Positions 1-64,000 of a stretch of DNA of 64,000 bases are shown here, in pieces. The notes under the pieces are model-generated. The model saw only the letters and a list, made by a program, of their open reading frames with translations, was not told the DNA's origin and searched no databases. The position numbers and the translations under genes are program-made. Source of the DNA: Pseudomonadota bacterium (lineage in GTDB: Bacteria > Pseudomonadota > Alphaproteobacteria > Rhizobiales > Pleomorphomonadaceae). Position 1 is the first letter of the stretch. Every line of letters starts with the position of its first letter. The stretch is from assembly GCA_018262575.1 (NCBI GenBank), contig JAGSYU010000027.1, forward strand, positions 1-64,000. The letters are read 5' to 3'.

Positions 1-1
1 G

Positions 2-574
2 CTGTTCGGCATTCTGCTGGCCATCGGCATCGTCCACCAGAAGGTGATGGACAAGTCGCTGATGCCCTGGATCATCGCCAGCCAGACGGTGCCGATCCTG
101 GCGGTGGCGCCGATGCTGATCGTCGTGCTCAACGCCATCGGCATCTCCGGCCTGCTGCCCAAGGCGCTGATCTCCACCTACCTGTCGTTCTTTCCGGTGG
201 TGGTGGGCATGGTGAAGGGGCTGCGCTCGCCGGAGACCATCCACCTCGACCTGATGCGCACCTACAACGCCGATGACATGCAAGTGTTCACCAAGCTGCG
301 TTGGCCGGCCTCGGTACCCTTCCTGTTCGCCTCGCTGAAGGTTGGTATCGCCATCTCGCTGATCGGCGCCATCGTCGGTGAGTTGCCGACCGGCGCGGTG
401 GCCGGCCTCGGTGCCCGGCTGCTGTCCGGCTCCTATTACGGCCAGACCATCCAGATCTGGGCGGCCCTGTTTGCCGCCGCCTTCCTCGCCGGCCTGTTGG
501 TGCTGGTCGTTGGCTGGTCGGAACGCCTCGTCATGCGGCTGATGGGTGCCCGTCCCGAGAGGAGGGCCGCATGA
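2..574 (+). CDS. ABC transporter permease (NrtB/SsuC/ThiX-like, BPD_transp_1), 5' end outside window
   Basis: Frame is open from the window edge; TM-rich with the EAA-like segment 'YNADDMQVFTKLRWPASVPFLFASLKVGIAISLIGAIVGE'; 4-bp overlap with the next permease. Confidence 0.9.
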   Translation: MFGILLAIGIVHQKVMDKSLMPWIIASQTVPILAVAPMLIVVLNAIGISGLLPKALISTYLSFFPVVVGMVKGLRSPETIHLDLMRTYNADDMQVFTKLRWPASVPFLFASLKVGIAISLIGAIVGELPTGAVAGLGARLLSGSYYGQTIQIWAALFAAAFLAGLLVLVVGWSERLVMRLMGARPERRAA

Positions 575-1443
575 TGCTCCCCCTCCTGCTGATCGCCATC
601 CTGGGCGTCGCGCTCGGCATCTCCTGGCTCTGCGTCTATCTCGTGTACCTTGGAGAAACGGTGCCAGCGGCGCGTCGCCCGGTCGATCTCGCCGTACCGC
701 TGTTGTTCGGCGTCATGCTCATCGCCGAATGGGAACTGGTGACGCGCGGCTTCGGCATTCCGGAGATCCTGCTGCCGGCACCGTCCGTCATCCTTGCCGC
801 GGCGGCCAATGCCCTTCCGACGCTGTGGGAGGACGTGGTGCAGACTTTCGTCAGGTCGGTGCTGTCGGGCTATGTCGTCGGCTGCGGCCTCGGCTTCCTG
901 GCCGCGCTGCTGATCAACCGCTCCGACTTCCTGAAGCGTGGCCTGCTGCCGCTCGGCAACTTCGTGTCGGCGTTGCCGATCGTCGGCGTCGCGCCGATCG
1001 CCGTCATGTGGTTCGGCTTCGACTGGCAGTCCAAGGCGGCGGTCATCGTGCTGATGACCTTCTTCCCGATGCTGGTCAACACCGAGGCCGGGCTCACGGC
1101 CGCCGGGCACATGGAACGCGACCTGATGCGCACCTATGCCGCCACCTGGGGCGACGAGATGCGCCGCCTCCGCCTGCCGGCTGCCTGGCCGTTCATCTTC
1201 AATGCGCTGAAGATCAATTCGACGCTGGCGCTGATCGGCGCCATCGTTGCCGAATTCTTCGGTGCGCCGACCTATGGCGTCGGCTTCCGCATCTCCACCG
1301 AAATGGGCCGCATGAATACTGCCATGGTCTGGGCGGAAATCGGCGTCGCGGCCATCCTCGGGTCGGCCTTTTACGGCGTCATCGCGCTTATCGAGCGGCG
1401 CGTGACCTTCTGGCATCCGTCTGTCCGCAAGGGACAGAGGTGA
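571..1443 (+). CDS. ABC transporter permease (paralogous partner of the upstream permease)
   Basis: 'MRTYAATWGDEMRRLRLPAAWPFIFNALKINSTLALIGAIVAEFFG' permease signature; ATGA overlap with the previous gene. Confidence 0.92.
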   Translation: MMLPLLLIAILGVALGISWLCVYLVYLGETVPAARRPVDLAVPLLFGVMLIAEWELVTRGFGIPEILLPAPSVILAAAANALPTLWEDVVQTFVRSVLSGYVVGCGLGFLAALLINRSDFLKRGLLPLGNFVSALPIVGVAPIAVMWFGFDWQSKAAVIVLMTFFPMLVNTEAGLTAAGHMERDLMRTYAATWGDEMRRLRLPAAWPFIFNALKINSTLALIGAIVAEFFGAPTYGVGFRISTEMGRMNTAMVWAEIGVAAILGSAFYGVIALIERRVTFWHPSVRKGQR

Positions 1444-1489
1444 ACCCGGCGACGGCAAACGCCGCCGGCAATCAAAAAAGGGGAACGAC

Positions 1490-2473
1490 ATGACCAACAC
1501 CGTGACCAGGCTGGCGCTGGCCAGCGCCTTGGCGCTAACGGCCTTCGAGGCCGAAGCCGCCGACAAGCTGACGCTGCAATTGAAATGGGTGACGCAAGCC
1601 CAGTTCGCCGGCTATTTCGTCGCCAAGGACAAGGGCTACTACGAGGCCGAGGGTCTCGACGTCGAGATCAAGCCCGGCGGCCCCAACATCGCTCCCGAGC
1701 AGATCATCGCCGGTGGTGGCGCCGATGTGATCGTCGACTGGATGGGCGCCGCGCTCGCCGCTCGCGAGAAGGGCGTGCCGCTGGTCAACATCGCCCAGCC
1801 CTACAAGAACGCCGGCCTTGAGATCATCTGCCCCGCCGACAGCCCGATCAAGAAGGTGGAAGACTTCAAGGGCCACACCATCGGCGTCTGGTTTTATGGT
1901 AATGAGGTGCCGTTCTTCGCGCTGATGAACAAATACGGCCTGAAGACCGAGGGCGGCGCTGACGGCGTCAAGGTTCTGCAGCAGAGCTTCGACGTGCAGC
2001 CGCTCATCCAGAAGCAGGCCGACTGCATCCACGTCATGACCTACAACGAACTTGGTCAGGCCTTTGACGCCGGCTACACCGCCGACAAGCTCACCGTCTT
2101 CTCCTACACCGAAATGGGCGACAATCTGCTGGAGGACGGCCTCTATGCGCTCGAGCCCAGCCTGAAGGACGCCGCCTTCAAGGACAAGCTCGTTCGCTTC
2201 GTCCGTGCCTCGATGAAGGGCTGGTCCTACGCCAAGGACAATCCGGAGGACGCCGCCGACATCGTGCTCGAGAATGATACCACCGGCGCCCAGACCAAGG
2301 AACACCAGCTCTACATGATCAAGGAAGTTGCCAAGCTCCTGGGGGATTCCACCGGCGTGCTCGACGAGGCGGCTTATGCTCGTACCGAGAAGGCCGTGCT
2401 CGATCAGAAAATCATCACCAAGAAGCCGGATGGCGCCTGGACGCACGAAATCACCGACGCCGCGGTGAAGTGA
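1490..2473 (+). CDS. ABC transporter substrate-binding protein, NMT1/THI5-like
   Basis: Signal peptide, then 'LTLQLKWVTQAQFAGYFVAKDKGYYEAEGLDVEIKPGGPNIAPEQ', typical of NMT1/THI5 family (pyrimidine/riboflavin-type SBPs). Confidence 0.92.
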   Translation: MTNTVTRLALASALALTAFEAEAADKLTLQLKWVTQAQFAGYFVAKDKGYYEAEGLDVEIKPGGPNIAPEQIIAGGGADVIVDWMGAALAAREKGVPLVNIAQPYKNAGLEIICPADSPIKKVEDFKGHTIGVWFYGNEVPFFALMNKYGLKTEGGADGVKVLQQSFDVQPLIQKQADCIHVMTYNELGQAFDAGYTADKLTVFSYTEMGDNLLEDGLYALEPSLKDAAFKDKLVRFVRASMKGWSYAKDNPEDAADIVLENDTTGAQTKEHQLYMIKEVAKLLGDSTGVLDEAAYARTEKAVLDQKIITKKPDGAWTHEITDAAVK

Positions 2474-2682
2474 CGGCATTCGGGAGAGCGTTTTTGAGTG
2501 AAGTGGATATCCGCTTCTTGTAGAAAATACGTAAAATCAACAAGATAGATCGTCTCTGGCTCTATGAAGCGCGGAAACGCTCTGACGGAAACATCAAGTC
2601 GCGCGGGGAGATCTTTCCGCGCGATTCGTCATCATCACGCGTAGGGAAACGCGAGCTAGGTCCATGCGAAACGTTGCCGGAC

Positions 2683-3018
2683 TCAGACGAGCAAGTGATT
2701 CAGCCCGGCGAGAAAATCGCCGATGCGTTGGCGGTGGGCGCAATAATAGATGGTCCGTCCGTCGCGTCGGGCCAAGACGAGACCGTCCGATCTGAGACGG
2801 GCAAGCTGTTGCGATACCGCAGGTTGCGGCAGGTCCAGCTTCCGCTCGAGCTCGCCGACCGAGCATTCCTTGCGGGAGAGGTGCACCAGAATGGCTAGCC
2901 GCTGCTCGTGGGAAAGCGCCCGGACGGTGCGACAAAGGTCGTGGATCGATACGGGAAAGGCCCCCTTTCCGTCATCGACTGAATCGTTCTGACTGGTATC
3001 GTGCATGACTTCGTTCAC
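2683..3018 (-). CDS. ArsR/SmtB-family winged-helix transcriptional regulator
   Basis: 'LSHEQRLAILVHLSRKECSVGELERKLDLPQPAVSQQLARLRSDGLVLARRDGRTIYY'. Confidence 0.88.
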   Translation of the reverse strand: MNEVMHDTSQNDSVDDGKGAFPVSIHDLCRTVRALSHEQRLAILVHLSRKECSVGELERKLDLPQPAVSQQLARLRSDGLVLARRDGRTIYYCAHRQRIGDFLAGLNHLLV

Positions 3019-3490
3019 CTCGACGCTAGAGGTGCCTTCCCCGGTAATAAACCGTCAACTGTACGGAAACACAAGGCGCGTCAGAGGCGGTCGGCCGGCT
3101 GCAGTGGGGCTATCCGGTCGTGGCGGGTAATTTTAGCGGGCAAGGATAACGATGAGAAATAAAAGGCGTAATATAGTGAACAAAATATCAATCACAGGGC
3201 TTTGTGGCGTGTTTTTAGAAACGGTGATTTTCCGGGAAAATCTAGGCACCCCGGGGCCGTAGACGTGCGGGGCAGTCTGCCTCGCGCGTCGGATTGCCCG
3301 TTCCTTCGCTGCGGAGGGGATAAACCTATGGTTGTTTTCTCTCTCGTAAATTTTATTGAGGAAATCGCAGTTGCCGATCGTCTCGCGGCGCGTCGGACCG
3401 CATCAGGTTAGTTGCGACCGGTTGGCAGGCCGAGAATCGAAACGTCGCCGTGCCCAGATCGGATACGGCGACGCCTGCGTGGAAGAGTGG

Positions 3491-4093
3491 TTACTTCAGC
3501 GAGCCGACCAGGGACGCGCGCGCGTCCTCAATGAGGTCCCAGCTATTGGGATCGCGCGTCGACTGGCGCTTGAGGTAGGTATAGGACGTGTCCGTCCAGA
3601 CCAGAATCTTGTCCGTCTTGTTATCCAGCACGACGTCACCACGGTTGGTACGAACGGTGAGCACGGCGTGGCCCGAGCCGGTCTCATCGCGGACCACGGT
3701 GATCAGCAGCGCGCTCTCTGGCCAGCCCGAGCGCATGAGATCCCGCCGCTTCTCAAGGACGTAGTCCTCGCAGTCTCCGGCGAGCTTGGGATAGTCCCAA
3801 CGTTCGAGAGTGCCGTAGATTTCCATGTCGGTGGCCGGCAGCACGGCGGTGTTGATCGCTGTATTGACCTGGTTGAGTTGGTTCCAGACCGCCTGCGTCA
3901 GCGTTACAACCTGATTGACCTCCGTTTCGCGACGGCAGTCGGCGGGATAGGTGGCGCAGAACTGCACGTAGCCGACCGGAGGGGCCGCGACGCCATGGAT
4001 GCTCATCAGCTTTTCTGCCGCCGACACAGTATTGGCAGCCAGCAGAGCGCAGGCAAATAAAGCCGTTCTTTTTAGCGTCGCGATCTTGTTCAT
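3491..4093 (-). CDS. Transglutaminase-like cysteine peptidase (BTLCP / Peptidase_C93, LapG-related)
   Basis: Signal peptide; 'LAGDCEDYVLEKRRDLMRSGWP', 'GSGHAVLTVRTNRGDVVLDN' (Cys/His/Asp triad context). Confidence 0.88.
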   Translation of the reverse strand: MNKIATLKRTALFACALLAANTVSAAEKLMSIHGVAAPPVGYVQFCATYPADCRRETEVNQVVTLTQAVWNQLNQVNTAINTAVLPATDMEIYGTLERWDYPKLAGDCEDYVLEKRRDLMRSGWPESALLITVVRDETGSGHAVLTVRTNRGDVVLDNKTDKILVWTDTSYTYLKRQSTRDPNSWDLIEDARASLVGSLK

Positions 4094-4581
4094 CGTCGTG
4101 ACGTCTCCCTGTTGTTGTCAGGAGAATGGCACACTTGTTTTTCGGTCGCGTGAAATGGAAAAATCAAAACGATAGTATCTCGGAAATGATCTGTTTACGA
4201 AAATTAGAGTCGTGTTTTATGATTTGTTTATACTAACAGAATTGATCCTGTTTACTTTGTGTCCACCATGACGGTCGCCCATCTCTCCAAGCGTTAACGC
4301 CTGAAGGGGGGATGGGTTGCCCGGCTGGCCCGAACTCTCCGATCTGTCCGGCTTCGGCACGCTCGGTTTCGGACGCTGCATTAACCCTGCCAGACGGAAG
4401 TGTCCGCCGTTGGCACAGGTGCGTCGTTTCGGGGAGGAGAAGAGGGGGGACTGGCCAGGGCCGACCGCACACCGCGGCCGTCGTCAACTCGGCCAGAAAG
4501 GTGGCCGGCTGGCGGAAAAATCGAGGCGTGGTTATCGAATGGAAAATGCCGGAACGACGAGGCGCGGTGCCGCGTCTGTCG

Positions 4582-5250
4582 TCAAAGATTGTTCTTCAGC
4601 ATGTCCTCGGACTGCAGCATCGCAAATTCCACGGCGATGCCGTCGCCGAAGTGGCGGATCACGCGGGCCCGCATGCGCCCGAGCGTGATCGGTGTACCGA
4701 ACGGCGGACGGATGTTTGTGGCGATGGCCGCGCCGGACAGCGAGACGTCGATGATCTTGCAGCGGCTTTCCTGCCCGTCGGGCAGAACCAGGTTCGAGAA
4801 GGGCCGGTGCGGCGTGATGCGCTCGTGGCGACGATCCTCGGGAAGGTTGAGGGTGTCGCGGTTGGCGAGCCAGGTCAGTTGGGCGGCGAGCCTCTCGCGC
4901 TTGCCGGCGGTGGCGTTCACCGTCATGGCGAAACCGCCCTCGAACAGGCGGGTGATCTGTCCTTCGATGCGGCCGACGTGATCGATGTAGGCAACGACCC
5001 TCTCGCCGATGTCCCCGACAACCGGCGTCATCAGCGCCGCGCCGCCAGGCGACATGTCCAGTAGCTGGCAGGGGTATTCATTGCGGTTGGGCAGCATGAA
5101 GCGGCCAAGCACATCAATCTTGACGCGCTGGAACCGCCGGCGTTCCGGCTTGGGGAATCTGCTCGCACGAGGAGGCGTCGGAGCCGCGAGGGTTGCCATG
5201 CCGCTGTCCTGTCGGCCAAACGCGGCCGCTCGGCGTGAAACGGTAAGCAT
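4582..5250 (-). CDS. PilZ domain-containing protein (two PilZ-like units)
   Basis: 'RRRFQRVKIDVLGRFMLPNRNEYPCQLLDMSPGGAALMTP' and 'DRRHERITPHRPFSNLVLPDGQESRCKIIDVSLSGAAIAT'. Confidence 0.88.
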   Translation of the reverse strand: MLTVSRRAAAFGRQDSGMATLAAPTPPRASRFPKPERRRFQRVKIDVLGRFMLPNRNEYPCQLLDMSPGGAALMTPVVGDIGERVVAYIDHVGRIEGQITRLFEGGFAMTVNATAGKRERLAAQLTWLANRDTLNLPEDRRHERITPHRPFSNLVLPDGQESRCKIIDVSLSGAAIATNIRPPFGTPITLGRMRARVIRHFGDGIAVEFAMLQSEDMLKNNL

Positions 5251-5292
5251 CCAACCTTAAGATTAGGTTTAGTGGCTACTCGCGCGACTGGT

Positions 5293-5958
5293 TTAGTCGG
5301 TCCGGCCGCCCTCGATCACGCGAAAATGGCGGAAGGTCCGGCCCGGCGCCATGGGAGCGGCCTGCCGGCGCCGATCGATCCTGAGCGACGGCGGTTCATG
5401 GCGGATGGGCGCGCGCGCGTGCGTGCCGTCGACCTTTTCGCTGTTGAGCAGGAAAGCGGGCTTTTCATCCGGCCAGATCAGCCGGAGGCTCTGCAGCGGC
5501 TGGCGAACCACCGGATAAAGGCCGAGCCAGTAGGGCTGGTCCATCGGTGCAAAGCAGCCGAGAATGCGGGTGTGGTTTGGCCCCTCATGCCGGAGCGGCA
5601 GGAACATCACCTCCACCGGCATGATCTGGCCGCGGTCGTTGGTGGCGCTGAGGCCGAACACGGCGGCGGCGCCGTCCTCGACCACGGCCGCCAGCAGGCA
5701 GGCGATGGATTCCCTGTCCTTGCCGGACCAGAAATCAAGCACGTTGCGGCCCTTCAGCTCGCGACCGTAGGCGGCGCAAATGCGAGTGCCGGCGAGGCGG
5801 AAGGAATAGGTATGGCGGTCGAGCGCCTCGAGAATGAAGGTGTCGCCGAGGATGCCGCGGATGGCCGCGGGGTCCACCTCGTTGCGCTCCGGCGCTGCCC
5901 GCCGGCCGCGCAGGTTCGTCCAATAGTCGTAAAGAGAACGCGCGACGACGCTTTTCAT
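5293..5958 (-). CDS. PAS domain-containing protein (PAS_5 / DUF1457-like)
   Basis: 'SLYDYWTNLRGRRAAPERNEVDPAAIRGILGDTFILEALDRHTYSFRLAGTRICAAYGRELKGRNVLDFW'; internal Met chosen as start. Confidence 0.85.
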   Translation of the reverse strand: MKSVVARSLYDYWTNLRGRRAAPERNEVDPAAIRGILGDTFILEALDRHTYSFRLAGTRICAAYGRELKGRNVLDFWSGKDRESIACLLAAVVEDGAAAVFGLSATNDRGQIMPVEVMFLPLRHEGPNHTRILGCFAPMDQPYWLGLYPVVRQPLQSLRLIWPDEKPAFLLNSEKVDGTHARAPIRHEPPSLRIDRRRQAAPMAPGRTFRHFRVIEGGRTD

Positions 5959-6454
5959 CGAAATCCCCGCAAGACCAGACCGACCCGGCTCAAGTTGCCC
6001 GTGGTGGGATGAGGCGCCATGCCATTTCGGCACAGGGGCAGCTCGTCCTAAACCAACCTGATGCGTTCTGAGCAGGCCTCATGCCACGAGGTCCCCGTTG
6101 TCCCCGCTGTTCTCGAGTGAGCGGGGACCAGCGGTTGAAAAAGAGTCGTGAACGATTGGGCGAGCCGTGCCATCGACGGGGGCGGGACAGGGTGAAAACG
6201 GGCAGTGAAAGCGGCATAGCGCCGGAGGAGGGCAAGTGGTCGCCGAATGGCGGAGGTGCCATTCCGCTATGGGTTTACGATCGGCTGTCGTGGCGGACAG
6301 CTTGGGGCGGATTGACTGCTGGCGCGGTGCCTGCCCCATCGCGGCACCGAGCCGTTCCCCGGTGTCCCTTTTTGACTGCGCTCTGGCACCGCTCCCGGCT
6401 TTGCGATAAAGCGCTGTCGAGGCTCGCGGCACGGCGGGCGTTGAGGAAGCCGCG

Positions 6455-7186
6455 ATGCAGGGTGATAACGACAATCTCGAACCGATGTTCAACCTGCCGC
6501 GGGTGATCCTCGTCTTCATCCTGCTGTCAGTCGGCATCTTCATGGGCCGCACCTGGTATCTCGGCGGCGATGGAGCGGCGACCTTCATCCTCACCTTCAG
6601 CTTCACCCCGATGCGCTATCAGTTCCTGGCCTCGGATATGGGCTTTCCCGGCGGTTGGGCCGCTGGATTGTGGAGCCCGTTCACCTACGTATTCTTGAGC
6701 CCCACGGCGTCCAGCCTGATCTTTGACCTCCTCTGGCTGGCAGCTTTCGGCACCGCTGTGGCGCGCCGCTTTGGGCCGTGGCGCTTTGCCGGCTTTGCCG
6801 CATCGGCTGCCGTTGTCGGTGCCGGCTTGTTCTGGCTGCTGTCCAAGGACCCGCAATCGCTGCTGCTCGGCCCGAACTTCGTGGTGGCGGCCCTGCTCGG
6901 CGCGGCCATCCGCTTCGTGTACACCGCTGGCCTTGGCGGCATCATGACCATGGGCGGCGACGCCTGGCGGCAGCCGGCGCTCGGTATCGTCGAGATGTGG
7001 TCGAACGTCCAGGTGCTGCAGCTGTTCGGCTTCATCTTTGCCGCCAACACGCTGTTCGCCGTGCTGTATGCGTCTTCCGGTCTTGATGGCAGGGCGCTGT
7101 TGCAGAACGCGCTTGGCTATATCGTCGGCATCCTGCTGTTCTCGCTGTTCGATCCCCGGCCGGCCTCGACGGTCCGACCCGGCTAA
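6455..7186 (+). CDS. Rhomboid-fold integral membrane protein, catalytic residues apparently missing
   Basis: 'FILTFSFTPMRYQF...GGWAAGLWSPFTYVFL...LLWLAAFGTAVARRFG' resembles alphaproteobacterial rhomboid proteins; no GxSG. Confidence 0.7.
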   Translation: MQGDNDNLEPMFNLPRVILVFILLSVGIFMGRTWYLGGDGAATFILTFSFTPMRYQFLASDMGFPGGWAAGLWSPFTYVFLSPTASSLIFDLLWLAAFGTAVARRFGPWRFAGFAASAAVVGAGLFWLLSKDPQSLLLGPNFVVAALLGAAIRFVYTAGLGGIMTMGGDAWRQPALGIVEMWSNVQVLQLFGFIFAANTLFAVLYASSGLDGRALLQNALGYIVGILLFSLFDPRPASTVRPG

Positions 7187-7311
7187 GGGAAATTCCCTAG
7201 ATCGGCGCTTGCCAGACCGTCCAATTCATTCCATCCTGTGCGGGGCGATGAGGAGAAGACTGCCAGCCAATTGGTGGCTTCCTCATCATGGGACAAGCTG
7301 GAGGGATGGGA

Positions 7312-7746
7312 ATGACGACCGTCAGGCAAATTCTATCCGCCAAGGGCGAAGATGTGATCACCGGCGACCGCTCGATGTCGCTCGGGCAAGCCGTGACCAG
7401 GCTCGCCGGCAACAAGATCGGCGCGCTGATTTTCGTCGATGAAGATCGCCGCGTCATCGGCATTCTGTCAGAACGCGACATTGTCGCATCGCTGGCTCTG
7501 CACGGCGCGCGCGTGCTGGAGGAGCTGGCATCGGCCCACATGACCCGCAAGGTCAGTACCTGCACGCGGGACGATACGGTCGAGGACCTGATGGACATGA
7601 TGACCGCCGGCCGCTTCCGCCATCTGCCGGTGGTGGAGGACGGCAGGTTGGTGGGCATGGTGTCGATCGGCGACGTCGTCAAGCACCGGGTCGCCGACAT
7701 CGAGCACCAGGCCTCTGAGATCCGCAATTACCTGCTCACCTCGTGA
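7312..7746 (+). CDS. CBS domain-containing protein
   Basis: Two CBS units: 'MSLGQAVTRLAGNKIGALIFVDEDRRVIGILSERDIV' and 'TVEDLMDMMTAGRFRHLPVVEDGRLVGMVSIGDVVKHRV'. Confidence 0.93.
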   Translation: MTTVRQILSAKGEDVITGDRSMSLGQAVTRLAGNKIGALIFVDEDRRVIGILSERDIVASLALHGARVLEELASAHMTRKVSTCTRDDTVEDLMDMMTAGRFRHLPVVEDGRLVGMVSIGDVVKHRVADIEHQASEIRNYLLTS

Positions 7747-8094
7747 AAATCGGTCCCGTCGAGGCAAGCGTAGCGGGGTTTTTCCACGGCGCATGACGCA
7801 ATACTGCGCCGCGTGAGAAGAATTTTCGCTTCTCATGCAGAAGGTTGGAACACCATCGCCTTATTGCCCATGGTGGTTGGGCTGAAATTCGTTGCGCTTT
7901 GAGACGGGGCGGTTAAGATTTCGTTCAAGCCCGGTCGATTGGGTGGGTGGTCCGCTTGATGCGATGGCCGCACGAACAACGGTTCCGCCGACGGCGGAGC
8001 TCATGAACAGGTTGCACGTTCTGTTTCGACGATCGCCCCGGATGGTGGCTTGTTTGGCAACCGGATGGTCGTCAAGGCACGAAGGAGACCCGCG

Positions 8095-8178
8095 ATGAGC
8101 TTGACCCGTAGCCTCAACACCCTCGTCGTCTGCGTCGCGTTTCTGTTCGTCGTCGCCATAGTGGCCGGCGTCATCTGA
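8095..8178 (+). CDS. 27-aa small single-TM protein MSLTRSLNTLVVCVAFLFVVAIVAGVI
   Basis: ATG preceded by 'gaaggagacccgcg' (strong SD); hydrophobic helix; terminator-like hairpin 28 nt after the stop. Confidence 0.6.
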   Translation: MSLTRSLNTLVVCVAFLFVVAIVAGVI

Positions 8179-8205
8179 ACGCGCGCAAGATTCTTGTCCT
8201 GGAAG

Positions 8206-8235
8206 AGCCGATCGGCGGATGCTCGCCGGTCGGCT
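8206..8235. terminator. Bidirectional intrinsic terminator candidate
   Basis: agccgatcggcg-gatgct-cgccggtcggct, 12-bp stem (one G-U), followed by ttctgctt; lies between a + ORF and a - CDS. Confidence 0.6.
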
Positions 8236-8252
8236 TTCTGCTTGTCGCTGAC

Positions 8253-8519
8253 TCAGGCGGCAATGATGATGCGCTCGACTTCGGCCCGGCGGGAATCGAA
8301 ACGTCCGAAGATGCGCGCGGCGAGCGCGCGCTCGCCCTTCAGCACGATCGTCGCGTTGCCGTCGAACAGGCAGTCCACGGTGCTGATGGTGTTGGAATGC
8401 GGTTCGATGTGGTCGAGCTCGGGTGTGTCGCCGCCGGCCGCAAGGCTGGTCCACGCTGGCGTGGACTCGATCTGAAAGCGGGTGAGGGCATCGGCAATCA
8501 TTGTCTTGGTCGGGTTCAT
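8253..8519 (-). CDS. Conserved-looking hypothetical protein (88 aa)
   Basis: Complete ORF in a gap with no better competitor; balanced composition. Confidence 0.55.
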   Translation of the reverse strand: MNPTKTMIADALTRFQIESTPAWTSLAAGGDTPELDHIEPHSNTISTVDCLFDGNATIVLKGERALAARIFGRFDSRRAEVERIIIAA

Positions 8520-8793
8520 GGTGCGGTCCTTGGCTCCCGGTTACGGGAGAACACATACGTGGAAACTGTTGTTTCCCGGCTAATGCCGACAAAACTAAGG
8601 CACCTGCCCAGCCTGCGACCTTTGGCGAAGCGCTGAGGATCTCCAATCCAAGTCCTTGGGATTTGCGAGGTTTTTCCGTGACGTTGAGGAGAGCTCGACG
8701 TTTTGCTGTGGACAAAACAGGAACATTCGATCATGTTTCGTCAACCCTGTCCGCAAGTATCGCGGATGGGGCGTTTTTTGTCGCGGAGTAACC

Positions 8794-10215
8794 ATGGCCA
8801 AGCGCACCACCCAATTCGTCTGCCAGTCCTGCGGCGCGGTCAGTCCGCGCTGGGTGGGCAAGTGCGAGGCCTGCGACGCCTGGAACTCGTTCGTGGAGGA
8901 GGTGGGGGGCGGGGACACCATCGGCTCGGCGGTATTCGGCCAGAAGGGTCGGCCGATGCGGAAGGGCCGCGTCGTGCCGCTGGTGGAGCTGTCCGGCGAG
9001 ATCGCCCAGACGCCGCGCCTCGAATCGGGCATCGCCGAGTTGGACCGCGTCACCGGCGGCGGCTTTGTGCGCGGGTCGGCCCTCCTGGTCGGCGGCGATC
9101 CGGGAATCGGCAAGTCGACCCTGCTCATCCAGGCCGCGGCAACGCTGGCCCGCAAGGGCGCGCGCGTCGTTTATGTCTCGGGCGAGGAGGCCGTGGCGCA
9201 GGTGCGCCTCCGGGCCGAGCGGCTTGGTCTATCCGACGCACCGGTGGCGCTCGCGGCCGAAACTTCGGTCGAAGATATCCTGACGACGCTCGCCAATGGG
9301 CCGGTACCCGACCTGGTCGTCCTTGATTCCATTCAGACGCTGTGGACGGAGGTGGTCGAATCTGGCCCCGGCACGGTGACGCAGGTGCGCGCCGCCGCCC
9401 AGGCGATGGTCCGCTATGCCAAGGAGAGCGGCGCCACCGTCGTCCTGGTCGGCCATGTCACCAAGGACGGTTCCATCGCCGGTCCCCGCGTCGTCGAGCA
9501 CCTGGTCGATGCGGTCCTCTATTTCGAGGGCGATGGTGCCCGTCATTTCCGTGTGCTGCGTTCGGTCAAGAACCGCTTCGGCCCCACCGACGAGATCGGC
9601 GTGTTCGAGATGACCGGCGGCGGCTTGCGTGAAGTGCCGAACCCGTCCGAACTGTTCATGGGCGAACGCGACAGCTCGTCGGCCGGCGCCGCGGTTTTTG
9701 CCGGCATGGAGGGGACGCGGCCGATGCTGGTCGAGATCCAGGCGCTGGTGGCGCCCACGTCCCTCGGCACGCCGCGCCGCGCCGTCGTCGGCTGGGATGG
9801 CAGCCGTCTCGCCATGATCCTCGCCGTGCTGGAAGCCCATTGCGGCGTCCGCTTCGGCCAGCACGACGTCTATCTGGCCGTCGCCGGCGGTCTCCGAATC
9901 CAGGAGCCGGCCGCCGACCTCGCCGTTGCCGCGGCGCTGGTGTCCTCGCTGGCCGGCGCGCCGCTTGGCCATGACTGCGTCTATTTCGGCGAAGTGAGCC
10001 TGTCGGGCGCCGTTCGGCCGGTGGCGCACGCCGCCGCCCGCCTCAAGGAGGCGGAAAAGCTGGGCTTCGCCCGGGCGGTGGGACCGAGGTTGGCGAGCGG
10101 CGAGGCACCAACCGGCCTGAAGCGGGCCGTCGTCGCCCAACTCGTCGATCTCGTCACGCGCATTGCCGCCGACGGCGCCGGTTCGGAGACGCCTCGTCGC
10201 GAGCAGCGTGGATAA
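8794..10215 (+). CDS. radA: DNA repair protein RadA
   Basis: N-terminal 'FVCQSCGAVSPRWVGKCEACDAWNS' zinc finger, 'GGDPGIGKSTLLIQAA' Walker A, 'VKNRFGPTDEIGVFEM', Lon-like C-terminus. Confidence 0.97.
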   Translation: MAKRTTQFVCQSCGAVSPRWVGKCEACDAWNSFVEEVGGGDTIGSAVFGQKGRPMRKGRVVPLVELSGEIAQTPRLESGIAELDRVTGGGFVRGSALLVGGDPGIGKSTLLIQAAATLARKGARVVYVSGEEAVAQVRLRAERLGLSDAPVALAAETSVEDILTTLANGPVPDLVVLDSIQTLWTEVVESGPGTVTQVRAAAQAMVRYAKESGATVVLVGHVTKDGSIAGPRVVEHLVDAVLYFEGDGARHFRVLRSVKNRFGPTDEIGVFEMTGGGLREVPNPSELFMGERDSSSAGAAVFAGMEGTRPMLVEIQALVAPTSLGTPRRAVVGWDGSRLAMILAVLEAHCGVRFGQHDVYLAVAGGLRIQEPAADLAVAAALVSSLAGAPLGHDCVYFGEVSLSGAVRPVAHAAARLKEAEKLGFARAVGPRLASGEAPTGLKRAVVAQLVDLVTRIAADGAGSETPRREQRG

Positions 10216-10338
10216 GCGAAAGGGCGGTGTGCCTCGTCGCTGTCCCTTGATTGAATTTGCGAGTTCGGGCCGTTACCGTTAATTCGGTATCGGCGCTAAG
10301 GAATCAGGGGCCGGGCTTCGGGCGCCAAAGGGGCAGAG

Positions 10339-11031
10339 ATGTCGATTACGCTACTCGACGGTATCCTCATCGTGGTCATGCTGATTTCGGCGTTGCTCGC
10401 CATGATCCGTGGCTTCGTGCGCGAGGTGCTGTCGATCGCCGCCTGGGTCGCCGCCGCCGCCGCCGCCTTCCTGCTTTACGACGATGTCCTGCCATTCGTT
10501 CAGCCGCACATCTCGCAGAAGCAGCTGGCGCTGGTGGCCTCGGCCGGTGGTGTTTTCGTGTTGACGCTGATCATCGTCAGCTTCATCACCATGCGGATCT
10601 CCGACTACGTGCTCGACAGCCGCATCGGTCCGCTCGACCGCACGCTGGGCTTCGTGTTCGGCGCGGCGCGCGGCCTTCTTCTGGTCGTCGTCGGCATGCT
10701 GTTCTTCAACTGGTTCATTCATGACGAGGCGTCCCAGCCGACCTGGGTGGCCGAGGCCAAGTCGCGGCCGTTGCTCAACGCGCTCGGTGCCCAGCTGATG
10801 GCGGCGCTGCCTGAAAACCCGGAAAAGCAGATCCTCGACCAGTTCCAGAACCCGAGTCTTGACGACGGTTCGGCATTGCCCGACGGCGAGGAATCCCCGC
10901 CGCCAGCCGATGATGCCGCTCCCGGCGATGCGGCTCCCGGTGCCCCGGCGCCTGACGATGGCGCCTATCGGCCCGGTGAGCAGAACGGCCTCGACCAGCT
11001 GATCCAGTCGACCGAGTCGCCCAAGCCGTGA
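10339..11031 (+). CDS. CvpA family protein
   Basis: 'LLDGILIVVMLISALLAMIRGFVREVLSIAAWVAAAAAA', then 'SRIGPLDRTLGFVFGAARGLLLV'. Confidence 0.92.
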   Translation: MSITLLDGILIVVMLISALLAMIRGFVREVLSIAAWVAAAAAAFLLYDDVLPFVQPHISQKQLALVASAGGVFVLTLIIVSFITMRISDYVLDSRIGPLDRTLGFVFGAARGLLLVVVGMLFFNWFIHDEASQPTWVAEAKSRPLLNALGAQLMAALPENPEKQILDQFQNPSLDDGSALPDGEESPPPADDAAPGDAAPGAPAPDDGAYRPGEQNGLDQLIQSTESPKP

Positions 11032-11316
11032 TCGGTCGCCTGGACGATATGCAAATGCGTCGGACCCGTCCGGCGCATTTGCCGTTTTGAAGACCGCGAC
11101 GAATGCTTTATATGCCTGCCTGCGCGATGGCCTTCGGGCATCATCGGGCGTTTGGGGGCTTCGGAGTGCTTCCAAAGCGAAATTCCGCCGACCGGACCGG
11201 CTTGTGCCGTCCACACTTCGGAAAGTCCGGCACACCGCCGCAGACTGCCGACATCCCCGGCCTTGCAAGGCAAGCCGCCGGGACCAGATGAAATCTCGAA
11301 AGTGGGTAGGCCGACC

Positions 11317-12786
11317 ATGGACGATTTCACCCTCGACCCGTTCGCTGCCGATGACGACGACCGTTTCCACGAGGAATGCGGTGTGTTCGGCGTCTTCGGC
11401 GTGGAGAACTCTTCGGCGCTCGCCGCCCTCGGGCTGCATGCCCTGCAGCATCGCGGCCAGGAAGCCGCCGGCATCACCACCTTCGATGGCAAGGAGTTCT
11501 ACACCGAACGGCATATCGGCCTCGTCGGCGACAACTTCACCAAGGCCAAGGTCCTGGCCCGCCTGCCGGGCGACCGGGCGATCGGCCATACGCGCTATTC
11601 GACCACCGGTGGTTCCGGCCTCAGGAATGTCCAGCCGCTCTACGCCGAGCTGTCGGCCGGCGGCTTCGCGCTCGCCCACAATGGCAATCTGACCAACGCC
11701 ATGACCATTCAGCGCGAACTGCAGCGTCGAGGGTCGATCTTCCAGTCGACCTCCGACACCGAGACCATTCTCCATCTCGTTGCCACCAGCCAGAAGGCGG
11801 CGCTGGTCGACAAGGTGGTCGACGCGCTGCGCGCCGTCGAGGGCGCCTATTCCATCGTTTGCATGAGCCAGGAGAAGATGATCGGCTGCCGCGATCCCTT
11901 CGGCTTCCGGCCGCTGATTCTCGGCGATCTTGATGGCGCCGTCATCCTCGCATCCGAGACCTGCGCCCTCGATATCATCGGCGCCCACTTCGTGCGCGAG
12001 ATCGAGCCGGGCGAGATGGTGGTGGTCACCGAGCGCGGCATCGAGAGCCTCCGCCCGTTCGAGCGGCGGCCGTCGCGCTTCTGCATCTTCGAGCATGTCT
12101 ACTTCGCTCGGCCGGACTCGGTGTACGGCGGCACCTCGGTCTACCAGGTGCGAAAGCGCATCGGCGCCGAACTCGCCCGCGAGATGCCTGCCGACGCCGA
12201 CGTGGTGATCCCGGTGCCCGACAGCGGCACGCCGGCCGCCATCGGCTTTGCCGAGACATCGGGCATCCCCTTCGATTTTGGCATCATCCGCAATCACTAC
12301 ATCGGCCGCACCTTCATCGCGCCGACCGACACCATCCGCCACATGGGCGTCAAGCTGAAGCACAACGCCAACCGCACGGTGATCGAGGGCAAGCGCATCG
12401 TGCTGGTCGACGACAGCATCGTGCGCGGCACCACCTCGCTCAAGATCGTCCAGATGATGCGCGAGGCCGGTGCCGCCGAGGTGCACATGCGCATCGCCTC
12501 GCCGCCGACCACCGACTCCTGCTTTTATGGCGTCGACACGCCCGAGAAGGGCAAGCTGCTGGCCTCGCGCATGTCGATCGAGGAGATGACGCGCTATATC
12601 CAGGTCGACAGCCTCGGCTTCCTGTCGATCGACGGTCTCTACCGGGCCGTCGGCGCCTCCGGCCGCAACAACGAGCAGCCGCAGTATTGCGACGCCTGCT
12701 TCACCGGCGACTATCCAACCGCGCTGACCGACGCCTCCGGCTCCGGCCCGGTGCGCCAGCTGTCGCTTCTGGCCGACGCCGGCTAA
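11317..12786 (+). CDS. purF: Amidophosphoribosyltransferase
   Basis: 'ECGVFGVFGVENSSALAALGLHALQHRGQEAAGI', 'VIPVPDSGTPAAIGFAETSGIPFDFGIIRNHYIGRTFI', 'IVLVDDSIVRGTT'. Confidence 0.97.
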   Translation: MDDFTLDPFAADDDDRFHEECGVFGVFGVENSSALAALGLHALQHRGQEAAGITTFDGKEFYTERHIGLVGDNFTKAKVLARLPGDRAIGHTRYSTTGGSGLRNVQPLYAELSAGGFALAHNGNLTNAMTIQRELQRRGSIFQSTSDTETILHLVATSQKAALVDKVVDALRAVEGAYSIVCMSQEKMIGCRDPFGFRPLILGDLDGAVILASETCALDIIGAHFVREIEPGEMVVVTERGIESLRPFERRPSRFCIFEHVYFARPDSVYGGTSVYQVRKRIGAELAREMPADADVVIPVPDSGTPAAIGFAETSGIPFDFGIIRNHYIGRTFIAPTDTIRHMGVKLKHNANRTVIEGKRIVLVDDSIVRGTTSLKIVQMMREAGAAEVHMRIASPPTTDSCFYGVDTPEKGKLLASRMSIEEMTRYIQVDSLGFLSIDGLYRAVGASGRNNEQPQYCDACFTGDYPTALTDASGSGPVRQLSLLADAG

Positions 12787-12807
12787 GCGTCCATCGGGGG
12801 GACTGAG

Positions 12808-13542
12808 GTGACTGAAAAACGCATCGTGGTGGTGACCGGCGCCTCGCGCGGCATCGGTTACGAAGCGGCGCTGGCGCTTGGCCGGGCCGGATGGCACGTC
12901 GTCGCGGTCGCCCGCACGCAAGGCGGGCTCGAGGAACTCGACGATGCCATTCGCGACGCCGGAGGCTCCGCCTCGCTGGTGCCGCTCGATCTGGCCGACC
13001 CCGCCCGCGTCGATGACCTCGGCGCGGCGCTCAACCAGCGCTTCGGCCGGGTCGACGCCCTGTTCGGCAACGCCGGTCTCCTCGGGGGCGGTCTGGCTCC
13101 GGTCGGCCACATCGACCCGAAGAAATGGGATCAGGCCTTCGCCGTCAACGTCACCGCCAACTACCGGCTGATCCGCACGCTCGATCCGCTCCTCCGCCAG
13201 TCGCCGGCCGGCCGCTGCCTGTTCGTCTCGTCGGCTGCCGCCTGGAAGGGCGCGCCGTTCTGGGGCCTCTACGCCGCCTCCAAGGCGGCGCTCAACGCAC
13301 TTGTTGTCGCCTATGCCGAGGAGGTCAGGAACTTCGGCATCACCGTCAATCTTCTCAACCCCGGACCGCTTCGGACGCGCATGCGCGCCCAGGCCATGCC
13401 CGGCGAGGACCCGGATACGCTCGCAACACCGGCTGATCTCGCACCACACATCGTGTCGATTCTCGAGGCGACCGATGGGCGAAGCGGCGCGCTCTACGAC
13501 TTTCCGACGCTCTCGTGGAAGAAGCTGCAGCCACCCCAATGA
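12808..13542 (+). CDS. SDR family NAD(P)-dependent oxidoreductase
   Basis: 'VVVTGASRGIGYEAALALGRAGWHVVAVART', 'LFGNAGLLGG', 'YAASKAAL'; GTG start. Confidence 0.92.
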   Translation: MTEKRIVVVTGASRGIGYEAALALGRAGWHVVAVARTQGGLEELDDAIRDAGGSASLVPLDLADPARVDDLGAALNQRFGRVDALFGNAGLLGGGLAPVGHIDPKKWDQAFAVNVTANYRLIRTLDPLLRQSPAGRCLFVSSAAAWKGAPFWGLYAASKAALNALVVAYAEEVRNFGITVNLLNPGPLRTRMRAQAMPGEDPDTLATPADLAPHIVSILEATDGRSGALYDFPTLSWKKLQPPQ

Positions 13543-14294
13543 GCCCCTATGACATCGATCGTACCCATGCCTCGGCCAATTCGGGCCATCGGCCGCCGGG
13601 CAGCGCCATCGATCATCTGGTCCTGCACTACACCGGCATGCGCTCCGAAGAGGGAGCCCGCGACTGGCTGTGCGACCCGCGCTCGCAGGTATCGAGCCAT
13701 TACGTCGTGTTCGAGGACGGCCGCGTTTTTCAACTGGTCGACGAAAACAGGCGCGCCTGGCATGCCGGCCGCTCCGCCTGGCGCGGTGTCACCGACCTCA
13801 ACTCGCGCTCCATCGGCATAGAGATCGCCAATCCGGGCCACGAATTCGGCTATCGCCCGTTTCCGGATCGGCAGATCGAGGCGGTCATCGGGCTGTGTCG
13901 CTCGATCTTCTCGCGCCACCATATCCCGCCGCATCAGGTGGTCGCCCATTCCGATGTCGCCCCCGATCGCAAGGAGGATCCGGGCGAGCTGTTTCCCTGG
14001 GAATGGTGCGCCGCCTTCGGCATCGGCCTCTGGGTGCCACCGGCCTTGCTCGATCATGAGCCGGCGCTTTCTCGGGGTGACGAGGGTGAGAAGGTGCTGG
14101 AACTTCAGCAGCTTGTTGCCAACATCGGCTTCGATGCCCCGCTGTCCGGTCTCTTCGACGACCGCACCGAGATCGTCGTGCGCGCCTTCCAGCGTCACTG
14201 GAGGCCAGCCCGCATTGATGGCCGCGCCGACCCGTCGACTCTGGACACCTTGGGCCGCGTCGCCGCGGCTTTCGAGGCCTCTGTTAAGGCCTGA
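13539..14294 (+). CDS. N-acetylmuramoyl-L-alanine amidase (Amidase_2 + peptidoglycan-binding domain)
   Basis: 'IDHLVLHYTGM...SSHYVVFEDGRVFQLVDENRRAWHAG...VVAHSDVAPDRKEDPGELFPW', PG_binding_1 C-terminus; ATGA overlap with the SDR gene. Confidence 0.93.
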   Translation: MSPYDIDRTHASANSGHRPPGSAIDHLVLHYTGMRSEEGARDWLCDPRSQVSSHYVVFEDGRVFQLVDENRRAWHAGRSAWRGVTDLNSRSIGIEIANPGHEFGYRPFPDRQIEAVIGLCRSIFSRHHIPPHQVVAHSDVAPDRKEDPGELFPWEWCAAFGIGLWVPPALLDHEPALSRGDEGEKVLELQQLVANIGFDAPLSGLFDDRTEIVVRAFQRHWRPARIDGRADPSTLDTLGRVAAAFEASVKA

Positions 14295-14443
14295 TCCTTC
14301 GCCGGCTCTCGACTCAATGCGGCGAAGATGCGGACCATTTCGCGACTGCATGGCTGGTATGCGCCACATTGACGGCCCCGCATGGCCCGATTTATCCGGC
14401 AGTTCCTTGCCCCGCCACTGGGAGGCAATGGAACCAAGACCGC

Positions 14444-15043
14444 ATGACAATCATCAAGACGCTTGCCACCGCCACGTTCCTTCTCACCGGCGCCCTCGCG
14501 ACGCCTGCCTTGGCCGACACCGTCCGATCCAGCAAGGCGGACCTGCCAGCCGCCGTCGCTGCCGCCGACAAGCCGGACAGCATCGCCGAGCTGCTGTTCG
14601 GCGTGAAGCCCGACAGCAAGGGGATCGCCCCTGAGACATTCGATACCTCTGTACCGAAGGGTGGGCCGGGCGCCGGCCTGCGGAGCCGCATTGTCGCCCA
14701 TGCCCGGGCCGCCGGTCTGCCGGCCGAACTGGCCGAGGCGGTGGTCCGTCACGAGAGTCGCTTCAATCCGAAAGCGCGCGGCCGGCATGGTGAGATTGGC
14801 CTCATGCAGATCAAGCCGCAGACTGCCCGCGGCCTCGGCTACACCGGTACGGCCGCTGGCCTTTATGAGGTTGAAACCAACCTCAAGTGGGGCATGGCCT
14901 ATCTGGCCGGTGCCTACAAGTTGGCCGGTGGCGACACCTGCGGCACCATTCTCCGCTACAACGCCGGCCATGGCGCAAGGCGCATGAACCGCATCTCACG
15001 CGCCTATTGCTCTGAGGTGAGCACCTACGTCGCCTCGCTTTGA
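14444..15043 (+). CDS. Lytic transglycosylase SLT domain protein
   Basis: 'LAEAVVRHESRFNPKARGRHGEIGLMQIKPQTARGLGYTG...NLKWGMAYLAGAY...LRYNAGHG'. Confidence 0.92.
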   Translation: MTIIKTLATATFLLTGALATPALADTVRSSKADLPAAVAAADKPDSIAELLFGVKPDSKGIAPETFDTSVPKGGPGAGLRSRIVAHARAAGLPAELAEAVVRHESRFNPKARGRHGEIGLMQIKPQTARGLGYTGTAAGLYEVETNLKWGMAYLAGAYKLAGGDTCGTILRYNAGHGARRMNRISRAYCSEVSTYVASL

Positions 15044-15157
15044 ACCCGAAGCGATCGCTAGAAGCCGTGACCGAGGCTGGATCGAAGGCGGGCCAATCGC
15101 CGGCAGGCGATGGCTCGCCGCTTGACCTTCCGGCAGGGGCATGCCACACGGCTCCAC

Positions 15158-15460
15158 GCCAGTCGGTCGGACGACCGCGCGGACAGGGGGCGAAAGCCCG
15201 TCCGGGAGGAAAGTCCGGGCTCCACGAAAACACGGTGCCGGGTAACGCCCGGCGAGGGTGACCTTAGGGAAAGTGCCACAGAGATCGAACCGCCCCGGCG
15301 CGCCGGGGTAAGGGTGAAAAGGTGGTGCGGGCGTAAGCCCTGCCTGTTTTCGGGCTAGTCGTCCGGGTTGGTTGCATGAGGCGTCCGGCAACGGCCGTCC
15401 CAGATGAATGGTCGTCGGGCGGGAAACCGCTCACAGAACCCGGCTTACAGACCGACTGGC
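15158..15460 (+). ncRNA. rnpB: RNase P RNA (bacterial class A), apparently internally truncated
   Basis: P1 closure gccagtcggt/accgactggc; 'gggaggaaagtccgggctcc' (CR-I), 'gtgccacagaga', 'ggggtaagggtgaaa', 'cccagatgaatg' (CR-IV), 'cacagaacccggcttacag' (CR-V). Confidence 0.9.
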
Positions 15461-15730
15461 CTTTTCTGTCTGCGGCCCGCGCCACGGGGCAAAATGCGGC
15501 GCCTATGCCGCATCTGTTCACTATCAGTTGACAGTGTGTTGATGGCGCCAGGGAATGGCTTTCCTTGAAGCGACGGCTTGGCGAACCTATTCCTATATTC
15601 GCAATTCGGAGTAAGTACTTTTTGCAGGGGGTCGCCGTGTAGGAGTCTCGCCGGGTTGCGCTCAGCCACGCGCCCGTCACGTGGCGCTCGTCAACAGCAG
15701 GGCCATGGCCCTGGAAGGAACAAGTCTGAA

Positions 15731-16285
15731 ATGGCCAAGGTCGCAATCGTCTATCATTCGGGATACGGGCACACGGAAGTGGTGGCCAAGGAAGTCGCTA
15801 CCGGTGCCGGCGCCGAACTGATTCCCATTGATGCGGAAGGCAATGTTACCGACTCGGATTGGGCCAAGCTGGATGCGGCCGACGCGATCATCTTCGGCAC
15901 GCCGACCTACATGGGCAATTCCAGCTGGCAGTTCAAGAAATTCGCCGATGCCACGTCGAAGGCGTGGTTCACGCGCAAGTGGCAGGACAAGGTCTTCGGT
16001 GGCTTCACCAACTCCGCCAGCCTCAATGGCGACAAGCAGGTGACGCTGATCGGCCTGCAGACGCTTGCCTCCCAGCACGGTGGCATCTGGGTCAGCCTCG
16101 GCCTGCTGCCGTCCAACACCAAGGCGTCGACACGCAGTGACGTCAACAGCCTCGGCGGTTCCGTCGGGTTGTTGGTCTCGACGCCGTCGGACGCCAGCAC
16201 GGATGAAGTGCCGGCCGGCGATCTCGAGACAGCAAGGTCGTATGGTGCCCGCGTTGCGGCGGTGGCCGGCAAATTGTTGAACTGA
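15731..16285 (+). CDS. Flavodoxin family protein / WrbA-like NAD(P)H:quinone oxidoreductase
   Basis: 'KVAIVYHSGYGHTEVVAKEVATGAG', 'FGTPTYMGNSSWQFKKF', 'FTNSASLNGDKQVTL'. Confidence 0.9.
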   Translation: MAKVAIVYHSGYGHTEVVAKEVATGAGAELIPIDAEGNVTDSDWAKLDAADAIIFGTPTYMGNSSWQFKKFADATSKAWFTRKWQDKVFGGFTNSASLNGDKQVTLIGLQTLASQHGGIWVSLGLLPSNTKASTRSDVNSLGGSVGLLVSTPSDASTDEVPAGDLETARSYGARVAAVAGKLLN

Positions 16286-16349
16286 TCTGGGCCAAAACCC
16301 AAAGTTCTGGAAGCGGCGCCTCGAGAGGGGCGCCGTTTTCGTCTGCCTG

Positions 16350-17261
16350 TCAGGCCGGAGGCGGCATGCCGCCGTTTTCAAGAAAGACCTTGGCCGTCAG
16401 GAAGTCGCGCCACGCCTCGCGCTTTTTGATCGGCGTCCTCAACAGATAGGCCGGGTGGAACGTCGGCAGCGCCTTGAAGCGCTTGTTGCCGATCTCCAGG
16501 TCGCACCAATGGCCGCGCAGCTTGTTGATGCCCTGTTTCACCGCCTCACCGCCCAGCAGTGCCTTGGCCGGCTGCGCGCCGAGGAAGACGATCAACGCCG
16601 GATCGATCAGCTCGATCTGCCGCAGGATGAACGGCCGACAGATGGCGATCTCCACGTCGGAAGGGTCGCGGTTGCCCGGTGGCCGCCAGTAAATGACGTT
16701 GGCGATATAGGCGTTGTGGCTGCGGCTGTAGCCGATGGCGTTGAGCATGCGATCAAGCAACTGGCCGGAGCGGCCGACAAAGGGCCGTCCTTCGATGTCC
16801 TCGTCGCGGCCAGGGGCTTCGCCAATCAGCATCAGCTTAGATGCCGGATTGCCGTCGGCGAACACCGTGTTCTTGGCGGTGAGCTTGAGGTTGCAGCCAT
16901 CGAACGCCTGCAGCAGGTCCTTGAGTTCGTCGAGTGTCTTTGCCGATTGGGCGGCGGCGCGCGCCTGCATCACCGTCGCTTCAGTCGGCACCTGGGCCGT
17001 CTGGCCCGTTGCGACGACCGGGCGGGCCGGGGCTCCTTGCGAGGGGAACTCAACCGCCGGCATCGGGCGCCGGTCGTCCGGCTGGGGCGACTGCCGCCGG
17101 GCCGCCTGGCTTTCCGCCGCCGCTTTCGCCTTGGCGCTGTCATCGAAGCGATCGAACGGCCTATCGGCCAGCGTCACGTCGACGCCCATCGCCGCATACC
17201 AGTCGAGCAGGGCTGCGGCGGCCTCAAGGCCAGGGGAAGGGGATGTCGGATCGGACGGCAT
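16350..17261 (-). CDS. Uracil-DNA glycosylase (type 4/5-like)
   Basis: 'LMLIGEAPGRDEDIEGRPFVGRSGQLLDRMLNAIG', 'YIANVIYWRPPGNRDP', 'PTFHPAYLLR'. Confidence 0.93.
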   Translation of the reverse strand: MPSDPTSPSPGLEAAAALLDWYAAMGVDVTLADRPFDRFDDSAKAKAAAESQAARRQSPQPDDRRPMPAVEFPSQGAPARPVVATGQTAQVPTEATVMQARAAAQSAKTLDELKDLLQAFDGCNLKLTAKNTVFADGNPASKLMLIGEAPGRDEDIEGRPFVGRSGQLLDRMLNAIGYSRSHNAYIANVIYWRPPGNRDPSDVEIAICRPFILRQIELIDPALIVFLGAQPAKALLGGEAVKQGINKLRGHWCDLEIGNKRFKALPTFHPAYLLRTPIKKREAWRDFLTAKVFLENGGMPPPA

Positions 17262-17481
17262 GCCTCTTCTATAGAGCAGGATGATCGCCGAGGAAACGTC
17301 ACAGCCGGCGCTTGGCGGTTGGCCGGAACGCCGCCCGAAAGCGTTTGATCGCATCCACAGTTCGTGGTTGAAGGACTGCGGCGCGCATGATCCGTGTTTC
17401 CACCCAGGCTCCGCCCGGCGACCTTGGCGCGGAAGATGCACGCGTCGTTGGCGACCAACTGCCCCGAGAAGAGAGACGTTC

Positions 17482-19146
17482 ATGACCCTGCCTGAGCGCG
17501 AATCCATGGAGTTCGACGTGGTGATCGTCGGCGCCGGCCCGGCCGGCCTTGCCGCCGCCATCCGCGTCAAGCAGCAGGCCGTCGCGAGCGGGCAGGACAT
17601 CTCCGTGCTGGTGCTCGAAAAAGGCTCGGAAGTCGGCGCCCATATCCTGTCCGGCGCGGTGGTCGATGTCTCCGGCATCTCGGCGCTGCTGCCCGACTGG
17701 CGCGACGATCCGGACAATCCGTTCAGGACGCCGGTCACCGACGACCGGTTCTTCTTGCTGTTCAGGACATTCGGTCTGCGCCTGCCGAATGTTCTGATGC
17801 CGCCGCTGATGAGCAATCATGGCGCTTATGCCGTATCGCTGGGCAACGTCTGCCGCTGGCTGGCCAGGAAGGCCGAGGCCCTGGGCGTCGAGATCTATCC
17901 GGGATTTGCCGCCGCCGAGGTGCTCTACGACGACGACAGGGTGATCGGCGTCGCCACGGGCGACATGGGCGTCCGAAAGGATGGCACGCCCGGCCCCAAT
18001 TACCAGCGGGGCATGGCGCTTCTTGCCAAATACACGCTGTTTGCCGAGGGCGCGCGCGGCTCGCTGTCCAAGAAACTGATCGCCCGCTTTCAACTGGACG
18101 ACGGGCGGGAACCACAGAAATTTGGCATCGGGATCAAGGAACTCTGGGACGTTTCACCCGACAAGGCCCGGCCTGGGCTGGTGCAGCATTCCTTCGGTTG
18201 GCCGCTCGGCGGGCACACCGGCGGCGGCTCGTTCCTGTACCACCTCGAGAACAACCAGGTGGCCGTCGGCTTTGTCGTCCACCTCAATTACGACAACCCC
18301 TATCTCTCCCCCTTCGAGGAGTTTCAGCGTTTCAAGACGCATCCTCTCGTCCGTGGCACCTTCGAGGGTGGCAAGCGCGTCGCCTATGGGGCACGGGCGC
18401 TCACCGAGGGGGGCTGGCAGTCGGTGCCCAAGCTTGTTTTCCCCGGCGGGGCGCTGCTCGGCTGCTCGGCCGGCTTCATGAATGTGCCGCGCATCAAGGG
18501 TAGCCATAACGCCGTGCAGTCGGGAATCCTCGCCGCGGACGCGGTTGTCGAGGCCTTTGCCACCGGTCGGGCGGGTGACGAGCTGACGCCCTACGATGCG
18601 GGATGGCGGGAGTCGGCGATCGGCAAGGACTTGAAGCGCGTGCGTAACGTCAAGCCGCTATGGTCGCGGTTCGGCACACTTTTGGGTCTCGGCCTCGGTG
18701 GCCTCGACATGTGGCTGGGGACGTTGTTCGGACGCTCTGCCTTCGGCACCCTCGGCCATGGCAGGAGCGATGCCGACTGCCTGAAGCCGGCGGCGCGCTT
18801 CAAGCCGATCGCCTATCCGAAGCCGGACGGCAGGCTTACCTTCGACCTGATGTCGTCGGTCTTTCTGTCGGGGACCGCCCACGAGGAGGATCAGCCGGTG
18901 CACCTGAAGCTGTTGGAACCAGACTTGCAGCAGGTCTCCGAACTCGAAGTCTTTGGCGGTCCGTCCGCCCGCTACTGCCCGGCCGGCGTCTACGAGTGGA
19001 TAAACGAGCCAAATGCCGGACCGCATTATGTAATCAATGCCCCAAACTGTGTTCATTGCAAAACTTGTGATATCAAGGACCCCAACCAGAACATCGATTG
19101 GGCGGTCCCGGAGGGAGCGGGGGGACCCAATTATCCGAATATGTAA
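17482..19146 (+). CDS. Electron transfer flavoprotein-ubiquinone oxidoreductase
   Basis: 'MEFDVVIVGAGPAGLAAAIRVKQ', 'GWPLGGHTGGGSFLYHLENNQVAVGFVVHLNYDNPYLSPFEEFQRFKTHP', C-terminal 4Fe-4S 'NCVHCKTCDIKDPNQNIDWAVPEGAGGPNY'. Confidence 0.96.
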   Translation: MTLPERESMEFDVVIVGAGPAGLAAAIRVKQQAVASGQDISVLVLEKGSEVGAHILSGAVVDVSGISALLPDWRDDPDNPFRTPVTDDRFFLLFRTFGLRLPNVLMPPLMSNHGAYAVSLGNVCRWLARKAEALGVEIYPGFAAAEVLYDDDRVIGVATGDMGVRKDGTPGPNYQRGMALLAKYTLFAEGARGSLSKKLIARFQLDDGREPQKFGIGIKELWDVSPDKARPGLVQHSFGWPLGGHTGGGSFLYHLENNQVAVGFVVHLNYDNPYLSPFEEFQRFKTHPLVRGTFEGGKRVAYGARALTEGGWQSVPKLVFPGGALLGCSAGFMNVPRIKGSHNAVQSGILAADAVVEAFATGRAGDELTPYDAGWRESAIGKDLKRVRNVKPLWSRFGTLLGLGLGGLDMWLGTLFGRSAFGTLGHGRSDADCLKPAARFKPIAYPKPDGRLTFDLMSSVFLSGTAHEEDQPVHLKLLEPDLQQVSELEVFGGPSARYCPAGVYEWINEPNAGPHYVINAPNCVHCKTCDIKDPNQNIDWAVPEGAGGPNYPNM

Positions 19147-19180
19147 TGGTCATTTCTTTCTAATGGGCAGGGTGGGATTG

Positions 19181-19864
19181 ATGAGCGAGCGGGTAGAAGA
19201 TGCGCAGCCGGCCGATGTCGGCCAGAATTGGACGGCGATCGTTGCCGAAGACCATCCGATTATCCAGTCGGCCGTGGTGCGCATCCTGAAGAAGCGCTTC
19301 GGCTTCCGGCAGCCGATTCTCGCCACCAGCTACGACGAGCTGGCCGATGCCGTTCTCGATACCGGCGACAACACGCTGGTCATTACCGATCTCGTCATGC
19401 CCGGCATGCGTGGCCTCGACACCATCAAGCATGTCCGCTCGCTGGCGCCCAAGGCTTTCGTGGTCGTCTATTCCTCCAATTCCGGCGAAGAGCTGGCGCA
19501 GGGCTGCCTCGATCTCGGCTGCCGCGCCTTCATCGGCAAGCGGTCGTCCGAGGATATGCTGGCCGCGGCCATCGAGACCGTCCTCGACGGTGGCACCATC
19601 ATCGAAGTGGGTGCCGACAATTCGGCGGTATCGCAGGTCGTGCTGGAGCGTTCGGCGCTGGTGGCCCAGCTGTCGCCGCAGCAGCTCAAGGTTTTCCAGC
19701 TCCTTGGCGACGGTCTCCTCAACAAGCAGATCGCCTACCAGCTCGGCATCTCCGAGGCGACCGTCAAGGCGCATGTCGGCAAGATCCTCGAGACGCTGAA
19801 AATCACCTCGCGGAGCCAGGCCGCCATCACCTCCGCCTGGATGGCCGAGCACGGCCTGGTCTGA
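19181..19864 (+). CDS. Response regulator, LuxR/NarL family
   Basis: REC domain 'IVAEDHPIIQSAVV...LVITDLVMPGMRGLDTIKHVR' and HTH 'LSPQQLKVFQLLGDGLLNKQIAYQLGISEATVKAHVGKIL'. Confidence 0.92.
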   Translation: MSERVEDAQPADVGQNWTAIVAEDHPIIQSAVVRILKKRFGFRQPILATSYDELADAVLDTGDNTLVITDLVMPGMRGLDTIKHVRSLAPKAFVVVYSSNSGEELAQGCLDLGCRAFIGKRSSEDMLAAAIETVLDGGTIIEVGADNSAVSQVVLERSALVAQLSPQQLKVFQLLGDGLLNKQIAYQLGISEATVKAHVGKILETLKITSRSQAAITSAWMAEHGLV

Positions 19865-19865
19865 G

Positions 19866-20405
19866 GTGATCCGCGCCCTCGACAGCCGGATTGTCTACGA
19901 AAACCGCTGGATGCGCGTCCGCGAGGACGCCATCGAGCGGCCGGACGGCTCGCACGGCATCTACGGCCTAGTTGAGAAGCCGGATTTCGTGACGGTTGCC
20001 GCTGTCGACCGGACGCGTGGCCTCATCCATCTCGTCGAGCAATATCGTTATCCGGTCGCCGGCCGATACTGGGAGCTGCCGCAGGGCTCCTGGGAAACGC
20101 GGCCGGACGTCCCTCCCGAGGAGGTCGCCCGCGCCGAGCTCTCTGAAGAGACTGGTATTGCTGCCGGGAAAATGACGCGCGTCGGCGAGCTGTTCCTCGC
20201 CTACGGTTACTCATCGCAGCGCTATCATATCTTCCTGGCCGAGGAGCTGGAGCAGGGTGTTGGCGCCCTCGAAGCCGAGGAGGCCGATCTGATCTCCCGC
20301 GCCTTTCCGCTGGCCGAGGTCGACGCCATGATGGCCGACGGCACCATTCGCGATGCCACCACGGTGGCTGCGCTGGGGCTGATCCGCCTGAAGGGGCTGC
20401 TCTGA
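19866..20405 (+). CDS. NUDIX hydrolase (ADP-ribose pyrophosphatase-like)
   Basis: 'GRYWELPQGSWETRPDVPPEEVARAELSEETGI'; GTG start. Confidence 0.9.
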   Translation: MIRALDSRIVYENRWMRVREDAIERPDGSHGIYGLVEKPDFVTVAAVDRTRGLIHLVEQYRYPVAGRYWELPQGSWETRPDVPPEEVARAELSEETGIAAGKMTRVGELFLAYGYSSQRYHIFLAEELEQGVGALEAEEADLISRAFPLAEVDAMMADGTIRDATTVAALGLIRLKGLL

Positions 20406-20430
20406 AGGCTTAGGGCCTACGGCCTTCAGA
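20401..20430. terminator. Bidirectional terminator/cruciform containing both convergent stop codons
   Basis: tctgaaggc (20401-20409) and gccttcaga (20422-20430), perfect 9-bp stem followed by tttcttcc. Confidence 0.65.
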
Positions 20431-21076
20431 TTTCTTCCAGAAGATCGTCGTAGAAGCGTTGCAGCCGGGCGTGGCGCTCGGCGGCAAGCCGACGACCGGT
20501 CGCCGTCTTGAAGCCGTCGCAGAGCTTGAACAGCTTGGTCATGAAATGATCGAGTGCGAAGCGGCTGTCGTTGAGCGGCCGCTCCTCGGCCGAGGGGTCG
20601 CCGGCATCGTAGAGGTGGTTGTTGAGCCGGCCGGCGACGTAGAAGCAGCGAGCGGCCCCGATCATGCCGATGGCGTCAAGCCGGTCGGCGTCCTGCAGCA
20701 CACGGGCTTCCAGCGTGGTCGGCTCGATGCCGCCCGAGAAGCTGTGCGCCTCAATGGCGTGCGCCACCTTTTCTCGTCGTTCCTCTTCCCAGCCGATGTC
20801 GGCGAGAATGCCGCGCGCCTTGCGCGCTGACAGCTGCGAGGCACGCGGCCGGTCCGGCGAGTTTTTCTCGACGGCGACGCAATCATGCAGCAGCACGGCG
20901 GCCGCCAGGATTTCGCTGTCGCCGCCCTCGTTGTCGGAGATGACGGTGGCATTCTTCCACACCCTCAAGAGGTGGGAAAAATCATGGCTGCCATCGGTGG
21001 TGCAGACACAGGCACCCGAGTGGGGCAGCAGCAGAGAGGCGAGGCGGTCGTGCGGCGAGAACAGCGAAAAGGTCAA
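20426..21076 (-). CDS. HD domain-containing phosphohydrolase
   Basis: 'DGSHDFSHLLRVWKNA...AVLLHDCVAVEKNSPDRPRASQLSA...VLQDADRLDAIGMIGAARCF'. Confidence 0.92.
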   Translation of the reverse strand: MTFSLFSPHDRLASLLLPHSGACVCTTDGSHDFSHLLRVWKNATVISDNEGGDSEILAAAVLLHDCVAVEKNSPDRPRASQLSARKARGILADIGWEEERREKVAHAIEAHSFSGGIEPTTLEARVLQDADRLDAIGMIGAARCFYVAGRLNNHLYDAGDPSAEERPLNDSRFALDHFMTKLFKLCDGFKTATGRRLAAERHARLQRFYDDLLEEI

Positions 21077-21222
21077 CGGCGCTCATCCGTTTGGCGAATA
21101 TGATAATCTCAGCATACGCCGAAAGTCGTATATGCCAAGTTTTTTTGCAGAACAAACGCGCAAAACCGCGGGCTTGGAATCGTAACGATTTCGGCCTGAC
21201 TTCAGTTCCGCCGGTTGAAAAC

Positions 21223-21258
21223 AAAAAAGCCGCCCACCGAACATCGGCGAGCGGCTTT
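21223..21258 (-). terminator. Intrinsic terminator downstream of glyS
   Basis: On - strand: aaagccgctcgccgatgttcggtgggcggcttttttgtttt (GC hairpin plus T tract). Confidence 0.75.
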
Positions 21259-21279
21259 CCTACCTGAAAATAACGGTGA

Positions 21280-23220
21280 TCAGCCTTCGATCTTCGAGAA
21301 GTCGGCGACCTGGTGGCAAGCGTTGCGCAGCACCGTCAGAAGAGCGAGACGATTGGCGCGTACTTGTTCGTCGGCGTCGTTGACCAGCACCTTGTCGAAG
21401 AAGGCATCGACCGGCGCGCGCAGCGTGGCAAGCGCCTTCATTGCCCCTTCGAAGTCCTCGGTGGCGACGGCGTCACGGACGGCCTTGGCGGCCGTCTCGA
21501 CGGCAGCGGCGAGCGCCTTCTCTTCGGCTTCCCTGAACAGCGAGGCGTCGACGGCGGCGGCGACGGCCGTGCCCTTTTTCTCCTCGGCCTTCAGGATGTT
21601 GGCGGCCCGCTTGTAGCCGGCGAGCAGGTTCCTGCCGTCGTCGCTGGCAAGCAGGGCACCGAGCGCCTCGACGCGCTTGACGATCAGCAGCAGGTCGTCC
21701 TGGCCACCGAGCGCGAACACCGCATCGACGAGATCGAAGCGGTTGCCCTGTTCGCGCAGCTGCACCTTCAGGCGATCGGCGAAGAAGTTGAGGAGGTCCG
21801 GCGTCTTGCTCGAATAGGCGTTGAGCGGCAGACGCACGCCATTGTCGAGGATGATCCGGATCACGCCCAGCGCGGCACGGCGCAGCGCAAACGGGTCCTT
21901 GCTGCCGGTCGGCTTCTCGTCGATTGCCCAGAAGCCGACGAGCGTGTCGAGCTTGTCGGCCAGCGCCACGGCGATCGACACCGGCGCCGTCGGCACGCGG
22001 TCGGACGGGCCTTGCGGCTTCCAGTGCTCCTCGATGGCGGCGGCCACAGCCGCATCCTCGCCGGCATGCGCCGCGTAATAGCGGCCCATCAGGCCCTGTA
22101 CCTCGGGGAACTCGCCGACCACGCCCGAAAGCAGATCCGCCTTGGCGAGCAGAGCGGCGCGGGCCGCCTTGTCGGGATCGGCGCCGACCAGCGGCGCGAT
22201 TCCGCGGGAGAGCGCCACGACGCGGCGGACGCGCTCGCCCTGGCTGCCGAGCTTTTCGTGGAAGGTGATGCCCTCGAGCTTGGGCACCAGCGTCTCCAAG
22301 GGAATGGCGAGGTCGCCGTCCCAGAAGAATTTGGCGTCCGACAGGCGGGCGCGGATAACGCGCTCGTTGCCGGCGATGATGGTGGCACCGCCATCGGTCG
22401 CCGCCATGTTGGAGGTCAGGATGAAGCGGTTGGCGAGGCGGCCACTCTTCGGGTCCCTCAGCACGAAGCACTTCTGATTGGCGCGGATGGTGGCGCGGAT
22501 CACCTCGTCGGGCACGTCGAGGAAGGCGGGATCGAAGGCGCCCATCAGCACGACAGGCCACTCGACAAGGCCGGCCACTTCATTGAGCAGCCCTTCGTCC
22601 TCGACCAGTTCGAGGCCGGCGGCGAAGGCGAGATTGCGGGCGTCGGCGAGGATGATGTCGCGCCGGCGGGCCGGATCGAGCACCACCTTGGCCTTCTCCA
22701 GCTTGTCAATGACGACCGGCTCCTCGGTTTCGGGACCGAAGGTGCAGACGATCGAGTGCAGCGGCCGCACCCAGCGCAGCGTGCCCGTGCCCCAGCGCTG
22801 CGACTTCGGCCAGGGGAAGCTGCGGATCACCGAGGGTAGCAGTTCGGCGATGATCGCCTCGGCGGCGCGGCCGGGCTTCACAAGGTCGGCGACGTAGAAG
22901 TCGCCCTTCTTCGGGTCGGAAACGACGCGCGCCTTGGCGATGTCGTCGAGCCCGGCGCCGCGCAGAAAGCCCTGGATGGCACCGGCCGGAGCGTCGGTGC
23001 GCGGCCCCTTCTTCTCCTCGCGGATGTCAGGCGAGCGGGTGGTGAGGCCGTGGACTGTCAGCGTGAGGCGGCGTGGCGTCGCAAAGGCACCGGCGCTCTC
23101 GTAGGTGAGGCCCGCATCGACCAGACCGTTTGTCACCAGACCCTTGAGATCGTCGGCGGCCTTCGCCTGCATACGGGCGGGAATCTCTTCGGAAAAGAGT
23201 TCGATGAGAAGATCGGGCAT
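21280..23220 (-). CDS. glyS: Glycine--tRNA ligase beta subunit (apparent internal in-frame loss)
   Basis: '[27 protein letters not shown]', '[21 protein letters not shown]', '[18 protein letters not shown]', C-terminal '[31 protein letters not shown]'. Confidence 0.95.
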
Positions 23221-23377
23221 GGTGGTCCTCGGGGCCTCCCGGCGGCACGCCGGTCGTCTTGCAATGCAGCGTCTGATTAGTCGGTTCGGGATTAAATGTC
23301 ATCCCCGAATAGACGCGGAAAAGGCGGCAGGACGCGAGGGTCGAGGCGGGAAAGCGGGCTTGGCTGACGGCGATGGC

Positions 23378-24613
23378 TCAGCTCCAGCCGCCATTGATGG
23401 TCTGGTAGAAGACGTGCAGGCCGATCTTCGCCTTCTTCGTGAACACGCTCGCCCAGTTCGGCCGCACGTAGGTGGCGTGATAATGGGTGGCCGTGCCGAC
23501 GTCGTCGAGCCAGGCGGCACCGCTCGTCACCTCGCCGGCCACCTGCTGCGCCCGCCGCCATGCCGCCTTGTCGAAAATGACGTCGCGGCGGCCATCGCAG
23601 GCGAACGAGAACTGGCACTCGTTGTATTTGTCGCGGTTCTGGAAGACCACTTTGCAGATGGTCTCGGGATAGGCGGGGTTCTTGACCCGGTTGAGAACCA
23701 CCTGTGCCACGGCAATCTGGCCCTTGCGCGGCTCCGAGCGCGCCTCGAAGTAGATCGCCTCGGCAAGGCACTTCTGCTGCGCGTCGTCCCAGACGCTGGC
23801 CGGCAGCGGATTGGCGGCCCACCAGTGGTCGCCCGGGCGGACCACCGGTGCCGGCGGTGCCGGCTTGTCGCCGGGCATGGCGAACAGCGACGCGAACATG
23901 TCCTGGCTGACGACCGAGCTGTCGGGCGCATAGGCGGCGAGCAGCGCCGAGGCGGCGGCACTGGTTTCGGCCGGTGCGTAGGCGCGCGATGGATAGCTTG
24001 CCGCCACCAGCTCCGTCTGATCGGGCTTGTGCTGCGGCAGCGGGATCGGTCCGAGGTCGGCGATGATGGTGGTCGACTTGGGGCCGATGAAGCGCGACAC
24101 GGCCAGAACGGACAGCGGCGCCGCCGACGCCTCGAAGGCCATGGTTGGCAGTACGGCGGGCGGCGTCAGGCGGCTGGTATCGCCGAGAGTGATCGAGCCG
24201 GCGGAAAAGCCTCGCTCGGTGGGTGGCGTGGTCACCGTCAGCGGCAGGTCGCCCTTCCAGCTGCGGTCGATGCGCTCTTCATCCGGCACAAAGGCGGAGC
24301 CGCCCACGGCGCCGGTGATGACATCGCCCATGCCTTCGATGACGACGGCGCCACCGTTCATCTCAAGGCGAACGGAGGCGTCCTTGACGTCGCCGAGGCG
24401 CGGGGCAGAGACGGTGCTTTCGCCTCCGGGGGCGATGCCGAGGGTCATCGCCCAGCGGGTGGCCGGGCTGATCGAATCGACGACGAGGCTGGCAATGTCC
24501 TGGTAAGCGACGGATGTGGGGAAGATTGCCACGGCGACAAACAGCGCGCTGGCAGCGGTGAGTCCGACGCGCCCGTGTCCGGGCCGGACTCTCGTACGAG
24601 GAACGCGACGCAT
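23378..24613 (-). CDS. Cell wall hydrolase (SleB family)
   Basis: '[45 protein letters not shown]...[10 protein letters not shown]...[14 protein letters not shown]'. Confidence 0.93.
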
Positions 24614-24842
24614 GGACTGACGGCCTCCGGCGGGAACAGGACTGAAACGAACGACAACGGAGACGAAAACTGCTCCCAGCAGCGATGCTGCCGGATTAAC
24701 CTTGAAAAGCCGTTAATGGCGAGGGGGCGATAGGCCCTGGGTGGCGCATTCCCGCGGAAAACGCCAAATCCCAAGTCATTTGAAAGTGCTGGCAAACCCG
24801 CCGTCGTGGTAAACGACCTGAGATGCCATGGAAGGACGCGAG

Positions 24843-25844
24843 ATGACGGATTTCGCCGCGGTGCTGCTCGATCGAGACGGTGAGGGGAAGACCGGCGCGC
24901 GGCTGACCCGCCTTTCGGACGCCGACCTGATGGCCGGTGACGTGACGCTCGCCGTTCGCGCCTCGGCGGTGAACTTCAAGGATGGCCTCGCCGTCACCGG
25001 CCGCCTGCCGGTGGTGCGCCGCTGGCCGATGGTGCCGGGCGTCGACGCCGCCGCCACCGTGATTGCCTCGGATGATCAGCGCTGGCGGCTCGGTGACGAG
25101 GTGATCCTGACCGGCTGGGGCGTCGGCGAGACCCATCTCGGTGCCTGGAGCGAGAAGATGCGCGTTTCCGGCGACTGGCTGGCCCGGCGACCGGCGACGC
25201 TGTCGCCGGTTGAGGCCATGGCGCTCGGCACTGCCGGCGTCACCGTCGCGGAAGGGCTGGAAAGGTTGGGTCGCCATGGCCTGACGCCAGCCGACGGCCC
25301 GGTCGTCGTCACCGGTGCCGCTGGGGGCGTCGGCTCGATGGCGGTGATGCTGCTCGCCCGTGAAGGGTGGAGCGTTACCGCCGTCACCGGTCGGCCGGAG
25401 GAGGCCGAGCGGCTGCGGCGGCTTGGGGCTGCCGAGGTGATCGGCCGCGAGCTGTTCGCCGGCCCCGCGAAGATGCTTGATCGTGAGCGCTGGGCGGCGG
25501 CCTTCGACATGGTCGGCTCGACCGTGCTGGCCCACGTGGTGTCGATGCTGAAACCGGGCGGCGTGGCGATCGCCTGCGGCAACGCGGCCGGCATGGATTT
25601 CCCGTCCAGTGTCGCGCCGTTCATCCTGCGCGGCGTCAGCCTGATCGGCGTCGACAGCGTGCGCGTGTCGGCCACGCGGCGCGAAGCGATCTGGCGCCAT
25701 CTTGCCGAAACGGTCGACCGGGATCGCCTTGCCGCCATGACTTCGGTGATCCCGCTGACGGACGCCATCGACGCCGCCCGCCGGATTGTCGATGGCGGCG
25801 TCGCCGGCCGGACGGTGGTGGCCGTTGGCGACGTCCGTGCCTGA
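24843..25844 (+). CDS. MDR-superfamily oxidoreductase (AcuI/YhdH-like acrylyl-CoA reductase)
   Basis: 'FAAVLLDRDGEGKTGARLTRLSDADLMAGDVTLAVRASAVNFKDGLAVTGR', 'VVVTGAAGGVGSMAVMLLA'. Confidence 0.9.
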   Translation: MTDFAAVLLDRDGEGKTGARLTRLSDADLMAGDVTLAVRASAVNFKDGLAVTGRLPVVRRWPMVPGVDAAATVIASDDQRWRLGDEVILTGWGVGETHLGAWSEKMRVSGDWLARRPATLSPVEAMALGTAGVTVAEGLERLGRHGLTPADGPVVVTGAAGGVGSMAVMLLAREGWSVTAVTGRPEEAERLRRLGAAEVIGRELFAGPAKMLDRERWAAAFDMVGSTVLAHVVSMLKPGGVAIACGNAAGMDFPSSVAPFILRGVSLIGVDSVRVSATRREAIWRHLAETVDRDRLAAMTSVIPLTDAIDAARRIVDGGVAGRTVVAVGDVRA

Positions 25845-25914
25845 GACTCTAGGCGTCGATGGTTGGCTGAGGAGCGCCTGCGGCATGGGTCGCTCCCTTG
25901 TCGTGAATCGTTCC

Positions 25915-26865
25915 ATGAGCGATAATGAGTCTCAGTTCGACCGCTTCGAAGGCAAATCCCACTCCATGACCGACTTCCGCGAGACGCTGCGCGGCATCGT
26001 AGCGATGCTGCTCTGTTGCCTGTTTTTCCTCGTCAATGACACCATCGTCAAAGCCGTCGCCGACGATTTGCCGCTCGGCGAGGTGCTGTTCATCCGGTCG
26101 CTCATCGCGACGTTGGTGGTGTTCGCCGCCGTCTGGAGAATGGGGCTGCTGCCCAGCGTGTTGCCGCAGACCTCGCGGTTCGTGGTGGCGCGCTCGATCT
26201 GCGAGGGCTTTGCGACGGTGGTCTACCTGTCCGGCCTGATGCATCTGCCGATCGCCAACGCCTCCGCCATTTCGCAAGGCGCGCCGCTGGCCATCACGGC
26301 CGCCGGTGCGATCATCCTCGGCGAAATCGTCGGCTGGCGACGCTGGCTGTCGGTGGTCGTCGGCTTCTGCGGTATCCTGATCATCGTCCGGCCCGGCCCC
26401 GAGGGCTTCAACAGCTGGGCCTTGCTGCCTCTGCTGTCGGTGGTCTTCGTCACCATCCGCGAGCTTTCCACCCGCTTCATCGCACCGGCGACCAATTCGG
26501 CGGTGGTGACGCTGGTCACCCAGGTGGTGGTGACGGTCGCCTGCGGCCTCTTGGCGGCGTCCGAGGTCTGGCAGCCGATGACGGCCATGGAGTTCGGCCT
26601 GATCGCCGTCGCCGGCCTGAGCTGCATCTTCGGCGTCCAGTTCTCCATCGACGCCATGCGGCACGGCGACATCTCGCTGGTCGCCCAGTTCCGCTATTCC
26701 ACCATTCCCCTGGCCATCGGCCTCGGCTGGATCATCTGGGGCGATGTGCCGGATCTGCTGACGCTGATTGGCATTGCCGTCGTCGTCGGGTCCGGCATCT
26801 ACATCTTCTACCGCGAGCGCGTTCGCCATCAGGCTCTGGCGAGTCGCGCCGAGCCTGGGGTCTGA
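25915..26865 (+). CDS. DMT/EamA family transporter
   Basis: About 10 TM segments with an EamA duplication. Confidence 0.9.
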   Translation: MSDNESQFDRFEGKSHSMTDFRETLRGIVAMLLCCLFFLVNDTIVKAVADDLPLGEVLFIRSLIATLVVFAAVWRMGLLPSVLPQTSRFVVARSICEGFATVVYLSGLMHLPIANASAISQGAPLAITAAGAIILGEIVGWRRWLSVVVGFCGILIIVRPGPEGFNSWALLPLLSVVFVTIRELSTRFIAPATNSAVVTLVTQVVVTVACGLLAASEVWQPMTAMEFGLIAVAGLSCIFGVQFSIDAMRHGDISLVAQFRYSTIPLAIGLGWIIWGDVPDLLTLIGIAVVVGSGIYIFYRERVRHQALASRAEPGV

Positions 26866-26880
26866 CCCCAGGCTCCCTAA

Positions 26881-26922
26881 CGCATCGGACCGAAAAGTGG
26901 ATCCGGTTTTCGGTCCGATGCG
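26881..26922. repeat. Perfect palindromic repeat (16-bp arms, 10-nt loop)
   Basis: cgcatcggaccgaaaa-gtggatccgg-ttttcggtccgatgcg. Confidence 0.9.
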
Positions 26923-26932
26923 CAACAAGAGT

Positions 26933-28045
26933 TCACTCGATGACGATGCGCGGCGCCGCCCGCTCGGGCTTGCCGGCCAGCGTGTCGAGGACACGGCCGG
27001 CGATGGCGAGGTAGGATTCGGCGTGCGGGCCGGTCGGTTCGGTTGCCACCACCGGCAGACCGGCATCCGACGTCTCGCGGATGCGCATCTCCAGCGGCAC
27101 CTCGCCGAGGAACGGCACGCCGATGCGGCGGGCTTCCTGCGCCGCGCCGCCATGGCCGAAGATGTCGTGATGGGTGCCGCAATTGGGGCAGACGAAATAG
27201 GCCATGTTCTCGACGATGCCGAGCACGGGCACCTCGACCTTCTGGAACATGGCGACGCCGCGCCGCGCGTCGAGCAGGGCAAGATCCTGCGGCGTCGAGA
27301 CGATGACGGCCCCGGTGAGCGGCACCTGCTGGGCCATGGTCAGCTGCACGTCGCCGGTGCCGGGCGGCATGTCGACCACCAGCACGTCGAGATCGCCCCA
27401 GGCGCTTTCCCGCAGCATCTGCGTCAGCGCCGAAACGGCCATCGGCGCCCGCCAGATCATCGGCGTCTCCTCGTCGACCAGGAAGCCGATCGACATCACC
27501 TTGATGCCGTAGTTTTCGAGCGGCACCAGCGTGCGGTCTTCGTTGACCTCGGGCTTTTCGCCGGAAAGCCCCATCAGGCGCGGCACCGACGGGCCGTAGA
27601 TGTCGGCATCAAGGATGCCGACCGCAAGACCGCGCGCCGCAAGGGCCAGCGCGAAGTTGACGGCCGTCGTCGACTTGCCGACACCGCCTTTGCCCGAGGC
27701 GACGGCAATGATCGATTTCACGCCGGGGATGCCGTTCTTTGCCGGCGCGGCGTGGGCGTGACCGTGGGCCGGTGCCTTGGGCGCCGCGCTGCCGGGCGCG
27801 ACCTCGGCGGTCAACGCCACGGTCGCCTTGACGACACCGGGGATGGATTTCACCGCCGTTTCCGCTGCCGCACGGATCGGCTCGAATCGGGCGGCCTTGT
27901 CGGCCGGCACCGAGATCGACAACATCACCTTGCCGTCCTTCTCGTAGATATCCGACACGGCACCGGCCGCGACGATGTCCTTGCCGGTGCCCGGCATGGT
28001 GATCTTGCTGAGGGCGGCGGCGACCTGATCCTTGAGGCTTGGCAT
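26933..28045 (-). CDS. Mrp/NBP35 (ApbC) family Fe-S cluster carrier ATPase
   Basis: 'IIAVASGKGGVGKSTTAVNFALALAARGLAVGILDADIYGPS', 'FVCPNCGTHHDIFGHGGA'. Confidence 0.95.
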   Translation of the reverse strand: MPSLKDQVAAALSKITMPGTGKDIVAAGAVSDIYEKDGKVMLSISVPADKAARFEPIRAAAETAVKSIPGVVKATVALTAEVAPGSAAPKAPAHGHAHAAPAKNGIPGVKSIIAVASGKGGVGKSTTAVNFALALAARGLAVGILDADIYGPSVPRLMGLSGEKPEVNEDRTLVPLENYGIKVMSIGFLVDEETPMIWRAPMAVSALTQMLRESAWGDLDVLVVDMPPGTGDVQLTMAQQVPLTGAVIVSTPQDLALLDARRGVAMFQKVEVPVLGIVENMAYFVCPNCGTHHDIFGHGGAAQEARRIGVPFLGEVPLEMRIRETSDAGLPVVATEPTGPHAESYLAIAGRVLDTLAGKPERAAPRIVIE

Positions 28046-28176
28046 GGTGTGCTCCGAATTGCTTTGGTTCTACCTAATCTATAACGGGGACGACCGGGAG
28101 TGAATTTGCGACAGGGCAAGCATGCCGGCAGACGACCGGGCTTGCTTCACTCGAACGAATGCCGTTCATTTCGCCC

Positions 28177-28839
28177 ATGTACAGCTTTGCCGGTCTCATC
28201 CTCGCCGGTGGGCGATCAAGCCGCATGGGCGACACGCCCAAGGCCCTCGTCCATCTCGCTGGCGCGACGCTGCTCGAGCGAGCCGCGACGGTGCTCGCGC
28301 CGGAGGTCGGCGACCTCGCCGTCAACCTGCCGCCCGGCCTCGACCTGCCGGAGCTGGCGCTGCCGGTCATTCGCGATGAAACGCCGACCTTCGAGGGGCC
28401 GCTGGCCGGCGTTCTCGCCGGCCTCCGCCGGGCATCGGCGCTGTCGCCCCGGCCGACCCATCTGCTGACCGTGCCGGTCGACCTGCCGTTCCTGCCCTCC
28501 GGGCTCGCTGAACGCCTGGCGGCGGGCATTGATGGCCCGCAGACCATCGTCGTTGCCGAGGGACCCACGGGGAGGGCGCCGCTCTGCGCGCTCTGGCCAC
28601 TCTCGGTGGCGCCCCAGCTTGCGGCCTTCCTCGCCGGAGGATCGGAGCGGCGGGTTGGAGCCTTCCTCGCCGACCAGCCGACCAGCCGCGTGGCGTTCGC
28701 AGCGATCGTCGTCGCGGGGAAGACCATCGACCCCTTTTTCAACATCAATGCCCCGGCCGATCTTGTCGAGGCCGCTGGATTGATCGCCGCCGTCCGTCCG
28801 TGGTCATCCCGGCGTGCAGAATCCGGACCGGCGCAATAA
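28177..28839 (+). CDS. mobA: Molybdenum cofactor guanylyltransferase
   Basis: 'AGLILAGGRSSRMGDTPKALVHLAGATLLER', 'FFNINAPADL'. Confidence 0.88.
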   Translation: MYSFAGLILAGGRSSRMGDTPKALVHLAGATLLERAATVLAPEVGDLAVNLPPGLDLPELALPVIRDETPTFEGPLAGVLAGLRRASALSPRPTHLLTVPVDLPFLPSGLAERLAAGIDGPQTIVVAEGPTGRAPLCALWPLSVAPQLAAFLAGGSERRVGAFLADQPTSRVAFAAIVVAGKTIDPFFNINAPADLVEAAGLIAAVRPWSSRRAESGPAQ

Positions 28840-29090
28840 TGTCCCCCGTTGCATCCGATCGCGGAATGAGATGAAGATGCGGGCGGATCGGCGTCAGCAC
28901 AAGGTTTAGGCAGTGCGTCGGTTCGCCGGAAGGTTAGGTGCGGCTGGCCGCTTCAACGAAGGATCTCAATTCCTCCGTCGGCTGCGCTGAAAACAACAGG
29001 GGGCTGCCGATCGGCCGCGACGGACGCCAACACGGCGATCGACGCGCGCCGGACGCGATGGCCGGCCAAACAGGTTCAGAGGGGATAACC

Positions 29091-29873
29091 ATGAAGTTCG
29101 CCAAGACACTCGTCACCGCCGCCGCCCTGCTTGCGCTGTCGCTCGGTGGCGCCGCGGCCAAGGAGTGGAAGAAGGTCATCATCGGCACCGAGGGCGCTTA
29201 TCCGCCCTTCAACTATGTCGACGCCGACGGCAAGATGAAGGGCTTCGACGTCGACATCGCGCTCGCTCTCTGCGAGGAGATGAAGGTGGAGTGCGAGGTG
29301 GTCGCCCAGGATTGGGACGGCATGATTCCGGCGCTCATGGCCGGCAAGTTCGACGCCATCATCGCCTCGATGTCGATCACGCCGGAGCGCAAGAAGACCA
29401 TCGACTTCTCCGAGAAGTATTACAACACGCCGCCGGCCATCGTCGCCCCCAAGGACACCGACATCAAGGGTGTCACGCCGGCCGACCTCGCCGGCAAGGC
29501 CGTTGGCGCGCAGGTGTCGACCATGCACGCCGACTATGTCGAGAAGATCCTGACCGACAGCGAGCTCAAGACCTATCCGACCGCCGATGAATACAAGCTC
29601 GACCTCGCCAACGGCCGCCTTGATGCCGCCAACGATGACAGCGTCGTCCTTTCCGAGTGGCTGAAGACCGAGGCCGGCGCCTGCTGCAAGCTGGTCGGTA
29701 TGGTGACGTCGGTTCCCGAGATCCATGGTCCTGGCGCCGGTGTCGGCGTTCGCAAGGAGGATACCGATCTGCGTGACATGTTCTCGGCGGCGATCAAGGC
29801 GATCCGCGCCAATGGCAAGTACCAGGAGGTCAACAAGAAGTACTTCGACTTCGACGTCTACGGCGCTGAGTGA
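29091..29873 (+). CDS. Basic/polar amino-acid ABC transporter substrate-binding protein (HisJ/ArgT-like)
   Basis: 'KVIIGTEGAYPPFNYVDADGKMKGFDVDIALALCEEMKVECEVVAQDWDGMIPALMAGKFDAIIASMSITPERKKTIDFS'. Confidence 0.94.
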   Translation: MKFAKTLVTAAALLALSLGGAAAKEWKKVIIGTEGAYPPFNYVDADGKMKGFDVDIALALCEEMKVECEVVAQDWDGMIPALMAGKFDAIIASMSITPERKKTIDFSEKYYNTPPAIVAPKDTDIKGVTPADLAGKAVGAQVSTMHADYVEKILTDSELKTYPTADEYKLDLANGRLDAANDDSVVLSEWLKTEAGACCKLVGMVTSVPEIHGPGAGVGVRKEDTDLRDMFSAAIKAIRANGKYQEVNKKYFDFDVYGAE

Positions 29874-30074
29874 GGGTACTTAAGACGACCGAATGAAACG
29901 GCGCGGGATTTGCTTTTTGGGAGCAGTCCCGCGCTTGTTGCAGGCAAATGGTCCCGCTAGAGCATCCGTCGATCAGGTTAGATCAAGCTGATCGAAAAGC
30001 GGCTGCTCCAGGGCGGGAAGGCGTGGCGGCGGGAAAGCCACCGCGCTACAGGCGTGGACGGGGAGACCGGCCGG

Positions 30075-30785
30075 ATGGCCAACTACATGGAATTGCTGAG
30101 CTTTGGCGACACCGGCTGGGGCGACGAACTGGCGCGCGGTGTGCTGGTGACGGTGACTTTGGCGCTCGCCACCCTGCCACTCGGCCTGCTCATCGGATTT
30201 CTGATTGCCGTCGCGAAAAACTCCTCCGAACCGCTGCTGCGCAATGCTGCCCACGTCTACACGACGATCTTCCGGGGGCTGCCGGAACTCCTGACGCTGT
30301 TCCTCATTTACTACGGCGGCCAGATGGCGATGTCGGCGCTCTGGCGCCTGCTGTTCGGCCATGCCTTCGAGGTCAACAGCTACGTCGCCGGCATGATCGC
30401 GCTGGCGCTGGTCTTCTCGTCCTATGCCAGTGAGGTGTTCCTGTCGGCCTTCCGGGGAATCACCCTCGGCCAATACGAGGGAGCCTACGCCCTCGGCCTG
30501 TCACGCCCCCGCACCATGCTGCTGGTCATCCTGCCGCAGCTCATCCGGCTGGCGCTGCCTGGCCTGTCCAATCTTTGGCTCAACCTTCTGAAGGACACGT
30601 CGCTGGTGTCGGTGATCGGCCTCACCGATCTGCTCAGGAACACCAACATCGCCGTCGGCGTCACCAAACAGGCCTTCTTCTTCTTCTTCGTGGCCTGCTC
30701 GCTCTATCTCGTCATGTCGATCATCTCGTCCTTCGGCCTGCGCCGCGTGTCGGTCTGGGCCGAGCGCGGAGAGGGGAGGCGCTGA
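30075..30785 (+). CDS. Amino-acid ABC transporter permease (HisQ-like)
   Basis: 'YTTIFRGLPELLTLFLIYYGG', 'EGAYALGLSRPRTMLLVILPQLIRLALPGLSNLWLNLLKDTSLVSVIG'. Confidence 0.93.
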   Translation: MANYMELLSFGDTGWGDELARGVLVTVTLALATLPLGLLIGFLIAVAKNSSEPLLRNAAHVYTTIFRGLPELLTLFLIYYGGQMAMSALWRLLFGHAFEVNSYVAGMIALALVFSSYASEVFLSAFRGITLGQYEGAYALGLSRPRTMLLVILPQLIRLALPGLSNLWLNLLKDTSLVSVIGLTDLLRNTNIAVGVTKQAFFFFFVACSLYLVMSIISSFGLRRVSVWAERGEGRR

Positions 30786-31612
30786 TGGTCTACGTCGACG
30801 CTCCCTCCACCGAGCGGCCACCCGCCGCCGTCCGCCGCCGCTGGACCGGCGCCCGCGCCGCGGGCCTGATGCTGATGGTGCTCTGGGCCCTGCTCGGCCT
30901 CTCCATCATCTACATGCTGGTGATGGGCTATGATCCCGAGAAGGTGGCCAAATACGGCCCGCGTATCCTGAGCGGCATCTGGGTGACGTTGCACCTCGTG
31001 GCGTTGTCGCTCCTGCTCGGCGTGCTGATCTCGATTCCGGTCGCTGCCGGCCGCTTGTCCCATAACCCGATCATCGGCGGCATCGCCTTCGGCTACTCCT
31101 ACTTCTTCCGTGGCACGCCGCTTCTGGCCCAGACCTTTCTCGTCTACTACGGCGCCGGCCAGTTCACGGCCGAACTGAAGGCGATCGGTCTCTGGGTGTT
31201 TTTTAAAGACGCCTATTTCTGCGCCGTGCTGACCTTCTCGCTCAATACCGCCGCCTATCAGGCGGAAATCCTGGCAGGCGCCATCCGCTCCGTGCCCTCG
31301 GGGCAATGGCAGGCTGCCGATTCGCTCGGCCTTCGGCATGTCGTCACCATGGGTAAGATCATTCTGCCGCAGGCGCTGATCACTGCGTTGAGGCCCTACG
31401 GCAACGAGGTCATCCTGATGATCAAGGCGTCGGCCATCGCCTCGATCATCACCGTGCTCGACCTGATGGGACAGACCCGCTACGCCTTCTCCAAGTCCTA
31501 CGACCTGCAGATCTACATCTGGGCCGCCGTCATCTACCTCGTCACGGTGGAGGTGTTGCGGCGTCTGTGGGACTTGATGGAGCGCCGGCTCACGCGCCAC
31601 CTCCGGCGATGA
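30785..31612 (+). CDS. Amino-acid ABC transporter permease (HisM-like)
   Basis: 'YFFRGTPLLAQTFLVYYGAGQF', 'GQWQAADSLGLRHVVTMGKIILPQALITALRPYGNEVILMIKASAIASII'. Confidence 0.93.
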   Translation: MVYVDAPSTERPPAAVRRRWTGARAAGLMLMVLWALLGLSIIYMLVMGYDPEKVAKYGPRILSGIWVTLHLVALSLLLGVLISIPVAAGRLSHNPIIGGIAFGYSYFFRGTPLLAQTFLVYYGAGQFTAELKAIGLWVFFKDAYFCAVLTFSLNTAAYQAEILAGAIRSVPSGQWQAADSLGLRHVVTMGKIILPQALITALRPYGNEVILMIKASAIASIITVLDLMGQTRYAFSKSYDLQIYIWAAVIYLVTVEVLRRLWDLMERRLTRHLRR

Positions 31613-31655
31613 TCCGGTGGGGGCGTCATCCCCTTTGTGAGGCAACCTCAAAGAA

Positions 31656-31685
31656 CAAGGCCCGAAGCGCGTGCTCCGGGCCTTG
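31656..31685 (-). terminator. Intrinsic terminator candidate for the - strand lipoprotein gene
   Basis: Perfect 9-bp arms caaggcccg/cgggccttg, followed on the - strand by ttcttt. Confidence 0.6.
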
Positions 31686-31728
31686 CAATACGTCCGAGTG
31701 CGGCTCGTCAAGAGCCGCGCCGATGCTG

Positions 31729-32004
31729 TCAGCGGCAGGGCGTACGATAGGGCTGGCCGTAGCGATCATAGGCGATGCAGTCTTCGCGCGGTGCCGTGGC
31801 ACCGGCCACCGCCGCGCCGCCGATACCACCGACCGCAGCTCCGATCAGAGCTCCCTTGCCGCCGCCGGCGATGCCGCCAATCGCCGCGCCGCCCAGAGCG
31901 CCGATTGCCGCGCCGGTGGTGACGCGCTGCTGGGTGGGCGTCTGGTTGGCGCAGGCGCCAAGGCCGAACGCCAGAACGGTGACTGCAATAGCGAGAACTT
32001 TCAT
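31729..32004 (-). CDS. Glycine-zipper lipoprotein
   Basis: Lipobox 'FGLGACANQ', then 'GAAIGALGGAAIGGIAGGGKGALIGAAVGGIGGAAVAG'. Confidence 0.85.
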   Translation of the reverse strand: MKVLAIAVTVLAFGLGACANQTPTQQRVTTGAAIGALGGAAIGGIAGGGKGALIGAAVGGIGGAAVAGATAPREDCIAYDRYGQPYRTPCR

Positions 32005-32177
32005 AACTGCCTCCAATTTGGTCCTGTCGTGACTCCAACGCGCCGGCAGCAAAGCGGTTCCCTGCGCCACCGCATCGCCGCCATCTGGTTCGCGTCCGCA
32101 TCTTTTGCTAGATGCGGCAAGGACAAGCGTCTGCAAGGATAAGCGAAAACACTGCAAATGGATAGATGAGGTTCAAG

Positions 32178-33047
32178 ATGGCAAAGGTCGTATTCCTCGG
32201 GCTTGGCGTGATGGGCTACCCGATGGCTGGTCACCTCCGGACGCGCGGCGGCCACGAGGTCACGGTCTACAATCGTACGGGCACCAAGGCGGAGGCCTGG
32301 GTGAAGGCTTTCGGCGGCAACGCCGCTCCGACGCCGCGCCAGGCAGTCGCGGGCTCCGACTTCGTGTTCGCTTGCGTCGGCAATGACGACGATCTCCGCT
32401 CCGTCGTGCTCGGTCCGGATGGCGCCTTTGCTGGCATGAAGGCGGGTGCCATCTTCGTCGACCACACCACCGCTTCGGCCGGTGTTGCCCGCGAATTGCA
32501 GGAAAAGGCGGCCAGCCTCGGTGTCGATTTTCTCGACGCGCCCGTGTCCGGCGGTCAGGCCGGCGCCGAGAACGGCGCACTGACGATCATGGTCGGCGGC
32601 ACCGACGCAAGCTTTGCCGCCGCCGAGCCGGTGATGCGCGCCTATGCCAAGATGACCGTCCACCTCGGGCCGTCGGGCTCGGGACAGCTTGCCAAGATGG
32701 TCAACCAGATCTGCATCGCCGGTGTCGTGCAGGGTTTGGCCGAGGCCATCCATTTCGCCAAGTCGGCCGGACTCGACGTCGAGAAGACCATCGCCGCCAT
32801 TTCCAAGGGCGCCGCTCAGAGCTGGCAGATGGAGAATCGCTGGCAGACCATGACGGCCGGCAAGTTCGAGTTCGGGTTTGCCGTCGACTGGATGCGCAAG
32901 GACCTCGGCATCGTCCTCGATGAGGCGCGGCGGACCGGCGCTCGCCTGCCAGTCACTGCCCTCGTCGACCAGTTCTACGCCGACGTCCAGGCGGCGGGCG
33001 GCAACCGGTGGGACACATCGAGCCTGATCGCCCGACTGGAAAAGTGA
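32178..33047 (+). CDS. 3-hydroxyisobutyrate dehydrogenase-family NAD(P)-dependent oxidoreductase
   Basis: 'KVVFLGLGVMGYPMAGHL', 'FLDAPVSGGQAGAENGALTIMVGG', 'GSGQLAKMVNQ'. Confidence 0.93.
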   Translation: MAKVVFLGLGVMGYPMAGHLRTRGGHEVTVYNRTGTKAEAWVKAFGGNAAPTPRQAVAGSDFVFACVGNDDDLRSVVLGPDGAFAGMKAGAIFVDHTTASAGVARELQEKAASLGVDFLDAPVSGGQAGAENGALTIMVGGTDASFAAAEPVMRAYAKMTVHLGPSGSGQLAKMVNQICIAGVVQGLAEAIHFAKSAGLDVEKTIAAISKGAAQSWQMENRWQTMTAGKFEFGFAVDWMRKDLGIVLDEARRTGARLPVTALVDQFYADVQAAGGNRWDTSSLIARLEK

Positions 33048-33233
33048 TCAACGCGTCGGTAGCGGCAGGGCACAGCTGCCGCCGCCGACCACCTTCGGCA
33101 TGGGTGCCATTCGCTTTTCGCGGAGCTGGTGCCCGCCATCGGCCGCCGATGCATAGGTCGGGTCCAGAAGAATAGGTCTGTCAGGGCGATAGCCCCCCAA
33201 GCCCCAGCGGCCCGATGCTGAAAATCTAGTCGC

Positions 33234-33248
33234 AAATGACTATCATTT
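33234..33248. promoter_or_regulatory. Palindromic operator-like site AAATGA-CTA-TCATTT upstream of the mntP leader
   Basis: Perfect 6-3-6 palindrome in a short AT-rich stretch; half-site aaatgac recurs at 33264. Confidence 0.5.
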
Positions 33249-33299
33249 TCAGTTAAGTATTTGAAATGACTTGATTTTGAGGGTGACGGACGATATCGA

Positions 33300-33410
33300 A
33301 CCCCCATCGGGGAGTAGCCACCGTCGCTTCAGACGGGATCGCGTCAACATGCTCGCACTCATTGCGTGGCGCGGTCAGCCGAAAGGTCCGGCAAGACCGT
33401 GGTGACGCCA
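33300..33410 (+). promoter_or_regulatory. yybP-ykoY family manganese riboswitch
   Basis: 'atcggggagtagccaccgtc', 'gcgtcaacatgctcgcac' and 'ccggcaagaccgtggtgacgc' match the GGGGAGUAG / GUCAACAUxCUCG / GCAAGACCG landmarks; directly upstream of mntP. Confidence 0.82.
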
Positions 33411-33465
33411 TCTTCGGGCGAGATGTGACGACGTCATCCGGTATTGCGCTCGACTGGTACTGCCG

Positions 33466-34035
33466 ATGTCTCCGATCTCCATCGTCGTGCTCGCCGTGGG
33501 CATGTCCATCGATAGCCTGCTCGCCTCGGTCGGCGGCGGCGCCAGTCTCCGTCGCCAGTGCCGCTTCTGCGACGCGGTGCTGGTTGGCGCGGTGTTCGCC
33601 GTTGTGCAGATGATCACGCCGCTCCTTGGCTGGGTCGCAGGTGCCGCGGCCAGTTCCTACGTGGCGAACTTCGACCACTGGCTGGCCTTCGGTCTGCTGA
33701 CGCTGGTGGGCGGCCGCATGGTTCTGCTCGCCTTCCGTGCCGAGGAGGAGGGGGCCTGCGATGCCAGCTTCATCGGCACGCCGGTGGCGCTGGTGCTGAC
33801 CGCCGTTGGCACGTCCATCGATGCCATGGCCGTCGGAGTGTCGCTCGCCTTCGTCAAGGCCAACATCATCGTCATCGTGGCGGCGATCGGCGTCACCACC
33901 TTTCTGATGTCGGCCGGTGGCGTGCTGATGGGACGGCTGATTGGCAACCGATTCGGCCGCTCGGCCGAAGTGGTCGGCGGCCTGGTGCTGATCGGCCTCG
34001 GCTGCCTGATCCTGCGCGAGCATCTCGTGGCCTGA
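33466..34035 (+). CDS. mntP: Manganese efflux pump MntP
   Basis: 'ISIVVLAVGMSIDSLLASVGGGASLRR', 'LTAVGTSIDAMAVGVSLAFVKANIIVIV'. Confidence 0.93.
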   Translation: MSPISIVVLAVGMSIDSLLASVGGGASLRRQCRFCDAVLVGAVFAVVQMITPLLGWVAGAAASSYVANFDHWLAFGLLTLVGGRMVLLAFRAEEEGACDASFIGTPVALVLTAVGTSIDAMAVGVSLAFVKANIIVIVAAIGVTTFLMSAGGVLMGRLIGNRFGRSAEVVGGLVLIGLGCLILREHLVA

Positions 34036-34090
34036 CGGTCTCTGGTCATGCCTGACCGCGCTTGAAAATTGTGTCCGAGGCCCTGGTCTT

Positions 34091-35269
34091 TCACGCTGTC
34101 CCGGCGAGCCGCTCGCTGAGCGCAAATCCGGCGAAGGACAGCAGCGACAGACCGGCCACCATCGGCGCCACCACCGGCCAGCCCCAATGGGTTGCCGCGT
34201 AGCCGACGAGCGGCGGCCCGATCAGCGATCCGGCCGCGCCAAACTGGGCGAAGACGCCATTCGAGGCGGTGACCAGCGACAACGGCGCGCCGCCTCGACG
34301 CAAAAGGACCGGCAGGCGGGTGAAGGCGACGGCAGCGACGAGACCGGAAATGGCGTTGGCAAGGATGACCGCCAGCGCGACGCCGGTGCCCGACAGATAC
34401 ACCGCCAGATCTTGACTGGGAAAGGCCGGGACAAACAGCGCGGCCGGCAGCGCGAGACCGATGGCGACCAGCATCAGCGGGCGCCGAGCTCCGTCGCCGT
34501 TGCCGACGAGGCGGGCCGCCGCGAAGCTGCCGGCAATGGTGGCGGCAGACGTCAGGCCGGTGACGGTGCCGGCGGCGGCAATCGACAAGCCCCAGACCTC
34601 CGAGAGATAGGCCGGCAGCATGCCGAGAACGCCGACTTCCAGCGTCGTGTAACAGCCAAAGCCGAGGGCGAGTGCCCACACGGCCCGTGGCGGCATGGCG
34701 AAGCCGCTCTGCCGGTGTTCGGCCATGGCCGGCAGCCGGAAGGTGCGTGGCAGCGTCACCAGGACGGCCAGCGCCCAGAACGTGAGGATCAGTCGCCAGT
34801 CGATCCAGCTGGCGGCGAGGCCGGACAACATCGTGCCCGCGGCGACGCCGACCGGCACGAACGTGCTCCAAAGGGCCAGTGCGGCCGCGCTGTCGCGGCC
34901 GGCCGCCATGGCGATCAGGCTCGGCGCCGCGATGACCACCATCAGATAACCGATGCTTTCGACGAGACGGGCCGCATAGAGCAGGGTTGCGTCGGGCGCC
35001 GCCGCCGCCGCGATGCCCGCCACTGCAATGAGCAATGACCCGGCCGCCAGCACGCTTCGTCCGGAAAAACGGGCCGCCAGGACGCCGGCAATGCTGCCAA
35101 GGCTGGCGCCACCCGCCTCGATCAGCGACACCATCAGCCCGGCGCCGGCCAGCGTCAGGTCGAGATCGCCGCGGATCGCCGGTAGCAGCGCCGCCATCTT
35201 GCCGAGTTGCGCAGCGGCCAGCACACCGGCGAGCCAGAGGAGAAATATGGTCGACCAGCGTCCCGTCAT
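34091..35269 (-). CDS. MFS transporter
   Basis: 12-TM pattern; 'GKMAALLPAIRGDLDLTLAGAGLMVSLIEAGGASLG'. Confidence 0.88.
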   Translation of the reverse strand: MTGRWSTIFLLWLAGVLAAAQLGKMAALLPAIRGDLDLTLAGAGLMVSLIEAGGASLGSIAGVLAARFSGRSVLAAGSLLIAVAGIAAAAAPDATLLYAARLVESIGYLMVVIAAPSLIAMAAGRDSAAALALWSTFVPVGVAAGTMLSGLAASWIDWRLILTFWALAVLVTLPRTFRLPAMAEHRQSGFAMPPRAVWALALGFGCYTTLEVGVLGMLPAYLSEVWGLSIAAAGTVTGLTSAATIAGSFAAARLVGNGDGARRPLMLVAIGLALPAALFVPAFPSQDLAVYLSGTGVALAVILANAISGLVAAVAFTRLPVLLRRGGAPLSLVTASNGVFAQFGAAGSLIGPPLVGYAATHWGWPVVAPMVAGLSLLSFAGFALSERLAGTA

Positions 35270-35328
35270 CGTCGTCAATCCTTTCGGACGACGGCTAACA
35301 GTGCCACCAATCGAGCGCCACGCATGAA

Positions 35329-35874
35329 TTATGCGGGTCGGTCGTAGAACGAGGTGACCAGCCGGCCGGTCGAGCCGTCCGAGAGACGCAACCGCTCCCA
35401 CAACATCGGGCCAGGGCGGATGGGGATATCGGGATCGTCGTTGGCGCCGGTGTCGAAGGCGAGCGATCCGAGCTGGCCGTCATGCCAGCCGAGGTCGTCG
35501 AGCCGGGCTTCCGCCGCCAGAATCTCCTCCGACGCATAAACGAGCAGCGACCGGCCGAGATAGTCCTCGAGATCGACGTGCCAGTCGGCGGCACGGGCCG
35601 GCGAAGCGGCGAGCAGCCGGTGGGTGCGGTCGCAGATGAGATGGACCGGGCTCATCGATGTCTCGACGAGCCGCTTCAGCGCCGCATCCTGCGCCGGATC
35701 GGGGCGGGCCGCGAAGATCGTCTGCAACGCCCGCGCCTGCTCGATCGTCAGTGGCAAGTTGCCGCTTTCCCAGCGCGACACGGTCGGCTGGGTGACGCCC
35801 ATCAGGTCGGCGAGATGCGCCTGCTTCATGCCGGCGAGACGGCGCAGGCGCTTGAGCGGAAGGGTGGGAACCAT
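35329..35874 (-). CDS. XRE-family helix-turn-helix regulator
   Basis: 'LKRLRRLAGMKQAHLADLMGVTQPTVSRWESGNLPLTIEQARALQTIF'. Confidence 0.85.
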   Translation of the reverse strand: MVPTLPLKRLRRLAGMKQAHLADLMGVTQPTVSRWESGNLPLTIEQARALQTIFAARPDPAQDAALKRLVETSMSPVHLICDRTHRLLAASPARAADWHVDLEDYLGRSLLVYASEEILAAEARLDDLGWHDGQLGSLAFDTGANDDPDIPIRPGPMLWERLRLSDGSTGRLVTSFYDRPA

Positions 35875-35950
35875 CGCGGATTGCCTCGAGGAACCGGTCG
35901 CGGTTGGGCCGAGCAGAGTACGTCGCTCTCTTGGTTCGGGCAAGCCGGCC

Positions 35951-38641
35951 TCAGCGCCGCCGGAGCACCGTCTGGTAGGCAAGGCCGATCGCCACCAGGA
36001 CGCCGCCGAGGCCGATGAAGGACAGCGCCCGGAGCGCGCCGGTGAGGCCGGCGGTGTCGATCAGGAACACCTTGGCCACAACGCCGGCCACAATCACTGC
36101 CGCCACCGTGCGAATTGTCCGACTCGCGGTGGCAACACCGACGGCGAGCACTGCAAGACCGAGCGCCAGCCACACCGCCGAATAGGCGTAGAGCTCGCCT
36201 TCCCGTACCTCGCCCCAGCTGAGATCACCGCTATGCCAGCCGGCGCGCACGGCGAGCGTCGCCCACATGGCAACAAGCAGGCCGCCGACCATGGCGGCGA
36301 TGGCCATATAGGAGGGTGGGAGATCGGTCCGGCGGCGCGCGACGCCAGCGACCAGCAGGATGAGCAGAGCGGGCGCCAAGTAGCCGACAAGCAGTGTGCC
36401 GTCGAAGCTGCCGCCGTCGATCGGCTCGCCCGTGACGGCCGGGTTGGCGGTGATGAGAAGGCCGATGGCCGCCATCACCAGGCCGAGGCCGCCGAAAATG
36501 GGCGTTCCCCAGTTCATCACCGGAGAGGGCCGCCGGGCGCCGAGCCAGTTGAGGCCGAGCGAGATCGCCAGCATGACCATGCTGAGAAGGCTCTGTTCGG
36601 CGAGGCCCGACACCGGCGTGAACAGGTCGCCGCCGTTCATGGCGTGGTGGATCTCGAGCGTCGCCGTCAGCGCCGCGAAGACGACGGCGAGCGCCTCGAA
36701 TGCCGGTACCCAACGCGGGTCGCCCGGCGTGCGGCCGAAGCGCCAGGCGGCGTAGGCAAAGGACAGCGTCGGCACGCCGTAGCCGTAGAGCAGCGGGTTG
36801 AAGATCATCGTCGTTCCGAGGTCGTCGCCGACGACGCGCGGGTCCCAGACGAAGCGGGCGACCACCACAGCGGCGACCACCAGCGCGGTTGGTCGCAGCG
36901 CTGCCACCGGCCGGCGCGTCTCCACCCAGGCGATGGCGGCGACCAGCAGCGACAGCGATACCGTCAACATGCCTTTCTCAAAGGCGATGGCGAGCGCAGC
37001 ACCAAGGGCGGCGACGCAGCCGATCGCATAGGCGGCGATGGCGCCGTCGCGCCCCTTGGCATCGAAGGGGAGGCGGCGGCCGAGATATTCGGTGACCGAG
37101 GCGAGATAGCCGGCAGCGACCAGCGCCGCGATGGCAAAGGCTGGCGACGCCGAGAGATCGCGGCTGGTGCCGAGATAGGCGAAGGTGATGAGGCCGGGCG
37201 CTGCGAAGGCGCCGGCCACGGCGAGCTGCGGCCGGCCGCGCGAGGCAATGGCGCCGAAAAGGCCGGTCACCGTCAGTAGCAGTCCGAAGAAGATGCCGAT
37301 GCCGAGATAGTCGCTACCGGTCGGTGAGGTGAGGAGATCGGCAAAGCCCGGCACGGTTGGCTCGCCTGTCACCGGGTCGATGACGACACCGGCCATCGTC
37401 ACGTTGAGGAGGCCATAGACGAGCACGGTCGCGACGACGGCCGTCACCGCAAGCCCGCGTGAGGCCGGCCACTCCGAGGCAAGCGCCATCAGCACCAGCG
37501 CGAGAGCCGCGACAAGACCGACCGTCACCGCGCCTATGCCGACGTTGGCCGCGAAGACGAGGAGCGGCAACGCGAACAGGCTGAGCACGGCTGTCGCCGT
37601 CCGGTCGAAAGGCGCGTCGGCTGTCCGGTCGCGGGGGGCGTGGCTGGTCACGAAGGCCACGCCGGCCAACAGTAGCGACACCAGCCAATGGGCGGCGACC
37701 TGGAGCTGGGTTCCGGGACCGTCATAGTCTGAGACGGTGCCGCACAGCAGCAGCGACCACAGGATATTGGCCACCGTGGCCGACACGGCGAGCCAGCGCC
37801 ATAGCCTCAGGCGCGCCACGCCATAGGTGGTGGCGGTGACGATGGCGAGATAGAGCACCAGCGGCGTCAGCGCCGGCTCGGCGCTCGAAACGAGGATCGG
37901 CGTCGTATAGGCGGCGAGGAGCCCAAGCGCCGCCAGCGCCGGCCCGTGACGAAGCGCCAGGATCAGCGTCGCGACGCCGACCGCGCCGAGCGCGACGAAG
38001 GCGGCGGTCGGTCCGATCAGTCCGTAGAGGCCATAGGCGGCATAGACCGAGGCGAAAGCCGACACGGCACCGGCCGCGGCGAGCACGCCGGGAATGTAGG
38101 CCCGCCGTGCGTCGCCCGACGCCTCGGCGAAACCGGAGCGGCGCAACCATTCGCCACCGCCGATCAGCAGGGCCGCGAAAACGAGGCCGAGGACCACCCG
38201 CGCTGCCGGGCCGAGCAACCCGGCCTCGATCGAATAGCGGACGAGGAAGATACCGCCGAGACCGAGCGCCAGCCCCCCGACCCAGACGGCCCAGCGGCTA
38301 CCGATCTTTTCTTCCAGGGAGACGCGGGCGGCGAGCGGCGGTATTTCTTCGGCCGGTTGCGCGGTGTCGTCGGGAGCCACCGTGTCTTCCGGCGGTTCGG
38401 GGGCGTCCTGAGCAGGGGAGGGCGCTTCGACGCGCTCTTCGGTGTTGGATATGTCCGGGGCAACCGTGGCGGCCGGCGCCGCTGCTTCGACCTTGGGCGT
38501 CGGTGCGGCGCCGAGGGCCGCTTCCAGCGTCTCGATACGCCGCTGCAGATCACGGGTTCGGCCGAAGGCGATGAGGCCAAACAGCGACCCAATGAGAATG
38601 GTCAGGAGAATAAGGGCGGCAAAAAGCAGAAGCTCGTCCAT
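35951..38641 (-). CDS. DUF2339 domain-containing multi-TM protein
   Basis: N-terminal coiled coil/Pro-rich linker, 'LEEKIGSRWAVWVGGLALGLGGIFLVRYSIEAGLLGPAARV', many TM helices. Confidence 0.9.
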   Translation of the reverse strand: MDELLLFAALILLTILIGSLFGLIAFGRTRDLQRRIETLEAALGAAPTPKVEAAAPAATVAPDISNTEERVEAPSPAQDAPEPPEDTVAPDDTAQPAEEIPPLAARVSLEEKIGSRWAVWVGGLALGLGGIFLVRYSIEAGLLGPAARVVLGLVFAALLIGGGEWLRRSGFAEASGDARRAYIPGVLAAAGAVSAFASVYAAYGLYGLIGPTAAFVALGAVGVATLILALRHGPALAALGLLAAYTTPILVSSAEPALTPLVLYLAIVTATTYGVARLRLWRWLAVSATVANILWSLLLCGTVSDYDGPGTQLQVAAHWLVSLLLAGVAFVTSHAPRDRTADAPFDRTATAVLSLFALPLLVFAANVGIGAVTVGLVAALALVLMALASEWPASRGLAVTAVVATVLVYGLLNVTMAGVVIDPVTGEPTVPGFADLLTSPTGSDYLGIGIFFGLLLTVTGLFGAIASRGRPQLAVAGAFAAPGLITFAYLGTSRDLSASPAFAIAALVAAGYLASVTEYLGRRLPFDAKGRDGAIAAYAIGCVAALGAALAIAFEKGMLTVSLSLLVAAIAWVETRRPVAALRPTALVVAAVVVARFVWDPRVVGDDLGTTMIFNPLLYGYGVPTLSFAYAAWRFGRTPGDPRWVPAFEALAVVFAALTATLEIHHAMNGGDLFTPVSGLAEQSLLSMVMLAISLGLNWLGARRPSPVMNWGTPIFGGLGLVMAAIGLLITANPAVTGEPIDGGSFDGTLLVGYLAPALLILLVAGVARRRTDLPPSYMAIAAMVGGLLVAMWATLAVRAGWHSGDLSWGEVREGELYAYSAVWLALGLAVLAVGVATASRTIRTVAAVIVAGVVAKVFLIDTAGLTGALRALSFIGLGGVLVAIGLAYQTVLRRR

Positions 38642-38710
38642 GGCGCGATCGGTTCCCGTTGGGAAATAAGTGATACCCGATGACGCGGTCTTGCGGAATG
38701 GCCCCGACGC

Positions 38711-40252
<1,542 letters not shown>

Positions 40253-40380
40253 GCTTGATGTCAACTTCCAGCCAAATGGTCCGGTCACACTAAAGCCCGA
40301 TTTTCCCTAACGGCCGGTTCGCTCGCATGGTTAACAGTGTGTGCGCAGGGGGGAACGAGGATACCGGTATCGATCGGGAC

Positions 40381-40409
40381 TTGACAAAATGGGGAAAAAA
40401 TTTCTTATT
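40381..40409 (+). promoter_or_regulatory. Sigma70-like promoter candidate for the Lrp-family gene
   Basis: ttgaca, 17-nt spacer, cttatt in an AT-rich divergent intergenic region. Confidence 0.4.
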
Positions 40410-40469
40410 TGTGGTCACATAGGCCGACAAAATAGAAACTCATTTCACGACTGTAGCGGATGCACGATC

Positions 40470-40955
40470 ATGCTGGACCGGCTGGACAAGAAAATTCTCT
40501 CGATCCTTCAAGAGGATGCCACCATCCCCGTGGCCGAAGTGGCCAAGCGCGTTGGACTGTCGACAACCCCCTGCTGGCGGCGCATCCAGAAGCTGGAAGA
40601 AGATGGCGTTATTCTGCGTCGGGTGGCACTTCTTGCCCCCAAGTCGGTTAACACCAAGGTGACGGTGTTCGTCTCCATCGTCACCAACCAGCATTCGGAG
40701 GAATGGCTGCGCCGCTTTGCCGAGCTGATCCGCGAGTTTCCCGAGGTGGTTGAGTTCTACCGGATGAGCGGCCAGGTCGATTATCTGCTGCGCGTCGTGG
40801 TGCCGGACATCGAGGCCTATGATGCATTCTACAAGCGCCTGATCGCCAAGATCGAGATTTCCGACGTCTCCTCGGCCTTCGCCATGGAGCAGATCAAGTA
40901 CACCACGGCGCTGCCGCTGTCCTATATCCAGCTCGACAAGGACAAGCAGGTCTAG
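40470..40955 (+). CDS. Lrp/AsnC family transcriptional regulator
   Basis: 'LDRLDKKILSILQEDATIPVAEVAKRVGLSTTPCWRRIQKLEEDGVI'. Confidence 0.94.
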   Translation: MLDRLDKKILSILQEDATIPVAEVAKRVGLSTTPCWRRIQKLEEDGVILRRVALLAPKSVNTKVTVFVSIVTNQHSEEWLRRFAELIREFPEVVEFYRMSGQVDYLLRVVVPDIEAYDAFYKRLIAKIEISDVSSAFAMEQIKYTTALPLSYIQLDKDKQV

Positions 40956-40963
40956 CGCCTGCC

Positions 40964-41085
40964 CGAAATTCTGCTGGGGCGGGCATCTAGCTTCGTGTTC
41001 TGCGCTTCCGGTGCTCACGAACGTTTAGTTCGCTCCGCTCCGGTTCTCGAACCCGTCGCCATCTGCCTCGCCCCAGCGAATTTCG
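40964..41085. repeat. Imperfect long inverted repeat with internal GC-rich mosaic
   Basis: cgaaattctgctggggcgggc (40964-40984) versus gcctcgccccagcgaatttcg (41065-41085). Confidence 0.6.
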
Positions 41086-41205
41086 ACCCAGGCTCTGGGC
41101 GGCGGCGAATAACGAAACATGACTACTGGCATGAGGTTTCCTCCACTGGCTGGTTAGGCTATCGTCGTCACCCTGGCTGGTCCGGCCTGAGGTGAGGGCA
41201 CCCGC

Positions 41206-42213
41206 ATGCAGTATGCCTCCAATCTGATCGATCCCTTTGGCCGGCGCGTCGACTACCTGCGCGTTTCCGTGACGGATCGCTGCGACTTTCGCTGCGTCTA
41301 CTGCATGTCCAGCGATATGACCTTCCTGCCGCATGGCGACCTGCTGACGCTTGAGGAGCTCGATCGTCTCTGCGCTGCCTTCATCCGGCGTGGCATCCGT
41401 CGCATCCGCATCTCTGGCGGCGAACCATTGGTCCGGCGCGGCATCATGTCGCTGTTCCGTTCGCTCAAGACCTACCTCGACGACGGCAGCCTCGATGAGG
41501 TGACGTTGACCACCAACGGCTCGCAGCTCAGCCGATACGCCGATGAACTGGCCGATTGTGGCGTCCGCCGCATCAACGTGTCGCTCGACAGCCTCGATGC
41601 CGGGAAGTTTCACGCCATCACTCGCACCGGCAGCCTCGACAAGGTGCTCGGCGGCATCGACGCGGCGGTGCGCGCCGGCCTGAAGGTGAAGATCAACGCG
41701 GTGGCGCTGAGGGGGGTCAACGAGTTCGAGCTCGGCGACATGCTCGCCTGGGCGCACGGGCGCGGCTTCGACATGACGCTGATCGAAACCATGCCGCTCG
41801 GCGAAATCGATGGCGACCGGCTCGCTCAATACCTGCCGCTCACCGAGGCGAAGGCCCGTCTTGCCCGCCGCTTCACGCTGGACGAGACGGATTACCGCAC
41901 CGGCGGCCCGGCCCGCTACGTCACCGTTCGTGAGACCGGCGGCCGGCTCGGCTTCATCACGCCGATGACCCACAATTTCTGCGAAAGCTGCAATCGCGTG
42001 CGCGTCACCTGCACCGGCACCATCTACATGTGTCTCGGCCAGGAGGACCGGCTCGACCTTCGGGCTCCGTTGCGTGCCTCAGAGGGCGACGACCTGCTCG
42101 ATGCCGCCATTGTCAAAGCGATCGCCCACAAGCCGCGCGGCCACGACTTCGTCATCGACCGCACCGGCGTCCCCTCGGTGAAGGGGCGGCACATGAACAC
42201 CACCGGCGGGTAG
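41206..42213 (+). CDS. moaA: GTP 3',8-cyclase MoaA
   Basis: '[25 protein letters not shown]', '[13 protein letters not shown]', '[33 protein letters not shown]', 'GRHMNTTGG'. Confidence 0.97.
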
Positions 42214-42236
42214 GGCGCCCCGTTTGCAAGGCGCCC
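42213..42236. terminator. Terminator hairpin between moaA and the - strand SBP gene
   Basis: gggcgcc-ccgtttgcaa-ggcgccc followed by ctttccc. Confidence 0.6.
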
Positions 42237-42245
42237 CTTTCCCAA

Positions 42246-43850
42246 TCAGCTCTTCAGACCTATGTCGGCCCAGTTGGACACCGCCCAGCGTGGATTGCTG
42301 GCGATGTTCTCGACGCTGTCGCGTGCCACGGTGATGAAGCCCCATTCGGCGACGTTGATCAGCGGCAAGTCGGCGGCGACCTTTTTCTGGAAGTCCTTGT
42401 AGAGCTCCGTACGGGCGGCGCTGTCCACCGTGGCGGCGGCTGTGTCGATCAGTGCGTCGATCTCGGCACTGGCGTAACCGCCCTGGTTGGAGAAGGGCAC
42501 GCCGGCTGGTGTGCCGGAGTGGACCAGAATGGTGGTGGAGATGGCCGGATCGCCGCGGAACACCGGCGGTGCCACGGCGAGGTCGAAGTCGTGGTCGGTA
42601 TAGACGGCCTTCTGATGGGCGGCGGCATCGTTGTTGACGAGCACCGCGTCGATGCCGACGGCGGCGAGCGCCTGCCTGAGATAATCGCCGAACTGCCGCG
42701 TCTCGTTGAAGTAGGGGGCCGGCAGCAGCTTCAGCTGGAAGCGGCTGCCATCGGCGCCGCGCTTGTAGCCGGCCTCGTCGAGCAGCGCATTGGCCTTGTC
42801 GACGCTGAAGTCATACGTCGGCACGTCGGCGGTGTAGAACTCCGGGGCGTTCTTCGGCACCGGTCCGGTGGCGGTCGCCGCATAGCCGAGGAAGATGGTC
42901 TTCACCACGAAGTCCCGGTCGATGGCGTGGGCAATGGCCTGCCGCACCTTGAGATCGGCCAGCTCCTTGCGGCGATGGTTGATCTCGACGACCAACTGGT
43001 AGGTCAGCGCCTCATAGCCTTTGGAAATCACCTTGATGCCCGGCACCTTGGAGATGCGGTCGAGGTCGGCGAGGGGCACGGCCGAGAAGGCGGCGAGGTG
43101 GACCTCTTCCGCCTCCAGCGCCGCCCCGGCACCGGCCCGGTCGGGCAGCACGCGGAAGACGATCTCGTCCACCGTCGGCTCGCCCGTCTGCCAGTAGGCG
43201 TCGTTCTTCGACAGCAGGTAATACTCGCCGGGCTTGTACTCGGTGAACTTGAACGGCCCGGTGCCAATCAGCTTGTCGATGGTCGGCGCGGCCTTGAGGT
43301 CGGTGCCGGCGAAGACGTGCTTGGGCAGCACGGCGGTCACCGCCGGCAGCGCGTTGCGGATCAACTGGATCGGCGTCGGCTTTGAGAACTTGAAAACGGC
43401 GGTATGCTCGTCCGGCGTGTCGACGGCCGTAAGGTTGGCGAATACCGAGCGTCCCAGGTTCTGCAGCGGCTTCCACACCTCCAGCGCCGAGAAGGCGACG
43501 TCTTCAGAGGTGAAGGGCTGGCCATCGTGCCAGACAACGCCCTCGCGCAGCTTGAAGGTGATGGACAGGCCGTCGTCGCTGCCGTCCCAGGACAGCGCCA
43601 GGCGCGGGACAAGGCCATTGTCGCCATCATAGGACGCCTCGGCCAGCGGCTCGATCACCTTGCTCGACAGGAAAAACACGCCGTTCGAGGCGACGATGGC
43701 CGGATTGAGGTTCTTCGGCTCGCTGTCGGCGGCCACCACGAGGCGGGTCTTTTCCTGCGCCCGGAGACGATTGGTCGAGAGCGCCGTCGAGGCGGCGAGA
43801 AGCAGGGAAGCCTTGATGAGGCCACGGCGGGAAAGGATGGCAAAGGTCAT
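42246..43850 (-). CDS. Peptide/opine-type ABC transporter substrate-binding protein (SBP_bac_5)
   Basis: TAT/Sec-like leader; 'EPKNLNPAIVASNG', 'FKLREGVVWHDGQPFTSEDVAFSAL', 'VRQAIAHAIDRDFVVKTIFLGYA'. Confidence 0.94.
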   Translation of the reverse strand: MTFAILSRRGLIKASLLLAASTALSTNRLRAQEKTRLVVAADSEPKNLNPAIVASNGVFFLSSKVIEPLAEASYDGDNGLVPRLALSWDGSDDGLSITFKLREGVVWHDGQPFTSEDVAFSALEVWKPLQNLGRSVFANLTAVDTPDEHTAVFKFSKPTPIQLIRNALPAVTAVLPKHVFAGTDLKAAPTIDKLIGTGPFKFTEYKPGEYYLLSKNDAYWQTGEPTVDEIVFRVLPDRAGAGAALEAEEVHLAAFSAVPLADLDRISKVPGIKVISKGYEALTYQLVVEINHRRKELADLKVRQAIAHAIDRDFVVKTIFLGYAATATGPVPKNAPEFYTADVPTYDFSVDKANALLDEAGYKRGADGSRFQLKLLPAPYFNETRQFGDYLRQALAAVGIDAVLVNNDAAAHQKAVYTDHDFDLAVAPPVFRGDPAISTTILVHSGTPAGVPFSNQGGYASAEIDALIDTAAATVDSAARTELYKDFQKKVAADLPLINVAEWGFITVARDSVENIASNPRWAVSNWADIGLKS

Positions 43851-44141
43851 GGTAGGCTCCAGCGATAGCTTCGGCGATCGGACCGTCGCGGATGCGATCG
43901 TGGTGACACTGTCGATCCGCGAGGTCGGATGTTACAGGGATGAATTTGCTGGCTGCAACGCTCCGGAGAACTATTTTTCGCGCCAGGCCGCTCTGACGCG
44001 ACATCTCCGGCCGAGAGGGCTGAATTCAGTGTCCTTGACGCGAATTCATTCCTGTCTTGTCCGCCCCGCCATCCCGTCAAACGCGACGCTTTCCATGGCG
44101 ACGACTTGCCTTTACACCGGGCATACCAACCGGGGCCTTCC

Positions 44142-44813
44142 ATGCAGCCGCACGATTTTTGGCAAACGATCCATCCTGCCGGTACCGAGGCCGAGCCGTT
44201 CGCGGACGCCTTTCCGGCCCGCCTTGCCGACGGCCGGCGCCTCCTGCTGCCCATCCGGTCCCTCGCCGACGGCCGGCACGGCCTCGCTTCGCTGATCGTC
44301 AATCAGGCGAGCTTTGCGGTGCTGTCGGCGTTGGCCGACGATCTCGCCGCCCGGCTGAGGCCTCTGTCGCCCGACGTGGTGGTCGGCCTGCCGACGCTGG
44401 GGCTGACGCTGGCCGCCGCCGTGGCTGAGCGGCTCGGTCATTCCCGCTACGTCCCCTGCGGCACGTCGCGCAAGTTCTGGTATGTCGAGGAGTTGTCGGT
44501 GCCGATGAGCTCGGTGACGACCCATCATCTGAAGCGCCTTTATATCGATCCGCGCATGCTGCCGCTTCTTGAGGGCCGGCGGGTGGCGCTTGTCGACGAC
44601 GTCATATCCTCGGGCACCTCCATCGTTGCCGGATTGCGGCTGATGGCGGCCATCGGCGTCGAGCCGGTGGCGGTCGGCGCCGCCATGCTGCAGACCGAAC
44701 GCTGGCGGCCGGCACTCGCCGACCTGTCGACGGTGTGGCCCGACCGGGTCGTCGGATCGTTTTCGACGCCGCTTCTCGAACGCACCACAGGCGGCTGGAT
44801 CGTCGCCGATTAG
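44142..44813 (+). CDS. Phosphoribosyltransferase
   Basis: 'GRRVALVDDVISSGTSIVAGLRLM' PRPP loop; 'VVGLPTLGLTLAAAVAERLGHSRYVP'. Confidence 0.88.
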   Translation: MQPHDFWQTIHPAGTEAEPFADAFPARLADGRRLLLPIRSLADGRHGLASLIVNQASFAVLSALADDLAARLRPLSPDVVVGLPTLGLTLAAAVAERLGHSRYVPCGTSRKFWYVEELSVPMSSVTTHHLKRLYIDPRMLPLLEGRRVALVDDVISSGTSIVAGLRLMAAIGVEPVAVGAAMLQTERWRPALADLSTVWPDRVVGSFSTPLLERTTGGWIVAD

Positions 44814-44939
44814 CTCGCGGACATTGGAACAGTCGGGACCTCTTCAAAAAAAGAGGGGCAGGTACGGAATAAAACGTAGTGGGCGGTGTTGTTGTCTTTG
44901 GGAGCGGCGGACATTCGCGCTCCCGAGGAGGGATACCCC

Positions 44940-45338
44940 ATGAACCGATTGATCATTTCCGCGCTGCTGGCTGGCAGCTTCGCCATTCCCGCCTTGGCTC
45001 CGGCTCTTGCCGAAGACTATGCCTCGGGTGCCATCAAGACGATGGACAGCGCCAAGGGCGAGATCCTGACCGACGCCAAGGGCATGGCGCTCTACACCTT
45101 CGACAAGGATGCCGCGGGCGTCTCCAACTGCTATGAAGGCTGCGCGGTGAAATGGCCGCCGGTGACGGCAGCGGCCGGCGCCAAGGCGGCTGACGATTTC
45201 TCGCTGGTAGCTCGCAAGGATGGCGCCCAGCAGTGGGCGTTCAAGGGCATGCCGCTCTACCTCTGGCAGGGCGACAAGAAGCCGGGCGACGTCACCGGCG
45301 ATGGCATGGGCGGTGTCTGGCACCTCGCCAAGGAGTAA
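44940..45338 (+). CDS. Secreted protein with Yx(F/W/Y)xxD repeats (COG4315-type)
   Basis: Signal peptide; 'MALYTFDKDAAGVSNCYEGCAVKWPPV' and 'MPLYLWQGDKKPGDVTGDGMGGVWHLA'. Confidence 0.9.
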   Translation: MNRLIISALLAGSFAIPALAPALAEDYASGAIKTMDSAKGEILTDAKGMALYTFDKDAAGVSNCYEGCAVKWPPVTAAAGAKAADDFSLVARKDGAQQWAFKGMPLYLWQGDKKPGDVTGDGMGGVWHLAKE

Positions 45339-45346
45339 ACTCGGGC

Positions 45347-45853
45347 ATGCCGGGCTTCCTGGACGATATCGAGGCTCTGATGCCCGCCCTGCGCCGCTAC
45401 GCGCGGGCGCTGACCGGCAATGCCGATCGGGCCGACGATCTCGTCCAGGATTGCCTCGAGCGGGCCATCGCCAAACAGAGCCTGTGGCGGCCGGTTGGCC
45501 CGATCCGCCCCTGGCTGTTCAAGATCATGATCAACCTGCACCGCAACGACTGGCGGCGCCGACGCGGCTCGCCCGAACCCGAGGCGCTCGACACCCTGTC
45601 TTTCGAGCCGGCGAGCCCGGCACCGCAGGGCGCGCGTCTGGCGCTGGCCGAGACGGCGGCGGCGCTCGACCGCCTGCCGGTCGAGCAGCGCGAGGCGCTG
45701 CTGCTGGTGGTGCTCGACGGCATGAGCTACGCCGAGGCGGCCGGCGCGCTTGACATCCCCACGGGCACGCTGATGTCGCGGATCGGCCGGGCGCGCGAGG
45801 CACTGCGCGCCATGGTCGACGGAACGGGGCCTAAACTGAGATCGGTGAAATGA
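45347..45853 (+). CDS. ECF RNA polymerase sigma factor
   Basis: 'LRRYARALTGNADRADDLVQDCLERAI', 'LPVEQREALLLVVLDGMSYAEAAGALDIPTGTLMSRIGRAREALR'. Confidence 0.94.
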   Translation: MPGFLDDIEALMPALRRYARALTGNADRADDLVQDCLERAIAKQSLWRPVGPIRPWLFKIMINLHRNDWRRRRGSPEPEALDTLSFEPASPAPQGARLALAETAAALDRLPVEQREALLLVVLDGMSYAEAAGALDIPTGTLMSRIGRAREALRAMVDGTGPKLRSVK

Positions 45854-46629
45854 GCGACAGACAGACCATCACCGAGGCCGACCTCAACGCCTATGTCGAC
45901 GACGAGCTGGAACCGGCGCGGCGGGCAGCGGTGGAGGCTCATCTCGCCGACAGCCCTGGCGACCGCGAGCGTGTCGCCGCATGGCGGCAGCAAGCCGCCT
46001 CGCTGAGGGCCCTTTACGACCACGTCGCCGATGAAGCGGTGCCGACCCGCCTGTCGCCACGCCGGATTGTTGCCGAGCGGCGGCAAGGCTTTCGCCGCAC
46101 GGCCACGAGCGTGGCTGCGGCACTGGCGCTCGTCATCCTTGGTGGCACGGGTGGCTGGATCGGCCACGGCCTCGCCACGCCCGGCATCGCCGAAACGACG
46201 CTGATCCGCGAGGCGGAGGCGGCGCACGCCCTCTATACGCCGGAGGTGCGACATCCGGTGGAAGTTGGCCGCGAGGAAGGCGTCCACCTGTCGAAGTGGC
46301 TTTCCAAGCGGCTGGACCGCACCCTGGTCATCCCCGACCTGGCGTCCGAAGGTTTCTCGCTGGTTGGCGGCCGTCTGTTGCCGGCGGCAACCAGCGCCGC
46401 GGCCCTCCTCATGTACGAGAATGGCGACGGCGCGCGCATTACGCTCTACGTCGTGCCTCATTCGGGTGACGAGACGGCCATGCGGATCAGTTCGACCGGC
46501 CGGCTGACGGCGGTGTCCTGGCAAGCCGAGGCGCTGGGCTGCGTGTTGGTTGGCAACCTGCCACGCGAGACGTTGCTGGAACTGGCCAAGGCAAGCTATG
46601 GCAGCCTCGAACCCGGCTCGGACATCTGA
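45850..46629 (+). CDS. Anti-sigma factor (single TM)
   Basis: 'ITEADLNAYVDDELEPARRAAVEAHLADSP', TM 'SVAAALALVILGGTGGWIGHGL'; ATGA overlap with the ECF gene. Confidence 0.88.
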   Translation: MSDRQTITEADLNAYVDDELEPARRAAVEAHLADSPGDRERVAAWRQQAASLRALYDHVADEAVPTRLSPRRIVAERRQGFRRTATSVAAALALVILGGTGGWIGHGLATPGIAETTLIREAEAAHALYTPEVRHPVEVGREEGVHLSKWLSKRLDRTLVIPDLASEGFSLVGGRLLPAATSAAALLMYENGDGARITLYVVPHSGDETAMRISSTGRLTAVSWQAEALGCVLVGNLPRETLLELAKASYGSLEPGSDI

Positions 46630-46656
46630 CCATGAGCGGGCGATATCCGCCTGTGC

Positions 46657-46896
46657 CTACAATCTTGGGTCTTCCGACGGCTTACGGCTGCGCAGCTCGC
46701 GCATGGCCTTCATCCGTGGCGCGATGCCGAGCGCGACGGGGACCGCGATGATGAAGGTGATGCCGACCACCCAGGGGATCAGTACATCGGCCTGCTCCTT
46801 CAACGGCGTCGCCAGCACGACGACCATGCCAATACCGAACAGGACGGCCTGAACCATCATGTAGATCAGCAGTGTGATCAGGATTTTCGTTCTCAT
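46657..46896 (-). CDS. Small two-TM membrane protein
   Basis: 'MRTKILITLLIYMMVQAVLFGIGMVVVLATPLKEQADVLIPWVVGITFIIAVPVALGIAPRMKAMRELRSRK'. Confidence 0.65.
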   Translation of the reverse strand: MRTKILITLLIYMMVQAVLFGIGMVVVLATPLKEQADVLIPWVVGITFIIAVPVALGIAPRMKAMRELRSRKPSEDPRL

Positions 46897-47062
46897 CGTC
46901 GTCTCCTCGAAGGTCTCCTCAAGCTTCAACGCACGGACCAGCCGTTTGGTTGCGCGTACTCTGCGAGGAAGCGAAGTGGCGACGGCCGAAAGTCTTCACT
47001 TATCCTGCGGGCCGGGTTCTGACAGCTCACCCTGCTGAGAATAAGTCCATGTATCTGATGTA

Positions 47063-48106
47063 TTACAGGTTCTCCGTGATCAAGACTTCGATCCGGATCT
47101 TCTCCTGAGAGGCGAGAATTTCGCGCCGATCCCGACGGGCTCTGAGGATGCGTATGGCACTGCGCACCAAATGACCGGGGTCCTGGGTAATTAGGGCGTC
47201 GACCTGATGGGAGCGCAAGGCAGCCTCCGTGAAGGGGGTGCGCTCGTGAGCGATGATCACCGGCTTGTCCTTGGCGAAAACCTCGGTGACCACCTCAAGG
47301 GGGACGCGCGCCTCGGAACTGACGATGTAGACACCGGCGATACTGTGCTGGCTGGAAAAGCTGTTGCGGATGATGCGCGCCGTGCGCTCGGCGTCGCCGT
47401 AGGTTTCCAGGGATGGCAGCACCGTCAGATGCGGGTAGTCGATATTGATGATCTCATCGAAGCCCAGTCGCCGCTCGAGGCTGTCGCGGGCAAGCATCGT
47501 CTCGGCGATGATCAGGATGGTTCCGGCCGAGCGCTCCAGAAAGCGACCCATCAGCCGTCCCGCCGTGGCCCCGGCGGCATGGTTGTCGATGCCGACAAAA
47601 TCGTCGTGGTCGCTGGTGATCTGCCCGGCGATGAAACTGACCGTATCGATGCCTTTCTCGATCAGCCGAGCCTTGGCATCGCGCACCTGGGGCGATTCAG
47701 GCGCCATGATGGCCACGCCGTCCACCTGATCCAGATCGAGCGAGCCGAGCGCGTGGGCGATTTGGTGCGGATCGCTTTCATGGATGTGCATGACATCGGC
47801 GTGGACCATCTCCGCCGCGAAGATCTGATTGGCCTCGTCGATGCGCGCGATCAATCCGGCAAGAAACGCGTCGCCGGTTCGCGGCAGCAAGAACAGGAAG
47901 CGATAGCTTTTCCCCCGGGCCAGGTTTGCCGCGACCACGTTGCGAATGAACCCAAGCTTTTGAATGGCTTGGTTCACTTTGGCAATGGTGTCCTGGCGCA
48001 CGCCGGGCCGGTCGTTCAGGACCCTGTCCACCGTTGCGAGGCTCACCCCCGCCTCGATCGCCAAATCCTTTGTTGTCGGTCGCATCTGAGGTCCCGCTGT
48101 GTTCAT
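47063..48106 (-). CDS. LacI-family transcriptional regulator
   Basis: 'TTKDLAIEAGVSLATVDRVLNDRPGVRQDTIAKVNQAIQKLGF', then a periplasmic-binding-like domain; start could also be 48085. Confidence 0.94.
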   Translation of the reverse strand: MNTAGPQMRPTTKDLAIEAGVSLATVDRVLNDRPGVRQDTIAKVNQAIQKLGFIRNVVAANLARGKSYRFLFLLPRTGDAFLAGLIARIDEANQIFAAEMVHADVMHIHESDPHQIAHALGSLDLDQVDGVAIMAPESPQVRDAKARLIEKGIDTVSFIAGQITSDHDDFVGIDNHAAGATAGRLMGRFLERSAGTILIIAETMLARDSLERRLGFDEIINIDYPHLTVLPSLETYGDAERTARIIRNSFSSQHSIAGVYIVSSEARVPLEVVTEVFAKDKPVIIAHERTPFTEAALRSHQVDALITQDPGHLVRSAIRILRARRDRREILASQEKIRIEVLITENL

Positions 48107-48149
48107 TTGTTTCTTTTCATTGAAATTTCGGTCGAACGCAACCGATTTG

Positions 48150-48191
48150 AGGCACGTACCTAAAAATGAGCTTGCCATGAAGTACGTACCT
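48150..48191. promoter_or_regulatory. Tandem LacI-type operator pair
   Basis: aggcacgtacct (48150-48161) and aagtacgtacct (48180-48191), both near the palindrome AGGTACGTACCT, centres 30 bp apart. Confidence 0.65.
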
Positions 48192-48260
48192 CAAGTATGG
48201 TCTTTCCCGTAAGCGCTATGGCGAGGAGGCCATCGCTTGCAATCGGGGAGGACCAACCAC

Positions 48261-49592
48261 ATGAACGCGAAACAGATGTTGACGCCGGCCTTGCTGGCCG
48301 CCGCGGTAACCGTCGCCATGGGCACCGGCGCGGCGCAGGCCACGGACCTGACGCTGTGCTGGGCGGCCTGGGATCCGGCCAATGCGCTGGTAGAGCTCAG
48401 CAAGGAATACGAGGCCCAGTCTGGCAACACCATGCATTTCGAATTCGTGCCGTGGACCAGCTTTGCCGACCGCATGTTGAACGAGCTGAATTCGGGCGGC
48501 AAACTGTGCGACCTGATGATCGGCGACAGCCAGTGGATCGGTGGCGCCGCGGAAAACGGCCAGTATATCAAGCTCAACGACTTCTTCGACGCCAACAAGA
48601 TCAAGATGGACGACTTCATCCCGGCGACGGTGGTGGGGTATTCCGAATGGCCCAAGAACACGCCGAACTATTGGGCGCTTCCCGCCTTCGGCGATGTGGT
48701 CGGCTGGACCTATCGCAAGGACTGGTTCGCACGTCCGGAACTGAAGGCCGAGTTCACGGCGAAATACGGCCATGACCTGGCCGCGCCGGCCACTTTCGAC
48801 GAACTGAAGCAGATCGCCGAATTCTTCCAGAACCGCGACATCGACGGCAAGAAAGTTTATGGCGCATCGATCTATACCGAGCGCGGCTCTGAAGGCATCA
48901 CCATGGGCGCCATGGATGTCCTCTATAGCTATGGCTTCAAATACGACAACCCGGACAAGCCGTACGACATGGAAGGCTTTGTGAACTCCGCCAATGCGAT
49001 CAAGGGGCTGGAGTTTTACAAGTCGCTCTACGATTGCTGCGTGCCGCCGGGGTCATCGAATGGCTACATGACCGAAGGCGTGGACGCCTTCAAGTCGGGC
49101 CAGGTTGCCATGCAGATGAACTTCGCCTTCACCTGGCCGGGCTTCAACACCGATGCCAACGTCGGCGGTGACCGCACCGGCTATTTCGCCAATCCGGCCG
49201 GACCGAATGGCGACAAGTTCGCGCAGCTCGGCGGGCAGGGCATTTCGGTTGTCGCGGCCTCGGACAAGCAGGATGCGGCGCTGTCTTACATCAAGTGGTT
49301 CGCACAACCCGCCGTGCAGGCCAAGTGGTGGAAACTGGGTGGTTATTCGGCGCTCCGCGCCGTGGTGGAAGACCCTGGCTTTGCCACCAGCCAGCCCTAT
49401 GCCCAGACCTTCCTGGACAGCATGGCGATCGTGAAAGACTTCTGGGCAGAACCCAGCTACGCGACATTGCTGCAATCCTCGCAAAAGTGGTTCCACGACT
49501 ACGTGGTGGCCGGCAACGGTACCGCAAAGCAAGCCCTCGACGGCCTGGTCGCCGATTGGCACGCCACCTTCGAGGAAGAAGGCAAGTACTGA
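48261..49592 (+). CDS. ABC transporter substrate-binding protein (SBP_bac_1, sugar/polyol)
   Basis: Signal peptide; 'DLTLCWAAWDPANALVELSKEYEAQSGNTMHFEFVPWTSFADRMLNELNSGGK'. Confidence 0.94.
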   Translation: MNAKQMLTPALLAAAVTVAMGTGAAQATDLTLCWAAWDPANALVELSKEYEAQSGNTMHFEFVPWTSFADRMLNELNSGGKLCDLMIGDSQWIGGAAENGQYIKLNDFFDANKIKMDDFIPATVVGYSEWPKNTPNYWALPAFGDVVGWTYRKDWFARPELKAEFTAKYGHDLAAPATFDELKQIAEFFQNRDIDGKKVYGASIYTERGSEGITMGAMDVLYSYGFKYDNPDKPYDMEGFVNSANAIKGLEFYKSLYDCCVPPGSSNGYMTEGVDAFKSGQVAMQMNFAFTWPGFNTDANVGGDRTGYFANPAGPNGDKFAQLGGQGISVVAASDKQDAALSYIKWFAQPAVQAKWWKLGGYSALRAVVEDPGFATSQPYAQTFLDSMAIVKDFWAEPSYATLLQSSQKWFHDYVVAGNGTAKQALDGLVADWHATFEEEGKY

Positions 49593-49699
49593 CCTCATTG
49601 CCACCCGCCCCGGACAGGCAGCGGGTGGCATGTCCACGAGGCTTGTGCGGCCCGGATCGAGTCCGCACCGATGGCTCGCCGCTCCAGGAAAGCAAAACC

Positions 49700-50647
49700 A
49701 TGTCTGATCATCTCGCTCAACGCGTCGCGTCAGCCACGCCACCCAAACTTGCGCGCCGAATCCGGGGTGTTTCTGACAGGACAATCGCCTGGCTGTTCGT
49801 GACGCCGACCATTTTGCTGCTGCTGGCGGTGAATATCTTTCCGCTGATCTGGACGATCCGCCTGAGCCTGACGAATTTCCGTACCAATCGACCGAATAAC
49901 CCGGTCGAGTTCGTCGGTATCGAGAACTACCGCAAGATCCTGACCAATCCCGATACCTGGGCATCCTTGCAAGCGACCGCCCACTTCCTGATCTGGACCA
50001 TCGTGCTGCAGGTCGTGATCGGCTTTACGCTGGCCTATCTCATCAACAAGAAGTTCCGCGGCAACGATCTTTGGACCACGCTGATCGTGCTGCCGATGAT
50101 GCTGTCGCCCGCGGTCGTCGGCAACTTCTGGACCTTCCTGTATCAGCCACAGATCGGATTGTTCAATTATTTCATAGAGTTCATATCCGGTGTCGACCCC
50201 GCCAGCTTCTCCATGATCGGTGACGTCTCCCTGGCACCGTGGACCATCGTCCTCGTCGACACCTGGATGTGGACGCCTTTCGTGATGCTGATCTGCCTGG
50301 CCGGCCTCAGGTCCATTCCTCCCAGCATCTACGAAGCCGCCGAATGCGATCGCGCCAGCAAGTGGCGGCAGTTCTGGACCATCACGCTGCCGATGGCGCT
50401 GCCCTTTTTGATGCTGGCCGTGCTGTTCCGGGGAATCGAAAACTTCAAGATGTTCGATCTCGTGGTGCAGCTCACCGGCGGCGGCCCCGGCGCCACGACC
50501 CTGCTGACGTCGATCGATCTCAAGCGCGAAGCCTTCGAGAAATGGCGCACCGGCTTTGCCTCGGCCTACGCGGTGATCCTGTTCGTGACCGTGTTCGGTC
50601 TGGCCTCGATTTACGTCAAGGCGCTCAACAAGGTGAAAGACAGATGA
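49700..50647 (+). CDS. Sugar/polyol ABC transporter permease (MalF-like)
   Basis: 'AWLFVTPTILLLLAVNIFPLIWTIRLSLTNF', 'YEAAECDRASKWRQFWTITLPMALPFLMLAVLFR'. Confidence 0.93.
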   Translation: MSDHLAQRVASATPPKLARRIRGVSDRTIAWLFVTPTILLLLAVNIFPLIWTIRLSLTNFRTNRPNNPVEFVGIENYRKILTNPDTWASLQATAHFLIWTIVLQVVIGFTLAYLINKKFRGNDLWTTLIVLPMMLSPAVVGNFWTFLYQPQIGLFNYFIEFISGVDPASFSMIGDVSLAPWTIVLVDTWMWTPFVMLICLAGLRSIPPSIYEAAECDRASKWRQFWTITLPMALPFLMLAVLFRGIENFKMFDLVVQLTGGGPGATTLLTSIDLKREAFEKWRTGFASAYAVILFVTVFGLASIYVKALNKVKDR

Positions 50648-51582
50648 GCTACTCCATCACCGAGCCGTCAAGCCGCCAGAAGTGGTTCGCAGGAATTCTG
50701 GTTATTGGCTACGCGCTGCTGACCTTGCTGCCGCTGGCCTGGATCATCGCCACCGGCTTCAAGACGCCGACTGACGCCATCGCCTATCCGCCGAAGGTGG
50801 TGTTCAGCCCGTCGCTGGAGGGATACGTCAACCTGTTCACCTCGCGCAGCCGGGTGACGCCGGAGGATCTGGCCGCGCTGGGACCGCCGACCACCTGGTA
50901 CGACGCCATCGTCCGCCAGTATGACATGGTCATCAATGGCCCCTCGCGCTATGGCGAGCGGTTCATGAACTCGGTGATCATCGGCTTTGGCTCGACCTTC
51001 CTGTCGGTGTTTCTCGGCACGATCGCCGCCTATGCGTTCAGCCGCTTCAAGGTGCCGCTCAAGGACGATCTGCTGTTCTTCATCCTGTCGACCCGGATGA
51101 TGCCGCCCATTGCCGTCGCCATCCCGATCTTTCTGATGTACCGGCAGCTGGGACTGAGTGACACCCACCTCGGGATGATCCTGCTCTACACCGCCGTGAA
51201 CCTGTCGCTGTCGGTCTGGCTGTTGAAGGGGTTCATCGACGAAATCCCCATCGAATACGAAGAGGCGGCGCTAATCGACGGCTACACGCGCTTCCAGGCC
51301 TTCTACAAGGTCGTGCTGCCGCAGGCCGCCACCGGCATCGCCTCCACGGCCATCTTCTGCCTGATCTTCTCGTGGAACGAATATGCCTTCGCGGTGCTCC
51401 TGACCTCGGGCACGGCGCAAACCGCGCCGCCGTTCATACCCACCATCATTGGTTCCGGTGGCAAGGACTGGCCCGCCGTGGCCGCTGGCGCCACGCTGTT
51501 CCTGTTGCCGATCATGATCTTCACCATCTTGCTCCGCAAACACCTGCTGCGCGGCATCACGTTCGGAGCGGTTCGCAAATGA
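50644..51582 (+). CDS. Sugar/polyol ABC transporter permease (MalG-like)
   Basis: 'YEEAALIDGYTRFQAFYKVVLPQAATGIASTAIFCLIFSWNEYAFAV'; overlaps the previous gene. Confidence 0.93.
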   Translation: MSYSITEPSSRQKWFAGILVIGYALLTLLPLAWIIATGFKTPTDAIAYPPKVVFSPSLEGYVNLFTSRSRVTPEDLAALGPPTTWYDAIVRQYDMVINGPSRYGERFMNSVIIGFGSTFLSVFLGTIAAYAFSRFKVPLKDDLLFFILSTRMMPPIAVAIPIFLMYRQLGLSDTHLGMILLYTAVNLSLSVWLLKGFIDEIPIEYEEAALIDGYTRFQAFYKVVLPQAATGIASTAIFCLIFSWNEYAFAVLLTSGTAQTAPPFIPTIIGSGGKDWPAVAAGATLFLLPIMIFTILLRKHLLRGITFGAVRK

Positions 51583-51767
51583 ACAACTTCATCTATGGCC
51601 TGCTGCACCTGCGCCGAGGGGCCTGGGAGATGGTCGCCACCGTATTGATCGCTCTGGGCGTCGTCATGCTGATGCAGCCGCTGGCGCTGGTGCTGTTCAC
51701 CTATTCCTTCCTGGTGACGCTGATCGGAACGGTCATGTTCATCATCGTCAGCCATTTTCCGGAGTAA
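51579..51767 (+). CDS. Small (62 aa) two-TM protein of the ABC operon
   Basis: ATGA overlap with the upstream permease and 3 nt before the ATPase; 'MVATVLIALGVVMLMQPLALVLFTYSFLVTLIGTVMFIIV'. Confidence 0.75.
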   Translation: MNNFIYGLLHLRRGAWEMVATVLIALGVVMLMQPLALVLFTYSFLVTLIGTVMFIIVSHFPE

Positions 51768-51770
51768 ACG

Positions 51771-52865
51771 ATGGCACAGATCGTCATCAAGAACCTACGC
51801 AAGGAATTTGGCGCCTTCACAGCCGTGCAATCCTCCAGCTTTACCATCGAAAGCGGCGAGTTCTTCATGCTGCTGGGACCGTCGGGCTGCGGCAAGACGA
51901 CCACGCTGCGGATGATCGCCGGGCTGGAGCTGCCAACGGCGGGCGAGATCTATATCAACGGCATCGAAGTCAGCCAGAAGCCGGCCTCCAAGCGCGATAT
52001 CGCTTTCGTCTTTCAGATGTTCGCCCTCTATCCGCATATGAACGTGCGCAAGAACATCTCCTATCCGCTGGTCAGCCAGGGCATGCCGCGCGACCAGGTG
52101 CGCGCCAAGGTCGAGGAGGTCGCCGAGATCCTGGGCATCACTGGGTTGCTGGACAAGCCGGTCGGCGGGCTGTCCGGCGGCGACCGGCAGCGCGTGGCGC
52201 TCGGGCGAGCCGTGGTTCGCGATCCGGCCTGCTTTCTCATGGACGAGCCGCTGGGCGCGCTGGACGCCGAGTTCCGCGAGCACATGGCGCAGGAGTTGCG
52301 CGCCTTGCACGACCGGATGCACGCCACCACGGTCTATGTGACGCATGACCAGCTCGAGGCCATGCAGATGGGCGACAAGATCGTGGTGATGAACCACGGC
52401 GTCGTCGAGCAGTTCGGCCGCCCGCAGGACATCTACGACTGGCCGGCCACCACCTTCGTGGCAAAGTTCATCGGCTCGCCGGCAATGAACCTGCTGCCTT
52501 TCGACGGCATGGTGGGAAACGGCGCGACCTCGGTCACGCTGGCGGGCACTGAGGTACACATACCCAGGATGATCAGCGGCGACGACGGCGGGCTGGTCCT
52601 GGGCGTGCGGCCCGAGCACGTTCATCTGGACGATGATGCAGGATATCGCGGACGCATCATGGCGGTCGAGTATCTGGGCACCACGCAGATCGTCACGCTG
52701 GATACTGCGCTTGGGCAGGTCAAGGTCCGCGTTGGTTCGGACAAGGTCGCAACCGTTGGCGACACCGTGGGGCTCAGGTTCGATGCCCGCTCGATCTCGC
52801 TATTTGCAGCCAATGGCCATGCGTTGATCTCAACGGCCAATCAAAAGGTACTGAACCATGGCTGA
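51771..52865 (+). CDS. ABC transporter ATP-binding protein (MalK/UgpC-like)
   Basis: Walker A 'GPSGCGKTTTLR', signature 'LSGGDRQRVALGRA', Walker B 'CFLMDEPLGALDAEF', C-terminal TOBE. Confidence 0.95.
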   Translation: MAQIVIKNLRKEFGAFTAVQSSSFTIESGEFFMLLGPSGCGKTTTLRMIAGLELPTAGEIYINGIEVSQKPASKRDIAFVFQMFALYPHMNVRKNISYPLVSQGMPRDQVRAKVEEVAEILGITGLLDKPVGGLSGGDRQRVALGRAVVRDPACFLMDEPLGALDAEFREHMAQELRALHDRMHATTVYVTHDQLEAMQMGDKIVVMNHGVVEQFGRPQDIYDWPATTFVAKFIGSPAMNLLPFDGMVGNGATSVTLAGTEVHIPRMISGDDGGLVLGVRPEHVHLDDDAGYRGRIMAVEYLGTTQIVTLDTALGQVKVRVGSDKVATVGDTVGLRFDARSISLFAANGHALISTANQKVLNHG

Positions 52866-53822
52866 AGTCCTTTTGAAAAATGTCTCGAAGTCCTTCGGTC
52901 GGCAGACGGCCCTTGCCGAGGTTTCCCTGACGATTCCCGATGGCTCCTTCGTGGTGCTGCTGGGACCGACCGGCGCGGGAAAAACCACGCTGCTGCGCAT
53001 GGTTTCGGGATTGGACAAGCCCTGTGACGGCGAGGTGTTCATCGCGGGACGCTCCATGCAGGGCCTGCCGCCCGCGCAGCGCAACGTGGCGATGGTGTTC
53101 CAGCAATATTCGCTCTACCCGCATCTGACCGTGCGCGAGAACATGGAGTTTCCGCTCAAGTCGCCGCTGCTGCGGACGCCCAAGGCTGACATGGACCGCA
53201 AGGTGACAAGCTCGACAACAAGGCGACGGCCCTGTCCGGTGGCGAGATGCAGCGGGTTTCCATTGGCCGCGCGCTGGTCCGCAGTCCGTCGGTCTACCTG
53301 ATGGACGAGCCGCTGTCGTCGCTGGACGCCAAGCTGCGCGCCGATCTGCGCATCGAACTCAAGAACATCCAGGCCAATCTGGGCGCCACGTTTCTTTACG
53401 TCACCCACGACCAGATCGAGGCGATGACCATGGCCACCCACGTCGGTGTCCTCGATCACGGCCGGCTGGTGCAATTCGGTACGCCGCGCCAGATCTACGA
53501 GCAACCCGTCAGCATCTACGCCGCCGGACGCCTGGGCCAGCCGCACATCAACATCCTGCCGGCCGACCTGTTCGGACCGGCTCCCTACGGTGCGGCCTTT
53601 ATCGGCATGCGCCCCGAGCAGATCCAGCAAGGCGAAGGGCAGGACAGCCTGGTCAAGCGGGTCGAGCATCTGGGGGACCAGACCCGCCTGCATCTGGCGT
53701 TCAAGAGCCACGATCTGACAACGGTCATCGATGCCCACACGCCGCTGCGCGCGGGCGACATCGTGAAAATTCAACCGCTGAGGCCGTTCTATTTCGATGC
53801 CGCCGGCGCCCGTATCGTCTGA
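52858..53822 (+). pseudogene. Second ABC ATP-binding protein (MalK/UgpC-like), frameshifted near 53203-53208
   Basis: Frame 1 runs to 'KADMDRKV'; the reading continues in another frame as 'KLDNKATALSGGEMQRVSIGRALVRSPSVYLMDEPLSSLDAKLRAD...'; about 11 residues missing at the junction. Confidence 0.85.
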
Positions 53823-53832
53823 GGAGGACACC

Positions 53833-55449
53833 ATGACGCAATTCATGAACAAGCGCGAAAACATCGTCACCGAGGCGATCGAAGGGGTCGTGATGGCCTC
53901 CGGCGGGCGTCTGGTGCGGCTGGACGGCTTTCCGCATATCCGCGTCGTGATGCGCGCCGATTGGAACAAGGGCCGGGTGGCGATCGTCTCCGGCGGCGGT
54001 TCGGGGCACGAGCCGGCACATGTCGGCTTTGTCGGCCCCGGCATGCTGACAGCGGCGGTGTGCGGCGATGTGTTCGCCTCGCCGTCGGTCGATGCGGTGC
54101 TGGCCGGGATTCTGGCGGCTACCGGGCCGGCGGGCTGCCTGCTGGTGGTCAAGAACTATACCGGCGACCGGCTGAACTTCGGCCTGGCCGCCGAACGGGC
54201 CCGCGCCTTCGGCCTCAAGGTGAACATGGTCATCGTCGACGATGACATTGCCTTGCCGCACCTGCCGCAATCGCGCGGACTTGCCGGCACGCTGTTCGTG
54301 CACAAGGTGGCCGGTGATCTGGCCGAAAAGGGCAGCGATCTCGCGACCGTCACCGCCGCCGCCGAACGGATCATCGCCGGCACCCGGTCGATCGGCATGT
54401 CGCTCGATACCTGCACCGTGCCCGGCTCGGCCAAGGAAAGCCGCATCGCTCAAGGCAAGGCTGAATTGGGTCTTGGCATCCACGGCGAACCGGGCGTGGA
54501 GCAGATCGACTTTGTCGATGCCGAGCAGGCGATGGCGGCGATGATCGACAAACTGGCGGCCCAGGCGGACGACAGGGACTATGTCGCTCTGCTCAATAAT
54601 CTCGGCGGCGCCTCGGTGCTGGAAATGTCGGTGCTGGCCTACGAATTGTTGCGCTCCGAACTGGGCCGGAAGATCAAGTTCATTGTCGGGCCGGCCGCCA
54701 TGATGACGTCGCTCGACATGCGGGGCGCTTCGGTGTCGATCTATCCCCTGACCTCAGGCGATGGGGTGTCGCTATGCAGCCCTGTGGCCATGTCGGCGTG
54801 GCCGGGCTGCCATCGGATCATCTCCCCCGTCGCCCTGGCGCTGCCTGACGGCCTGACGCCCATTCGTCCGATTCCCTCACAGCACCGGGCAACGCGCGAT
54901 TTCCTCCTAAAGTGCTGCAACATCATGATTTCGCTTGAATCTGAACTGAACGCGCTGGACGCGAAATCAGGAGATGGCGATACCGGGTCCACCCTTGCCG
55001 GCGCGGCAAAGGCCTTGATCGGAGCGCTGGATCACCTGCCGCTCGCCGACCATACGCAGCTCTATCGGGCGATCGGACTCGAGTTCAGCCAAACGATGGG
55101 CGGGTCGTCGGGCGTGCTGCTGGCAATCTTCTTTGCGGCGGCCGGCGACGCGGCATCCAGTGGATTGACCATGCGCGATGCGCTGATGGCCGGGCTGGCC
55201 CGCATGCAGGAAATCGGCGGGGCAAGGCCGGGCGACCGGACCATGATCGACGCCCTTCACCCGGCGCTTTCAGCCCTCAACGACGGTATCGCCGCGGCAG
55301 CGGCGGCGGCCCGCAAGGGCGCCGATCACACCGCAACCATGAGTGTCGCCAAGGCCGGCCGCGCCGCCTACGTGAGCGCCGAAAAGCTGAGCGGTCACGT
55401 CGACCCCGGCGCAGAAGCCGTTGCGCAATTGTTCGAGGCGCTCGTCTAG
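53833..55449 (+). CDS. Dihydroxyacetone kinase, fused DhaK-DhaL
   Basis: 'VSGGGSGHEPAHVGFVGPGMLTAAVCGDVFASPSVDAVLAGI', 'LNNLGGASVLEMSVLAYEL' (DhaK); 'LDAKSGDGDTGSTLAGAAKAL...MGGSSGVLLAIFFAAAG...GDRTMIDALHPAL' (DhaL). Confidence 0.95.
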   Translation: MTQFMNKRENIVTEAIEGVVMASGGRLVRLDGFPHIRVVMRADWNKGRVAIVSGGGSGHEPAHVGFVGPGMLTAAVCGDVFASPSVDAVLAGILAATGPAGCLLVVKNYTGDRLNFGLAAERARAFGLKVNMVIVDDDIALPHLPQSRGLAGTLFVHKVAGDLAEKGSDLATVTAAAERIIAGTRSIGMSLDTCTVPGSAKESRIAQGKAELGLGIHGEPGVEQIDFVDAEQAMAAMIDKLAAQADDRDYVALLNNLGGASVLEMSVLAYELLRSELGRKIKFIVGPAAMMTSLDMRGASVSIYPLTSGDGVSLCSPVAMSAWPGCHRIISPVALALPDGLTPIRPIPSQHRATRDFLLKCCNIMISLESELNALDAKSGDGDTGSTLAGAAKALIGALDHLPLADHTQLYRAIGLEFSQTMGGSSGVLLAIFFAAAGDAASSGLTMRDALMAGLARMQEIGGARPGDRTMIDALHPALSALNDGIAAAAAAARKGADHTATMSVAKAGRAAYVSAEKLSGHVDPGAEAVAQLFEALV

Positions 55450-55550
55450 AGCACATCTGGCGAACTCAGGTTCGCCGACGTGCTCTATCCTTTTGTTTCC
55501 ACGTAACTCCGGACGCAAAACCGGTTCCCACTTTTGCTGGAGTTGCTCTG
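55448..55550. repeat. Rhizobiales-type composite palindromic repeat
   Basis: agagcac-atct-ggcgaac-tcag-gttcgcc-gac-gtgctct, then gcaaaaccggttcccacttttgc...gttgctct. Confidence 0.75.
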
Positions 55551-55605
55551 GCGCACAGGCCGATCTCCAAAGCCAGGAGCGCCGCATAAAGCGGCCCACA
55601 TCTGT

Positions 55606-56679
55606 TCACGCAGGCAAGGCCGCTTCCGTGGCGCGCAGGCTCTGGCGCTTGAGGCGCAGGCTTGGCTTTTCGATCAGCACCCACGAAAGCCACGCGGCAA
55701 GAGTGGCACCGCCGACCGTAGCCAGCAGGCTGATGGCCGATCCCGTCCAATTGAGGCTGACCAGAATGTTCAGCACCAGCCCGTGATAGATGTAGACGCC
55801 GTAGGAAATGTCGTTGCCGCGCAGCAGTCGGCTGGACAGCGACGGCAAGGTATAGGCGAGCGACACCACGGCAATGGCCAGCATCATCAGCGACAGGTAA
55901 TCGCCGATGGCGCCCGCCGGCTTGAGATTGACGACGGCGATATAGGCGGCAAGCCAGAGCACGCCCTTTCCCCGCAAGAACCGATGCACGACCGCGATGT
56001 GCCTTTGCAGCAGCGTTCCGGCCAGGAACATGTAGAAATGCGTGAAAAAGGCGTACTTCAGGAGTTTGGCAACCCTCGTTTCCTCAGACGTCAGCATGTC
56101 GGGGAAGAGATGGTTGATGCAGATGCCGACCAGGGAAAACAGCACGAATGCTGCCAGTAGAACCGCATCAAGGCTGATTTTCGACCGGCGAGCCAGCCAA
56201 TACAGGACCGGCAGGACGAAATAGAACTGGATCTCGACAGGGATCGTCCACAGACTGCCGTTATACGAGCCGAAGCCGAAATCCTTGAGGAACCCCGGCG
56301 TGTAGATGAGCGCGCCAAGCTGCGCCACGTACCAGGCAAGGCCGGCGGGATGCAGGAAGCTGAAGCCGAACAGGGACGCCACGAGCACGGTTATGCTGAT
56401 GCATGCCCAGAGGCCGGGAAAGATCCGCAGGGCGCGATTGCGAAAATACGAGCCGATGCCGCTGCTGCGCTCATACGAGGCGGAAATCAGAAATCCCGAG
56501 ATGACAAAGAACACCGGGACGCCGCGAAAGTGCCACAGGCTGTCGGCCCAGGCCGGAAAGGCGAGGCCGAGATGGGCCTTCGCGTGAAAAATCAGAACCT
56601 CGGTGGCTGCCATAAGGCGCAACAGGTCGAAATTGTTCAGGCGGAAATCGTCTCTGGCTGAAAGGCTACCGGTCATCAA
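55606..56679 (-). CDS. Acyltransferase family 3 (OafA/YrhL-like)
   Basis: 'NNFDLLRLMAATEVLIFHAKAHLG...FRGVPVFFVISGFLISASYERS...RNRALRIFPGLW'. Confidence 0.92.
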   Translation of the reverse strand: MMTGSLSARDDFRLNNFDLLRLMAATEVLIFHAKAHLGLAFPAWADSLWHFRGVPVFFVISGFLISASYERSSGIGSYFRNRALRIFPGLWACISITVLVASLFGFSFLHPAGLAWYVAQLGALIYTPGFLKDFGFGSYNGSLWTIPVEIQFYFVLPVLYWLARRSKISLDAVLLAAFVLFSLVGICINHLFPDMLTSEETRVAKLLKYAFFTHFYMFLAGTLLQRHIAVVHRFLRGKGVLWLAAYIAVVNLKPAGAIGDYLSLMMLAIAVVSLAYTLPSLSSRLLRGNDISYGVYIYHGLVLNILVSLNWTGSAISLLATVGGATLAAWLSWVLIEKPSLRLKRQSLRATEAALPA

Positions 56680-57000
56680 TGGGTACTTCGACTTGTGGTT
56701 TCGTGCGTCCCGTCAGTTGCAGGGACGAGCGGGGCTGATCCTGTGTGCTGGCGCGCCCTGGCTTCCGAGGCGTCTTCTCTCTCGGAGCACACCCCGCAGA
56801 GGGCATCCTCAGCACATTCGATAGCCTCAATACGGAAGTTGAGAGGATAGTTGAAGTCCGTATGGCAAGAAAATAATAGAATTTATCGTAAAAAACAAAG
56901 ATCGCGATAAAGTAAAAAAGAAATATGACAAGCATATAAGTTGTTTGCGGTCTTCCGCAAAGGAAGGCGTCTGAATTTATTCGTGCTGTCAGGTATAAAA

Positions 57001-57085
57001 TGGTGGGAGAAGTAGGACTCGAACCTACGAAGGCTTAGCCAGCGGATTTACAGTCCGCCCCCTTTGCCACTCGGGACATTCTCCC
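57001..57085 (-). tRNA. tRNA-Tyr (GTA)
   Basis: gggagaa...cggactGTAaatccgc...long variable arm...ggttcgagtcctacttctcccaCCA. Confidence 0.96.
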
Positions 57086-57379
57086 ATCCCGTTCCCGCCG
57101 CTGCCCGAAGGCGTTGGCCGAACGGGCGCTCTTATGGCGGCCATGCCGGGCGCTGTCAACCCCACCGTCCGATTGTTTTGTCGACAAGGCAATTGGCGGG
57201 AAACGGGACACGCCCCAGACGGGCGGGGCAACCGCCTGAAGCCGCCATGAGGTGGCTTCACGACGCCAAGCGGCGTCGCGCGAAGCGAAAGCCAAGGGCC
57301 GGCAGGCCCGTCGACGACTGAGGCCGAAGAAAAATCCACGCCACTGGCGTCGACAGGGCGCCGCGGCTATAAGCGCCAC

Positions 57380-58222
57380 ATGTCCGATGAAACCTCATCC
57401 CCCAAGCGCCCCGGCAAGCGGCCCGGACGGCCGTATGGCCAGACGACCGGCAAGTTCGGCCCGCGCGACTTCCGCCCCCGTCCCAAGCGCGAGCGCGAGG
57501 CGGGCGAGGCGCTGTGGCTCTACGGCCTGCACACCGTGGAATTCGCGCTGAAAAATCCCCGCCGCGTCGCCCTGCGCCTGCTGGCGACGCGCAACGCCCA
57601 GGCCCGCCTCGCCGAGCGTTTTCCTGACGGCAAGCTGCCGCTCGCCGCCGAGGAGGCGTCTCCGTACTCTCTCGACCGGCTGCTCGGCTCCGAGGCCGTT
57701 CACCAGGGTTGCGCGCTGGAGGTCCAGCCGCTCAAGCCGCTGACGACGCTGGACCTTTCCGGCGCCCGTCTCGTGCTGGCGCTCGACCAGGTGACCGATC
57801 CGCATAATGTCGGCGCCATCCTGCGGTCGGCCACGGCTTTCTCGGTTGATGCCGTGCTGACGACGACGCGCCATAGCGCCGCCGAATCCGGCGTGCTGGC
57901 GAAATCCGCCTCCGGCGCGCTCGACGTGGTGCCGGTCACCACCGTCCGCAATCTCGGCGACACGCTCGAGGAGATGAAGGCGGCCGGCTTCACGGTGGTC
58001 GGGCTCGATTCGGAGGCGCCGGAGGCGCTGGATGAAGCGCGCTTTGCCGCGCCGGTCTGTCTGGTGCTCGGCGCCGAGGGCAAGGGCCTGCGCCAGCGGA
58101 CGCGTGACCTCTGCGACGTGCTCGCCCGCATCGACATGCCCGGCGAGATCAAGAGCCTCAACGTCTCCAACGCCGCCGTGCTGTCGCTCTACATGGTCCG
58201 CAAGGCGATCGCCGGCGCCTGA
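57380..58222 (+). CDS. rlmB: 23S rRNA (guanosine(2251)-2'-O)-methyltransferase RlmB / TrmH family
   Basis: 'LYGLHTVEFALKNPRR', 'VLALDQVTDPHNVGAILRSATAFSVDAVL', 'LVLGAEGKGLRQRTRDLCDVLARIDMPGEIKSLNVSNAAVLSLY'. Confidence 0.95.
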   Translation: MSDETSSPKRPGKRPGRPYGQTTGKFGPRDFRPRPKREREAGEALWLYGLHTVEFALKNPRRVALRLLATRNAQARLAERFPDGKLPLAAEEASPYSLDRLLGSEAVHQGCALEVQPLKPLTTLDLSGARLVLALDQVTDPHNVGAILRSATAFSVDAVLTTTRHSAAESGVLAKSASGALDVVPVTTVRNLGDTLEEMKAAGFTVVGLDSEAPEALDEARFAAPVCLVLGAEGKGLRQRTRDLCDVLARIDMPGEIKSLNVSNAAVLSLYMVRKAIAGA

Positions 58223-58292
58223 CAATATGGCGCGTGACAGGTGCATGGGCAGGGTTGCGCCTGACCGTGCCTTCGGCTATTCGGAAATCCGC

Positions 58293-58367
58293 GCCGGCGT
58301 AGCACAGCGGTAGTGCAGCGGTTTTGTAAACCGAAGGTCGGGAGTTCAATCCTCTCCGCCGGCACCA
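58293..58367 (+). tRNA. tRNA-Thr (TGT)
   Basis: gccggcg tagcacagcggtagtgca gcggtt-tTGTaa-accg ... ggagttcaatcctctc cgccggcaCCA. Confidence 0.96.
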
Positions 58368-58397
58368 TTTCTTCCCAGCCGACAGCAAGCCCGTCGT

Positions 58398-58808
58398 CTA
58401 TCGGCCTATCCACTGTGCCATACCGATGGATGCCGGCGCCGTGGGAACAAATCCGTACTGGGCATAGAGGTGCTTTGCGTCACCATCGGCGATCAGGCTG
58501 ACATAGGCCTCTGCCGGGGCGAGCTGCTGCAACTCCTGCATCAGCCGCGAAACGATCGCTTTGCCGAGGCCGCGCCCCTGATGAGCTGGCTCCACGGCGA
58601 TATCGACGATTTGGTAGAACAGCCCATCGCCGACGGCCCGCCCCATGCCGACGACACGGTCGCCCTGCCTGACCAGGACCGCTGCAACGGTGTTCGGAAG
58701 GCCGGCTGCTGCCGCCGTCTCGCTCCGGGGCGTCAGGCCGGCAGATCGGCGAAGACGGCAATAGTCCTCAATGGCTGGCACCTCGACGCTTACCGCATAG
58801 TCATCCAT
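58398..58808 (-). CDS. GNAT family N-acetyltransferase
   Basis: 'VAAVLVRQGDRVVGMGRAVGDGLFYQIVDIAVEPAHQGRGLGKAIVSRLMQEL'; start uncertain. Confidence 0.9.
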   Translation of the reverse strand: MDDYAVSVEVPAIEDYCRLRRSAGLTPRSETAAAAGLPNTVAAVLVRQGDRVVGMGRAVGDGLFYQIVDIAVEPAHQGRGLGKAIVSRLMQELQQLAPAEAYVSLIADGDAKHLYAQYGFVPTAPASIGMAQWIGR

Positions 58809-58988
58809 CATGTCTTGCCCCATCCGTTGAAGCGGACGATGTCCGCTTTCGATGAGCCACGCAACGATGGACGCAAGCGGGTCGTCGATGGAGGAATATT
58901 TTTCCTTGCCTTCAAGCGCATGGAAGCCTTTCAAGGATGCTATTCCAGATGCTGCGGCTTCAAGCCGTCAAGCAGGGAGTCTTGAAGC

Positions 58989-59978
58989 TTGCATCGCGCC
59001 TTGACCCTCGTCAGGCGACGGGCGATCAGCGCCATGCCGGTGCTGCTGATCGTTGTGGTCGCCACCTTCCTGTTGCTTGAGGCGGCGCCGGGTGATGCCG
59101 TTGACGCCTATCTGCTGTCCGCCGGGGGCGGCGATGCGGCGCTGGCTGCCAGCTTGCGCGCCCAATACGGCCTCGACCAGTCGCTGCTGTCGCGGCTTTT
59201 CCTGTATGTCGCCGCCCTCGGCCGGCTTGATCTCGGCTGGTCGGTCGCCTTCGAGCGACCGGTCGTCGATCTCATCTTCGAACGCCTGCCGGCCACGCTG
59301 CTGCTGATGGGCTCGGCCACCGCGCTGTCCTTCAGCCTCGGCTCGCTGCTCGGCGTTGTCGCCGGCAGCCGGCCGGGTTCGCTCCGCGACCGGGCGCTGT
59401 CGATCGGGGCGCTGACGCTCTATGCCATCCCCGGCTTCTGGCTAGGGCTCGTGCTGGTGCTGGTCTTCTCGGTGTCGCTGAGGTGGTTGCCGATCGCCGG
59501 GCTTGAAACCATCGCCTCGGGCAAGCACGGCCTTGCCCGCGCCCTCGATATCGCCCGCCATCTGGTGCTGCCGGTCGCCGCGCTCGGCTTCATCTATCTC
59601 GCCCTGTTTCTTCGGGTGATGCGTGCCGCCATGGCCGAGGTCTGGCGGCAGGACTTTGTGCTGGCGGCGCGCGCCAAGGGCCTCACCCGCCGCCGCATCG
59701 TCTGGCGCCACGTCGTGCGAGCGGCGCTGCTGCCACTTCTCACCGTGCTCGGGCTGCAGTCGGCCGGCATGCTGGGCGGATCGGTGGTGATCGAGAGCGT
59801 GTTCGCCATTCCCGGCTTCGGGCGGCTGGCGCAGGAGGCGGTGGCCGGCCGCGACGCGCCGCTGCTGATCGGCATCATCCTGACGTCGGCGGTGCTGGTG
59901 ATCGTCGTCAACCTCGCCGTCGATTGTCTCTACGCCGTGCTTGACCCGCGCATCGGCGCCTCGGAGGGCTCAGTATGA
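58989..59978 (+). CDS. Peptide/opine/nickel-type ABC transporter permease (DppB-like)
   Basis: 'GLDQSLLSRLFLYVAALGRLDLGWSVAFERPVVDLIFERLPATLLLM', 'FVLAARAKGLTRRRIVWRHVVRAALLPLLTVLGLQ'. Confidence 0.94.
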   Translation: MHRALTLVRRRAISAMPVLLIVVVATFLLLEAAPGDAVDAYLLSAGGGDAALAASLRAQYGLDQSLLSRLFLYVAALGRLDLGWSVAFERPVVDLIFERLPATLLLMGSATALSFSLGSLLGVVAGSRPGSLRDRALSIGALTLYAIPGFWLGLVLVLVFSVSLRWLPIAGLETIASGKHGLARALDIARHLVLPVAALGFIYLALFLRVMRAAMAEVWRQDFVLAARAKGLTRRRIVWRHVVRAALLPLLTVLGLQSAGMLGGSVVIESVFAIPGFGRLAQEAVAGRDAPLLIGIILTSAVLVIVVNLAVDCLYAVLDPRIGASEGSV

Positions 59979-60802
59979 GCTTTCTGCGCCGGCTGCTCTC
60001 CGTCCCCACCGGCGCCGTCGGCGTGGCGCTGCTCGTGGTCATCGCCGCTGCCGCGCTGCTGGCCCCGTGGCTGATCCCCGGCGATCCCCTCCGCATCGCT
60101 GGCCCGGCGCTGCTGCCGCCGTTTGCCGATCCGGCGCTGCCGTTCGGCACCGACCGGCTCGGGCGCGACGTGCTGGCCGGCCTGCTCCACGGCGCCCGCA
60201 CCTCGCTGATCGTCGGCATCGCGGCGGCGGCGGCCGCGGTGCTGATCGGATCGGTGGTCGGCACGATCGCTGGCTTTGCCGGCCGGCTGGTCGACGAGGC
60301 GCTGATGCGCGTCGTCGATGCCTTCCAGATCGTGCCCGGCTTCCTCCTGGCGCTGGCCTTCGTGTCGGTGGCCGGCGGCTCGCTCGGCACCGTCATCCTC
60401 GCCATCGCGCTGTCCGCCTGGGCGCAGCCGGCCCGCCTCGTGCGCGCCGAGGTGCTGTCGATCCGCGAGCGCGACTATGTCGCCGCCGCCCGCGTCATCG
60501 GCATGCATCCCCTGGAGATCGCCTTCAAGGAGATCCTGCCCAATGCGCTGCCGCCGGTGCTGGCGCTGGCGGCGGTGATCGTCGCGGCGGCCATTCTCAC
60601 CGAGGCGGCGCTGTCCTTCCTCGGCCTCGGCGACCCCAACGTCGTCACCTGGGGCTCGATGATCGCCGAGGGGCGCAACGTGCTGCGCGCCGCGCCCTTC
60701 CTGTCGGTGATCCCCGGCGTCGGTCTCGTCGCCGCCGTACTCGGCGTCTACCTCGTCAGCGAGGCGGCCGGCGAAGCGTTGGGGCGGGGAGGGCGGTCAT
60801 GA
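59975..60802 (+). CDS. Peptide/opine/nickel-type ABC transporter permease (DppC-like)
   Basis: 'PFGTDRLGRDVLAGLLHGARTSLIVGIAAA', 'LSIRERDYVAAARVIGMHPLEIAFKEILPNALPPVL'. Confidence 0.94.
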   Translation: MSFLRRLLSVPTGAVGVALLVVIAAAALLAPWLIPGDPLRIAGPALLPPFADPALPFGTDRLGRDVLAGLLHGARTSLIVGIAAAAAAVLIGSVVGTIAGFAGRLVDEALMRVVDAFQIVPGFLLALAFVSVAGGSLGTVILAIALSAWAQPARLVRAEVLSIRERDYVAAARVIGMHPLEIAFKEILPNALPPVLALAAVIVAAAILTEAALSFLGLGDPNVVTWGSMIAEGRNVLRAAPFLSVIPGVGLVAAVLGVYLVSEAAGEALGRGGRS

Positions 60803-61581
60803 CGACGCTCACCACCATGTCCGGCCTCACTGTTACCTATCGACGCGCTCCGGCACCGGCGCTGTCCGGCGTGTCACTTGACATTGAAGCCGGAGAAATT
60901 CTCGCCATCATTGGCGAGAGCGGCTCGGGCAAGTCAACGCTGGCCCGCGCGCTGGCCGGCCTGCTGCCCGAGCGGACAGAGGTCGCCGGCCGTATCGATT
61001 GGCCGGGCCTCGACGGCGCGCCGCGCGCCGGCCGCGATATCGGCTATGTCTTCCAGGACCCAGGCTCGAGCCTCAATCCGGTGCTGTCGATCGGCGAACA
61101 GGTGGGGGAGGGCGCTCGCCACCATCTCGGCCTTGACCGCCGCTCTACCGACGCGGAGGTCCTCCGCCTGCTGTCTCGCGTTCACTTGCCGCAGCCTGAG
61201 CGCATCGCCCGTGCCTTCCCGCACCAACTCTCCGGTGGCCAGCGGCAGCGGGTGGCAATCGCCGCCGCCATCGCCGCGCGACCACGCCTGCTGATCGCCG
61301 ACGAGGTCACCTCAGCGCTCGACGTGGTGGTGCAGGCGGCGATCGTCGAAATCCTCGTCGAACTGGTGCGTGCCGACGGCATGACGCTGGTGTTCGTTAC
61401 CCACGACCTGGCGCTCGCCTCCGGCATAGCCGACCGTGTCGCCGTGATGGCGGCCGGCCGCCTTGTCGAACTGGGACCGGCCGCCGAGATCATCACCGCC
61501 CCGAGGGCGACCGAGACGGCGGCGCTGATCGCCGCCCATATCGACCTCACGACGCCGCCGCTGGTCGGGGAGGCGTCATGA
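60799..61581 (+). CDS. ABC transporter ATP-binding protein (DppD-like)
   Basis: Walker A 'GESGSGKSTLARAL', signature 'LSGGQRQRVAIAAAIAARPRLLIADEVTSALDV'. Confidence 0.95.
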   Translation: MTTLTTMSGLTVTYRRAPAPALSGVSLDIEAGEILAIIGESGSGKSTLARALAGLLPERTEVAGRIDWPGLDGAPRAGRDIGYVFQDPGSSLNPVLSIGEQVGEGARHHLGLDRRSTDAEVLRLLSRVHLPQPERIARAFPHQLSGGQRQRVAIAAAIAARPRLLIADEVTSALDVVVQAAIVEILVELVRADGMTLVFVTHDLALASGIADRVAVMAAGRLVELGPAAEIITAPRATETAALIAAHIDLTTPPLVGEAS

Positions 61582-62363
61582 GCGAACCGCTGCTGATTGC
61601 CCGCGATCTCCGCCGTAGCTTCGCCAGTGGTGGCCGCCACGTCGCCGCGCTCGACGGCGTGTCGCTGACCATCGCTTCCGGCGAGACGCTGGGCCTCGTC
61701 GGCGTCTCCGGCTGCGGCAAGTCGACGCTGGCGCGCGTCCTCACCCGCCTCGTCACGCCGGAGAGTGGCGACATCACGTTCATGGGCAACGACTGGCTGG
61801 CGCTCGGCGGTGGCCGCCTGCGCGCCGCCCGCCGCCACATGCAGATGGTGTTCCAGGACCCGCTTGCCGCCTTCAATCCGCGCGCCACGGTGGGCGGCGT
61901 GATTGCCGATGCCTTGCGTATTCACGCCGTCGTGCCGGGGGCGACGCGCGCCGCCGAGGTCGCCCGCCTGATCGACCGCGTCGGCCTGCCGTCCGATCTT
62001 GTCCGGCGGTCGATCCGCGACATATCGGGCGGCCAGCGCCAGCGGGTGGCCATCGCCCGTGCCGTCGCCGTCCGGCCACGCCTGATCATTCTCGACGAGG
62101 CGGTGTCGGCTCTGGACGTATCGGTGCGCGGCCGCATACTGGAGCTGTTGATTGACTTGCAGCGCGAGACTGGCGTTGGCTATCTTTTCGTTTCGCACGA
62201 TCTCGCCGTCGTGCGCGCCGTCTCGCACCGGATCGCCGTGATGGACGCCGGCCGCATCGTCGAGGAAGGGCTGGCCGCCGGCGTTCTCGCCGCGCCGGCC
62301 TCTGACGTCCTCGTCCGCCTGATCGGCGCGGTGCCGCGCCTCAAGGGAAAGCCGCACGCATGA
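61578..62363 (+). CDS. ABC transporter ATP-binding protein (DppF-like)
   Basis: Walker A 'GVSGCGKSTLARVL', signature 'ISGGQRQRVAIARAVAVRPRLIILDEAVSALDV'. Confidence 0.95.
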   Translation: MSEPLLIARDLRRSFASGGRHVAALDGVSLTIASGETLGLVGVSGCGKSTLARVLTRLVTPESGDITFMGNDWLALGGGRLRAARRHMQMVFQDPLAAFNPRATVGGVIADALRIHAVVPGATRAAEVARLIDRVGLPSDLVRRSIRDISGGQRQRVAIARAVAVRPRLIILDEAVSALDVSVRGRILELLIDLQRETGVGYLFVSHDLAVVRAVSHRIAVMDAGRIVEEGLAAGVLAAPASDVLVRLIGAVPRLKGKPHA

Positions 62364-63397
62364 GTGACTTCGATCCCCTCTGCCTTCTTGACCCGCCGCT
62401 GTTTCCAGCCGACCGCGTCGCCGGCCTCGCCGACCGTCTTGCCCGGCTGATCGGCACGTCGGGCGATGTTCTGCTCGTGCAGGCGGAAGCGGTGGTGGCG
62501 CTCGAAGCGGTGGCGGCCAGTGTCGGCCGCTCGGGCCTCAAGGCCATCAACATCGTGACCAGCCCGTATGGCGTCTGGTTCGGCCGCTGGCTGCGGCGGG
62601 CCGGCGCCAGCGTGGTCGAGATCCGCGCCGAGGCGGCAAAACCGGTCAGCACGCGGGCGGTGGCGGCAACACTCGACGCCCATCCCGACGCGAAACTGCT
62701 GGCGGTGGTTCACGCGGAATCGGCGAGCGGCATCCGCAATCCGCTCGAGGCGATCCTGCGCCTGGCCCGTGAGCGCGATGTGCTCACCATCGTCGATGCC
62801 GTCGCCTCGCTGGGCGGCCACGCCTTCGCCGCCGACGCGCTCGGCGCCGATGTCGTGGTGGTCGGGCCGCAGAAGGCGCTGGCCGGGCCAGCCGGCCTCT
62901 CGGCCGTGGCCGTCGGTCCGCGCGCCTGGGCGGCCATCGACCGGCCGGGCGCCCCGGCGACGTCGACGCTGTCCCTCATCGACCAGAAGCGCCTCTGGCT
63001 CGATGCCGGCCGGGGCGCGCTGCCGGGCACGCCGTCGCCGCTTGAGCTGTGGGCGCTGGATGCCGCGCTCGATCGCGTCGACGCCGAGGGAATCGAAGCC
63101 ATCGTCGGTCGCCACACCGAGGCGGCCGCTGCCGCCCGCGACGGTCTCGAGGCGCTCGGGCTGTCGTCCTGGGCATCGGCTGGCGAGGCGTCCCATCTCG
63201 TCACCACCTTCGCGGTGCCGGCCGATATCGACGCCAGTGTCCTGCTCGACCGCCTCCGGGCCACCGATCCGGAATTCTCCTTCGGTGTCGGAGCGGGGGC
63301 CGAACACCTCATCCGCCTCAACCACACCGGCCGCCGAGCCGACCCTGCGGTGGTACACGCCATGATCTCGGCGCTCGCGGTCGCCCTCCGCCGTTGA
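62360..63397 (+). CDS. Class V PLP-dependent aminotransferase family protein
   Basis: 'LLAVVHAESASGIRNPLEAILRLARERDVLTIVDAVASLGG', PLP-Lys context 'VVVGPQKALAGPAGLSAVAVG'; ATGA overlap with the ATPase. Confidence 0.9.
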   Translation: MSDFDPLCLLDPPLFPADRVAGLADRLARLIGTSGDVLLVQAEAVVALEAVAASVGRSGLKAINIVTSPYGVWFGRWLRRAGASVVEIRAEAAKPVSTRAVAATLDAHPDAKLLAVVHAESASGIRNPLEAILRLARERDVLTIVDAVASLGGHAFAADALGADVVVVGPQKALAGPAGLSAVAVGPRAWAAIDRPGAPATSTLSLIDQKRLWLDAGRGALPGTPSPLELWALDAALDRVDAEGIEAIVGRHTEAAAAARDGLEALGLSSWASAGEASHLVTTFAVPADIDASVLLDRLRATDPEFSFGVGAGAEHLIRLNHTGRRADPAVVHAMISALAVALRR

Positions 63398-63435
63398 CAA
63401 GGCGGCCGCACCTCCATAAATATCCGGCCACCCGA

Positions 63436-63509
63436 GCGGGTGTAGCTCAATGGTAGAGCAGCAGCCTTCCAAGCTGAATACCCGGGTTCGATTCCCGGTA
63501 CCCGCTCCA
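63436..63509 (+). tRNA. tRNA-Gly (TCC)
   Basis: gcgggtg tagctcaatggtagagca gcagcct-TCC-aagctg...cgggttcgattcccggtacccgctCCA. Confidence 0.96.
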
Positions 63510-63878
63510 AAAATCTCAAAGATTGAGCAAGTACAGCGATACCCCAGGCAAATTTCCGGGCACGCGAACGTTCTTGTCACGCCGTCATCGCCGAGCGCAT
63601 CGAATCCCATAAACTGTCATCAACTCTGTTGAGCGTTGAGGCCTCTCAACCTTGCGAATGGCAGCTCGACAACAGCACCAGCGTCCTGGCAACTTATTGA
63701 TACATATATAATTATGTCATCCTGGCGCAGGCCAGGACCTCAGGAAGAATGAAACGAGCGGCTCCTATCGAGCCCCGAGCACGCTTGGCGCCGGACAGGC
63801 CTTCATCGTCCCTGATGGAGAGCCTCTGGCCGGCCACTTGTGCATGGTATCGATCCGCGACTAGCCGGCGAGCCAAAG

Positions 63879-64000
63879 TCAGGCGGCCGAGGCGTGTTTT
63901 CCTTCGATTTCCCGTCGGGCCAGATCGGCGAGAAAGGCCGATCGCGTCAGTCCGCGCGTCTTGGCGATTTGGTCAATGGCAGCCAGAAGGCCGGCGTCCA
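63879..64000 (-). CDS. C-terminal part of a HicB-like antitoxin (5' end outside window)
   Basis: - strand reads DAGLLAAIDQIAKTRGLTRSAFLADLARREIEGKHASAA*, typical of the RHH/HicB C-terminus. Confidence 0.6.
   Translation of the reverse strand, partial: DAGLLAAIDQIAKTRGLTRSAFLADLARREIEGKHASAA

Follow-up and report, generated by a model that had tools for sequence, protein, structure and literature searches.

The class A RNase P RNA gene (rnpB) located at 15158-15463 on the forward strand of the window, the whole 64,000-nt stretch of Pleomorphomonadaceae DNA that was analyzed, carries an internal deletion of 76 nt. RNase P, whose RNA component this gene specifies, is an essential enzyme of tRNA processing. 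The deletion is confirmed in the sequence itself, and comparable blunt losses in further genes of the genome indicate that the loss of the rnpB core is very probably a local assembly error in the draft. The draft genome totals 4.40 Mb over 295 contigs and is 86.3% complete, so that ~14% may be unassembled; the contig number and the completeness suggest that it is a MAG.

The gene was recognized with the Rfam model RF00010, for which a match at 15159-15463 (305 nt, 182.1 bits, E 1.5e-58) was obtained over model positions 1-367, above the gathering score of 100 and with a large gap inside the model alignment. This is the sole RF00010 match of the whole draft genome. Elsewhere in the window, a yybP-ykoY manganese riboswitch was matched at 33297-33460 (RF00080, 48.5 bits, barely over the cut-off). 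The retained parts of rnpB and the position of the junction are as follows.

15206-15216, forward strand: CR-I, the 5' strand of P4; intact (sequence, RF00010 alignment)
15278-15284, forward strand: CR-II (ACAGAGA); intact (sequence, congener alignment)
15308-15319, forward strand: CR-III (GGTAAGGGTGAAA block); intact (sequence, congener alignment)
15327-15328, forward strand: deletion junction, with 1-nt ambiguity (MAFFT, BLAST, Rfam alignment of congener L042)
15328-15375, forward strand: what remains of P16/P17/L15/P15 3', including L15 GGGTTGG (congener alignment)
15433-15447, forward strand: CR-V, the 3' strand of P4 (ACAGAACCCGGCTTA); intact (sequence, Rfam alignment)

The P4 helix, made up of CR-I and CR-V, is thus present in the window gene, and the specificity-domain blocks CR-II and CR-III are kept as in the congeners. 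On the 3' side of the junction follow the P17 hairpin (GCCTG-TTTT-CGGGC), the 3' strand of P16 (GTCGTCC), and L15. Outside the gap, the gene is mostly 91-97% identical to its congeners. The Rfam alignment with congener L042 assigns to the lost 76 nt the 3' part of P13, P14, the 3' strands of P11, P10, P7 and P5, J5/15 (CR-IV), the 5' strand of P15, and most of that of P16. Neither CR-IV nor closed P5, P7, P10/P11 and P15/P16 helices were found by alignment and motif search, and the J5/15 motif GCAAGACCGAATAGG has no match with up to 4 substitutions within 15158-15463. The first-pass annotation, which had described intact P1 closure, CR-I and CR-V, and had reported J5/15, P14, and the 3' strands of P10, P7 and P5 as missing, is borne out by these alignments and the motif search. 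The internal deletion that it expected in an RF00010 alignment appears as the large gap, in which P5, P7 and J5/15 are not aligned in full. The loss itself is real in the sequence, while its estimated size of ~80-110 nt has to be corrected to 76 nt by alignment. One assignment needs revision: the lost conserved region is CR-IV, and the CR-III label given to J5/15 is wrong, CR-III being intact. The label is wrong because J5/15, which we assign to CR-IV, belongs to the catalytic domain and not to the specificity domain. The catalytic domain holds CR-I, CR-IV and CR-V, and the specificity domain holds CR-II and CR-III (PMC4919922).

Relatives of the organism were searched with the same model, and rnpB was detected in 58 of 60 of them and in 237 of 242 members of the class. 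The 12 congeners with a match possess a single copy each, of 379-381 nt and 286-303 bits; these sister genes, whose inspection the first-pass annotation had suggested, are all intact. MAFFT alignment shows one clean gap in the window gene relative to the congeners, and BLAST comparison with five congeners places the missing 76 nt at 15327 every time. When the set was extended to the 12 congeners and 8 further relatives, the same single clean internal deletion was observed, with 76 nt in every pairwise congener comparison. The deletion is private to the window genome and absent from related genomes, as would be the case for an assembly error. J5/15 was found by its motif in 54 of 55 other loci examined, and in the remaining locus (L203) it is visible in the Rfam alignment. 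The deleted copy stands at the syntenic site. Downstream of it, a segment of ~0.9 kb at 15466-16354, including a wrbA-like gene, is absent in congener G004, where rnpB directly adjoins a uracil-DNA glycosylase-like gene.

The window gene shares P1, P2, P3, P4 (CR-I/CR-V), P8, P9, P12, CR-II, CR-III, P17, L15 GGU and P18 with the RF00010-type rnpB of Pleomorphomonas, and an RnpA gene is present in the window genome too; the difference lies in the 76-nt core. Naturally short class A RNAs of 286-331 nt occur in alphaproteobacteria such as G297 and G116. Like the window gene, they are below 340 nt with reduced P12/P13/P14; unlike it, they have both J5/15 and the P5, P7, P10 and P11 3' strands. The RNA of G297, at 286 nt the shortest among the complete ones followed up, keeps GAGCAAGACAAAACA along with these strands. 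The archaeal type P/T RNA of Pyrobaculum is also far shorter than usual, but it has lost the specificity domain and kept the catalytic domain (PMC4919922), whereas the loss in the window gene crosses the catalytic core and leaves parts of the specificity domain in place.

The RNA as drawn should be essentially inactive and unable to support life. This prediction is based on the simultaneous absence of the P5/P7 inter-domain connection, the contact of A248 in J5/15, and a closed P15-P16. A248 is well conserved and adjoins the 5' end of the tRNA (PMC10465520), and it sits in the region of J5/15. Deletion of P15-17 from full-length E. coli RNA lowers the catalytic efficiency almost 50,000-fold, as cited in PMC5839562, and a loss of activity is predicted here on that ground; such published deletions are in accord with the expectation of the first-pass annotation that this copy would be non-functional as drawn. 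The 305-nt RNA is predicted to fold stably (z -5.05), which has little bearing on its native fold.

Clean losses of the same kind occur in other genes of the genome. The one in glyS, a second deletion private to the window genome, emerged from the syntenic comparison. The other two came from a sample of the genome, made up of 454 kb outside the window and 518 kb with it, that was compared with 1.32 Mb of congener G012; 209 kb aligned.

21280-23220, reverse strand: the single glyS of the genome (glycyl-tRNA synthetase beta), 99 nt missing in frame at 22705-22707 (syntenic comparison)
52858-53822, forward strand: sugar-type ABC transporter ATPase, blunt 31-nt deletion at 53206, frameshifted and split in two frames (alignment to G012)
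L118:1428-2744 (G000:C60 near 42031), reverse strand: tryptophanase/tyrosine phenol-lyase-like gene (beta-eliminating lyase), 75 nt missing in frame

The 99 nt of glyS are kept in all congeners compared (G012, G013, G004, G005), and the Pfam match of the window gene skips positions 166-200 of PF02092; the conserved core GHRFL region is gone. The lyase and the ABC transporter ATPase were compared with a single congener (G012). The loss in the lyase, which is on another contig, includes the SAKKD segment, which we take to be the normal site of the PLP lysine. The ABC transporter ATPase lies in a block of ~10.4 kb (46630-57000, with an ABC sugar transporter and a dihydroxyacetone-kinase-like gene) that is largely present in G012 and missing at the site in G004; the block ends at a tRNA gene (57004-57085, reverse strand) and is island-like. 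The blunt joins of 99, 75 and 31 nt are what an assembly error in rnpB would be expected to have for company. When the comparison is reversed, most indels of the congeners relative to the window fall within variable or non-coding sequence; events between congeners are mostly intergenic.

Homology at the junctions of the deletions examined amounts to 0-1 nt, with no direct repeats, and slippage between direct repeats was rejected since the homology is at most 1 nt. The deleted segments are highly conserved among the congeners, with 94.7% identity for rnpB and 95.5% for glyS against a median of 84%, and they rank in the top 2% and the top 0.6% of windows of the syntenic region, respectively; these percentiles concern two segments only and are post hoc. 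For essential genes to lose their best-conserved segments would be the opposite of what selection allows; read post hoc from these two segments, the pattern fits an assembler that fails on sequence shared with related organisms. A tendency of the assembler to drop repeats in general was also considered. A 121-nt dispersed repeat, intergenic in the congeners (for example G012:C1:4171306-4171426; another copy is at G000:C241:9275-9395), is lacking at 45340 and 53822 of the window; its absence is not diagnostic because genomes of the genus carry anywhere between 0 and 40 copies, with three in the window genome. Neither the window nor 474 kb of the genome contains any Ns, which is compatible with their removal after scaffolding without proving it.

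We consider it most likely that the RNase P RNA of this Pleomorphomonas-group species of Rhizobiales is an ordinary class A RNA of ~381 nt, whose most conserved core would have been stripped of 76 nt in assembly, the flanks being joined without the intervening segment. The loss would have arisen in the assembly and not in the cell, and may be tied to stretches in common with related organisms of that sample. This is the best reading because the draft, in 295 contigs and 86% complete, shows two lethal lesions, in rnpB and glyS, at a distance of 7.4 kb, and the blunt losses seen elsewhere in the genome favor an error over a new enzyme. Uncurated MAGs are known to carry local assembly errors, 13 of which were described in one 1.13-Mb MAG (PMC7111523), and this experience makes the implied rate of error plausible. 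Such errors are unsupported joins within genes, several per genome (PMC7111523), as the joins described here probably are. Two observations count against an assembly error: no exact repeat ends coinciding with the deletion ends are identifiable, and the glyS and lyase deletions both keep the frame, for which the chance is ~1 in 9.

An alternative is that the deletion is real but confined to some cells or to a degenerate second copy, with an intact rnpB present in the unassembled 14% or in most of the population. The incomplete state of the draft leaves room for such a copy, and two relatives (G042 and G221) gave two rnpB matches each, for which draft contamination is a possible cause. Within the assembly, however, the RF00010 profile search revealed no second rnpB, the 31-nt core of the missing segment has no match elsewhere when up to 3 mismatches are allowed, and the full 76-nt segment has no match anywhere. 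A split gene or a second rnpB in the assembly was rejected on these searches, and the second copy proposed in the first-pass annotation finds no copy or fragment with the missing piece there; among its three options, a segment dropped by the assembly is the best supported in view of the other blunt deletions. All 12 matching congeners have a single rnpB, and the damaged copy occupies the syntenic site. As the sole glyS is damaged likewise, this alternative would call for more than one independent duplicate in intact form, and we regard an intact rnpB outside the assembly as unlikely.

A fixed, genuine deletion is far less probable still. It would demand an RNase P RNA that works in the absence of J5/15 and of the P5/P7/P15 closure, or a split RNase P RNA whose core module is supplied in trans by an unassembled second RNA. 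The good preservation of the rest of the RNA (182 bits, P1 and P4 intact), the presence of RnpA, and the stable predicted fold, a weak guide to the native one, are in line with function. The missing segment is nowhere in the assembly, J5/15 is present in all other loci checked, and removal of P15-17 alone already carries the almost 50,000-fold cost cited in PMC5839562. No short-spaced rnpB was detected with a strict pattern in 85,462 species genomes; this zero has weak power because the normal-spacing control, run with a tighter pattern, gave only 3. Least probable of all, to the point of being largely refuted, is the use of a protein-only RNase P with rnpB in decay. Nothing beyond the deletion itself speaks for it, and a search of the genome for the protein-only HARP (TIGR03875) gave no match, while RnpA is retained and the rest of rnpB keeps its high identity to the congeners.

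Under the assembly-error reading, the biological importance of the deletion is probably none. The case serves as a warning that in uncurated drafts short and highly conserved parts of essential genes can go missing with no Ns to mark the gap, and where a core is missing in one genome, read support and the other genes of the assembly should be checked first. If the deletion were real, the indispensability of CR-IV in RNase P would be overturned.
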